Assembly (NCBI GenBank): GCA_921293015.1
Contig: OV121081.1
Coordinates: 56,259,877 to 56,323,876, forward strand
DNA: 64,000 bases
DNA from: Phorcus lineatus
Taxonomy: Eukaryota; Mollusca; Gastropoda; Trochida; Trochidae
Direction of reading: 5' to 3'
Part shown: positions 1-64,000 of the stretch, piece after piece
Layout: every line of letters starts with the position of its first letter
Position numbering within the stretch: position 1 is the stretch's first letter
Made by a program: the position numbers and the translations under genes
Notes under the pieces: generated by a model
Seen by the model: only the letters and a program-made list of their open reading frames with translations
Databases searched by the model: none
Told to the model about the DNA's origin: nothing

Positions 1-248
1 AACAATTTTCAGACATTGCCATGGCCAGCCAGGTCACCAGATTTGTCATCAATTAGCATCTCTGGGACGAACTGGATCGACGCGTGCACAGTAGGAATCC
101 ACCACCCCAAACACTTCCAGACTTCTTGCAGCACTTCAGCACACGAATGGCAGAACATTCCACAGGCTGTGATTGACAACTTTATTGCATCCATGGGTCG
201 TCAGTGCCAAGCAATAATCAATGCCAATGGTGGCCATACCCGATACTG
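1..248 (+). pseudogene. Tc1-like transposase, C-terminal relic
   Basis: The last part of a Tc1/mariner-superfamily DDE transposase, cut by the window edge. The start reads PWPARSPDL, the usual context of the second catalytic aspartate in Tc1 elements. The end reads HEWQNIPQAVIDNFIASMG and then INANGGHTRY with a stop at 247-249, a very typical Tc1 C-terminus. The middle is out of frame: the expected HLWDELDRRV is in another frame at about 58-90, and the frame returns near 150. At least two frameshifts therefore make this copy dead. The remaining element and its inverted repeats are not in view. Family assignment is from recognised motifs; the frameshifts are seen directly. Confidence 0.85.
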
Positions 249-969
249 ACATTTGTGCACCCCTTTGATGTTGAAACACTTGTGCACCTGTGCATTTCAA
301 GATCATGCTTATTCTGAATATAATTTACTGAACAGAGATCTTCAAACAGCGTTTTAGTTTTCATTTCAATGTTTAACTTGCATCTGTGGTCTTTATATTG
401 AACTTTGAAAGTCAGTGTCAAGTTTCTTTTCTTGAAGAGTTTAATTGTAAGTATTTTAGTTTGATATTTACAACAATAGTATAAATTTATCAATGATGTT
501 TTTTAAGATATTACAAATATTTTCTGAATTGATTAACTGATCTAAACTGTCAAACACATGTATTTAATGTGTTTGTGAATCTATGAAATTCTACAAAGGA
601 ATATCTATTAGGAGATATCTTCATCTTAATAAAATAGAATTATTATTTTATGACTAAGAGTATTTTTCACAATGGAATATTTACAGAACGTCCTACAGGT
701 AACCTGTTTGCATAGAAATATTTAGCACTGTGTGATACTGAATAATATAACATCTGCTTGGTTTATAAATGGATGACACATAATGATGATGCATTTTAGT
801 GTGCTTAGTGCTATTTATGATAATTTGAAAACTTAACATATCTATATACTTATGTAACAGGTTTTGATGTGTGAAATTACTGCTAATGAGATGTGTTATG
901 TTGATGTAACTGCTAAAATTATCTAATTTCATCTAATATTTGATTTTATATGTGAATATTAGACTAGGT
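249..969. other. Intergenic or intronic AT-rich DNA, no gene seen
   Basis: No open frame with recognisable protein and no clear repeat boundary. The first part may include the 3' flank of the Tc1-like element. It could lie in an intron of the gene whose exons start at 3176. Confidence 0.4.
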
Positions 970-1136
970 ACAAATATTTATGGATGACAACTTCTTTGTT
1001 CTGAGATATATGACTTTTTGATACAGATTATTGTATCTTTGTCAAGCATGAAATTTACGCTTGACAAAGATTCAAGATTCAGTATTGAAATGTTTCACTT
1101 CTCAATATAAAGAAGTTGTCATCCATAAATATTTGT
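970..1136. mobile_element. Hairpin MITE, copy 1
   Basis: A 167-bp element with inverted ends. The left arm reads acaaatatttatggatgaca and continues acttcttt; the right arm is its reverse complement, ending at 1136. Pairing extends imperfectly to about 40 bp. Inside is a second inverted pair, tctttgtcaagc and gcttgacaaaga, so nearly the whole element could fold into one hairpin. No coding capacity. The superfamily is not assigned. It shares the core atggatgacaacttcttt with the element at 1625-1790. Confidence 0.7.
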
Positions 1137-1624
1137 TCTTAATTGTTTCCAACCTCTAAACTGCCACTCAAAGAAGTCACTATTAGAGTATGAAATAATG
1201 TCAACATCCAAAGTCAGAAAGAACAACAGTATGAATGATTATCCTCTGACAATGGCATTTATAACTACTAAACCATTTCATTCATGTGTATATCACACTA
1301 AGTATCCCATTGATGGATAACTGAATGTTGTCTTTCTTGCTTTGAACAGGGATGTTTTCTGCCATCCTGCTGAAGTATTCATATCTGCCCAAAAGCCCTA
1401 AAGTCCCCTGATTGTCTTGTCACATTTGCTTTGTATGTGCTAAAGATAACCAGTGTCCAGATGTAAGAACATACTATTTATAGCTATGAGTCACCACGGT
1501 ATCAAGACACTCAATTGATTGTAGGATTCTCAGCTGTAGATAAAATACATGGAGATAACATCATCTAAACTACAACCAATACAAAGAATTCTTTTAGAGG
1601 CATTGTAGAAGTTGGAATGACGAT

Positions 1625-1790
1625 AATGACAAGAAATATATATATATAACAACTTCTTTCGACAAAGATTCTTGTGTCGTTCTAACGTCTCACCATGTTG
1701 TTAACATGGCTTGAGAACGACAAAAGAATCTGTGTTGAAACGTTGCATAGAATGAATAAAGAAGGTGTTATCCATATATTCCTTGTCATT
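1625..1790. mobile_element. Hairpin MITE, copy 2
   Basis: A 166-bp element with imperfect terminal inverted repeats of about 33 bp. The left end starts aatgacaagaaatatatata and the right end finishes ccatatattccttgtcatt. The inner part again pairs with itself (acgacacaagaat-type arms around a central ccatgttgttaacatgg palindrome). Similar in length and core sequence to the element at 970-1136, so probably the same family at greater divergence. Confidence 0.65.
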
Positions 1791-1972
1791 ATAAAACAAG
1801 GACTCTCCAGTAATATTTTGATTAGTTAATCGTTATCAATATGTTTAACACTTTACATGCCAGTGGTTTAATCAACATCAATATATCTTCACTTTTACAT
1901 GGAGAAATGCCTATCAGTAACTTTTGTCAAATCTGCTTAATTTCCCTTTGTCAACTCTCAACATGCCAGTAA

Positions 1973-3076
1973 CAGTGCTTCAGCCAGGCAGCGCCAATGC
2001 GCCATTCACGCAAAAAAATAAATATTGGCGTTGATTTTCAAATCTACTGCGAATGTATTGGCGCAAATAATTTAGAGCAAGTAATACTGAAATTAAGAAT
2101 CAATTGGTAAAAAGGCCAAACTCTGAAATATGATGTCAATGTCAGGTCTGAATTTAAGATGATCGATCTCAATTCTGTGTCTATAATTAGAGCAATAGTT
2201 TGTTTACTTACCAAAAAAACCGATCAATTCGGAATGGAATGGAATTTGTTTCGCGCATGCTCTATTGCTATCTTTGACCCAAATCCGATTACACACGCGA
2301 ACTGTCGACTTTCGTTTTGACTGAACGACATGAAACGAAGAATAATGGACTTCTTAAACGAAATAAATACTGTTTCGGAACAAAATGAAGAACATGCAAA
2401 CATATACAAGTGAAATCGAAGTAAACTCGACTGAAACGAATCATCCACCGAACATCGGTACGTCAGATCAATCGACTTCGAGTTCAGTAAACAAAATCAA
2501 AATATTTGAACATTGTTTTCAAACGTCTTTGTTGCGTACGTATTCTTGGCTGAAATATGAATATGGATTAATGTACTGAAAAACGTGGTTAGACGTGGTG
2601 ATGAAGAAAGAAAATTCTTTCACAACTGGGACAAGTTGTTTTAGAACATGGACACTGTGCTAATAACCGACGTGCGTTGAGAGAAATCGGTATGAAAGAT
2701 AACTTTACTGTTGCTTCTAAAAATTTTTTTTTTTGAATGATGCATTTATTTCTGCCATGAGACGTGTTTATTATTTGGGATCGAGTATCCACTGTGAAAT
2801 ACAAATCTTTGATAGACTTTTGTAAACTACAAGGTTGTGATAGATTACAATAGGCCTACATGGAATCAGGCAAAAATTCTACATGTATTCACTTCATAAG
2901 AAGTAATAAGTAGACCATTACACTGACAGCATATAGATGTAAGTACAATCATTTATTAAAATTGTTAAGTTTAAACAGTTCATGAACATTGGCACATTAC
3001 GATCACACATTGGCACACTTTTCTAAAAGTGGTGTGCCAAGTGGCACATAAAAGCAAAATCCTGGCTGAAGCACTG
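1973..3076. mobile_element. hAT-like DNA transposon, non-autonomous
   Basis: Terminal inverted repeats start CAGTGCTTCAGCCAGG at 1973 and end with the exact reverse complement at 3076. The same six bases, cagtaa, lie directly outside both ends (1967-1972 and 3077-3082). hAT elements normally start CAGTG or similar, carry subterminal tggcacac-type motifs (here near 2990-3045), and make 8-bp target duplications; only six bases match here. The 1.1-kb length is far too short for a full transposase, and only an N-terminal fragment is visible inside. Confidence 0.75.
2330..2680 (+). pseudogene. hAT transposase zinc-finger remnant
   Basis: Inside the hAT-like element. An ATG at 2330 opens MKRRIMDFLNEINTV, which resembles the starts of hAT-type zinc-finger transposases, but it stops after about 37 codons. 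A second frame then gives FQTSLLRTYSWLKYEYGLMY, followed after a stop by KENSFTTGTSCFRTW. This order (WLKY..G.MY, then N.F..G...FR) matches the BED/TTF-type zinc finger region at the start of hAT-family transposases, but the zinc-binding cysteines are lost. At least two frame breaks. Assignment rests on motif memory, not on a search. Confidence 0.55.
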
Positions 3077-3175
3077 CAGTAATTCAGCCAGTCAGCATGG
3101 TTTGCCACCAGCTTGACTCGGCAGGTGAACAGTTAATATGTAAACTGATTCTAATATGAAGTGCTATGTGTTCAG

Positions 3176-6100
3176 GTATATTTAAGTTCCTGGATGAGTA
3201 CTACGAGAGTCTGAAATCAGAGTCCCATCAGGAGGAGGACAGGAAGGAGTCAACAACTCTCTCACGGCCTGAGGTCAGAATATCTGTCTCGGAGAAGCGC
3301 GGCAGGGAGAAGAGGTGTGTTTATGTACAGTCAATGACACAAACAAGTGTAATGAAGCTGGATGTTTTTATACAAGTTGAAACCTTTCATACTTGCATGG
3401 CTTGAAATCAAGCTCATAAATAACTGTCTCTGATTTCTTAAAGATGACGGAGTTAAGACATTGAGATTGTATATGCCCATATATGTTGTGTTTTTGAACC
3501 ATTGGATTATAAGGTTTTGTTTTAAACACAAGGTTCTAGAGTTGTTCAGATGATTTATATGTTGCACAAGATATATATTTGTGTAAGAGATCCAAAAGAG
3601 ATGACGTTTTTGTTGCTTTGAAAGGCTTCTGGCATTTGTATTCTTGTCAGGTCATAGATGTATTACTGCTAAAGTATACTTAATGTTATTGATTTTTCAA
3701 AATTCACTTAGTTACAAAAGAGCATATTGTCACGCATTTAGCTTCTTTTTAACTTTGATATATATAAGCATAAATATTTAATTTCTACTTCTAATAATAT
3801 TGTTATACTTTAACATAAAATATATATGGTGTTGATATTTGTTTCAAGATCAGAAACTGATGGAAGGATTTCAAGAAAATCAATACTGAAAACCCCAGAT
3901 AAACCTATAATGGTAAGTTATCCCTTGTGTTGCCTTCTCAGTCGATAATACTTACTATCATTGTTAAATTGTGACCTAAGAACCGTGATTGAATTACAGG
4001 AGCATGAATCAGCAGAAGACCTGAGATTACAGAACACTCTCGGCCGATATGAGAAGAAGTCCGCCCAGGACCTCCGAGCTGATGTCCACTTCATTAGACC
4101 TAGAAGGTACTGATAGTTTTCCCTATATTTCCTTAGTTAGTTTGGAACATGCAGGTTGCTCCATTGGACCACATCAGGTACTCTCAATCTCCTGCAAAAT
4201 AGGATCTAAGTTATACCTATTCTTTGATTAGTTCATCCAAGTTCTCTTTTCTAAAGAATTCCTACTATCCTGCACAATTGAAGCTTATATTTGCTGGGAA
4301 CATGCAGGTTACTTCATTGGAACACATGAAGTACTCTCATTCTACCGCATAAAAAGGAGCTTACTTACCATGCCGTTTCCTATTCCTTGATTAGTAAGTT
4401 CCTCAAATCTCTCTAAAGAATTCCAAATTATCCTGCATGATTGAAAATAATGTTCAAAGTCGCTTGTTATTTCAATATTAGTTCCTCAGTTAACAGTATG
4501 TCTGCTAACATGACTCTCATATCCTCAGATGTCTTGCTTCATTTCAGAATTGCTTCTATTGAAAGAATTATGCCTGGTAATAGCCATTACCAAACACAAG
4601 TTCATCAAGAAATTGTCCTTCTTAAACTTCTATTGATGAGTTGGTCAGTTGTTGCATATACAATCTATTGAATATAAGTATATAGATCTATAGACTTCTT
4701 GTCATCATTGATAATTAGACATTAATAGAGATATATGTTACCTGTTGTACAGTACACCACAACTCGTTGAGTACCAGTCTACATTGCCTAGCAACCGACA
4801 CTCATGCATGCCTACGGACATGCGATACAAGTTTGGGGAGATTCTGGAAGACAAGGCCCTGAACCTGCATGATATTCTGGAACAGATGGATAGGTAGGTG
4901 GCAACATTCTCTAAACTTGATGCACAAAAGAGTCTTTCACTATCACTTCCATCCATGGCCACCTAGGACTTTATGCTTCAAGTTAGCATTTTCCTGATGT
5001 GGTGATATTGTTAAAGGTTTCATGATATAAGAGCATGGGTGATCAAAGATGCAACTACTGACGTTTTCATGAATATAACAAAATAAAGGAACAAAGAATG
5101 GTATTTCTATTGAACCCTGCAGCAACAACATGCAATGCGAGTAGGTATATTTCCAGTTAACAGCTTGAAGGAGAGAGCATGAATATAACAAAAAAAAGCC
5201 GTTATAGCTTTCTGTTCTTTGGAGAGAGTAAGATTAAATGGAACTAGAATTGACACCTTACTTTGATAGATTTGAAAAGTTATGTTAATTGTTGTTTATT
5301 ACATGTTCACAAGTAGAATGAAGACAGTGAAGTTCATGAGCAAGAAATCACTTCTTATCCTCTTCTCAATTCAAAACTATAAGGCCAGTTTCAACTGTGA
5401 GGTTCATTTTCGGGTGCAGATAACCAAGAAAAGTTAGAAGCAGATGAATCAGAAACTTTAGCAAAAATATAATTTTATGATTAATAAGGCAGCAGATGAT
5501 GAAGATTTATTCCATGTTACTGTATAATATAGAAGCCTTCAATACAGTCTTAATTTCAGAAAGTCTAAGACTGTTCCAGTACCCTATGAGAAATATGAGA
5601 ATGCAAGACAAAGAAAATTACATCAAGAAAATATTAAATGAAATTTCTTCCATTGATTAAATTCAGTCCACACATAGTACTACGACTATCTTGTATGATG
5701 TACACTGCAGAGAGCGCATGATCAAGTGTAGCAGCAAGCTGGTGGGACTAAAGGCTGATGGACACAGCTTTCACCGCACGCTGCGGCAGATGAGGGAATC
5801 AACGGACAGAATCCTCCACAAACCAATCGACCAGCTCAAGAAGGAGAAGGAGAAGTCGATGAAGAGAAACTGGTTGGTTGAACTTTTAGATGCCTGTATT
5901 ATTGATAGAGGGTACTTAATAGTGTTTATTCTATAGAATGTCATAGATACGTCATGTCATGTCTCCTGATAATACTGACAGTTTGTTTCTTGCAAAATCA
6001 ACTCCTCCATCAACTCCTCCATCACACTCCATCATTCTGAAAGTTTTAGACAAGCTTTATAATATGTCAGTGATGTAAATTGAAATTTTGAAAATTAAGA

Positions 6101-9100
6101 ATTTAGGAGCACTTAAGTCTTTCATTACAGGATGTGGATAAACTTTAACCTTACCTCTTATTTTTTTATTGTTATTGTCTCATCGTCAGATTTTTCAAAT
6201 AAATCATGATTTTTGCTTTTTGAATATTCCTCGCCATCTTACAAAAGTTTTTACCCTTGCCATAACGTTAACTTGTATTGGTCAGTGATAACCCTTGGAT
6301 ACCTTACATGTGTTTTCCTTATCTTTAGGCAATTAAAATGATTACAAATTTCATACCTTGTGATATTGATGTTGGCTTAAGATAAGTTCCTGAAAACCTT
6401 TTCTTTTTACCCTAACATTTGATTGGTCATTCGTAGGGTGGTCATGTTTTATCTATTTCATTCCTTGAAATTTGAATATGAAGAATTTGATTTAACTGAA
6501 AGGGATGGAGGGGGAGGGGGGTCGCAGAATGGTTATGATCACTAATTGTTTTTTTTTTGGTGTCATTTTTGTAAAACAGGCAACTAATCATAATTACTCT
6601 GATTTGACTGATAACACGAATAGAGGAGTAAGGACGGGTTGTGGGCAGCTCATATTAATTTTTTTTTAATAAACTGTTGATTAATTATAATTATGTTAAT
6701 TTGGCAAAAAAATAATACCTTTGTTGTATAAGGCAAAAAAATTGCACATTTGGCAACTAGACTTTGTTTGGTATTGTTACATTTCATCCCCTGTGTGAAT
6801 GACTCCTTTAGTATAATAGTTGAGAAAACAGAGGCTTTTCTTTCCTATTCCAGGTTCACAAACCTTCGAGACAGTATTCCTTTGGAGATTAGAGAAGGTC
6901 TGTGGTACTACAAGGCTATTCTGGCAAAGCTTGAGAGATTTGGAATGGTAAGAGTTATTTTGATCATGGATATTGAAATTTGTGTCATGAAGTTTTTCCA
7001 TTTTTCAAACTGTACAATGATGTCATAGCAGTATCCTGGAAATGTTATGACAACTAATGGTTTGCCTTCAGTAGGTTTAGATTTAGGGTGTGCTTTGATG
7101 TGGTTTTAATTTTGTAATGAAACTTAGAATATGTTGTAATGCTTTCCTTGTCTTGAATTGAGTGTGACTTTAATGTGTGTTTAGAATTAGTAGATTTTAA
7201 TCATCTTTCTTTGAAGAAGTGTTGTTAAAATCCCCCAAAAGTCATAATTTGTTCTCTAATTTTAATTGGAAATGATATAAAGCAATAAAATGCTCCTAAG
7301 ATATCTGAATTCATCTTATTTGAGGTAAAAAATCAATATCTTAATTGGTATTGTTGACACATTTTGTAATTATCAAAATAATTTGGACATTTTGAAAGAC
7401 TTTTCAGCATCCCAGATTATGTAATAATTGTGAAATGCTTAAAGAGAATGTGTTGACAAGCTAGATAACATGTTTAGTTCAGACAGAAACATTTGAATTG
7501 ATTCAGGTGGTTTACAGATTACATTTTTGTTTCTCTAGAGTATTGTTTACTTTATTTCAAATAGGTTCGAACGGATTTGGACTCTGTACGTTTTAGATAC
7601 ATTTTTATTTCAACTCACACATTTTTGGGTCTTTTTAAAATCTTTGCTTTAGAAATATTGGTGATATGGTTCCTTTCCTCAAAACCAATTCATTGAAACC
7701 TAGCTTTCACCTTTTAGTTCCAAACATATTTGTAACTTAGAATATAGATTTAGGCATTTCATACCTTTTCCTCATAACATTTTTATAATGTGTTTAAAGC
7801 TATTAAAGCTGGTTATAATTCCATATGAAAACTTTTTTTTTTTTTTCTGTTTTTTTCAAGCAAATTGTATCCTTTTTTGTGCTCATCCCATTTATTAATG
7901 GTTTACTTATTAATCATTGTTTAACATTTTAATCAATTATTTGCTTAATATATTTCAACTAAAATAATCATCTAACCAGCATATTCATAACCAATATTGT
8001 GCTTGTCCCCCGTGCAGCCTAAGAGTAGACGAAAGTCCACCAAAGTGAATTTAAACCAGGTACATTATGTCACACAGCATTATCGGCACAGTTGACAGTT
8101 GTCCATTGAATGCACCACTGTTCAGAGTTTGACAACAATCCCTTTGTTTGTATTTTGTCTCATTTGCTTGTATGTAAGGGACACTTACAAGGATTCCCTT
8201 CAGCTCTTGAGTCCACCATAACTTAACCTTAACCCTTAACCAAATCAAAGATGTCAATGATCATTGATTTTTCCAAAGGGCTAGTAAAGATAGTAAAAAC
8301 AAAACATGGTGTCATTATCAGGTGAAACTTAACTACAATCAAAACATCATATCTAATATCTGATATATAAATATGAATGGTATATCAATGATGAGCACTG
8401 AACTAAACCCCTAAAGCACTGATCAGAGACCCATGTGAAGTCCCTCATTTACAAAATGATATTCCCTTATTCTATAGCAGTGATGGTTTGGAACTTGTGA
8501 TGACGAAGGAATAAGCTAATAATCTCAAATCTATTCGTTAAGAAGAAGTTTTTATCAAGTTACGAAGAAATTTTGCTTTTTTTCTGTAATAAACATCTAA
8601 ATGTCCCACAGTGATGACATATATAGTTTCCTTAAAAATCCTTACCTTCTTTATTCATACTCTGGATATGTGTAATATTTATGATAAACTTGAAAATTTA
8701 TATGCCATCAGGAACTTATGATATCATTTTTATTCTAATTTGATATTTAGGTTCTTTTGATGTTGAGTTGAAATGAAATTATATTGAATTCTCACTATTT
8801 ATTTCAAGCACCTGGTAGTTACTGATTCCACATTGACACTACCACATAGTTCTAGAGTAAAATTTGCACAAACTCATACACTGCACGTAAGATATGTTCA
8901 CAAGTTAACATGTTGCATTGCTTTACAATAATATTGTTTTCCCCGTCAAACATGAACCTTATGTAAAAATGATTTGCTTGTCATTTGGTGAGTATAACAA
9001 AAATGTTATTTTTTTGACTACCATAGTATTGAACGATTACATTGAATTATCACATGTCATTTTCTTGACAATTTTTACATCAGAATGGGTCCTTTGTATT

Positions 9101-10039
9101 AATTAACAGTATTACTTTGTCTTCTGCAAAAGTTCATGAAATTAATGATTTTTCATTTTGATAGTTGATTAAATAAGGTCAAATCTAACAAAACCAATGC
9201 TGTGTTCAAAAGTATTTCTTTCATATAGATGCATATTTAATGTAACAACTTTGGGAAATAAGGGACAAAAAAAGATTTGGAAAATGAGAAAGAAAAAGTG
9301 ATACGATTAAGATAATATACACAATTATTGCAATATAACTTAAATTATAATTTTTAATATCTTAATTGCCTTATGATTATAATAATTCATAGAATATTAT
9401 CTATTTTGTGAATTACAATTTTTTTTATATTCCATTGAATGCCAATATTGTGCTTAAAATACTTAAAATTGTATCATTTTAATAAACAGATTAACATGCA
9501 TCATTGTCACATAGATTTGTATAATTTCAATTATTTGTATAATGATATTATGGTATGTTCATATTAATCAACCAAAGATATACTATCAAATTCTATAGAA
9601 TTAAGATAAAACAATCCTTTTTACATCCAATTTCGGCCATTCCCATACAAGTACCTCATCACATCTTCCTCCACCTCCAGCTTCAAATGTCCCGATAATA
9701 ACATTATCTCTCTGTATCTCTGACCAGGTTGAGAGCACCAGCAAGCAGAGTGTGTACAAGTTCCTGAAAGTCTTGGAGACTCTACGAGACTGGGAACTAT
9801 GCTGCCCAGACATCTCTGCTGCTATAGAGTTCTGTCGGGAGAAGATTGTTGAGATGACAGTTGAGGAATATGAGGAATGGTTTCAGCAGCAGTTTCCAAG
9901 AATTCAGCGTCCACAGACGGCGCCAGCGGTCATGAAAACCAAAAAGAAGGAAGACGTTTCTGCCTCGCCTGATGTGGCTCCAGGGGTTGCAAAGATCAGG
10001 AATTCTCAGTCAGCATTTGTCAGGAGGGCCGAATCATGA
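3176..10039 (+). CDS. 3' part of a charged, probably ciliary/coiled-coil protein gene (8 exons)
   Basis: Eight exons join in frame: 3176-3314, 3849-3912, 4000-4106, 4753-4893, 5711-5872, 6854-6947, 8018-8059, 9728-10039 (stop). They give 353 residues. Each is bounded by AG and GT, and the phases run 1-2, 2-0, 0-2, 2-2, 2-2, 2-0, 0-0, 0-end. The first exon needs one base from an upstream exon that I could not find, so the 5' end is missing. The protein is very rich in Lys, Arg and Glu. Notable pieces are KPIDQLKKEKEKSMKRNW, the basic exon PKSRRKSTKVNLNQ, and a C-terminal block with FLKVLETLRDWELCCPDIS and EEYEEWFQQQFPRIQ, followed by a low-complexity tail starting RPQTAPAV. There is no transmembrane segment or enzyme motif. 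It could belong to the CCDC60/DUF4698 family of ciliary proteins, but I cannot confirm that from sequence alone. Confidence 0.75.
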
Positions 10040-10550
10040 TATGAGTGGGTGGTGATTGATAAAAGTGTGACATATTTCGACAATGTTTGGGTATTTCTAG
10101 GCTTTTATTGATAATCCTGATTGATTAAGGAACTCCATGTTTGTAATTTTGATTGAAATGTTTGTTTTTATCTATTATTGTTATTTACAAAATTGACCAT
10201 TATTGTTAGGGTTTTGATGATAGTCATATTTGGTACCTGCATACCTCTTGAGGGGTTTGCTATTGTTGACAATTGTTGCACCAATTGTGAGTGCTCAGCA
10301 CATGCCATGTTTATTAGCAGATAGGAATCTGTTGTGGGGTTTATGATGATATTGCTTTTTATGAAGATGCCATATTTCTACTTTATTTTACTGAATATAC
10401 ATATAAACCACATGCTATGACATACCTCTTTGTATTATGATGTGTATATGAACGATACCAGAGGTAAACGTAAAATGTAAATTACCTATATAACAAACTA
10501 TATTAGTTTGTGACAACACAATGATATCCAAGACTTCTAGCATCAACCAG

Positions 10551-10556
10551 AATAAA
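10551..10556 (+). terminator. Candidate polyadenylation signal for the 3176-10039 gene
   Basis: AATAAA about 510 bases after the stop codon. Another AATAAA lies near 10775. Either could end the transcript; placement is by position only. Confidence 0.35.
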
Positions 10557-10559
10557 AAT

Positions 10560-12640
10560 TGTTATATATCTGTCTCAATCATCGAATAGATTTATTTAAC
10601 GAGCTCAAAATTATACCTGTAGAAATTCATTTTTCTGTGATCGAAACCATGACTTTTTCATTCTTGATATTTCAACAATACTCTTTTATAAATAGTAAGA
10701 AATGAAATACTCATTATTGAATATAAACAATGATCCCTAATGCTTAAATACAGATGTAAATGAAAATCATTGGGAATAAAAAGGGCGTTCTGTTAGAGCA
10801 TCTTCATGCAACTTTAGGTTTACAATTTAGTATATTTTTCATATGAGGCGCTGGCGTTACAAGGGGCACTTAGAAAATTGAAAGGAGAGGGTGTTATAAA
10901 CATGGCTCTCCATAAAATTCTAAAGAAAATAAAAAAAGATGAATTCTGCAATTTCAGTATGTTCAAAATTGTTTGATATTTAAAAGTTTGGCCTGCCAAC
11001 CTAAGGAATAAAAAGTTTTGAAAAAGAACTTGAAATGCAGCTCCCCGACCTGTGGCAGAAGGAGCAAGATTCATGTTTTAAACAACTTTCAAAATTACTA
11101 GGGCAAAGTTATGAAAACGGGGCGCTTATTATTTTGTGAGTTAGAAATGTGTTCAGTGGGTATTTATAGGGAGAGGGCGCCTATTATACATGTCTAATAC
11201 AGTATTTGATCCATCTTCTTAACGTAGGGTATAATTAGCTTAGACGTTTTTGAAACTTATAAAATAGAGAACTATGATTGATACCGGCTTTGATCATGTG
11301 TAATGTATAAGCTGCCAGGCAACAGGGTACAGGTTGAGATTTACTTTCAAAATGTCTGTGTAAATGAACTTTCCTTTATCTTCTGACATGTCATAGATAC
11401 ACATTTGTATAAAGTATTTTTTTAATCTAAAAATGGATTTGCTTATATACAAGTACAATCAAAGTGTATTAGTTGTTTTAAAAATACTGTCTCTGTTTTT
11501 AATCAAAATACAAAATAATTCTACCAAAGAATATGACAATTTATGCAAAATGATATTCAGTACTTTAATAACATAAAGTTTTAGATAGAATCATTGATCA
11601 TTTGAATGGCCAAAAACATATATTTTTTCATTTAAATTTAAAAGCTCAATAAAACCTGTATAATCCACAAAAGTATAAATTGATGACATCAAACAAAGTT
11701 TAAAAAAACAATTAAATGGGATAAAAGTTTTATTATTGATGCAATATTAATCGAAGCTTTCGCTGTTCTTGACAAATAATTCACCAGCTATAATATGACA
11801 GGAAGTCTATATCAGCAAAATTTACTAGAAATCCATGAAATGGTTTATTAACTATCACTATATGAAAGTTATAAAAAATTATGAAATATGTTTTTGATTG
11901 ATCTTGATGTAGTGTCCCAACATTATTATACATGAATCTGTGATATTTGCTTTCTTCATGACAGCTTTGAATAATTTGATCTTCCTCCTTCCAAGTTTTA
12001 CAAACCACAAGCTTTATGTAATAACAATGTGATAGATTGTGATACCTATTTTTTTATGTTATATGTGTTTTATTCAAGTGTCATATAAATGCCACCTGTG
12101 CTTTTTCTCCTTAAATAGATAAGTAGGTACCGGTAAGTAGATAGGTCCAGTTTTAAATCTGATAACTTTGTCCATGGTTTTTTTTTACAATCCAACAGAA
12201 TAAAAAAAAGATTAATAAATATTTGTACTTATTAAATTGTTATTAACTAGATTTTTATTGTTTGAGGTCAGTTTCAACATGTTTTGCTTTCTAATCCTTA
12301 TGTTGTTTTTATTTATTTCTTGTTATGCTTGCTTCAGTGATAGTAATGTTTATACATGAAAGTATTTTGTACGAACTATTTAATTCTATGTGCAAAGATT
12401 TATTTATGATTGTGAAAGTCAGCGTCTTTCCCTTGTGATTACCTAAGAATAAAGTCATGTACAGTAGACATGTATATGGAAAGGTAGACATGTTGTTTTT
12501 ATCATGTGAAGTAAACCATTGCCCATCTATTTTCCCCCTCAAAGGGTAACAGAGTATTTATGTATATAAATCACATCATCTTATAGAGATGTGCTGGATA
12601 TTTCTGAAAAGTTCCAGCTTAGTGCTTATCAGTTCAGTAG
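10560..12640. other. Intergenic AT-rich DNA
   Basis: No supported gene on either strand. A segment near 10850-11190 has two ggggc(g/a)ctta-type pieces (10864 and 11120, with gggagagggcgcc at 11170), probably an old repeat without clear ends. Confidence 0.4.
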
Positions 12641-12649
12641 AGTGATTTT

Positions 12650-13091
12650 AAACAGGTTATAGTTGTGATTGTGATAGAAAACCGGCCAATCACTCGAACA
12701 TGATTTTGGAAACATATTTAAAGCAGACACAAAGACAAATATGGATTGGTATTGTTAAGTAGGTCATTTAACTAATGTTTATGTACATGGGACATATAAT
12801 AACATTTTAACATTTATCTGACCATTTTAGGGATGCAAGTTTTGGGAGGGAATTTGAACATGATTCAGGAAATTTTTGTATTTTGGCTCTATTATAGGTC
12901 AATACTGTTAAGGAATTGGGAAAGACACCTTCGACAATGTTCAGAATTTTGAATGGGCCAACCTCCTTAGTAGCAATGATACACTTTCTAATTTGAATGG
13001 GCCACTTTTCATCCGAAGTTCAAAGAACTCGTGACCCCTATCTTTCCCAATCCCTGAAATTGTGTCTCCATGAAAAAGTATCTGTGTCACT
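12650..13091. mobile_element. TTAA-flanked MITE family, copy C (5' truncated, interrupted)
   Basis: The right end reads tctgtgtcact before TTAA at 13092-13095, the same end as the copies at 16.4 and 40.8 kb. The left part keeps the family's inner sequence (gatagaaaaccgg, then agcagacacaaagacaaat and ggtattgttaagtaggtca) but has lost its terminal repeat. It is split by another short element at 12909-13058. Confidence 0.6.
12909..13058. mobile_element. Short MITE nested in another MITE
   Basis: About 150 bp with imperfect 17-bp inverted ends: taaggaattgggaaagac on the left and tctttcccaatccctgaa on the right. The inner part has a repeated gaatgggccaac/gaatgggccact motif. It lies inside copy C of the TTAA family, so it inserted later. 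Confidence 0.55.
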
Positions 13092-13829
13092 TTAAGACAG
13101 CATATCACCACAAGGATTGACCTGCTTGCTGCATTATAAATAAGCTAATCTACGGTTCCTTCCTTATAACTATACAGAATACTTTTAGTTAAAATTGTTC
13201 TGTTTCTTGCTGTGACAATATATGTGCCTCATGGTTTATGTAGTTTTTAAAACAAGCCTGCAAAACATATAAGACAGATTTACAGATCACAGTAATTCCA
13301 TATGGGTAATACCTGTTACAAACCATATCCACTTTATAAAACTGAAGAATTATATTACACTTCAATTGGTTATTAGTAAAATGTAAAGGTAGAAGATTTG
13401 TCTGCTATCACTTGTCATGAGTGGCAAATTGCACCCTTGTCCTGATACTTTTCAAAGCAACCAATTGGAAGCAAGTAAGTTTTGAGTAATAGTAGAATAA
13501 GAAAAGCAAAACCTAAACAACTAAACAAAAGAGAAGAATATGTTATCTGCCTTGTATGATACGAGGGGAATTCATCAAGTTCTATACTTGATGATTGATA
13601 TAACCCTGAAGACAAATTCATTGATGCCATTATTGAGATAGGTCATCTGACGACGGTTTACATACAGAAACAACCCTTCCCGATCATTTACTTGCGATTT
13701 ACACAGGTACATATACCCTCTGTAATCATATAAAATTATAAAAGTGAGCATCGTGCGAATATCATGTTTCCCACCAAAGGAGGGGTAAATGCGACCGATA
13801 CGCATGGTCAATGTGTATTGGAAAGACGC

Positions 13830-14309
<480 letters not shown>

Positions 14310-16046
14310 TGTGGAAAATTGGACAACGAAATTTAGAAATGATAAGTATTTTCACAAGTCCTGCGTACATTTGGAATATTATTTGGAAGAAGTAAACAGA
14401 ATATCAGTTGATTTAATTGTTAATATCATGTCATACGTCAATCTAATTAGCTAAACAGAATTATATAGTTCTAAACCCATTTAGTATTTAACCAACATTT
14501 CTAAGAAAGAACAGTAAAAGCACAAAGGTACATATTGTAACCTATAGTTAGTCAGGGCAAAAAATATCGAAAAAAAGGTTTCGCTAGGGAAAATATATCA
14601 TTGGGAAAGCCTGCAATGAATATTTTCATGATAAATTATAATTCCATGATTCCGAAAAATTAATATCGTACCATGGGTCTTTCTTTTCAATAAACGATTG
14701 CTCTGCGATTGTGTTGTAAATATATTCGTCACACATATTACAACCCTGAAACGGAATGATTGGAATAATTGACTTGTACGTATCTATTCATCATTATATC
14801 ATTAACTTTTATCGAATTCAATTTCAGCCTTAAAATCAAACGTTAAAAGCAACGTTATAGTGTCCCACTAAATCATCACAATCCTTGAACGCGCTCAATG
14901 ATGGTGGTTCGACCCTCTCCCGCCTCCTACGGCAATCGAAGAAGTGTCTGTTGGTATCTTTATCTTAATCGCAATCTTGATTTTGAATTTAGATTAGATA
15001 TAAAAGGCATTTTTTTGTTTTGTTTCCATTCACTTTAACTTCTTGAGCATTCAAGGTTTCCCACTTTTCCTTATATTTATGTAAAGTCATAGTGTTAACT
15101 AAATGTCGCTGTATATCGTAAAAAGACAGTCTTTTTCTTTGATGGCAATATCTTTAAAAAAATAAGGCAGTGTGGCATCCGTTTCCTCTATTCTAATATT
15201 GAATATTACTGAATATGTTTGGATCGCCTTGATGGTACCAGCGGTTTCAAGAAAGTTTTTTTTATCGTTCGTACGTATGAATTAGTTCTACATAGTTTCA
15301 TTAATATTATATAATCATTACGTCGAACCAGCAGCAAATAAATTGTTTTTGATGCCCAAACTTGTTTCGCGTGTTTACCATGCATAAAAGTTAAAATGAG
15401 AGGAATGCATATATTATTAACGAAACACTAGTTTACATTACGATATTAATATTATTGGCTAAATTACTTTGCCCCTGAATGGTGATTAACCAAACAACTT
15501 TAGAATCACTGCGAAATTGCAAAAATAATTTTCGCTTAGACCTCGATTTGAGGTATATTTATGAATGTTTCACGACTTTGAGGCGATTATATTAATACGA
15601 ACTTTTAATAGCCCCCATCCTTTATCATATTGTTTTACAATATTGGTGAACTCCAAATCTTGGTGTTAACTCTTTTGTACAATTTGACAATCATTTAATA
15701 ATTCTAAACGATGAGGATTCTACATGGTTGCGTATAATTGTCATTGTTTCTTTGTGTCTTTTCACCTAATATTTGTTTCCTATTGCTGAAAGTTTGTTCT
15801 ACATGAACCAGTCTGTATCACTATAATTTTAGCAAGTAATTGGGGCTGGCGTAAGAATAGGCAATTTTTGGAAGATGATCCGACGTAGGCTATTCGTACT
15901 TTTCTTCTACACGTGATGCATGCTGTGTGATCGGATCCTAAAAAACTACCATACCTTTTTTTTGCAAGTTTAAATCGAAATAACCAACAACATATGTGCC
16001 ACATAAAACCAGTCTATCAAGGTCACTCGAACTTTTAGTGTTGTAA
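14310..16046. other. Intergenic AT-rich DNA
   Basis: Nothing recognised on either strand: no long open frame, no terminal repeats. Confidence 0.4.
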
Positions 16047-16050
16047 TTAA

Positions 16051-16422
16051 AGGCGCACACAATTTGTTGTTTGGGTCAAATATGGCAAACTATATAACCG
16101 GTATTTTATCATCGACAAGTAGTCAAACGACTCAAACGAAATTTCTTAAATGTATTTGTAGCGGACACAACGGGAAGTATAGGTTGATTTTGCTTATCAG
16201 GTCATTAACTACTATACAGTAAAATTGAACGCTGAACTTCGACTTCTTATCATTTAATGGACATTTTTAATGTCCAGTCCAAACAAGAAAATGTCATAAT
16301 TTTAGCATTTAAGAGATAAAGATGCAGCTTTAGACAGGCGATGTGAACGTAACTCAGGTCATTTGGTATTTTGGGTCCATTTAAGCCACATACAAAATCC
16401 ATGAAACATATTCTGTGTCACT
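16051..16422. mobile_element. TTAA-flanked MITE family, copy B
   Basis: A 372-bp copy flanked by TTAA on both sides (16047-16050 and 16423-16426). The left end starts aggcgcacacaatttgttg and the right end finishes gaaacatattctgtgtcact. Its inner parts match the copy at 40335-40798, including ttgtagcggacacaacggga and a shared segment just before the right end, tacaaaatccatgaaaca. Confidence 0.75.
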
Positions 16423-16426
16423 TTAA

Positions 16427-17043
16427 CATCATTTCAAGAATAAAATCAAAACGCCAAAAGAACATTCTAAGATTAATTTTGATCAAAATACAAATGATCT
16501 ATTAAAAATCGATTTGTGCTTTTCATCGTATCTATGTATACCACTTCATGATTTAATACATGTGAGTGACAACGAAGGAAAAAAAGAACGAATGTATTGA
16601 CTACAAGAGTGATAAAAGTTGGGATCATTTTTTTAATTCTTGACAGGAATAACATTCAAGGATGAATTAATACTTTTTTCATTTTGTTCCAATATTCAAC
16701 CTTTCATGAAGAAGTTAAGCTACTCATATATTCTTATTTCGTTAGATTTAAAAAGAAAATAGATTATTTATAATGTTCTGCTTCAGTAAGCGTCCTAGTG
16801 AAGGGCTATTTGTACAACGCTTAAGTTCTCATGTTTCCATTACTCATTCATGAAACTGAGCCGTCTTAGAGAATTGAGCCTAGAACATTTAAATACAGAT
16901 TTTGGGTTACATGTATCTGTTCGACGTAAATCATTGAATAAGCTTCTTCATTTGAAAAAGAGCATCAGAAGAGGAAATCAATTAATATTTCCAGAAACTG
17001 ACCTTTATAACTACAGTTTACTCGAAAACATTGTAATTTTATC
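16427..17043. other. Upstream region of the PAN-lectin gene
   Basis: AT-rich DNA ahead of the ATG at 17044. The promoter should lie here or further upstream, but no clear TATA or initiator can be singled out. A 65-codon open frame at 16850-17047 has no recognisable features. Confidence 0.4.
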
Positions 17044-20000
17044 ATGAAAATTCAACAGATCTGTCTTTCTCTCCTCCAAATGGTGATCGCGGGTTCGAAT
17101 CCTTATAAAACTCCAAGCAGTCGTTCTTTCAAACATATTCCTCAAATGAAAGGTTTGACTTGTCAACCTTTTCTCGGGCAAACACTCGATTCAACATCGC
17201 TGCTTGATTGTGCTGTTCTGTGTTCCAATTTCAGACGATGCATTTCATTCGTTTATAACAGAAATTCTGCTTCTTGTGTCTACTATGATCACCACCTCAC
17301 GAGGGAATCGTCTTGCTCGTCGAAGGAAGGATATTCGTACTACCCAGGTATATTAGTCTTTTTACTTGCTTTTACATGCCTTGATTAAATGTTATTCTTG
17401 AGTTTCTTAATATTCATCAGTATATTTTCATAGAATGATTTTATTATTTAACATGTAATCTAGTCTCAACAAGTTAAATTCAATGTTTCTGAAATATGAC
17501 CCTATAATGTTGTGTGTTTATAATCTCAAATGATTTCAATAGTCAAATAAAAGTGATATTGGATGAAACTCACATTAGAACTTTCGTAATTTTTACTCAC
17601 TGCTGGCAGCAATGCTCTTCCATAAATATATTATCAAGAGCATGTATGTTTCAAATCACAGTTATGGTAAAATGATAAATATTATTTGACTACATGCAAA
17701 CCTCTTTAATATCTTTCTTTAAAACTCAAAACTCTATTAGTGAATGAAGGTTTAATATTTAATGATTTATATTTTTCAGGACCACGTATCTATAAAGAGG
17801 GTTCGTATATCTATTTCCTCAAGACTTATTAGTACGTACTTGCGTATCTTTTGAATTTGAATAGTTTCTTTATTCTTTATTCTGTATCGCAGTTTCATTA
17901 GAAAACGTTCACTAAAGTCAACATTAAGTCAATTTTCAAAAAAAAAATTCTAATATAAAATTACCTGTCGTTATTTCATCAAAAAACAACATGTCATCAA
18001 ATAAAATGGTCATCAGAGTTGACTTTAATCAAAGAGTAAAAAAATTCACGAGATTAAAAAAAAAATAATGGATATGATTTCTTTACAAAAGAATTTCTGC
18101 TTGAACAAAATTTCACGAGAATCTATTGGAAGTTTGTGGTTTGAATAAGATAATTCCTAAAGTTATTATGACAACGGAATATTTTGAATAAAACACGATG
18201 AGGTATTAATCATAACTTATAGTGTCTTTTCTAAATCAAATATTTCATATTTAAACATTTTAGGAAGCTTTAATCCTACATTGACTTTGCACAAATCGAC
18301 AAATTTTAAATGATTATACAACAAAAGCCTGAAAGTCATGATATACAAACGGGCAAAAACAACTATACCAATTGCAAACTTTATGATCAAATATTTTGTT
18401 AAGAAAATGTTGAAATTTTAAATACACTACATTGAAATGATTTCCCCTTTTCAGTAGTTAAATTTGTTATAGAAATGATTGTGTTTTCGCGATCCGTATG
18501 GAAAATTATATATAAGCGTGAAGTTATTTACGTTTCTAGAATCTTGGACATAGCCTTTAGCTGATTACGAAATCAGTGAAGCGTCATATGAAGATAATCA
18601 CTGAAGGATCGATTTTTGAATGGCTGTGTTGTCTATACGTATTTAGCTACGCTGTCATCAGATATCAAATACCATAATTCAATTTGACATTAGTTCATCA
18701 TTTAGACTTAAATATTGACGTTACAATCGCTAAAACAAATACCAATGTTCTTCCTTGTGCATTATATCGTATACTTATTCATTTTTGACGATTGTTTCAT
18801 TTTCCATGCGGATTTCCCGAAAACGTATGTGTTCTATAAACCCATACAACATCAATTCCCGAACTAGGTATACCTTTGATTAATATTCCAGTAAAAGTGT
18901 TCACCTTTTTCAATCCGTTTGATTTTAAAACGCTTTTCATTTTTTTTCTTGTCAGAATAATTAGTGGTCAGGTGAAATTTATGGTAATGGTTAAGGATCG
19001 ATGAAGTCCCATTTAATTGTTTTGACTTGATTAACAAATTCTATCGTTAAATAACCCTTCAAACCTCTTTTGTTCAGTTTCATTATCTGATACCTCAGCT
19101 AGCAATAACAGGTGTGTAATTTACCTATATTCTGTCTGTTTTTATCAGTTCAATGACATGTTACATCAAATCTTTTATATCTTGTCAAAAGTAGATTTGG
19201 AGTTCCGTAAATTTCACTAGTGGTAAAGCAAATATAATCATTTTTACATTATCCTTATTACCTAAAAGGTCAATTTGAAATCTTTCAGGGTTAAATATAT
19301 TTCTTTTGACAACTATTTAAAAGGACTCATGTTTCATAATTATGAAACGCACACTTAAATACTAAATTTTGTTTTATATGACGGTTGATTTAATTCATAA
19401 CCCCTTTTAACATAAGTACATTTTGCCATATGTCTCTCACTTGTAGAATAATTGTTTTTGTTTGTATTTCTTAAGCGGTGAACCTTTAATGTAATATCTG
19501 TCGGTAGGTCTGTCTGAGTGGTGATCCTTGATTGTGTTTAAAATAGGAGCCTTAAATACAGTCTATGTCCTCACTCAACAAGTGTAGGATTTACGAATAC
19601 ATATTAGCAAGTATAGATGTTTGTTACAAAACATAATTGTACGGGGATGGTCGAAAACACATTTTCTGGCTTTGTCGACAATACTTTTGATCTACTATTT
19701 AAAGGCTAAAGATCTGTTGCAAACAGAAAAAAGGCTGAAATCATAAGATGTGTCATAGTAATGATTTTACAACAGGTTTTACATAGCGCTTCTTCATTTG
19801 CATCGTAAAACATGGACAGATTATATATATCACCAGAATAAAGAGAAAACAGTTGGAATGGCGCAGGTGAGTGTAACGCACACGTAACTACGACGCAGGG
19901 CTGCAGCTGTTTCAAAATCACCAAGGCATATATTGTGTTAGTTTAAGGAAACCATTACATATTCTAGCACTAGGCTCAATTATGCTTCATCATGTATAGT

Positions 20001-20881
20001 TATTGTTGGTCTTTGATTAATTTCACATTGTATTTTCAGCAGGTAGTAGTAAAAGTAGTAATTCGTATTTATTTACACTTCGGCGCTCAATTATTCCGGG
20101 ACACTGGCGGAATTGTGGAATAGTTCTACTTTGCTTTGTACAGTATAATTTGCATTTAACGAAACTTATATCTTATGTTGTATCTGTTACACTCAGACTA
20201 TTTCATTTCAGAATGCAGAAAGACATACGTGAGGAACAATGAAGCCCAGCTCTGTTTCAAACTTTTCTGGGAGAGGATGACCTGGGCAGCAGCTCGGGAA
20301 ATCTGCCACAAAGACGGAGCGGAACTCCTTAGTTTGAACACCGAGAACAAAATAGAAGTCTTTACCAGCTACATTTATGAAGGTTTATAGTGTTTAGCAT
20401 CAACAATCCTTTCAATCATAAATGATTCTGATTTCTTCTCTCAGATGATGTGTAATTTGGTAAAATAGCGCTCTGTTAACTTTCTTCAATGCGGTAGGTG
20501 TTCGACGCCAGATCTATTACAATCCCGTCATAGTTTACCATAAGGACTTTGAAGTTCGGTTGTTACCTGACTGTCTTGTTTTCTTTTCCAGAAGAAACAC
20601 GAATAAGAATAAAAAGTGCGAAATACTTTCTTGGTGGATACTTCAATATAACCGACCGAGTGTGGCGATGGATAAAAGATTATTCGGTTGTGAAGAACTT
20701 TGACATCAAGTCGAATGAAGATCAGTGTCTTGAATTCGATTCAGACGAAGATTATTTCGACTTTAAAGACGCCCACTGCTTGTTAGAACACCACTCTTTC
20801 TTTTGTGAAATGTACGTGTTAAAGACACCTAGTTCGTTAATGCAGGGTACAGGGTCTCTGGAACCATGTCCACGTTTTTAA
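17044..20881 (+). CDS. Secreted PAN/apple plus C-type lectin-like protein
   Basis: Three exons, 17044-17347, 20212-20382 and 20592-20881, join in phase 1 at both junctions and give 254 residues. Residues 1-18 form a signal peptide (hydrophobic ICLSLLQMVIAGS). Residues about 37-92 are a short PAN/apple-like domain, from GLTCQPFLG through CAVLCSNFRRCISFVY to SASCVYY. Residues 102-230 are a C-type lectin-like domain: an N-terminal Cys pair, CFKLFWERMTWAAAREIC, GAELLSL, the WRWIKD strand, and the closing CLEF, HCLLEHHSFFC. The carbohydrate/Ca2+ motifs (EPN/QPD and WND) are absent, so sugar binding by the usual route is doubtful. A 24-residue tail follows. It is likely an extracellular recognition or adhesion protein; the exact ligand is unknown. 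Confidence 0.82.
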
Positions 20882-21048
20882 CCTTCGTCTTTGAAAAGCT
20901 GTCGTAAAACCGCAACCAAGTTAGCTTTTCCGAGGGAATGTAAGAAAGCATACATATGAAGAGATTCATGCACACATTTTTGCATACAGAACCCTTGCAG
21001 CAGGTGCACTTTGACATAAGAGGTTTTCGGTGTCAGTGGTATCTCGAT

Positions 21049-21054
21049 AATAAA
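21049..21054 (+). terminator. Polyadenylation signal of the PAN-lectin gene
   Basis: AATAAA 168 bases after the stop at 20881, the only canonical signal close downstream. Confidence 0.55.
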
Positions 21055-21059
21055 CTGTG

Positions 21060-23733
21060 TTTCTTTAAATTTATATCCTTATTTCTGATTAATTTATGTT
21101 ATTCTAACGGAGTTTAATATATATTAATTTTCCCAATTTAAGGTTGCGATTGCTGATTTAAGATATATTTAAATTTAGCTTTTGAAGGTTAAAAAATATT
21201 TGTATGTTTACAACACATTCATTAAACGATATAAATGTATCATGTAAATGCACACTGTTTAATGTCACATAAGATATCATCATAACTAGGAAACATGATG
21301 AATAAAATGTGTACATGAAATACAATATTTCCGTTCTTATATTGAAACAATGTCAGTTTGTTCGAACGTGCGTCCTTTCTCTCGCCTCTGATCAAATGTA
21401 CTTTCATGAAATGACTTTTATCATTCTATATATCGAAAGTACATCTTCAGCATTTCCCATTCGTGTATAAAATTTTATTATACACAACTTTTCGAACTAT
21501 GGCTATTTTGATGCGTTTCTCATGTTGTATTTTTCATGCCCTATTTAACAGCCTACTATTATGAAGTATACATATTTCTATACCTATTTTATTTAACTTT
21601 ACATCTACTCGTAGACGAGCTTTTCTCTTTACAATGAGAAACGAAATGTAAGTACAGATGGTGAAGGTATATATAGCATTTGATTTAAAATATAAAGATA
21701 ATTACCAAAGCCCTGTTGTTCTTTCGTGAATATTATTAAATTTGATACCGAGGATAGGCAGAACCAATCAGCGCTCTGTAAATTCTTCAAGACTGCTTGT
21801 TGCATAGGCAATCTTTTATAAGAAAACGGTTTATAGGTTTTGACTTTAAAGACACCCACATTCCAAAATAGTTTTCTTGAATATACGCAATTTGATTATT
21901 TATGTACGTTCCTACAATTATGTCCATGTGTAATGTTATATTTCTGCAACCTATCATTGAATTTCAAGGTTAGTTAAACAAATAGACAAGTAGGGGCAGA
22001 TTTTTATATCCGATTTACTGACTTCAAAATTACAATCGACCTTATCGATTATATGGAACAAATTACTTAAATTAAAACAATATTAGATATACATTCATAA
22101 TTGATCTAAGACGCTGTTGACCACTTACTTAGAGATTTTACTAGGAACATCGAAATTGGGGTTTTATTTACCTAAACTAAATGAGCTGCTTAAAGAGGGA
22201 CAAGCAATTATGTGGTGTAATACTCCTCTTTATCATTGGTTGCCAAAAAATACAGTTTGCTATCCTAGTGTGAATTATGTGAATTGGTTATTAACGTGAC
22301 GGAGTGGTATTTTTTCATTTGAGTCGTGATAGTTTTATTCTCTATAGTTATTTTCAGTACGAAATGTATAATTGATATACAAGTTTTCAAAAATATCACA
22401 ACATGAAACTTTAGTGGCCTTTTTGAATCTATATTTAATTGTTTCTTTTCTTTTTACTTATTGCTCATTTCCTTCAGGGTGATTTTTAACCCTTATAGCG
22501 TAACTCAGATCAAGAACCATTATAGAGTGTTTGTAAAATTCATAATGGAGACAACTGAAATGTGAAAAACTTCTTTCCGAATATCTTTTGTTATTCTGAT
22601 ACCAGGTTTTAAACCAATAATGTTCAAAACATACATTTGACGTTTACCTTGTACAGAATAATACATCTTGGCTTGAGAGTTCGGGAGTAATATTAAGGAA
22701 TCTCTTAATGAAGAAGACTCTTATCGGATTGAAATTCAAGAGGAAATATTATCGCTCGAACCACGAAATGAACATACATCATTATCAACTTATTTCATTT
22801 TCAAAAAGTCGCGTTTAGTGTTCGTTTACTATGTTGACGTATCCGCTCAGTTTTGGTCGAAAATAAAGCAATGTCTGCGTTCCGAGGAAAAGTGAGAAAG
22901 ATTTACCATGGTGATTGTATTAGCGTTTGTTTTGTTTTTCCTTGGTCCAAATACAGTTTTCTTAAGTTTAAGAAGTAATAGTAAAGACATTTACGAAATC
23001 AAAACTACGATACATTATTGTATAAGCCTACAAAGCATTTATCTCAAAGTTGGGTCGATAATCATTTAGGCAAAGGTTTTTTAGGAATTCATCTATATTC
23101 TAAATTTCAAAGTACGAATTTCCCAAATGGGAGCCATATGATAAATCAACTCTAGCATACACAGATATATTTGCCGTTAAAAATAAATGACATACATTTA
23201 CATGTTTAGAACCCAGAAAGTGTGTAGTGGTTGTGGATTCCCGTCCCCCTTTCAAAATATTAATATAACCTATGTTACAATTATAAACATTATTAAATTA
23301 TAAGTTATAAACCGAGATACCCAAATGAAATAAATTTGACGATCATCGAATCATGTGAATTCATTTAAATATTCCAAAAGACTTAAAAAACTGAATATAT
23401 TTTCAGTAAAAAATTATCATACAACCATGTTACGATCTCCACTACAACAATGGTGTTAACTTAATGCTATCTATTCAAAACATATTCAGAGCGTCCCAAC
23501 TTTACCGCATTCTTTGATGATCAGACAAAAGCGCTAAGTACGGGGACTGGTTGAATTAATTGAAGTTGAAAGGTCATGGTGAAAACCGTCTGACAAGGCT
23601 CTTATGGAGTCGTGTTCAGATCAAGAAACGCAGCGAGTACGAGGGACAAGTTTCGAGGAGATTTCAATGAGATTTATTAATACAATGATTGTCTGCCATT
23701 TTTTTCTTGAATACCTCTCATAACATATTATCT
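21060..23733. other. Intergenic AT-rich DNA
   Basis: No supported gene. A 60-codon open frame at 22117-22299 has no family features. Confidence 0.4.
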
Positions 23734-23738
23734 GTGAC

Positions 23739-24041
23739 TGTAATGCCTCCTACGGGCCTTCCTTTCACCTTTTACGTCCGCTTCTTTCAATTTATTGCAT
23801 TTCTCAATCCCTTCCGCTTTAACCTCATTCTAAGAGTTATCTCCCTTCTATGTTCAGCTTTCCGTTTCCGCTCAAAAACACGTTTTCTGTCAGCCATTAC
23901 TACTCGGCTCCACATTCTCTCACCGGCGCAAACTAATGGTTGCAAAGGTTTTTTACCGTTTCTATAATACTGCATGGAAATGAAAGCTGGGAAGTAAAAA
24001 CGTTTGAAGTGGACAAACATCGTTTTTATTGTGTCAGCATA
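23739..24041 (+). repeat. 5' LTR of the BEL/Pao element
   Basis: 303 bp, starting TGTAATGCCTCC and ending GTCAGCATA. It differs from the 3' LTR by two substitutions that I can see and by one run-length difference in a TTTATTG tract. Confidence 0.93.
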
Positions 24042-24157
24042 GTAAAAAACCTGCATCCTATCGTCTGTGTTGGCGAAATACAACGTGAGTTTTTCAAACA
24101 TAACAATGACAATTATTGCCAATCTGTGAAATTTTATGAACTGTGAATCTACCTACA

Positions 24158-25108
24158 ATGTCTTCTCGTACAAAGAAGTTAACGGACAAAGGTTATGAAC
24201 TTTTTGAAGATAAAGTTAGGGATTATCTCTACAAATTTAACAGGCAAGCCGCCTTACTTGACAGTGTACTAGTTGACTCTATTCCTCAAGGAGATAATGC
24301 TGAACACCTCCAGGATTTTCGTAGAGATATTGAAAGACATTATAATTTATTCAAGGAAGTTTGCTCAGAGTTTGTCACCTACCTACAACGCGTGGGAACC
24401 GAGGAAAGTATTAAATTGGAAGTTTCATGCAATAACAGAGCAGATTCTATGCTAAACAAAGTTCAAGTTGTTCTCAAGGAAATTAACGACAGACGGCGGT
24501 CTGTTCCCTCAGATCCCGGCAATTGGGACGCTGTTTCAGTTCATCGAAACACTGCATGTACAACTTCAAGTACTCTTTTGATAAGGCAACGAGCAAAGGC
24601 AGAGACAGCTAGGGTTAGACTAAAGTTTGCGGAGAAAGAGGCTGAGCTATTGAAGAAACGCGCAGATATAGAGAGCTCAATCAAGTTACTTACGTCACAA
24701 CGAGAACTCGACGAAGCAGAGGCAGAGCTCATCGTCATTGAAGAGGTCACCTGTACAGATCACATCACAAGTACACCTTGTAGAAACCAAGTGACCAACA
24801 CCAATGAAAAACAGACGTATGAGAGACCACCCAAATGGATTGATACAGAGCACAGAACAATAAGTGATCCTACTGTACCTATTAAAACAGGCAATCAAGA
24901 AACCGAGCCATTAAATGCTTCAGCTCCACCCTTTGTGCCATCCACCAACACACAGACAAACATCTGTACAGAATTATCCAACTTTCTTGTAAAACGGGAT
25001 TTGCACATATCACGACTTCACAAATTCAGTGATAAACCTGAACATTTCTCTGTGTGGAAGAGTAGTTTTGTTGACATCATGCGTGACCTTAATGCAGCCC
25101 CAAGATAG
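24158..25108 (+). pseudogene. BEL/Pao gag N-terminal part
   Basis: Starts at the first ATG after the 5' LTR and reads on to an amber stop at 25106-25108. It contains a long charged, helical stretch (for example LRLKFAEKEAELLKKRADI-like repeats of K, E and A near residues 145-195), then a Ser/Thr/Pro-rich linker and RLHKFSDKPEHFSVWKSSF, the DUF1759-type gag core of Pao elements. The next 69 codons are open in the same frame, so the stop is a single in-frame lesion and not a natural end of gag. Confidence 0.85.
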
Positions 25109-26761
25109 GAAATAGATCTTCTACTGAAATGGCTTGGACCGAAATCAAGCATTCAAGCTACGAATATCTATGCATCACATTCTCATGACTCCTATCATGC
25201 TCTACAGAAAATCTGGCAACGACTGGAAGAGAGGTATGCATGTCAAGAACTAATTGAATCTTCCCTGAAAAACAAACTCTGTAGCTTTCCGAAAATCAGC
25301 AATCGGGATCCGAACATGCTCTATGAGCTGGCTGACCTGGCTGCAGAGATGGAGTCGTTAAAGGACAACACAAGGTACTCTACCCTCCTAGCCTACTACG
25401 ACTCATCGGCAGGAGTTACACCCATCATCAACAAACTTCCTCATTCTCTTCAGGAAAAGTGGACTAACGAGGCAGCGTCATACAAAGATAGGTACTGTGT
25501 CCCTTACCCACCTTTTTCTGTCTTCACGGATTTCCTAAACAGACAGGCAAGAATCAGGAACGATCCAAGCTTCATGTATGATCAACAGCCCACAACTCAA
25601 ACCATGCGAATGAAAGCATCTGATGGTTATCGGTCAAGCAACTTGAGATTTTCATCAAAGAAGACTGAAGTCAACAACGATTCCACAAACACTCAAGCAC
25701 CTAGATACTGTCCGTTCCACAATACAGCCGAGGGTCATACCTTAAACTACTGCAGAGGCTTCCGTCGTCTACCGCTCCGTGAACGAAGAGACTTTTTACT
25801 CAAGTACAAGATCTGCACCAAATGTTGCATGACAGACAAACATTCTTCCAAGGAGTGCAAGGTGAAATTCTCATGTTACTTCTGTGGGAGTGAGACCCAC
25901 TCTACAGCCATGCACGCCAGTTTAGATGGAGATTCTAAGCCGGACAAGTCTACCCCTTCCCCTAAGAAGCACGGAGGGGAGAGCTCCTCTACAGTGAGGT
26001 CTACTGCTACAACAACTTGTACCCAGGTATGTGAAGGCAGTGTCAGCGGCAAATCCTGTGCAAAAACTCTTCTCGTAAGAGTGTTTCGTGAGAACCACCC
26101 CGAACACTCTATCCTCACTTATGCTGTTCTGGATGACCAGAGCAACAGATCGCTTGCTCGTAGTGACTTTTTCGACAAGTTTAACGAAGATGGTGATCCC
26201 ATGGAGTATTCCCTCTCATCATGTAATGGTTGTGTAACCATGTCTGGAAGACAAGCGGCAGATTATGTCATTCAGGCCTTGGACGAGTCTGCCACACTTA
26301 ACCTCCCTCCTCTCATAGAATGCAACATGATCCCTAACATGCGAAACGAGATCCCTACTCCAGAAGCTGCAAGACACCACCCTCACTTAAGAGAAATTGC
26401 AGACTACATCACACCTATACACCAAAATGCTGATATTCTACTGCTCATAGGACGCGACCTACTCAGCGCTCACCATGTGCTGGATCAGCGTACAGGCCCA
26501 CAAGAAGCCCCATTTGCTCAGAAGCTCAGGTTAGGCTGGGCAATAATAGGTGAAGTCTGTCTCGGAAAGGTACACCGTCCAGATACTGTTACAGTGAACA
26601 AGGTACAGGTGCTTGGTGACGGTCGCCCAACAATTATGGAACCATGCCCCAACAACTTCCATGTCAGCCATTGCTCCAAACCCATCGATACCGATGCCTT
26701 ATTCCAGAGGACAAGTGAGGATGAAAACGTTGCCATGTCTGTCGAAGAGTCAAACTCATGA
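25109..26761 (+). pseudogene. BEL/Pao gag C-terminal part and protease
   Basis: Same frame as the preceding gag after one amber stop. It includes the remaining gag core, a Cys/His-rich segment with CPFHNTAEGHTLNYC, CTKCCMTDKHSSKEC and CYFCGSETHSTAMH (zinc-knuckle-like groups of BEL/Pao), and a DUF1758-like aspartic protease region with YAVLDDQSNRSLARSDFF. The usual D-S/T-G triad is written DDQ here. The frame ends at a TGA overlapping the next ATG, where it shifts into the reverse transcriptase. Confidence 0.85.
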
Positions 26762-27514
26762 ATTCCCAGTTTGTCAGGTCTGACGACGGCTATTGGACTG
26801 CTCCACTTCCCTTTCGTACCAACCGACCCCCTCTTCCATTCAACAGACCACAAGCAGTACAAAGAGCCAACCTATTACACTCAGGTCTAATGAAGGATAA
26901 CGCAAAGAGGGATCACATGGTTGCTTTCATGTCTTCAGATCATCGAAAGGGGACACGCTGAAGTAGCTCCACCAGTTGACAAGGGCAAGGAGTGCTGGTA
27001 CTTGCCACTCTTCGGCGTTTACAATGACAAGAAGCCAGGTCAAATCCGTGGCGTTTTTGACTCTTCCGCAACTTTCAAGGGAGTCTCCTTGAACAGTGTC
27101 CTCATGACTGGCCCTGATCTAACCAACAGTCTATTAGGTGTACTCCTCAGGTTTTGGATGGAAGCTGTAGCTGTGACTGCCGACATCGAACAGATGTTCT
27201 ACTGCTTCAAGGTCCAGGAAAGCCACCGGGACTACCTCCGTTTCCTCTGGTACCGCAACAACGATCCAAGTCAGGACATCACTGAGTATAGAATGACAGC
27301 ACATGTCTTCGGGAAATCCCCGTGTCCAGCCGTTGCCACATACGGTCTCAGGAGATCGGTAGAGTCTGCGAACCCAACAGTCAAACAATTTGTTGAAAGG
27401 GACTTTTACGTCGATGATGCACTAGTCTCAACCCCTACAGAGAACGATGCTATCAACCTAATACAGTCGACCCAGTCTGCCCTTCAAGGTCGGTGGAAAC
27501 ATAAGGCTCCATAA
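26758..27514 (+). pseudogene. BEL/Pao reverse transcriptase
   Basis: Two overlapping frames (26758-26961 and 26921-27514) make up the polymerase fingers and palm. Recognised parts in order: CWYLPLFGVYND, IRGVFDSSATFKG, LNSVLMTGPDL, the catalytic VTADIEQMFY, RMTAHVFGKSPCPAVATYGL and the YVDD box in FYVDDALVS. One frameshift lies near 26925-26960 and another near 27485, so no full enzyme can be made. Confidence 0.9.
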
Positions 27515-27539
27515 GATTACCTCAAATCGACAAGCAGTC

Positions 27540-28342
27540 TTGGACTCATTTGACAGCTTTGACCTCGCCAAAGATATGAAGGATTTGGACTTAAATGTTG
27601 ACAAACCCCCTCCTCAGCGAAGCCTCGGTCTCTACTGGAATATTGCAGAAGATTTACTTTTCAAGTCAGCAGTGAAAGAAAACCATTCACTAGAAGAGGA
27701 GTACTGTCAACCATTAACAGTCTCTATGACCCACTTGGTATAGTGGCCCCCGTCGTTGTCAAAGGAAAACTTCTTCTCAGAGGGTTAATGTCTACAACGG
27801 CAGGATGGGACGAACAATTACCTGTTCAATATCTTCCACAGTGGCAGAAGTGGTGCGACTCCCTGAAGGGCCTTGAAAAAGTCATGATCCCTCGACCCTA
27901 TTCAGACTCATCATTCTCGGCGTCTCCAAATAAGACTGTACACATCTTCTGCGACGCTTCAAAGGAACCTATCAGCGCTGTTGCCTTCATCAAAATTGAC
28001 AGCGTAAGTGGCCCAAGCAACGTCAGCTTTGTTTTGGGCAAGACCAGAGTGGCCCCTCAACATGGACATACCATTCCAAGGTTAGAACTGTGTGCGGCGG
28101 TTCTATCTGTGGATGTGGCTGATATACTTGTGAAACAACTCAATCTCCACAGAGACAGTTTCAACTTCTACTCCGACTGCAAAGTCGTCCTTGGTTACAT
28201 ACACAATGAGAAGAGACGCTTTCACGTGTATGTTGCCAATCGTACAGATCGGATACGACGATTGTCTCAGCCCTCTCAATGGCGGCATGTACCAACAGAC
28301 GTCAACCCAGCAGATGAAGCCACAAGACTGTCTTCCACATGA
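27540..28342 (+). pseudogene. BEL/Pao RT connection and RNase H-like domain
   Basis: Frames 27540-27743 and 27743-28342 carry the region after the polymerase: SLGLYWNI, YDPLGIV-type sequence at the frame break, then VHIFCDASKEPISAVAF, TRVAPQHGHTIPRLELCAAV and the FYSDCKVVLGYI and NPADEATRL segments. These are the Pao RNase H-like landmarks with the first Asp in FCDAS and a later Asp in YSDCK. Frameshift at about 27740. Confidence 0.88.
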
Positions 28343-28951
28343 CACTACCAAAACAGCCTATGGTTGACCGGACCTGAATTCTTACGCAGTGACGAGACAG
28401 TGAACACACATGACATGTTTCCTCTCATTGATCCAGATTGTGACAAGGAACTGAAGCCAGACGTTCATTCTGCCAAAACTGCAGTGAGTCACTCACCCCA
28501 GGGAACACTGTTCTCTGATCGTTTCGCCAGATTTTCAAGCTGGAGCAGACTTATCAAGACTTTCTCCCACCTGAAACACATCGCAAGAGCTTACGCCAAA
28601 TCAAGCGACTCACGTGACGGCTGGCACCTATGCAAGGAGTCCGGAACCACTACAGCTCTAAGGAACTCCGAAGTATTTATCCTTAAAGTTGTCCAGAATG
28701 AATCATATGAAGAGGAAATTACAGCTCTACAACAAGGCTTGCCTCTTCCAGCAAAGAGCTCCATACTTCCACTATCGCCTACTCTTGATCAACTGGGACT
28801 ACTGAGAGTTGGTGGACGCCTGACACACAGCAAGCTTTCCACCGTTGAGGCACACCCGATCATTATTCCTAAGAAGCACCACATTGCTCTCCTCCTCATC
28901 CGACACTTTCACCAGAGAGTGAGACACCAAGGTCCTAATGAAGCCCAATGA
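28343..28951 (+). pseudogene. BEL/Pao integrase N-terminal part, core deleted
   Basis: Same frame as the RNase H-like part after an in-frame stop at 28340-28342. It ends in the integrase zinc-binding area: LGLLRVGGRLTHSKL, HPIIIPKKHHIALLLIRHFH and RVRHQGPNEAQ, then stop. The two-Cys half of the HHCC finger and the whole DDE catalytic core are absent; the 3' LTR follows 245 bases later. Confidence 0.85.
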
Positions 28952-29195
28952 GATTAACTCTGCCAGGAACTTAAACTTCGATCTTAAACTCTAAATAACA
29001 TGAACTTTAACAATCATGAACACTATCTCATCAACGTGTGGTTTTCAGTCGACATGATCCGATGATGACTTCCCTCTGATCATGTCTCACTTATGAACTT
29101 TCTATACTCATTTAATAACATTCTTAATTTTTTCAACTTGCGTGTTTACATATTTCATCAGCCGTGGTGATTTCTGACAGAAATCAGGAGGGGAG

Positions 29196-29514
29196 TGTAA
29201 TGCCTCCTACGGGTCTTCCTTTCACCTTTTACGTCCGCTTCTTTCAATTTATTGCATTTCTCAATCCCTTCCGCTTTAACCTCATTCTAAGAGTTATCTC
29301 CCTTCTATGTTCAGCTTTCCGTTTCCGCTCAAAAACACGTTTTCTGTCAGCCATTACTACTCGGCTCCACATTCTCTCACCGGCGCAAACTAATGGTTGC
29401 AAAGGTTTTTTACCGTTTTTATAATACTGCATGGAAATGAAAGCTGGGAAGTAAAAACGTTTGAAGTGGACAAACATCGTTTGTTTATTGTTTATTGTTT
29501 ATTGTGTCAGCATA
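29196..29514 (+). repeat. 3' LTR of the BEL/Pao element
   Basis: 319 bp, nearly identical to the 5' LTR, longer because a tttattg unit near 29481-29503 is repeated. Confidence 0.93.
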
Positions 29515-29519
29515 GTGAC

Positions 29520-30291
29520 AATGAAGATCAAACTATTGTGGAATAAAATAACATGAGAGCGTTTTAAGTTTACTATTGTTGAAAGGCTAAATTATTAATT
29601 CTGTCTTTTGTTATTATTTTGTTTTGTTATTCAGACAAAAAAGTTTCCGACACGAGAATGTTTGAATTCGCAGGTGTCTACAAACCGATATTATTGCTTT
29701 TCAAGGACTCAACATTTACTTAGTTATGTGTTATTCTGGATATTATAAAAAAACATTCAATTTCTATCAAATTGAAAAACCTATACTTTCTTTTGTATGA
29801 GTGTATAAAAAACCCTCTACATAATTATGTTTTTACCCTACGATTGAAATAAAATTTTCATACCAGATGTATATACGATGACAACAAATTGTCAGTTACC
29901 ATCTTTGTAAACCTTCTCTACTCATTCTTTCGACGAGAAACGAACTGTTACTTCACATGCTATTATTAGTATAATGTTTGAAAAGTATTAACGGACACAT
30001 TTTTATACATTTATCACCAAAGACATCAACAGGCACAAACTGCGTTACGCCATGGTTAGTTTGCATTGATGTCACATATAGTTTTGAAGGCTATGTATAC
30101 GCTTTATTGTTTTTTTTAACAAAAAGGAACACTCTTAAGCGGTTTTACAAGAGACTGTAATCTCGGAACTAGCCTCCTGTCAGAGTTTACAATCTATGGC
30201 TAATTCACGCTGTCGTGGCTTCTCCTCCACCAGTTGACGAGTCATTGTTCCCACTGGTTATGTGTGTGATTGTGTCTGTGTAGCACTATCC
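29520..30291. other. Intergenic DNA between BEL/Pao element and four-pass gene
   Basis: No gene seen; contains the 3' untranslated region of the gene on the - strand that ends at 30292. Confidence 0.4.
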
Positions 30292-31679
30292 TCAGTCCCA
30301 CTGGAGACACACGTGCACGAGGAAGAGGACGCCAGCCACAAGGAAGCAGATCCCAGCAGCAAGCTCCAGGTAGAAGCTGTAGTCGAGTTCGAACCCGGAG
30401 ATAGGGAAGCCCCACATTTTAAATCCAACCATCAGCAGAGCACCAAGAACACCAGCCACTGGCAGAAGATCCAACGAATCGTATTAGCTTTCAATACTGG
30501 CATTCTTTGTAGAATATATGTTCGTAAAATAATTAAAAACAAGTATTTCATGACAGTAAGTTTCAAATTGAATTCAAACAACAAGATTGTCTAGAAAGCT
30601 TTTTTGACCTTTAATACACAATGTCATTAAAAAGACGACATTTGTTATCAAAATTGAAATGTCATATGAGTTTCGAAAGCTTCAATATCCTTTTTGAATT
30701 GTTTCAATTTTCAATGGATTAGCTCTTGAAAACGTTTCAGAATCTCACAAAAATATTTTGATATAGGTTTCGCTACGAACGACTTATTTTCCTAAAGTCG
30801 TCCTCATTTCACAAATTGGTATGCAAATTATAAGTACCTGCCACGAAGCAATTAGCAGTGGTGGCGTACTCGACATATTTGCCCCCGTAACGTCTCCAGC
30901 AGCACGTCGAGTAGATTGTGAACAGAACCGGGACTGAAACCCCGTACAGCAACGCAACGATAGTGGCACAGCCTACTGGGCCAACTGGAAAAAATATATG
31001 GAATGAATCATGGTTTTCTTGTGTCGCCGTCTTTTTAAAGATGATCTACTTAAGTATAGATGAGTATTTGTATTACATTGACAGATTATCACTTTTCCTT
31101 TTGGTCATTTCAAATATGAGGATCTTATCTTCTGTTGACGATGAAGCAAGAAGATTAACCTTTCAATGATAATGCACTAAATCGAATAAAATTCTGAAAT
31201 GAAAAATAAACGTTTTATATGTGACCCATTGTATTAATTTGTTGGTATTAGCATCTCAACATTTTTAAGTCACCATTGTAAATGACCGATCAAATTGAAG
31301 TTCATAAAGGTAACAACATTTATTGTGTCCAGCTTTCCCACTCACCTTTCAAACACCCATGTTTATATTGACACTGGGGGAAGATACCCACATTGTAGGA
31401 GGGACTCGGATATGACGCCCAGAACGTTGTCGCCATGGCAGCCACGTGAAGCGCAAGTCCAATGAGAGCGAAGATAATCGCTGCTATCTCAAGGTCGGAG
31501 AGACGCCTACAGTACCAGCGCCTTCTCCTCCGGGTCGGTCGAATTGGCTTCACCTCGTCTCTTGGGGTCGCCACCCATAAAGGGCCGCCATACGGGTGAA
31601 CTTTTACTTTACTGGTGAGAGACGTCCGTCGTGGCGAAGTACTCCAGTTTGAATCTGTGTGCCAGAGAGGAGTCTCCAT
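30292..31679 (-). CDS. Four-transmembrane claudin/PMP22-like protein
   Basis: Three exons on the - strand: 31346-31679, 30838-30984 and 30292-30458. Both junctions are phase 1 (donors GTGAGT and GTACTT) and the product has 215 residues. The start is the first in-frame ATG (aagaATGGa context); the open frame runs further upstream without another ATG. Order: basic N-terminal tail with RPTRRRRRWYCRR (residues 48-60), TM1 about 63-87, a short first loop with VGIFPQC...GC (residues 98-109), TM2 about 117-140, basic CCWRRYGGK loop, TM3 about 156-179, TM4 about 190-212, very short C-terminus ending QWD. Four passes plus a G-(I/L)-(F/W)-x-x-C...C loop resemble the claudin/PMP22/EMP superfamily, but the W-GLW signature is incomplete. 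Likely plasma-membrane; the function is not known. Confidence 0.8.
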
Positions 31680-31736
31680 TCTTGGCGATCTGTAGTTCTT
31701 AATTAACTCTTGTCCGGCATCAATAACCGTAAACAC

Positions 31737-32700
31737 ACTAGAACTTCAAAAGTCCCTTACCTCGACGGCTATAGTCTCGGAACAGATTGCAACTTCGTTT
31801 ACCTCGTGTCTATACCTTTCGAATAATTACTCTGTACGCAAGTTTGAGGTTCGATGTAACTAATGATATTTGTAACTGTTTATGTTCACCATTGAAAGGC
31901 TTATCAGAGCGAATGCAATGAAAGTACTATTTACCTGTCAGTATCGTTGATTGTGTTCATGCTACTATGTAACGCTATCAGACCTGTCGATGGTGCGGCC
32001 TCTGTGTACAGATCTATATACATCTGCTGATCTTTTGTAGCTCGGTATGACGTACTGATCCCAAATTAGAATACTCTCTCTTAATGATCGTGGTTGTGTT
32101 TATAATGTCGTATTTTTAAAGATTAGGATTCAAATCTACGTTAGTTGCGAAATCACCAAATATTACACATAACATAATATTAGTTCTACAGTGAATGTAA
32201 ATTATTTTTAAAACGGATGCATATTAAAATGTATTTATTTCACATTTAGGCATAGCGTAATACACATTTAAAGAAAGTCATTGAAATGTTATCACCTACA
32301 AAATTAGATGTCAGATAATAAAGTAATCATAGGTTGATTGATTATGTAACATACGGAAACAAGTTTACTAAACACGTGCGACCAAAATGTGTTGCGATCA
32401 ATTCGAAATTTGAATTTTTAACATGGTAAATAGGGTTGAATTTCCATGTTCATCATCAAAAAGGTAAATGTAATCTACATTCTTCAACTGATTGAACAAA
32501 AACAAAATAATTACTCACTGGTGATAAGAATATTGGATGACAACTTTATTCCGACAAAAACAAAGGCACAAGACGGTTCCTAAGTACACTTTCATATACA
32601 CATTGTCTTCAAACAGCGGTTACTTATATGTTGTTCGAGCGTGTTGCCCAAAACGTTAACTAATTGGTTACGGGCATAAATCGATAGTGAGAAACAACGC
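31737..32700. other. Upstream DNA of the four-pass gene
   Basis: No gene seen. A GTAAGG donor-like site on the - strand near 31759 may mark a 5' untranslated exon. At 32533-32560, ttggatgacaactttattcc resembles the ends of the hairpin MITEs at 970 and 1625, probably a fragment. Confidence 0.4.
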
Positions 32701-32703
32701 ATC

Positions 32704-32874
32704 CTGATTAAAATCGATTGTGTTCCGAGGAATAAAAGTTTGAAATGATTGTGGTCTACATGTGGCTGCTGTCAGACTGTGTAGAGAGGAAAGCCCAGAC
32801 AAAACGAGTTCGAATCTTGATAAAGTAAAAAAATTCAAACTTTTATTCCTCGGAACACGATCGATTTTAATCAG
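32704..32874. repeat. Long hairpin with tRNA B-box-like loop
   Basis: Two 41-bp arms, 32704-32744 and 32834-32874, are reverse complements with one mismatch (cgattgtgttccgaggaata in the left arm, tattcctcggaacacgatcg in the right). The 89-base loop includes gagttcgaatc at 32808-32818; gttcgaatc fits the RNA polymerase III B-box consensus GWTCRANNC. No good A-box is seen at the expected distance. It may be a tRNA-derived SINE between inverted copies of something else, or a foldback element. Confidence 0.7.
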
Positions 32875-33038
32875 ACTGGAAACAACGTCACCGATTGCCC
32901 AAATTGATACGATTGCAACCAATCAGAGTTCTTTTTCTTGGGGACAGAAAATGCTCAACTTGCAACCGAGGTTACCAGGAGAGAAATGATCTCCAGTGAA
33001 AGAGAATGCTAACTACAACCAGCAAGGTCGTCTGTACA

Positions 33039-36000
33039 CTACTTCCGGGATGGATACATAGAAGGGGTGCTTCTGCGCACAATATTATGAGCATACATGG
33101 ATGCTGTGCTCTTCTTCTGGGGGTACATGGAGGGCGTGGACCTGACGGGAGGGGGGACGGGGTTGCACGTGTCACAGCATAGGAAATTCTTTACATCCGG
33201 ATTAGTACAATCAGCCGATACGCAGTTCACACTAGGGTCGTCTCCGGCTGGGCAGTTCTCTGCAATATAAGATGGGAAACGTTGGAATATGATCGTATGG
33301 ACGGCTTTGAAATAGATGGGGAGCAAAATAATGATATTGTTTGCCATTATCGAGTTATCGTGCGGAAATGTAAAACGCATTGGACAAAGAGCTTTCGAAA
33401 ACTCTCTATGGTAGATTTTCCCCATACTTAACTTAAGAAAGAACCGCCTACTACGTGGACTTAATTGATCGATACATACCAACTCGAGCAGGCGCCTCCT
33501 CCGACTGCACACAGACACCCATCTGACACCACTGTCGGGACAAACGTAAAATGGATTTGAAATGATTGGAAACTCTATGAACTTATGTTTCTTGATTAGA
33601 ACATGCGGTAAAACTACAAAAAGGTAAACACACGACAATACCAACATGCAATTACACATACGAAAGAGACGCATGGATTTGCAATATGTTTGCAATGAAT
33701 TCATAGTTATTCAAAATTCTTATAATTATTCTGGAAGTAAGAGGCAAATTAAGATATTATTGCTCTCCCCTTTTGCTATTTAAAATCTATTCACTACGTT
33801 CTCAATTAGAAGTAAAAGCGAGAGGCAATGCTATCACACTTGGTCATTCGGGAAAAGAACTTCCTTTTCAGTATAACGAGAGAAGAGATATCCCCCAAAA
33901 TAGTGCACTCGCTCAATGGGGTCATTCTACTTCCACACTGGTTACATATCTCTTCTCTTGTTGCGTAAGCTCTGTTACAAGTGGACCATATTTGGTGGTT
34001 ATCTAAATAACCCTAAAAGGTGCGATATTCAATACGGTCTTCCAATCAAACATTTTCTCATTTTTTAACTTCTGCATTATCAAAAAAAGGGCGCATCGCG
34101 CGGATGAAAGCACGCCGTCGATCGAAATGCTCAGTTAACAAAAATCATAGGCTGTAAAACGCTAAATTTGACTTTCTGAAAATACTGATTTTTTTTGGGT
34201 CAGAAAGGGCTTCATTGTGGCACATTTTCCTAGAGAAGAAAGACTTCAAAAACCTAGGCGGTTACGAATGGATGAAGTTCAAACCTTCTTGTTGCCGCAG
34301 GAGGTGCCGTCATGAGGGGGAATGGAGTAGCAGAATCTTGAATTAGGGTCGTCACAGTACATCGTCCTACACAGGTCATCGAACGTCCGCTCAACGCCGT
34401 CATACAGCCCCTACCCGTGTATGCATACACATCAAATACCGACAACTAACAAGAATGGGGAAGACTAGGGACAACGTGGATTGGTGAAAAACTGTTGATG
34501 TTGTGTTCTTGATTTATTATATATATTTTTCATTTTGGTAAATGAATTAGATATTTTCAGAAAAAGGTTTTCCTGCTAGGTAAACTTTTCAATATTAGTT
34601 TTATAAGTAGGCCCATGATCAAACCTTTACGCCTTAACTTAAATATATTACAGGGAAAATAAATGGAACATATGGAACTTTTAAGAAAGGTTAAATTTTT
34701 TAAAATGATTTTTTTAAAAATAATGAAAGGAATCTTCATATGATTAAACCTACCCTGCAGAGTTTGGACTGTGATCCAAGGAAGATTTCACACTGCACAT
34801 CGGGCGGGTATTTCTGTCCAAACTGTTCAGTTAACAAGGGAGACAAATCTTGCGGGCTCCCTGTGACGGATCTCGTGCAAAAACCTGCCGATCTGTGGCA
34901 AACGTGGTACAAGTATAAATTGGGTACAAGTACAAGAAAACGAGTTGAATCAGTCAGTAACCGTTGTCCAGGCTACACCAAGGAAAGGAAAACTATTTAC
35001 ACGTGCGACATAGAACGTGTGTTTTTTGTACCGAGAAAAACTGTTTACAAGTGTCGTCGACATCGCCAGATTTCAAACAAATGGGAATCCATCAACATTC
35101 GTAACTGAAATAATTCGAAGTCGTAACCGCGGTCTGTAGCAATGTTCCGGACTGACCGTAGATACCTACAGTTGACGGAATTGGGCTCTCCCATGACAGG
35201 TCTTGACAAAAATAACGGTCCAACAACGGTTAGTTAGATATTCTATATTCAGCTGAGCATCCCTTCGATAGATCTTAATTGGGGCAGCTCCCAATTCTTG
35301 CTTTTTTTAGGTCGCATTTCTTGTCGGATTCGAAACACCGCCAGACTGATAATATAAACATCTTACCCAGTCGACCACCGGGTCTTGACAAAAACAAGCG
35401 CGAACAACCGGTAGTTAAGTTACTTCATTTTCAGTGCCCTTTTAGATGTACAATCATGCAGCCACCGTTATTGAACAAGATTGCAACAATATCACTGATA
35501 TAATGAATATATAACTATCATATTTGATTTCAGTATTTGCAATAATACAAATTCTTGTCCTATCTGGGTCAAAGCCTGGCGGTCGAGTGGGAAAGCTGCT
35601 GGTACGGTCAGTGTTGACGAAACCTGGTGGTTGAGGTGGCGAAAGCTGCTGGTACGGTCGTTGTTGGCGATGATGCCTGACTCTGAACGTTCGAGTTATA
35701 ATCCCGAAAGAACGCAGCCCCGAAACACACATAAGGTCTTTAAAACCATGTTCATGTCATGAAAAGTACTTGGTTCGCGTTTATGGGATGAATTTGCTCC
35801 TCGGGTGAGGTAATTTGAACTTAAATCAGCACAATATTTTGGCACGTATGAAAGCAACTTGAAATTTAATGAAACATTCTTTAAGTAATTTAATGTCCAA
35901 GTATAGGATGACACTGTTCTATCACGTCAAGTAGGTCACTACTTACCCCGCTAGGAAGTCCCTGAAGGCGGAAGCTGTACACGAGGAGAAGCGCCACGGA

Positions 36001-36260
36001 TGGGAGGGTTTGTCTTTCGGCGGGAGTCCGATAGAGGGGGCCATTATGAAACTCTCGTTCGGGTCACAGACGTTCCCGTCCCCATCGTGCAGCGAAGAGA
36101 GGCTGCAACAGAGTCCCTATTACCTATATTCACAGTGACATCTATTAGAGGAATCAAATCTGGGAACCCTGGCTTTGGCTTCCCTCCATTAACGTATACA
36201 TTTATCTATATTTTCAAAACTGCCTTTTCGACGCATTTTAACTGTATATGAACTAATTCA

Positions 36261-36326
<66 letters not shown>

Positions 36327-39300
36327 TTTATCAGTGTGTATATAAATCTTTAAATGAATTAAATTGAATTATGAACCATTAAAGAGTATACGCGACGTTT
36401 AGTAATTAATGCTTATCCCTTTGAACATCAGGACATTCAACCTGTACTTCTTTGCGTCGTGTATGTTCACAATAACAAAATAATTACCAATAATCTTGCA
36501 TTTATTAGTTAAGCTAGTTCGAATTGCCCAAAACGGGTTCCGTTTTGCCAAAGAGTGTACCCTCATGAACAACAAACTACTATGTTAACATACGCGTGTC
36601 CGATTTCATGGGCTATAACAGTGGCCGTGCTCTCGCTCTTCAACTCCTCCGTGATAGACCCAGACCTCACACTGCATGTCCTGTAGGCCGCAATTCCTGC
36701 AACATGGCCAGATAAGTCATCCACTCATCCTGTTACAGGGAACGCTCCTTACTTACTATGTAAATGAGATAGATTGACATGTTGAGAAAGTCCTTGAGGT
36801 GATAAAATCACATCTTATCGATAGCCCAATAATGTCCTTACTGGATTGTTTATTTTTGATTAACTGATGTAAATGTAACGTCTGGAAAGCGGATTGTTAA
36901 ATGGTATTATGGTATATTTTGATTAATACATTTGTCAGACGGAGACGTATAAAATTCAGGACATAATGTCATGTTGGGCACGAAAGCGGTAATTTTGTGT
37001 TTAACGTCGGCTCTATTATGAAGGGATAAATGATTATTTTCTCCAAGGTTTAATGTCAACCATGGAAGTGAGATCTTGCACCTTGATAAACAACGGACAC
37101 TGAACTGCAATAACGACGTCTTTATAGTGACAGTTTCAGCATTATCTCACGTGACCTGACGATTGATGGTTAGAACTAAGGAGAACCGAATTTCAAAGGG
37201 CCACTGAGTATGGTATAGGGATAAATATAAAGTAGTATAGTTGTTAATGAAAATTAACATATCAGTGGTTATCTGTTAACATGGTTACACCAAACAGGGA
37301 AACAGTTGAGATTTGTGATCAAAAACCGGACAATGGCGCGCGCCAAGGACAAAAACGTAATTTGGAAACATATTTATAGCAGACACAACGAGAAAAATAG
37401 GTCGGTATTGTTTTGTAGGTACTTTAACTGTTCATTTAAATAGGACGCTTAAAATTATAGAATAACTTTGGTAAGGTAACTTAACTGAACGTATTATTCT
37501 TCACAAAACTATGATCACTTACACCAATCTTTCCTGTTGCATCTGCAAAGAGTTTCATTTTTATGCCCGTTTTACAGTTAAACGCACTAGTGCACACCAA
37601 TATTTCGTAAACACAACAAACGCACATATACTGCATATCTCTCGATACTACTCAAGTAATCTACCTCGTAAGTTATTTCACAAATATTACGTCTTCAGGT
37701 AGTAAAGTTGATTTTTATAAGCCACAAGTATTTAATGCAACGTAACTTTAAATCCGCATGAACTATGATATCGGAAATATCAAAATTTTGCTTGTAAACA
37801 GAAAAGCGGAAACGGCAGCCGCTTTGGTCAATCTAATAACAATGCTAATATGCTGTGTTATTAAATCGGTTTATTTACAACATTGCTTTCAATTCATATT
37901 TCATTCTTTGTTCTCAGTTCAGAATTTAGGTAAATAGCTGCACATGATACTAGTTCAGCCGCGTTCAACTGTCCATAATTTATCCGTTTTGTGCACAGCT
38001 AACCATAGATATTTTATATGTCTAAACCGACAGCGGCTGTCTAAACTTTTTCTTTGTTGATTGCAGGTGAACTGTAAAGAATTTTAAGTATTTCTTTGCA
38101 TCGATAGAAAGCTTAAGAGAATGTATAAGTCCTCTTAAACCTTAAATAGCCAATTTAAACCGTAAAAGCGTGCACTAGTGCCTCTAAGGGTGTCGGTGCT
38201 TAATGGCGCCTGCCGTTTCAGACCGAAGGGCAAACAAATAAAGTGCCCCCCGGAAAGTGCGATATACCGGAAATCTAGTAATTGCAGCGCCGATACTTAT
38301 GACAGACGCATTCTTCATTGACTTTATCACCTTCTTTGATCTTTCTGTATTTGAAAAAGGTAAGCATTTCATGTGTTCTACATCCTGGCTTTTACGAAAT
38401 GACGTGATAAGGAGCGACGCTCGACAAAGATTGAGGGTAGGGTATTTTGAACTTCATTATTGAGGGCTAGAATGCATACAGAGTTCTGAAAATTGTTGCA
38501 AACGTCAGGGGAAAAATGATCTATTTGTCTGGCGTGCATTACATTTTGTCTTGCAAAATAGTGCCTATGACTTTAATGTTAAATGCTATGTTCATTAAAA
38601 TATATTTATTAATCAAAAGAAGCAGTTTTAAAACGAACGTACCATAATCAGTTAAGCGAATCCCTATCTCAAAGAGTAAAAGGTGTTCACTCGAAAACGA
38701 ACCCCAGGTATTTTTGCTTGATACTAAATACTTTCATCTACGACAACAGATGGTCGATTTAAGTAATGAAATCTTTAACCCTCTGGTGATAATACATTTG
38801 ACATAAGCTAATGTAATTATTAAAAAAATTAAAGAAAAAAGTGTTTCTCTGTTCACTACCATTGGTATAAATGCCTTCAGGATTTCCATTCTTACCTGCT
38901 ACCGACGTTTCATCTCCAACTGCCAGATCAAATCTGAAAAAACCAACACAATGTTTCATAAATCGTTAATGCTTTTTAATCTGAAATGCCATTTTCACGA
39001 CTTTTTCACTATCACGTTCCATTGTCCCTTGAGGCAAGAACATGTGACCAACGACAGGAACTAATACCGTTTATCCGAAGACAAGCATTAATGTACTATT
39101 CATCTACATTATTCCAGCCTCATTTCCCGACAGTCTGCTTACATAAGGTATAAATCGTCTATTCAACCAGTAATCTGTAGATCATAATGCAGCTCTGTAT
39201 AATATCCACCGTCAATAAATTTGTAGGGCTTAGACGTCCCGTCCTCCCACTCGTTTGAGATCAGTAATGGTTGGTTTAGCTGACGGGAAGGTAGACAATA

Positions 39301-42300
39301 CATTGGGAATCGTATTAATATATAGAAATGCCATCTTTATTGTTGTCTTAAACGTGCAATTGTATTACTTCAGTTCGTAGACTACTTAGATGACAGAATG
39401 ATTAATTCCAACAATTTATGGTCTGCAAATGAGGATTAATGAATTATCTTGCCCTTAGATAACCAAAACGAACTAATGATGATACGATCATTTTGTTAAG
39501 AAGATGTCTACATTTCTCATTTATTCATAAAAATGAAATCCCAAAGTCAAAAGCAAACTAAAGCGTATTGAAAACACATCTTTTAGAGGCACGTGTGTGT
39601 ACGAATTTCAAATTTTGACATCAAAGAATATGACTTTAAGAGAAGTTAAAGCTAACCCTCTTTGCAGAAAAAATGCAAGTAGCTCAATGAAGTCTTATAC
39701 AGATCTAGTTCCCAAGGAAAGTGGTATCCAAGGTTAGCTCAGGGTATTCTTAGTCACGTCTGAAAGAGTGCTCGTTATTATCAGCTTCTTTTAACAATGT
39801 GACATGGCGAACTTCGTTCTTCAATATCAAATAGGATTGACTGCATGACATCAAAGAACAGCCGACTTAAGGTAATTAGGTGAGTGATCCAGAAATACTC
39901 GGATGAAATGACAGGTGGCACAGATTCTTCAAACAGTGATATTTAACACAAACGAGACCTGCTGGCACTGTGAATAACCCATCAAGTACGGTGCCACTGC
40001 CTCGTTTATCTTCAATCACTTCTTCAAACACAATTAGCAGTTCTTCAATACAACATATCGTTTTCCGTTTTCGTGTCGTGAGACTAGCATGTAGTTATGC
40101 CGGATTTCATAACCAATTTACCGAGAATCTATCGACTCGATTTTACAGAATCACAGTTGAAGTCTTTGTGGATATTAACATTTTGAATGAATTCTACATC
40201 AGCGCATCAACACCGAAGGACAAGAGAAACGATAAAAAGAAGTTTTCTTTCAATTCTTGCCATAAGAATTTTGATCTTATGAAATGACATTACTACATTT
40301 GTATTCTGACTTCATTTTTTTGGGAGAACCTTAAAGGGGCACAGAGTCTGTTGTTGGAGTCAAATATGCCAAACGTCATAAATTATGTTTTTTCATCGAC
40401 ATATAGATGTTGTTTCTGAAAATTAACATCTCAATGTTTATAAGTTAGCTTATTGACAATAAACAGGAAAAACGTTGAGACTAATGATCGAAAACCGGAC
40501 AATGGCGCGTGTCAATGACTCAAACGTAATTTAGGTAAACTTCTATACAACAGACACAACCTGAAATATAAATTGGTATTCCTAAGTAGATTATTTAACT
40601 AATATATATGGAAACGGGGCGCAAAAATTTCGACTTTTTAACATTCATATGGCTGTTTTTATTTTACAATCGAAAACACGAAAATTTTGTATTTAAGAGA
40701 TAAAGATGCATCTTAAGATTTAACTTAACTTAGGTCAAAAGAAATTTTCGCTCTATTTAAGCAGCATACAAAATTCATGAAACATACTCTGTGTCACTTT
40801 AAAGAATGATAATAAGTATTACCCATTTTACCCATAATTTGTTTACTCATGACTACAAGTTGCTCTTAGAGAACACATTGAAAAGGAAAATGATAGATCC
40901 GGGTCTCCTTTCACAAAATACCGGGGTGATTGTAATTAAGTCATTAAGGTTACCGTAGTGAAATGTTAACGAACGGGCTAAGTAAGAGTTATGTAAGGAA
41001 CCTCGGTACAGTAACATACTTCAAATCATGATAAAAACGTTGTTAACATTAAGAAGTTTGTAGCCCTGCTACATGCCCCTCACCCAGTGATGATGAAGGC
41101 GTGGTCGTATGGGATCCCCCCGATCTGTCCGTTAGAAGCCAAAAGGAAACCCTCTAGATTGTCCAAGGCTCGACTCGCGTCCACCCGCCCGCTCACGTTC
41201 AGATTCTGGGTCCAGGGGGAGCTACCAGCCGCCTGAGGACCGCACCAGGTTGAACATGACTTTAACTAGTGTTGTTGCCATATGATCTTTTACTTGGTGT
41301 TCGTTTACTAGATGTGACGGCGACTTCACTAGTTTAACCTTCAGCGTGCGTAAAAAATATCATGATGCTATCGTACTAATAGTTTACATTAAAAAACCTT
41401 TTAATGCATTTAATGTAAGGAAAGCTCCCTAATCAGTTAAGAAAATTAGATTAATTACATGAAACGAAAAAAAATCCTTATGTTGAGGGAAAGCAATCTG
41501 TTTGCTTTTCTTACGTCCTTGTAGGTATTCCTCACTGATATTTGTCTTAGTATTATCGAATAGATTAGAGTCACGGGCATCATAAATTAAATGTTAACGA
41601 TAATAGACATGTATATAATTCCCTTTGATTAGATTTACCCATTCTCAATATTCTCAATAAACCCCTGAATCAACTTCCTCTTTGAAGTTAACACTGAAAA
41701 TCACTCTAAACATTTGAGTAAGGTTATTTGATGTGACCATGAATCCTAGAACAGACTTATGTACTCCAACTAATTTCCTGGAGGTAAGTCTGTTTATCCG
41801 TTAGGAGGAAAGACCCATCCTCCGGAACAATCCTAACTTGATTAAATGCTGCAAAGGAACCTACGTAATTGAGCTCCGGTACTTTATGGCTTCATCTGGT
41901 CAAGAATAGGACTCACAGGCTCATTGGAGAAGCTTGCAAATTGTCAGCTAAGGGAAAATGTGACAACGAAGGGATGCTTGTGCAAATTAACGCAGGTCAG
42001 GGGAGCGATAAAATAAATAATTCATTGACGACTTTGCGACTTTGAGTTCAGGACTCCTTGGTCAAAATACTGAACAGTGTAAATTTGGTTACCTTTGATC
42101 TTCATCCCTAGTAAGCTGAAATATTGTGTATTTGTGATTTCAAAACAAAAGTCTGATATCATATGTATATGTACCTTAGTGAACGGTGGTTGGTGGGGGG
42201 GGGGGGGGGGGGGGGGGCATGCTCTAAACACCAATTTTCATTTTTTCCAGGAACAAAGGACTTCAAAATCTTGTCGGTACTTGGCATTATTATGTATAGG

Positions 42301-45300
42301 ATTTGCTCTATTTCATCTTAAAACGTTATAACCTCTATTGGACAAATTGCAAACGTACGAGCTACATTTTATAAAGCAAACTCAATAATAAAGGTACTCA
42401 ATATTCAAGAGGTAATGGCAAAGCATGCTTTACTTTTTGATGTAGGGATATAATTACTTACATTTCAACATCTTTTGGAAAGTCTACTCTCATGTTCGAT
42501 TTTGTGATTGCGAGAAAATGATAATGATTAATAAGTCTTTTGTTGAATAAATAAGAATCTCAAAAGGTGCACATGGCATTAAAACGGAACAAAAACTAAG
42601 GGATATTGAAAATTAGAACTCTAATTTGCATCTCTGACTCTTTGAATAGCTAAACCCTTATGTTATTATGTACACACGTGAAATTTCATCATGTGGAAGG
42701 GTGCAATTGTTCAAATAGCGTGTGGCACAAAAGATGGCGTATTTGAATGTGAGATTGCTTACCTCTGCTATGATGAAAGCGTTGACAACAAGCCGGAGAT
42801 TCAATCCCTGGGAGAGAAGACTAGCGAAACGCCGGTTCACCTGTGTGGAAAATTAAACTAGGAGGTGACGAGAAAGGCGCAGCTGATCATAGGTTTGTAC
42901 CTATTGGCATCATTTCTCAGATAAAGCCAATTTGTGATGCCGTGTTGACAACAGGTCGCTGTACATTAGTTTTCAGTCCATGATCATGACTTAAACCGTT
43001 TCACTATTGTATTTAGTGTCAACATACTGAAGCACCAAACACGAACATGATCATTTACAGCTCGACGAATTATCACTAATGACGACATTTGACATATTTG
43101 AATTTGACAACATAGTCTGTGTCCCTTCAATGATGTTTTGGATGAAAAAAGACGATGAAGCAAGATTCGGTATGAAGTTCACATAAGAATTTATGTTCAT
43201 TTTGTGTTGCATTGACATTAATGTGGCACTTGAATATATATAATACATGTAAGTGAGTTGTATTGGTTAATTGAAATTTCGCAGATGCACATTGTCCTTC
43301 ATAAATACAAACACAATGCATTATTTATTCAAGTATATGTGACTGTACGTGAGGTACACCGCTTACCGCTTCCATCAAATTCGAGTAGTAGTCAACCATT
43401 TCCCCTCTGGTAGCAGTGATGTCGTTGTTGTTCCGTTCTCTCCAGCTGGTATTTGAATTAGAATGAATTAGTAGGCAAGTAAATTCCCCATAGGCAGATC
43501 TATTTGCGTCGTTGTAATTCATGTTAAAGAAGGGTGGATCAATTATTGTTCGTCAAAACTACTTTTCTGCTAAGAAATTTGAAAGAAACTTTGGCACGGA
43601 TAAAAAGGATAATAGATACGTTTTTTTGGTTATAAATATATCACATATATGGATGTAACCTAGTTACAGCATCTGATATCGTCACTTCCAGAAGTACAAC
43701 GGCGAGTTCAGAGGATGTCCTAGGCAATCTACCATGTTATGTAAAAACAAATGTAGATACCATTTTGCTATCAGTGCTCATCTCAGCTGAAAGAACGACA
43801 CATTTTCTCTTCATCTTTGACAGTAGTTACTTATTGAGCTAACAAAAAAGGAGTCTTACTACGTTAGACGATAAACCCCAAAACATTTTTGTTCCTACAT
43901 GGAGTCTTTTCTTGTGTATTTTTCAACATATTTGACATGTTTTGGCCTTTTTTCTTCAACTAGTCAGTGCAGACGCACCAACATAGAAATTCATCTCAGT
44001 TTCACAACAAAGAGGACCATCGCGTCAGGGTCTCTGATTATCAAAGGCTTTTATACCAGAATTTATAATGTTGGAAATCAAAGAAACTACTGAAACGGCG
44101 GTTAAGTCCAAACCATTTTGAACGCCCTGGAAATAAGCAGACCTTATTTCTCAACAAAGTTGTACGTCAAGAATATTGTCTCTACTTCTGCTGTCGTGGG
44201 TGTCTTTAAATTAGCTTACAAAACACCTGCCATTATTGTGTACATCTGTCACTTGCATTGTAGCATTTCGTATACATTCAAGCTTTCGGCGTGAATTGTT
44301 TGCCAGCAAGACGTCCAATTAGAGTTACTGGGAACAAGTCCTGTCAAATGATTTATGAAATATTTCATTGTAATTACTAGGTGCACAGGGCACCTATGTG
44401 TCATATCACCAATCAACATGATCAAAATGTGCTACTACAGAATTGAATCATTCTTCTAGTACAACGTTCCAATGTACTAATTTTATAGTTTATAGATCTA
44501 TTTTTTTGCGAACAATGTGTACTCAACGAGTCAATCCTTTATATTTCAAATCAATTGGCTTATTCCTTTCAATCTTATATAAGGATATATTGATTTTCGG
44601 TTTATATCCTAATGAGCTGTGGATTCTACTCACAACAAAAAAAGTGGGTAATCAAGCACAACAATTGTTTCCACGACAAAACTGCCCACTGCCTGTCTCT
44701 TCCGGCGTCGTGTCTTGGTGTGGTTTTTACCACTGACATCTGAAGGCATTAAGATATAACAATCATAGTTCTAACGTCGTACGTTATTACATTTCATTTT
44801 AAAAAAAAAACCTTTTAACTTTTAAAAATACGATCATGCATCTCTCTGTGAATTTCGTTAAAACTTTAATATGCCATAAGAGAAAAGAAATACTACTACT
44901 ACTACATCTAGGGTTATGTTAAATTGAATCATTGAAATCAATTCCATTCACAGGTATCATTCTACAGAAAGAAACTTTATCTTTTTAATTTATCTTAATA
45001 GAAATATCAAAGTATGACAAATTATCGTTTATGAACATTCAACCGGTACAACACGTAGGAGTAGTAGTAGCCAATCGAAGGATTTTAAATACGGGGGGAC
45101 GCATATAGTAAAGGTGAAGGATTCACATTCGCGGTTTAACCTACTTTCACGAAATGAATAAAGAAATGAAGAGAAGAAGAGGGAGCCAAACCCAAAGAAT
45201 CAACCAGAATTAAACAGATGGTCTACATACATCCGTGGTTCGGTTTCTGGCAGAAAGTAATAGGCGCCGTGTCTCTTGGTATCTTGCGTGTGGAGTTGAC

Positions 45301-46287
45301 TGTTGTTGCTTGGTGTCTCTGTTTATGGGCACTAGAACGCTTCTGTCAGAGAAACCATAAGAGTTCATATCTACTAATCAAAGGAGTTATTTGTAATGCT
45401 TCTAATGAAGATCTATCCGTATTTGTCTGAGAGATTTATGTCTTGTGGCGATTATGGTAAATGTCTATTTTCAGACAATAATGACTATGAGAATGGAAAA
45501 TTCATCTGCGACTTTTATGAGGAAACGTAGAATATTTTACTTCTATTCGTAAAGTAGAAAGTAAAAAGTTCGAAAATTAAGTTTAAAGAAATAACGTACT
45601 GATTATAAATCCATTTTATGTTTAAAAAGTCTATGTTGTCATGCACAAATGGTATTGCGAAGAGGCGAGAAATGGACGCTACTATTGAATAATTTGATCA
45701 AAACGCAATGAAAATGAAACGTAAGAAACTAATTTTTGTCCTGCATAACAGAGCGCAATAGCTTTTGACTGAAGGGGAAGTTTTAACCGTTTTATCTACA
45801 TACGGGAGGCACGCTGATGGGCTCAGGTGTGAGATCTCCCTTCTCATTAAGCGCCAGGAGAACTGGCTTCCCGCCTGTGCATCAAATATAACGGAATCAT
45901 GAATAATAATATATATGACTGAAACAATATGATAAAATTCGGAAATATTTTAACATAAGAGGGACGAATTTGAAAAAGTCACTAGCGTTCTTTGTAAAAA
46001 TAACCATAAGAAATCAAAGAAGATTCAAATATGGCACTTGATTCACAACAATATCTTTTACTCATAAATCACACAGTTGAGCTGCATTTTACAGTAAATG
46101 GAGATAAATAAATAAATATATATATCAATTAACAAACATAAATTAACTTAATAGAAAAAATACAAGATGGTTTCTTAACGCAACAAAAGAGATTTGATGT
46201 TTTACCTCTGTTTCCCAATGATGAGGCCTGTATTGTCGCTGTTGACGCAAACATGCATAAGTGGAGAGCAAAATGTACGATCCTCAT
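33039..46287 (-). CDS. Secreted M12B metalloprotease, MIG-17/ADAMTS-like
   Basis: Fourteen - strand exons join in frame: 46206-46287, 45804-45874, 45231-45342, 44634-44739, 43367-43445, 42763-42840, 41084-41232, 38896-38933, 36594-36696, 35947-36102, 34754-34892, 34285-34410, 33480-33531, 33039-33259; 503 residues. Residues 1-22 are a signal peptide (MRIVHFALHLCMFASTATIQA). A short propeptide holds one Cys (ITFCQKPNHG) and ends in a furin site, RRRKR (99-103). The catalytic domain begins SFVVETIVVLDYPLF and includes YDHAFIITG, HEIGHALSSLHDG (zinc His 268, 272, 278; Glu 269) and the Met-turn IMAPS. Residues 325-430 are the ADAMTS cysteine-rich/disintegrin-like part (YPPDVQC, CRTMYCDD, HDGTSCGNKKWCQMGVC). 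Residues 433-462 have six Cys in PLAC-like spacing. No thrombospondin repeat is present. Likely remodels extracellular matrix. The 34285 donor (GTTTGA) is weak. Confidence 0.9.
35947..36696 (-). other. Zinc-site exon pair of the metalloprotease
   Basis: Exon 36594-36696 ends inside HEIGHA; exon 35947-36102 supplies LSSLHDGDGNVC and the Met-turn ESFIMAPS. The intron (36103-36593) therefore splits the zinc motif between its second and third histidines. That intron contains a TA microsatellite at 36263-36321. Confidence 0.9.
36263..36321. repeat. (TA)n microsatellite
   Basis: About 59 bases of pure TA in a metalloprotease intron. Confidence 0.97.
37195..37450. mobile_element. TTAA-flanked MITE family, copy D (3' truncated)
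   Basis: Left end diverged (aaagggccactgagtatgg, compare aggggcacagagtctg). It shares gatcaaaaaccggacaatgg and atttatagcagacacaacga with the other copies. The right end is not recognisable. It lies in the intron before the zinc-site exon. Confidence 0.6.
40335..40798. mobile_element. TTAA-flanked MITE family, copy A (full length)
   Basis: 464 bp between TTAA at 40331-40334 and TTAA at 40799-40802. Inverted ends: aggggcacagagtctgttg on the left and aacatactctgtgtcact on the right. No coding capacity. The TTAA duplication suggests mobilisation by a piggyBac- or Kolobok-type transposase; which of these cannot be told here. It lies in a metalloprotease intron. Confidence 0.8.
42195..42217 (+). 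repeat. 23-base G tract
   Basis: Uninterrupted G on the + strand in a metalloprotease intron (C in the transcript). Could form a G-quadruplex on the non-coding strand. Confidence 0.95.
44634..44739 (-). other. Exon with furin site and start of catalytic domain
   Basis: Encodes KTRRRKRQAVGSFVVETI and VVLDYPLFL, joining the propeptide to the protease. The acceptor ccttcag and donor GTGAGT are strong, and phases 1 and 2 fit the neighbours at 45231-45342 and 43367-43445. Confidence 0.88.
46206..46287 (-). other. Signal-peptide exon of the metalloprotease
   Basis: Exon 1. ATG at 46287, then 27 codons and one base before the donor gtaaaa. A start 7 codons further upstream (MFIFIATHSV) is also open in frame, but the shorter one gives a standard signal peptide with a basic n-region, hydrophobic core and small residues before the cut. 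Confidence 0.75.
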
Positions 46288-46570
46288 GACTGAGTGTGTA
46301 GCAATGAATATGAACATTGAATACATCAGGTACATACAGGTATATATCGTCAAGAACCACTGTCATAAAAGGTGTTACCCAACTTAATCCTTAATTAGAT
46401 CTTTACCACAAATAAGCCAGCAGGGGTAAATTGATAATTGGTGTCAAACAATTCTAATAATATTGTATGGATTTATATGTATCGGTGATTAGTCTTTGCT
46501 AAGTATAGGGCATTAGAACAATACAATGGGCGTCATGACAAATATTACATTTTATATGCGTTCAATTTTG

Positions 46571-46875
46571 AAAAGTATATAAAATGTTCATATTGCTGTT
46601 CCTTATGAAAAGTATATTAAATGTTCATATTGCTGTTCCTTATGAAAAGTATATATATAAAATGTTCATATTGCTGTTCTTTATGAAAAGGTTCATATTG
46701 CTGTTCCTTATGAAAAGTATATAAAATGTTCATATTGCTGTTCCTTATGAAAAGTATATAACATGTTCATATTGCCGTTCCTTATGAAAAGTATATAAAA
46801 TGTTCATATTGCTGTTCCTTATGAAAAGTATATAAAATGTTCATATTGCTGTTCCTTATGAAAAGTATATAAAAT
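46571..46875. repeat. 37-bp minisatellite upstream of the metalloprotease
   Basis: Eight units of about 37 bp, each with aaaagtatataaaatg followed by ttcatattgctgttccttat. One unit is cut to about 26 bp and another has extra TA pairs. The array starts about 285 bp before the ATG of the metalloprotease gene, so it is in or near the promoter. Every full unit holds a TATA-like tatataaaa. Confidence 0.95.
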
Positions 46876-46879
46876 GGAT

Positions 46880-48213
46880 ATACTATGTCTAACCAAAGTA
46901 ATTAAATTGAGCCTCCTTAAATCCGTCAGCGATCGCGTTATAGAGTATAAAAGATCTAATGAGACGTCTAAACACTCCATTTCTTTACTCCAGAAGTTCA
47001 TAATCTTTAATCTCAAAAGGTGAATTAGATAAATGCTAAATGCAAATTCGTAGTTCTAACTGAATGTAAAACAAAAAATAAATTGGCATATTATCAACTG
47101 TTCCTTCCTTTCCTACGTTTTTCGGAAAAATCTTTAAATCCGTAAGAGAACTGTACGAAAAAGGACAACTATTAGGACTAAAACGTTTCACTGAAACCTT
47201 TTTGATCTTTCTCTAAGTGTTAAGGTTTTACTCTGAAATTGACTCTGTCTTCTAAGTATTTATCAATCTTTATGAAACTCTTACGACTCAAGATTATCAA
47301 CACAGATGATTATATTTGTAAACAATTATCAAACGTTAAAGAAACTACGGTAGTGTTTAAGTGACTATTAGTCTTAATGTTAATTCAAGAAATGGGTTTT
47401 GGAAGGGTAATAGATTATCTTCACGCTGTGAAAAGGATGCTATTGCTGGGGGAGATTTATATTGAAAATAAAGTGTAACAGCTGTACATAGTTACAAACT
47501 TCCTACCTCGCACTAAAATAAGTTTAAAACGACAAGCATTGACACATAAATTTTATATCCGTTTTATGTCTGTTTTTACCGCTACTTCATGTAGTGATTT
47601 AACGTACAGTGATGTTCGGGATATTCTAGCAAACACTTCCATAGTCGGGGTGAACAGGGTGACCACTACATTCCCTTTCTGGTTGAAAACAAAACTGTTC
47701 ATGACGCTCTATGACCCTATGTTTGATTAAGTGAAATGACTGACAACAACCAAATGCAGGGGCGTGTCGAGGATTTTTCGAGGGCGCTGCCGAAGCATCT
47801 AAATATTGATATGATTTAGATTTGTTCAAGCGTGTGTATGATAGAAGTATTTCATAGTGCCGTTATTTACTGAATACCGTGCTATGGCCAGTCTACAGTT
47901 CGCATTCCCTGCAAACTGGCGCATGATGATGTCCAGTTTGCGATATTAGAATCTAAAAGTCAAAGCGTTTGGAATGCTCAGTCGAATAATAACAATAATG
48001 TCGCTTTTTGAATCAATAGTCAGCTTCCATTTTCAATAAATCATACAGAAGAAGATATAAGTAGGGATGACCGTTTTCTTTTCTTTTCATGTTTTTATTT
48101 ATGAAATTTGGAGAAAAAAAGTATTCAATTGAATACATTGCGTACACGTACAGGTTGCTACGCTGAAATGGTTGGTATTGATTAAAAAAACTGTTGTTAA
48201 AATATGATATTAA
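46880..48213. other. Intergenic AT-rich DNA
   Basis: No gene or clear repeat seen on either strand. Confidence 0.4.
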
Positions 48214-48402
48214 ATGTGCGTGCATCTTCCTACGCAAAGCTTAACTATTGCCAGTCTCGAACTGTCCAAGTTAACCCTTGCTGCCGACATAAGACTTTCC
48301 TGTGCTGATACCAGCGCCCCCTCTGGCGATTTTTAGTAATCTCCAGTTACCTCCCTTACCCTAACCAATCGGTGACGCCGTATCATTTGCGTGATAATCA
48401 AA

Positions 48403-48492
48403 ATGGCTGCACCCATAGAAAGTGACCTGATCGATCAGATTACTAAGAAGTTTGCATTGCAAACCTTTCAAACAAGAAGATTCAGTTTATAA
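48403..48492 (+). CDS. Short ORF with strong start context in the MULE-like element
   Basis: ATG in tcaaaATGGct context, reading MAAPIESDLIDQITKKF and ending after 29 codons at a TAA. About 35 bases upstream is a CCAAT box (aaccaatcgg) and 75-85 bases upstream a CTCF-like agcgccccctctggcg. Looks like a promoter with a first coding segment. A short peptide at the other end of the element starts similarly. May be a remnant of an ancestral element gene or of a captured host exon. Confidence 0.35.
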   Translation: MAAPIESDLIDQITKKFALQTFQTRRFSL

Positions 48493-49612
48493 ATGTATTG
48501 ATGGACGGAAAAAATGTTTTTGTTGTTATTAGGACCAGTTTTGGTAAATAAATAACATATGACTGCGCCCCTTATATTTTTTCAAATGGAAGTATGTAGG
48601 CCCATTTATCGTGGTCGTTACCATTATATAATTGTATTTTTTCATCAAATAAGTACAGTAGCTGAAAAAATTTCCTGGAAAATATGTGAAAATCAAATAT
48701 ATAGGGGAGAAATATCTTTAGACATACAATGAATAGTATACAGGCCCGTAGCACCAATTTCGAGAGTGGGGGGCTGAAATTAGAGATTTGCTAGCTCATT
48801 GGGGGGGGGGGGGTTAGACTACAACGTCGGTGAGACTAAATACAGTTTTTATTCTCAATCTGCAGAAAAGGGTCAGATGCCTCAAGAAACTTAAAATATT
48901 CTATTTTTTCATTCAAACATTGAAATAAAGAGCAAAAAAAGTCGTTTTTACCCCTAAAATACGCGTACGTACAAGCCAAACGGGAAACATTTCATGGAGA
49001 GAGAATAATTTTTATATCAAGGCACATACGTAGTAACCAAAGTAATATTTTCAAAAATGAAAATGACCCAATCAAATCAGTGAAAATGGAAGTAAATATA
49101 ACAATTGTTTTACTTTTTAAAATTTTTTTTATTGACGACATGATATTTAAATGGTACACGTCAACATACCTGGTTTTTGACTGCAAGAAGTAAAGTTTTA
49201 TGAGAGTAACGTTTACTACCGCGACACAACGAGGTCACAGGCTACTACATTTCGAGTGTTATGACATCGCGAGATGTTCAAATTTTATCGGTTCATTTAT
49301 GTAAAATTTAATCAATGTTTCAGTTCAACGGGTATTCAATAAAGTTTTTGCAAGCACAAAAGATAAAACAATTGTACGATGACAGGAAATAAAGTCTTGC
49401 CGGGCGTAGTGCATCGAGTCGGTGCTTCAAATCAGGGTCAAGTTTATCGATTTTGATTAGTTTACCGAAGCAATTTAAGAATAAATTCTTTGACAGGCCG
49501 CTGTCCGCTACAGGGTTGTAGTAAAATAATAACGCAAATTGACTATAACCATAAATGAACTTGAATATATTGTTCATCGCTTTGGAGGCGGCACTTTCTC
49601 TTTACAAATCTT

Positions 49613-49645
49613 TCAGTCGACGGACTGCGACATGGGCGCATCCAT
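49613..49645 (-). CDS. Inward-facing short ORF at the right end of the MULE-like element
   Basis: On the - strand, ATG at 49645 in acaaacATGGa context, reading MDAPMSQSVD and stop. A CCAAT box (tccaatcag) lies about 53 bases upstream. Distance to the inner end of the right inverted repeat is 84 bases; at the left end the matching distance is 97. The likeness to MAAPIESDL at the left end suggests that both ends once shared a longer repeat. Confidence 0.3.
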   Translation of the reverse strand: MDAPMSQSVD

Positions 49646-49821
49646 GTTTGTTCGAGTGCCCGGATTTAGCTTTTGCTAGGAGCTTTCTGATTGGACTATC
49701 TAATTCCTTTGCAGTGAGTTAGAGAGCTAGCACAGGAAAGTCGTATGTCGGCAGCAAGGGTTAACTTGGACAGTTCGAGACTGGCAATAGTTAAACTTTG
49801 CGTAGGAAGATGATGTGCGTG

Positions 49822-50631
49822 TAAAACCATAATTGCTCTCAGATGTGCATATGTTAAACGTCACGGGAAAATTAGTTGTGTCGTAACAGTTATCAGTCTT
49901 AAAAAATCTAATTGAAGAGTCACTATTTTTGATAAAAACAGTTAATTTAAGCTGAAGTCAATTAGAACATTGTCATTTGTAAAATTCTAATAACAAAACA
50001 GTTCGTATTAGCCCTTTATAAACGGTTTCATTAAAAGACATATTGAAACATTATCTTGTCTTTTCCGTTTGGACAAACCAAGATGAAACCTTTTAAAGGG
50101 GAATCTTCCTTGATGAAGGCTTCTTGTGATATTTTCACTTTTCACTTAATCACAGGTGTAATATATTTATAAAAATGCAAGAGTTTTGCCATCTTAATGA
50201 TAAATTACAATTGGACAATATTTGAAAATTCATACAGCAAAAAATTTGGGAATATATATTGATGTGACCGGTTTTAAAGCTTACTGTCATTTTAGGTACT
50301 AACGCACGCCAATAATTCGCGGGTATGAATGTTTGATAACGCTAGCTCTTACCAACGATCTCCATTCTTGATATCTTCTTTATGGTTTATTTGAAAATAT
50401 GTACCAAAAAAAAGTTGAATCAATAAGACCAAAATTATTAAATGCAACGTTTCCATAAATCCACGTGAACTGCAATATCGGAATGATTCAGTGTTCATAT
50501 AAACTGTTCTACACAAAATGGTTTAATTAACTGTCTTTCCATTACTGACTGTGTATAGGCAATCGCAGTAGTTTAAGATACCGGGATAGGAATTTATTTT
50601 CATGGGTTACATATAAAAGCTTATACCCCCT
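49822..50631. other. Intergenic DNA between two transposons
   Basis: No gene seen. Confidence 0.4.
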
Positions 50632-51698
50632 TTACACCAAGACGGTTCTCAGTACGTTCTTGGATCCATTTCAGAACGGGCTCGAACTGTGTGAGAACTG
50701 TCTGAGGACGAAATGGATGTTGTGGCAAGTGTTTACGAACTTTATGAACTGGCTCGGACGTACTAAAAACGGGAAGGTGCTCCGGAACGTTTGACATGTT
50801 GAACGTCCTCCCCGTCCTGAAATTGGACGGAGTACAAACGTACTGAAAACGGGATTGCCGTACTGGGAACGGAACTGCCGTACTTCGATCTAACTAAGGA
50901 CGAGTAAGAACGTTGCGAAGTCGGGAATCCTATTATATAGAATTTCTTGACCCTTGAGCCGTTCTACCATGTCTTCTTCTTGTTCGGGTGTGAGGTTGAC
51001 GTGAGTTTTGATTTTTCTTTGTTTGCTCTTCTGAATTTGATCTGTCTTAGACATATTAGTCTCTGACTGTGTGACAGAAGATTCAGAAGGTGCAGGCGAT
51101 AAGGCTATCTCTGGAACAAAAGCCTCGGCCACTATGGCTTCTACGGGGCTAGTGGATCTGGTATTTGATTTCCTGTGAACAAACTTTCTCTGACCATAGT
51201 TCTTCTTCTTTGGAGGCATGATGTTTTCACCTTGAAATTTAGAACGCTAATTAGAACGGGAAAGGACGTGCTGGGTATTTATAGAAAACGGGCAAGAACT
51301 GGATGATTTTACAATTAAGACGCACTGAGAACGGAATCAGGACGTTGTGAAAACGGAAAGACCTGTCTTAAAACGAGTTGGTCGCAGCAAGGACGGAATT
51401 GTGCGTATGAAGAACGAGATTGGTCTAGAACGGATATGAACTGTCTAAGAACGGAATTGAACTGGTTGAAGACGTCCTGAAAACGAGGCGAACGGGCAAT
51501 ACTATCTAATCTAAACGTTTTAGAAACTGCCTGAGGACGGGGTAAAGACTAGATGAACGTGCTGAGAACTGTGTATGAACGAACTGGCGTCATATTTCCA
51601 TAAAATATAAACAATCGTTACTCGTTTCCATCCCGTCCGAAGCTGTTTTGCTTTTAATTTTGACGGAGTAGGGCGTAGTGAGAACTACCTTGGTGTAA
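50632..51698. mobile_element. DNA transposon with MADF protein remnant, possibly PIF/Harbinger
   Basis: Imperfect inverted ends: TTACACCAAGACGGTTCTCA on the left; the right end is the reverse complement of TTACACCAAGGTAGTTCTCA. No clean target duplication. The parts next to the ends are crowded with degenerate repeats of a gaacgg(g/a)a motif (for example at 50769, 50845, 50860, 51256, 51330, 51450). The interior holds a MADF-type ORF on the - strand. PIF/Harbinger elements encode a Myb/MADF DNA-binding protein beside the transposase, so this is a likely non-autonomous relative; other superfamilies remain possible. Confidence 0.65.
50890..51219 (-). pseudogene. MADF/Myb-SANT-like DNA-binding protein, truncated
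   Basis: 109 codons on the - strand from ATG at 51219. The N-terminus is basic (MPPKKKNYGQRKF), then a Ser/Thr/Glu linker, then VNLTPEQEEDMVERLKGQEI and LYN, the first helix of a MADF domain as found in transposon-encoded Myb/SANT-like proteins. The frame then reads RIPDFATFLLVLS and stops, so the rest of the domain is lost. No full DNA-binding fold is left. Confidence 0.6.
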
Positions 51699-51876
51699 GT
51701 CAGGCATAATGTGCCTTTTATGTAACACTCTGAAGGAAACAATATAGAATTAAAATTTGTATCTCTTATAATGTCTTGTCTGTAGACTCAGATGAGATCC
51801 AGGTCATAAACATAATTACTCCTGAGTGATATTGTCATTTTGCTCACGCTAGATTACGAAACCCGCAAATATATAC

Positions 51877-52039
51877 TGTGGTGTATGTAAAGACTGCAGT
51901 CTAAGGGAGATAACTCTAAGGTAACTGTGTGTCACGCTCTCTCATCATCACGTGCGCTGCTGAACAAGCGGCACGTTCATGTAATGCACATGTAATAATG
52001 AATCCCCTCACGTTCTCTCTTCTACTGACGAACACGACA
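51877..52039 (+). repeat. 5' LTR of the deleted gypsy element
   Basis: 163 bp, TGTGGTGTATG to ACACGACA. It differs from the 3' LTR mainly by a short indel near the aataatgaatcccctc/aataaagattcccctc stretch. Confidence 0.92.
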
Positions 52040-52270
52040 GTAGCGACGAGGATTATTTCGAAGAAGTTCCACGCACGAAACGGGATATTGCAGTCATTAT
52101 AGTGATTTAATTGACGGTATTGTCACGAAAATAGGAGACAAATGGTTGAACAGTTACGAGACAAACCGAACATAATTGCATTTACAAAGCAATTTAAACG
52201 ATTTTATACGGACAATTGTTGGGATACCAATTTCTTTTACGAGCATTCCTGACAAAAGTGAGTTTTAACG

Positions 52271-52929
52271 ATGGCTACTGCACGAAATTCGTTTGAAGTT
52301 TTCAACACCCGTGATGGAGAAATTGAATGTTATTTGGAACGGTTAGGGGAATATCTCATTGCAAACGACTTGCCAGATGAAGCAGACAATCGAGCAAAAC
52401 GGAAAAGTACGCTGTTAAGTGCTATTGGGGGCGAGACATACAAAGTTTTAAAGGATTTGTGTTTTCCTCAAAAACCTAACGAAAAAACCTATGGTCAGTT
52501 GTGTGCTTTGTTGAAGGGACATTTCGCTCCAAAACGAATTGTTACGGCTGAGAGATTTAAGTTTCACAACACAAAACAACAACCAGGACAATCAATAACG
52601 AGTTATGCAGCACATTTGAAGAAAATGGCTACACATTGTGGTTTTGTTGGTGAAACATTGATGGAAAGTTTGAGAGATAGATTTATTTGTGGATTGAGTT
52701 CAACGCAAACTTCTAGCAAGGGACTACACTTTCCAACAAGCATTAGATACAGCTTTGGTGGAGGAGATGGCCAATGTGAATGTGCGTCAGATGAGCAATG
52801 GTCATCAGTCCACTAGTGGAAACCATGGAAACCATGGAGGTGCAGTGTACAAAGTGGGACAGAGGGGTAAAGGTCCCCAACCTTCATTCAAACCTTGTTT
52901 CAGGTGTGGATTTGAAAATCACTTAACTT
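52271..52929 (+). pseudogene. Gypsy gag remnant
   Basis: ATG at 52271, then FEVFNTRDGEIECYLERLGE, LLSAIGGETYKVLKDL, TYGQLCALLKGHFAPKR and AERFKFHNTKQQPGQS, the usual gag (retrotransposon capsid) order. A frameshift near 52710 moves the rest into another frame: TFQQALDTALVEEM, then CFRCGFENH, the first half of a zinc knuckle. A stop follows and the second half (the final Cys) is deleted. Confidence 0.88.
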
Positions 52930-53813
52930 AACTTCCAGGCAAAATTTCTCCCAAACATTTCAACCATTATTCATCCATTGAACCTGTTGCTAGGAAACAA
53001 GGAATGGCAATGGACAAAAGAGTGTGAGATGGCTTTTAGAAAAGCAAAGGATGCAGTGACGTCTGAGAGACTGTTAGCACACTACGACCCTGAACTTCCT
53101 TTGTTTATGGCAGCTGACGCCTCACCTTACGGCTTAGGCGCAACCATAATGCAGGCTTACCAAGACGGATCGAAACGGCCTGTGGCTTACGCTTCAAGAA
53201 GTCTCAACAAACATGAGAAAGGTTATGGTCAGCTTGACAAGGAGGCACTAGCTATAATTTTTGGACTAAAACGGTTCAGAAATTATCTGTACGACGAAAT
53301 TTCACTATCTTGACGGATCACAAACCTCTCATTAGGATATTGGGACCAAAGATAGCGATCCCAACGTTGGCTGCACAAAGACTACAGAGATGGGCTCTGT
53401 TGTTGTCTGCTTTTAGTTATGATATCCAGTTCATTTCCTCACGACAGAACGCACTGGCAGATGCATTGTCACGGCTTCCGCTCGCAGGCACAGGGGAAGA
53501 ATCTGATCCGATGTACCAAGTGGAAGAAAAACGCCTCAACAGCTTACCAATAACCTGCAGAGAAATTGCTCAAGCGACAAAGACAGATCCTATTCTGTCT
53601 CGAGTGCTACACTTCACTCGCACGGGATGGCCATCACATATTGACGAAACTCTCAAGCCCTACTTCTACAGAAGGATGGAGTTATCTGTGGAGCAGGACT
53701 GTGTCTTGATAGGACTGAGAGTAGTGATACCAAGCAAGCATCAGGATGAGATTTTGGATGAACTTCATGTTGCTCACCCGGGTATCGTCCGCATGAAGGA
53801 AATTGCTTGAAGT
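52930..53813 (+). pseudogene. Gypsy RT end, RNase H and integrase zinc finger
   Basis: Starts within the polymerase thumb (LLLGNKEWQWTKECEMAF), then RNase H with LAHYDPELPLFMAADASPYG and YASRSLNKHEKGYGQLDKEA. A frameshift near 53310 leads to MTDHKPLIRIL, LQRWALLLSAFSYDIQFI and NALADALSRLPL. The integrase zinc-finger start ELHVAHPGIVRMKE then meets a stop at 53808-53810. Confidence 0.9.
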
Positions 53814-54003
53814 TTTGTTTGGTGGCCCAACATCGACTTTGACATTGACTCAACAGTTAAGCAGTGTAAAAGTTGTCAACAAACGAGAAGTACTCCCAGT
53901 GTAGCTCCTCTGACCCCATGGGAGTGGCCAGGAATTCCATGGAGCAGAATTCATATTGACTTTGCAACGAAAGACAACCGCGACTATCTGACGCTCACTC
54001 AAA
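53814..54003 (+). pseudogene. Gypsy integrase fragment
   Basis: After the stop the frame continues FVWWPNIDFDIDSTVKQC and CQQTRSTP (the CxxC half of the zinc finger), then WSRIHIDFATKDN with the first catalytic Asp. The core is cut off here and joins non-coding sequence before the 3' LTR. Confidence 0.85.
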
Positions 54004-54242
54004 GTGGCCGGAAAGTTTCAAAGTGTCAAAGGAGAGTTTCATTTTTATTCAGTGTTATTGAGAAGATAAACTCAGTTGGAAAGGAGACTTTAAAAGGGTT
54101 AATTTAAGATGTTCTAAGATAAGTTTATTATGTCTTCAACAGCATGAAATTGCACGGTTTCAGTTGGTAAAGGGATTTGAGTTATGTAATGTTTATGTTT
54201 AAAAGTTTTTAAAGGGACCATGTTCATCTAAGGAGAGAGGAG

Positions 54243-54411
54243 TGTGGTGTATGTAAAGACTGCAGTCTAAGGGAGATAACTCTAAGGTAACTGTGTGTCA
54301 CGCTCTCTCATCATCACGTGCGCTGCTGAACAAGCGGCACGTTCATGTAATGCACATGTAATAAAGATTCCCCTCATTCAACACGTCTCTCTTCTACTGA
54401 CGAACACGACA
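54243..54411 (+). repeat. 3' LTR of the deleted gypsy element
   Basis: 169 bp; first 120 bases appear identical to the 5' LTR. Includes an aataaa at 54360-54365 that could serve as the element's polyadenylation signal. Confidence 0.92.
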
Positions 54412-54416
54412 TATAC

Positions 54417-55200
54417 ACATTTACGTTCTGAAAGTGAAAGAAGCCAATAAAAGCGAAGAAGATTATGCTTAAGACTACTCTTGCCACTAAATGTGGAATA
54501 TAGAGTCTCACACGTGGACAGATCCAGCTGTCTCTTATCCCTCATTCGATGTTATCTAATAGCACTAAGCGTCGATTACTTGGACAGGTTTATTACAGTG
54601 TCTATTTCCCTAGAGAATCATTATCACGGAGGCATTCCATAACATGTTATTGAAGGACTAATAACTCATCAACTATAGAATAATTCTAATGGTGCCATCA
54701 GTTTAACTGTCTACATCGAGAATAACGCTTAAAGCATTCCTAGCGCTGAGGGAAATAACTTTGATTCCGTTGAACGAAGTAATTTTCCTTAATGTGTACT
54801 TTTAACGTTGAACTTGTTGGGAACTTTCAACAAGAAACATCGATTGTGTAAATAGCAAAGCCAACCGACATTAACATTGAGTGTTGTCAGTTACCATAAA
54901 GAGGTTGGCCGGAATAAACATTAAGAAAGGTTTAAGCTTGACAATAGTCGGAATATTTTCTCCTACAAGTGGATGTTTGTCTACATATTATCCGCTGACA
55001 AGGAGCAGTCCGCTCACTCACTCTCTTGTCAAGCGCATCCACCAAGGGCTTGGAAATAAATGATCTGAATTCATAATGTATAAATACTTGAAATCATGGC
55101 TAAGATCGTACAAGCACTAGGTGTCCTTATTTGAAAAAGAAGATTCCAACGATCTGTCTCAATGAGGAAGTTAAGATTCGATTTTCAGAAAAATAGTCAA
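54417..55200. other. Intergenic DNA
   Basis: No gene seen. Confidence 0.4.
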
Positions 55201-55204
55201 GCTG

Positions 55205-58200
55205 TTTAATCCCTATCATCTAAATCTCCAAATATCTGCCCAACCTTCGGTCGAAGTCAGTCTCAACGCGTTAGATTACATTCGCTTTTGTAAAATACAG
55301 TAAGGCTCTTTATTTCCTGTCAATTAAAATCTGCAAATTTCTGCTTAGCCTTTGGTCCAAGTCAGTCTCAATGAGTAACATTTCAGTCTCAGTAAGTTAA
55401 CATTTGATGTTGTAAAATACAGAAAAGCTCTTGAATTCCTATCATTAAAAATCTTAAAATACCTGCTTAACATTTGATCATAGTTATCATTATTATGGAT
55501 TATCGAATGAATGTGTTTAGGTGATGAAGGTCATCAAATATGATTATTATTTCTACTTGCAAATGAAACTCTTATTAGAGCTTAAAACAAGAACGTCTTT
55601 ATGTTAGAATTCATCTGAACATCTCGGCATTCTTAAAGTATGAAAAAATTAAAAGAAAATTATTTCCCAGTATAATAGACTCGTTCCACAAAGAAGCAAT
55701 TGTATAGAGGTGGTTTGTGTTATCTTCAATTCTGGTTGACTTATTTCCGTTAATTGTTGTTTTTGATTGATTTAAAAAAATTCTTTGTCTTCTTACCTTA
55801 GAGCTCCAAATGTTACATCAAAGGGAAATAAGAACAATCCAGTAACAGCTGACAAATTAACCGATATCTACTCCATCAGTGTAAAAAACAATTTCTTCAT
55901 TGTTTCTGTTTCTAAGTTTTTTCGCAGTAAATTGAACAGCAAAGAAACCTTCAGTTTCAAAATAAAACTCAAACAATGGGTCTTCTTTCCTTAGAGTTCC
56001 AAAAGGTCACATCAAAGAGGATAGATCTAATAAAGATCAATCGAATAACAGTTGACAATAAACCGATGTCTACTTTATCATCATATAATATATCTTTCAT
56101 TGTTTCTTTTTATAAAGTTCATTTGCAGTACATCGAAAACAACAGAGAACTTGCTGTTTCAAACTAAAAATCAAATAATGGGTGATAGAAATAGAACAAA
56201 ATTAAACATGACAAACAAAGAGTAATTTTAAGTTATGTGATTGAAACGTGCAAAGAAAATCAACAACGTGCATGTTAATTGGCATCAAAGGAATCTAGAA
56301 AAACGCATGTCCTTTCTATCGGTACAAACGTACGTGACAAAGTTGTCTAATGAAAACTTTCCACTCGTTTTTGAGATCATCAATCTCCAGAAACGCTATC
56401 ATCCCTGCTTTATCTTTGCTTTGCACCGTTGCTACTCTGCCCAATTGCCGGGAGCGCAATTGAAAGAAATCTCACACGTGTAAGCATCTGAAGGTATCAA
56501 ATTATTTCTATAATATGATTTTAACTGTATAACTGTTGTATGGTTTAATAATGAGTGGGGAACATTTCATGCATTAAACATAAGAAATAAAACTTATAAA
56601 GGACTAGTTCTGCTTTCCTGTGAATGATGTGCAGTTTAAGAAAAGTAATTTGCTTGGGAGCTGTTATCTCTAAATGATGATTAGATTATTGAATTTGATT
56701 TTTCAAAGAAAACATTTTTATGTCAGAAGATTATACCAGTCCCTGGGCACCAGAATCTCAGTACCTTCAAAACATTAGCAGCGGACGTTCAGAGAGTAAT
56801 CCAAGGAATTGTAACTTTTTTCATTAAGTTGTCGAGATCTGCGGGAAACAGAGATGTTCATTCAACCCCAAAGGTCGATGAAATTTTAAGATTTGTATTT
56901 CTCGTATTTTTCTTTTCTTGTATTTTCTCGGAAGCCTATATCACCTATGAAGATACATAGAATATAGTGAAGTTTGAACAAATGAAAGTGTGTTAAAATT
57001 ATTTCGGAAAAATCTTATTTTCGTATCAAATCATTCTTTGCAAATAACCTTTTACATATATGTATAGCTTGAAATTAGTCTATGAAATTTTGGCTTGCAA
57101 TCTTATATGTGATTCAGATAGCTATAAGCATGTGTAAATTGACAAACAGTGAGAAAGGCTTCCCTGAGCAATAGTCTTTGAAAATAGGAAGGAATGTAGA
57201 ATAAAACATCAAAGGACAAGACTTTGTTTCAAATATTCAAACCATAGTTTTATTGGCACAAAGCCAAACACGCTTCTAACTGCGCTCCACTTACCGGCAA
57301 TTGAAGGCCAATATTTCTGTGGTCAGTTAGTAAAATGTCTTTGGCTTGATGGATATTCAATCTGTGATGAGATAATTGAAATTTCAAAGGAAATAAACAA
57401 AACAAGTGCCCTTTGAGAATTTTTGATAATTCATTTAACGATTATACAGAAAAATAATATTACCGTTTGTGTCTTACAGTGTCAAAAAAACCTTCTTACC
57501 GTGTCAACAACCTGTATTAAAGTTGATAACAGTTTAATAATTTTAATCACGAGATTATTGAGCGAAAGTGTGAATTGGATCAAAATCTAAAGGTCACTAT
57601 CATTCTGATCGCGAGGTCGAGTGCTTGTACCAAACTGTAAATTTATTTGTATTCATGAATAAATTACTAGGTCAGGGTAACCATCTTACCCTTACTGTAT
57701 GCCATTACTAGCCGTACTTCCCTTACGCGTGAATGCCACTGATTTGTTCCTAATCTGAAACTGTCAATCAAGCCAGAAAGATTTTGAGAATATCATCATG
57801 ATGCATGTCACTTTGTGCTAGACCTCTCCCAGGCTGACAAACACTAATAGAGTTGTACAGAGAGCATGACAATTAATTGACATGTCTCATTGCTATTCCG
57901 ATGATAAATATAAACTTTTAATAGAAATAAAATTATGAAACCAAAGTAACAAGAATATTGGCACGCTCGAGAAAAAATTATGAATACTCTAGAAAAATGT
58001 TACATAATACAACATTATACTTTTGTTAAATAAGATTCAAACTTTTTTACTAGTGTGTAAGATTATGTCAAACATTCTTCTAAGTATACATACAATAAGT
58101 TATTAGTACTTAACCTGGGATATATGTATTCCTTCTTCTTCATGTATTTTCTGCTGGTAGAGAAAATTGCATCTGACAGAAACATCAGTAAAACTTACAT

Positions 58201-58920
58201 TAGGAGGTGACAGACGTTTCTCGTTCGTCTTGGATAATAGCATGTAAATGTTGACATTGCATTCCAATCACTGTTATTTTCTGTCTGGAAAGCATGACAG
58301 ATATGCCATCAGGTCAGAGTTATCAGGTCATGTACATCTTGTCTAAGACATCGTTGACACATTTTGCTTGGCTGCTCCTCAGATTTCTTAAAAAAGGCGA
58401 TTTCTCTCCAATATTTTATGAAGACCACTGCCTCTGAAATATGTTAAAATCTCAATAATGTATACTTATTGATTTTGGAAGACACGCTATCGTTTCCAAA
58501 ATTCGTATGGTTCTTCGAAACATACATTACGTCCAATATCAGAAGTTTATTAATTTGCTTCTATGAAACAACATCTTGATATCATTGACTAAAGCTAAAA
58601 ATAGTTTGAAATGGGGCTTATTAGTCCAGATGATTGTGAACATAACTTAATGAACACACACAAATTTGTACATAGAGCAGTGGGCCAATTACCAGTCGAT
58701 GGAGACAAGAATGTAATTGATGACCCTATAACATTATTGTCCTGAAAATATATGAGAATGTTGCATTTATTGCATATATGTTAAACTGACAACAACTCCA
58801 GCTTGCCATCAGGTGAGAAGAATCCATCATTTAGAATTAGCTGATCGGACACTTGGAAGGATTTAGTATCGAGTATGGACTGTATTTCAGACTCCCGGAC
58901 GTGAAATGATTTTAGATCCT
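55205..58920. repeat. Duplicated block, copy 1
   Basis: Shares a series of matching segments, in the same order and orientation, with 60700-63030. Examples: aatctccaaatatctgcc against aatcttcaaatatctgtt; the exon-like pair at 55802-56167; ttaggaggtgacagacgttt at 58200 against the same string at 62443; and atggactgtatttcagactc at 58875 against atggactgtatgtcggaccc at 62992. Spacing differs, so both copies have gained or lost DNA. Confidence 0.65.
55802..56167 (+). repeat. Tandem pair of about 193-bp exon-like units (copy 1)
   Basis: Two units follow a ccttag acceptor-like site (55800 and 55993) and share ccaaa..tcacatcaaag, then acagttgacaa-type and cgat.tctac.. sequence, then tttcattgtttctg. 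In the first unit the frame after the acceptor reads PNVTSKGNKN and DKLTDIYSIS before a gtaaaa. In the second unit that frame is broken. They may be decayed duplicated exons; no gene is assembled. Confidence 0.5.
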
Positions 58921-58929
58921 TGGCCTTAC

Positions 58930-60690
58930 CTAAACCCCTTGGTGCCATTTTCATTGTAATAATATACCATCATGGTACAACCCATTTAAATGAGAAATCG
59001 TTCTGCAATTATGTTTCATTCGTGAATAGGCATGGATTTTTTGTAGCACGAGATTGGTGTTGTGATTATTGATGTTCATTATCATTTAGACCACGATTTG
59101 CCAATGTTTATAGATGAACTTGTCTTTCCCGTTGTTTTCCACAAATACAGCTTCATAATTAACTGTTTTATTCTCACCATTCATACTGAATTCATAATTT
59201 AGTTTTTCATTGCAAAGATAGTCTATAGTCTATTAAGTTACTTGTTTCTAAAAAATCAGTTTTGGTAATTCTGATTTTGTGAATTCGTTGCAAACGTTTT
59301 TAACTGTTCAGAATGACTCGCAAAGGCTGCAACTAATTCATTAAAACATTCCCTAAAAAGTCGTTATTGAGTCTTAGTCATCATAACTGAGACGAAATCG
59401 ATTAGGAAATATTCATAAGTATTCTTTACTCATTCGGGGTATTGCAATCGGGCCTTTATAACAAATCAGCAACGAATCTTACCGATTCCTACAAATACAA
59501 AAAGTATCAGGTACGAAGCAGGTAAAATGATATACGAAATCACGTAATTGTACAAATTTGTTACGGAAACAAATCCTGAATCAGCTACAATTGCATGTAT
59601 ACTTGGGGTAGGTACAAATAGTTGGAATGGAAATAAGGAGAGTAAGCGAAATTTGATACTGTCGTTATAATTACCTAAAAAGATATGGTAATCAAGGGTT
59701 GAAAATATTTATGACAAGACTCAAAGAATACAATAAAATGTACATGCAATTGGAAGATTTAATCGTGATTATGAATTGCTCGAGTTGTCCAAAATCCATA
59801 TTCAGTCGAGCTGGATTCGTACTAGCAGGATAAAGCTATATGCACATTTGTTTTAATAACCTTGTGTCACGTGTGATTTGTTTTGAACCTTCATGATAAA
59901 CTTCATGATCAACAGTTAAATAATGTGAAGAAACACATGTGAACCAAATCAAATTCTCTTCTTTCCTAAAAATGTAATATTCACTTGATGTTTTCAAACA
60001 GTTGCATTTCCATTTTGAATATCTGACATATGTGAAATATCGTTTCATGTGTCGCTACTTATCCTCATGGTCGTGATGAAGATAAAATACGGCTGCTTAA
60101 ACTTCAAACCTTGATCTACAAATAGTAATAACTTTATTATTTTATAACTGAAACCTCGATATCACAACTTAAAACGAATATAAAAGTCTCTTTTTGGCCT
60201 CTCCAATAATGCGTTGTCTCTACACTCAAGTAAAATCTAGTTCGTGGACATTGTCAAAATAACCAATTGCTTATTATAGAGATATACACTGATTCTTACT
60301 AATGATTATGAAACCGACATGGCTTAAACACTCTGTGCTTTTACATGACATTAAATTTGGCTTTCATTTATGATAAAACACCAAGTATGATAATACCCTT
60401 TTAGACCATCTCGTATATCCATCCAAAAATGCCAGATGCATGACGATTGTGAGTCAAACTCTTATTCATGTGTATAAGCCGTAATTAGACGTGTAGTTTA
60501 CTGACAAAGATCACTCCGATCACTCACATCCACTATGGCCCGGGAATTTACTGAACTGAACTTTCATCATAATTCATGAATAATTAAATTTATTTCAAAG
60601 GTCTTTACCAGAAGAAAATATACTTATTTTGTAGAGTGTTTAAGTATTATTCCAATGACTTGTCTCAATGGAAAGTAACTGTTTGCTGTA
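58930..60690. other. DNA between the duplicated blocks
   Basis: No gene or clear repeat seen. Confidence 0.4.
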
Positions 60691-61299
60691 ATATAATATG
60701 ATAATTAAGCTCCTGAATTCTTTTCAATTAAAATCTTCAAATATCTGTTTAGCATTTGTCCAAAACAAGATATGTATATGGCGCTGGCACCAGCCAATTG
60801 TAATATGTATATTATTGTGCCCCTTTTGCAGTCGGTCTACCCAGCTTTACAAATGAAATGTAGGGAACTATGTGGTCTAAGAAGCGCTTAAGTGGTTGCA
60901 TAGAAATACAATTCCTTCAAGGTAATAACACAATTTGAGTGATTTAAGTATGTGTTAATCGAAGTGCTATATAAATTGACCATCATCATTATGGGCTTTT
61001 GATCATATGAAGCGTGCATGTGATTAAGATCTCCAATCATGATTCATATTTGCACCTTGTCATGAAAGTTTAATACCAAAGACCTTGTCGCTGTATTCAT
61101 CTGAAGTTTCATTACTATATGCTCAAACATTCTGAATGAAATTGACGAAAACATGAAATCAATTATTTAAAAATCAATTATTTCGCAGTGTAAAAGACTT
61201 GTTCCAAAAAAGCAATCATTTTGGTGATTTTATCTTTGATTCTGGTTAACATATTTTTTTAATATAGATTTCTCTTATTTCTTTGTCTTCTCTCCTTAG

Positions 61300-61660
61300 G
61301 CCTCCAAATATCACATCAAAGGGAATGAATCGAATAAAGAATAATAAAATAACATTTGACAATTTAAGTGATATCTACTCCATCAGCGAAAAGAAACACA
61401 ACATGGGTTGTTTCTGTTTCACAATTCTTTTGCAGTAAATTTTACAGCATAAAATCCTGCAGTTTCAAACTAAAACACAAACAATAGGTCTTCTTTCCTT
61501 AGAAGCCCAAAATGTCCAATTATGAAAGAGAATAGATTTAAAAAAGAATAATCGAATAACAGTTGACAATAAACCGATCTCTACTCCATCATTATAAAAA
61601 AATCTTTCATTGTTTCTGTTTCAAAGTTCATTTGCAGTGAATCAAACATGCAGTTTCATA
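61300..61660 (+). repeat. Tandem pair of about 203-bp exon-like units (copy 2)
   Basis: The first unit follows ctccttag at 61299 and reads PPNITSKGMNRIKNNKITF, DNLSDIYSIS in frame, close to the first unit of the other block at protein level. The second, after ccttag at 61502, is interrupted. Confidence 0.5.
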
Positions 61661-62801
61661 AAAAAACAAACCCAATGGGTTATAGAGGGGGAAAACGATT
61701 TGGCAAACAAAGAGGAATTTAAATAATGTAACCACTATTAAGAACGTGAACTTGACGTTAATTGGCATACAAAAACTAAAAAAAGGGAACTTTAAGTTAT
61801 GTGATTGAAATGTGTAAAGAAAACCGTTATTAACAACGTGCACTTGGCGTTTAAAACATTTGAACTCGATACCACTACAAAGGAACGTGACATGTTTGTT
61901 AAATGAGTACTACCAGTCAATCTGGAGATCATGTCAATCTCAGCACAAGAAACAAGAATCCTAGCGATTCATCATGGCTTCAACTTTGCTCAGGGTAATG
62001 GCCATACAACCCAAAAAAATCCCATTTTCATAGTAAAGAAAATCAGCAAACGCTCTGAAAAAACTTATGATAACAAGAATTGAGATTAGTTCAAAATCAA
62101 AGAAATATCTATCTGCAAGATATTGAGTGGCGACTCAACATTGAAAGATTATTAGAATAAAACAAATGACAATGATTGATACTCAATTATCATACCAAAT
62201 TCACCAAAGAGTGGGTCCAATAAATATATATATAGTTCCTACTCTTTACTGATATTCATACTTAATTCCTTGTGTGTAAAATTTATGTTAAAAGTTCCTC
62301 CAAGTGTAAAACAATTGCTTAATTGTATTTAGCCTGGGATGAATCAATTAGTTCTTTTTTTTGCAATTTTCTCTTGGTAGGGAAAATTTCATCTGATAGA
62401 AACAGTAGAGAAAAATCATCCGAAACATCAGTAAATCCTACATTAGGAGGTGACAGACGTTTCTCGTTTCTCGTTTCTCTTGGATAATTGCATGAACAAG
62501 TTGACATTGCACTCCAATCCCTGTTATCTTCGGTCTAGAAACAATGCCACTGACATTTTGAATATTAGTTATTGGATCCTGTATAACTTGACTAAGATAC
62601 ATGTAAACGAGTGATTAAGTATAAAACGAGCGAAAGCGAGTTATATTCCAAATCATTAACGAATAAAAATAGTATCAAATGGAAGGAGGTTTAGTATTCT
62701 GTTTATTACTTGACCTCAGTAATCAAGCATGGTTGCCGAAAGTGTAATGAACGAAACATTTCCGCGACTTGGCCGCCATTGTTTCGGCGGTGCAGACATT
62801 G

Positions 62802-62833
62802 TGACGTCACAACCACACAATATTGTGACGTCA
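62802..62833. promoter_or_regulatory. Two perfect CRE palindromes
   Basis: TGACGTCA at 62802-62809 and again at 62826-62833, 24 bases apart, each preceded by attg. A YY1-like gccgccatt is at 62772. This GC-richer patch stands out from its AT-rich surroundings. It could be a promoter or part of a transposon; no gene is attached. Confidence 0.5.
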
Positions 62834-63249
62834 TACGTGCGGCGGTATTGCACTAGTTTAACATCGCCGTATGAATATTACACTGCAGTATCTTACAGAA
62901 GAGTAAGAAATATGTAAAATCGACAACAGGTCCAGTTGGCAATCATGTGAATAAACTGAAACGAACAATGGAAAGGATCAAATATGAATTATGGACTGTA
63001 TGTCGGACCCCCAAGCGGTTTTTTTTCTTCTGGTAAATCGACAAATAGCCGAAAAAGGCAGCCTGTTTAACTTCCGATTCCCTCTAAGGACATACCAGTA
63101 AACGCATTGGTGCCTCTTGTAGCGGTATGCTGACCCTCACGGAGTTATCTCCCTTGCACTGTACTTCAATCTAACGGTATTAAACATGTCCGACTACACA
63201 GACGTCTCTGTCATAAGTATGCCATTATCGAGCTAGACAGAACGTTACA

Positions 63250-63262
63250 TGGTGTCAGAAGT
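63250..63262 (+). promoter_or_regulatory. Primer-binding site of the second gypsy element
   Basis: tggtgtcagaagt directly after the LTR end, matching the tRNA-complementary site seen in many gypsy elements. Confidence 0.7.
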
Positions 63263-63629
63263 ATGTGAAAAAGTTTTACAGGACTCATTCCACATTTCTT
63301 CTAGTATATGCAATCGACATATTACTAGTTTGTGAAGGAATTTCAAGTTCATACATCATCGGTCACGCACGCGGTTTTGACGTGAGTCCCCCAGTTTTCG
63401 AGCAGGGATGAATGTGCTATTTTAACTTCAAAATCGACTTTTTCAAAGAACTGTTGCTATAAAAATCAATTTTACAGTGAACTCTTACTGTTGTGAATTG
63501 TATTTGATGACTTTGATATCTACAAAGTGAAATTTCAAGCAAAGTTACGTTCGATTTGAAAATCTAGACTTGCCAAGGCTCTCTAAAAAATGATTTTTTT
63601 TTTACCGTGCTTCATAAAAAGTAACTATC

Positions 63630-64000
63630 ATGGCTGAAGGTGAAGAAATCAACACCAAAGTAGTGTATATGCCTTCTTCATTTCCTCTTCCACCAAAATT
63701 AGACCTAAAAGGGAATTTAGCTTCTAATTGGAAAAGATTCAAGCGTGGATGGGATAATTATGAAATTGCTCAAAGACTTGATTCAGAACAGCCCAGATTT
63801 AGAACAGCTACATTCCTTACAGCTATAGGACCTGATGCTCTTGAGGTTTTTGATGGGTTTCATTTTACAAGGGAAGATGACAAAAATGACATTGCTAGAG
63901 TTCTTTGAGACATTTTGTGTGGGTTCTACCAATGAAACATATGAGCGTTATGTCTTCAACAAACGTGAACAGGAAAGTGGTGAATCTATGAACACGTATG
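63630..64000 (+). pseudogene. Gypsy gag, N-terminal part with one frameshift
   Basis: ATG at 63630, then MPSSFPLPPKLDLKGNLASN, WKRFKRGWDNYEIAQRL, FLTAIGPDALEVFDGF. The frame ends at 63908, but the neighbouring frame continues LEFFETFCVGSTNETYERYV, FNKREQESGESMNTY to the window end. A single base change in length near 63880 would explain this. Family: gypsy gag of the type with the RTATFLTAIG motif. Confidence 0.82.

Follow-up and report, generated by a model that had tools for sequence, protein, structure and literature searches.

The window analysed here, a stretch of 64,000 nucleotides from Phorcus lineatus contig OV121081.1, contains a 1590-bp element with terminal inverted repeats (TIRs) at positions 48223-49812 (Table 1). 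The two arms are 84 nt each and match at 82 of 84 positions (98% complementary, two mismatches), and the element is bounded by an exact 9-bp target-site duplication (TSD), ATGTGCGTG, which is absent elsewhere in the window on either strand. Both the repeats with their two mismatches and the exact duplication were measured as the original prediction had claimed, and no longer inverted repeat was listed within positions 30000-64000 of the window (minimum 40 nt, seed 14). Searches of Pfam with six X-masked frames of the element found no transposase, including no MULE transposase, in agreement with the absence noted in that prediction, and found no helicase, the only matches being two unrelated weak ones (E = 0.07 and 0.13). 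The whole element had no match among phage records, the TIR pattern was not found in viral contigs, and a search of Rfam at gathering scores gave nothing in the window. The interior of the element includes a G-run-rich stretch (48742-48830, acaggcccgtagc...gggggggggg), which resembles a nested or expanded repeat. The remainder of the window holds a BEL/Pao-type LTR element with broken coding frames (23736-29491; 299-bp direct repeats, 98% alike), an LTR retrotransposon remnant in which 134-bp direct repeats, 99% alike, enclose gag-like and RNase H-like frames (51877-54376), a tandem array with 8.5 copies of a 37-bp unit (46569-46876), and a 41-bp inverted repeat (32704-32874; 98% complementary, 89 bp apart), which is possibly a small foldback element.

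Table 1. Features of the element and its flanks (positions in the window).
Feature	Position	Strand	Evidence or occurrence
Left TSD copy, ATGTGCGTG	48214..48222	.	Sequence
Left 84-bp TIR, starts CATCTTCC	48223..48306	+	Same left end in 39/39 fetched copies
Left CCAAT box, candidate promoter element	48365..48369	+	CCAAT in corresponding stretch of 39/39 elements checked
RecQ-type helicase N-terminal coding remnant, broken	48403..48587	+	In 37/39 fetched copies
Internal sequence without recognisable protein	48588..49612	.	
Right inward ATG, short frame MDAPMSQSVD	49613..49645	-	ATGGATGCGCCCATG in 36/39 elements
Right CCAAT box, inward	49690..49694	-	In 38/39 elements
Right 84-bp TIR	49729..49812	-	Inverted-repeat comparison, paired copies
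Right TSD copy	49813..49821	.	Sequence

On the inner side of each arm, a CCAAT box is followed by an inward-facing ATG in strong context (RNNATGG; 48403 on the + strand and 49645 on the - strand), as the original prediction had described. When 18,250 stretches of 130 bp were taken from the window (both strands, step 7), CCAAT followed by RNNATGG within 80 bp was seen in 1.1% of them; its occurrence at both ends is therefore unusual, at about 1 in 10,000 if the ends are independent, for a pattern that was named post hoc. The CCAAT boxes are regarded as candidate promoter elements. We also compared the contexts of the two ATGs as a longer inverted repeat, and this candidate was rejected, their likeness being within chance (545 of 1964 random pairs had a score as high).

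The 107-bp left end of the element was used as a query against its own 958-Mb genome, and the best 40 of 1251 first-look candidates, located on 15 contigs, were scored; from these, 39 places besides that of the window itself were fetched. Both ends were present in 38 of the 39 places, the exception being one copy (L014) without a clean right end, so that the structure recurs in the genome when it is checked with the TIR end as had been proposed. Among the 38 paired copies, the duplication was exact over 9 bp in 28, over 10 bp in two and over 8 bp in one, and was 9 bp with one mismatch in five; the last two have none in register, one of which (L046) shows by eye 10 bp with one mismatch. These counts of paired ends and exact duplications also leave only a negligible probability that we are dealing with chance inverted repeats without any mobile-element history. 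The first 19 paired copies are 95.2-99.6% identical to the majority sequence of the family, clustering around 99% and 96%, indicating that the family is young, with the reservation that the fetched copies are those closest to the left end of the window copy and the sample is thus tilted to the young part of the family. The window copy itself is 99.2% identical to the majority sequence. The family is recently active, and the element in the window, one of its many short copies, was inserted as a unit with duplication of 9 bp and is probably unable to move by itself.

The flanks of the 29 sites with an exact 9-bp duplication, window included, showed a palindromic preference of approximately TCAW-N9-WTGA, with TCAW preceding the duplication and WTGA following it. 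At these sites 93 of 174 consensus letters were matched, a figure somewhat inflated because the consensus was derived from the same sites; random draws from neighbouring DNA (n = 2000) matched 47.5 letters on average and 70 at most. The family has moved, with a preference for certain sites and with their duplication. In two copies on different contigs (L034 and L042) the 9-bp duplication, TCAGTGACC, is identical and so is the ACAT that precedes it, perhaps reflecting insertion into copies of one repeat.

The ATG at 48403 opens MAAPIESDLIDQITKK, the frame changes near 48454, and the reading then continues as FINVLMDGKNVFVVIRTSFGK, a stop and ITYDCAPYIFS, the stop (TAA, 48549-48551) lying directly after FGK of the ATP-binding loop. 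A read-through query was made with X placed at the uncertain residues, the X positions being chosen by us. Against the PDB, with matches listed to E = 10, it gave 15 sequences, each of them a helicase (by name, 10 Q1/Bloom/RecQ, three ATP-dependent DNA helicases and two RNA helicases); the best match was an ATP-dependent DNA helicase (E = 1.1e-4), with the best Q1-named sequence at 7e-4 and Bloom at 0.006. Against NCBIfam, the same query matched only three RecQ families, the best being recQ_fam (E = 3.9e-5, profile positions 4-50). The Pfam profile DEAD reached just E = 0.07-0.14 on the window fragment, which is noise here because unrelated frames reach 0.07 and 0.13. The single-frame pieces of the fragment had one chance match in the PDB (E = 2.7) and otherwise none, and the helicase piece had none in PHROGs.

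Other copies extended this comparison. The majority sequence of the family, GKDVFVVIRTGFGK, is nearer to RecQ than the window copy. When the helicase start was searched genome-wide, 150 places of 808 candidates were scored, diverged sister families among them. Three sister copies (L049, L050 and L051; TIR identity 96, 95 and 87.5% over 80 bp) all have the helicase start, which in L050 and L051 lies in one natural frame. The sole NCBIfam match of these single-frame exons was recQ_fam, with E-values weak on their own (0.15 for L050 and 0.021 for L051), and all five PDB sequences listed for the L051 exon were Bloom helicase (E = 0.064-0.071, 36 residues ungapped). Furthermore, L051, with X at the stop, could be aligned without gaps across the ATP-binding loop with a RecQ-like gene from another locus of this genome (L048, see below), and none of 1000 shuffles was as good; when only the part beyond the stop was aligned, one of 1000 shuffles did as well. 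Judged by these similarities, the segment just inside the left end represents the beginning of a RecQ-type helicase reading frame, which is broken in the window. Across the 150 scored matches to this start, open frames were at most 136 aa and no autonomous copy was found. Many contigs of the genome also contain 64-69% matches to the helicase start over residues 15-61, their open frames being about 82 aa long, which apparently represent further short families sharing this start.

A splice donor at 48543/48544 (TTTTG/GTAAAT), which would make the stop after FGK intronic, was also considered; its motif, TTTTGGTAAA, was found in 35 of 39 elements. The codon at the stop position in 40 copies is TAA in 30, TTA in four and TGA in one, and the motif is missing in five. 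We dropped the donor because the helicase similarity continues past the stop and because of the copies with TTA, and the similar motif that follows the right ATG in 36 of 39 elements was dropped together with it.

The element had originally been labelled MULE-like, which was a reasonable guess because MULEs have long TIRs and duplications of 8-11 bp, as in the copies examined here. According to PMC6446971, these two traits and the frequent uptake of host fragments are characteristic of MULEs, and a nonautonomous, Pack-MULE-like element with the captured start of a host RecQ-family gene would combine all three. The position of the helicase start speaks against such a capture: the start is equally placed behind the same TIR in the diverged sister copies, so that any capture would have to be old and common to the sisters, and its reading frame begins at its own ATG just ahead of the helicase domain. 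In addition, the TIRs of the paired copies start with CAT, in contrast to the conserved G/C in the first three TIR bases of most arthropod MULEs, a tendency and not a strict rule (PMC13359780). A MULE transposase was not found in the six X-masked frames of the element, an absence that is expected of any deletion derivative. We consider a MULE with a captured gene start quite unlikely. The MULE label is not supported by the sole recognisable coding remnant, which is RecQ-helicase-like, and the TSD length also fits AcademH; the capture of a host first exon, proposed together with the label, became less likely once the three diverged sister copies proved to have that start at the same place after the same TIR.

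The original prediction had further suggested that the element retains a layout of two convergent genes. To this idea a search for the RecQ family in the same genome is relevant, in which 32 places of 367 candidates were scored and one locus, L048, was read. It has RecQ-like frames on the + strand (2908-5144) and an ORF with DUF6589 on the - strand (5277-7148), in convergent orientation, and the convergent region spans 2908-8148. The profile scores were 9.7e-22 for DEAD, 1.3e-40 for recQ_fam and 3.3e-49 for DUF6589 (Pfam), and the RecQ zinc-binding domain was below the cut-off (9.7e-4). RecQ matches of nearly equal strength lie on contigs C19, C11 and C7, two of them additional to L048, which suggests that the unit is repeated. 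A convergent layout therefore exists in this genome, at a separate locus where a RecQ-like gene faces a DUF6589 gene. For the element in the window, the start of the left gene was identified as described above, whereas the right-hand start, MDAPMSQSVD, had no similarity in the profile search nor, when right-hand peptides were compared with L048, at that locus. The convergent layout is thus plausible but unproven for the element itself.

DUF6589 is today a domain of unknown function, and we found no mention of it in the literature searched, including in connection with transposition. The arrangement at L048 suggests it as a candidate transposase, and the element may then belong, as a nonautonomous member, to a different or undescribed superfamily with a RecQ-type helicase and a 9-bp TSD, for example with a DUF6589 transposase. 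The convergent frames at L048, the suggested repetition of this unit and the silence of the searched literature on DUF6589 are all consistent with such a superfamily. Against it, L048 has no TIR in common with the window element, with which it shares DNA stretches of at most 32 nt (best E = 0.002), and the ends of L048 itself were not found within 10 kb, the best inverted match being at the level of shuffled sequence. Moreover, DUF6589 may be the AcademH transposase under its Pfam name, and if so, the separate superfamily folds into the AcademH explanation. We regard a separate superfamily as unlikely.

The AcademH lineage of Academ DNA transposons reportedly goes back to Kojima in 2020. According to PMC10045372, AcademH encodes a helicase and makes duplications of 9 or 10 bp, those of AcademX are 3 or 4 bp, and the lengths are related to the helicase and nuclease of the two; RecQ helicase is listed as Academ cargo in PMC3627910. 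A RecQ-type remnant together with 9- or 10-bp duplications favours AcademH, and the element is probably an AcademH-type DNA transposon that is internally deleted and nonautonomous. We file it as AcademH-like and not as a proven member, since neither a transposase nor an autonomous copy bearing these 84-bp ends was found among the fetched copies and the helicase-start matches, and since AcademH is taken here from citing descriptions. The same helicase cargo occurs in KolobokH, which encodes a RecQ helicase and is reported only from fungi (PMC9587614). A KolobokH-like origin is most improbable, because Kolobok elements have TTAA duplications and 5'-RR termini, and the present copies have varied duplications, mostly of 9 bp, and 5'-CA termini.

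If the element is of AcademH type, the helicase segment would be a leftover of the helicase gene of an autonomous parent. The inward ATG on the right possibly marks the start of the second gene of this parent, which would probably be the transposase, and the inward CCAAT/ATG starts may be leftovers of its two convergent promoters. An autonomous relative would provide, in trans, a transposase that binds the common TIRs and mobilises the copies, presumably in a cut-and-paste mode, with insertion at TCAW-N9-WTGA-like sites that leaves duplications of 9-10 bp. As a more specific and tentative proposal, which we think rather doubtful as a whole, the parent may have been a convergent two-gene transposon with a RecQ-type helicase at one end and a DUF6589 transposase at the other, and its mobile short copies may keep both inward promoters and start codons, each insertion seeding two facing transcripts.

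The cargo and the duplication length move an element that looks like a MULE toward a group of helicase-encoding transposons, the coding remnant pointing toward Academ transposons that encode a helicase and away from plant-like Mutator elements. The family provides a young, many-copy example of palindromic target preference, and DUF6589 gains a testable identity as a partner, perhaps the transposase, of RecQ-encoding transposons.

Compared with known systems, the element is similar to MULEs, including MuDR and Pack-MULEs, in the duplication length of 8-11 bp, the long TIRs and the inward starts at both ends, and differs from them in its RecQ-like coding remnant, in the TIR that begins with CAT and in that no MULE transposase was seen. 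RAG-like transposons make 5-bp duplications. They have a convergent two-gene plan (PMC7204232), and their cargo differs from that of the element. KolobokH has a RecQ helicase in common with the element, and is set apart by TTAA, the 5'-RR ends and the reports of it from fungi only. With AcademH, set against the element by description, the 9- or 10-bp TSD and the TIRs are alike, and the RecQ-type helicase start is a probable further likeness. The element is unlike AcademH in that no Academ DDE transposase was seen in it with Pfam profiles, in its helicase, which is a broken N-terminal start recognised by recQ_fam when read through with chosen X and more weakly in single-frame sisters, and in its length of about 1.6 kb, compared with a mean of 5565 bp for the curated Academ of bivalves, in which Academ is well represented (PMC10294476).
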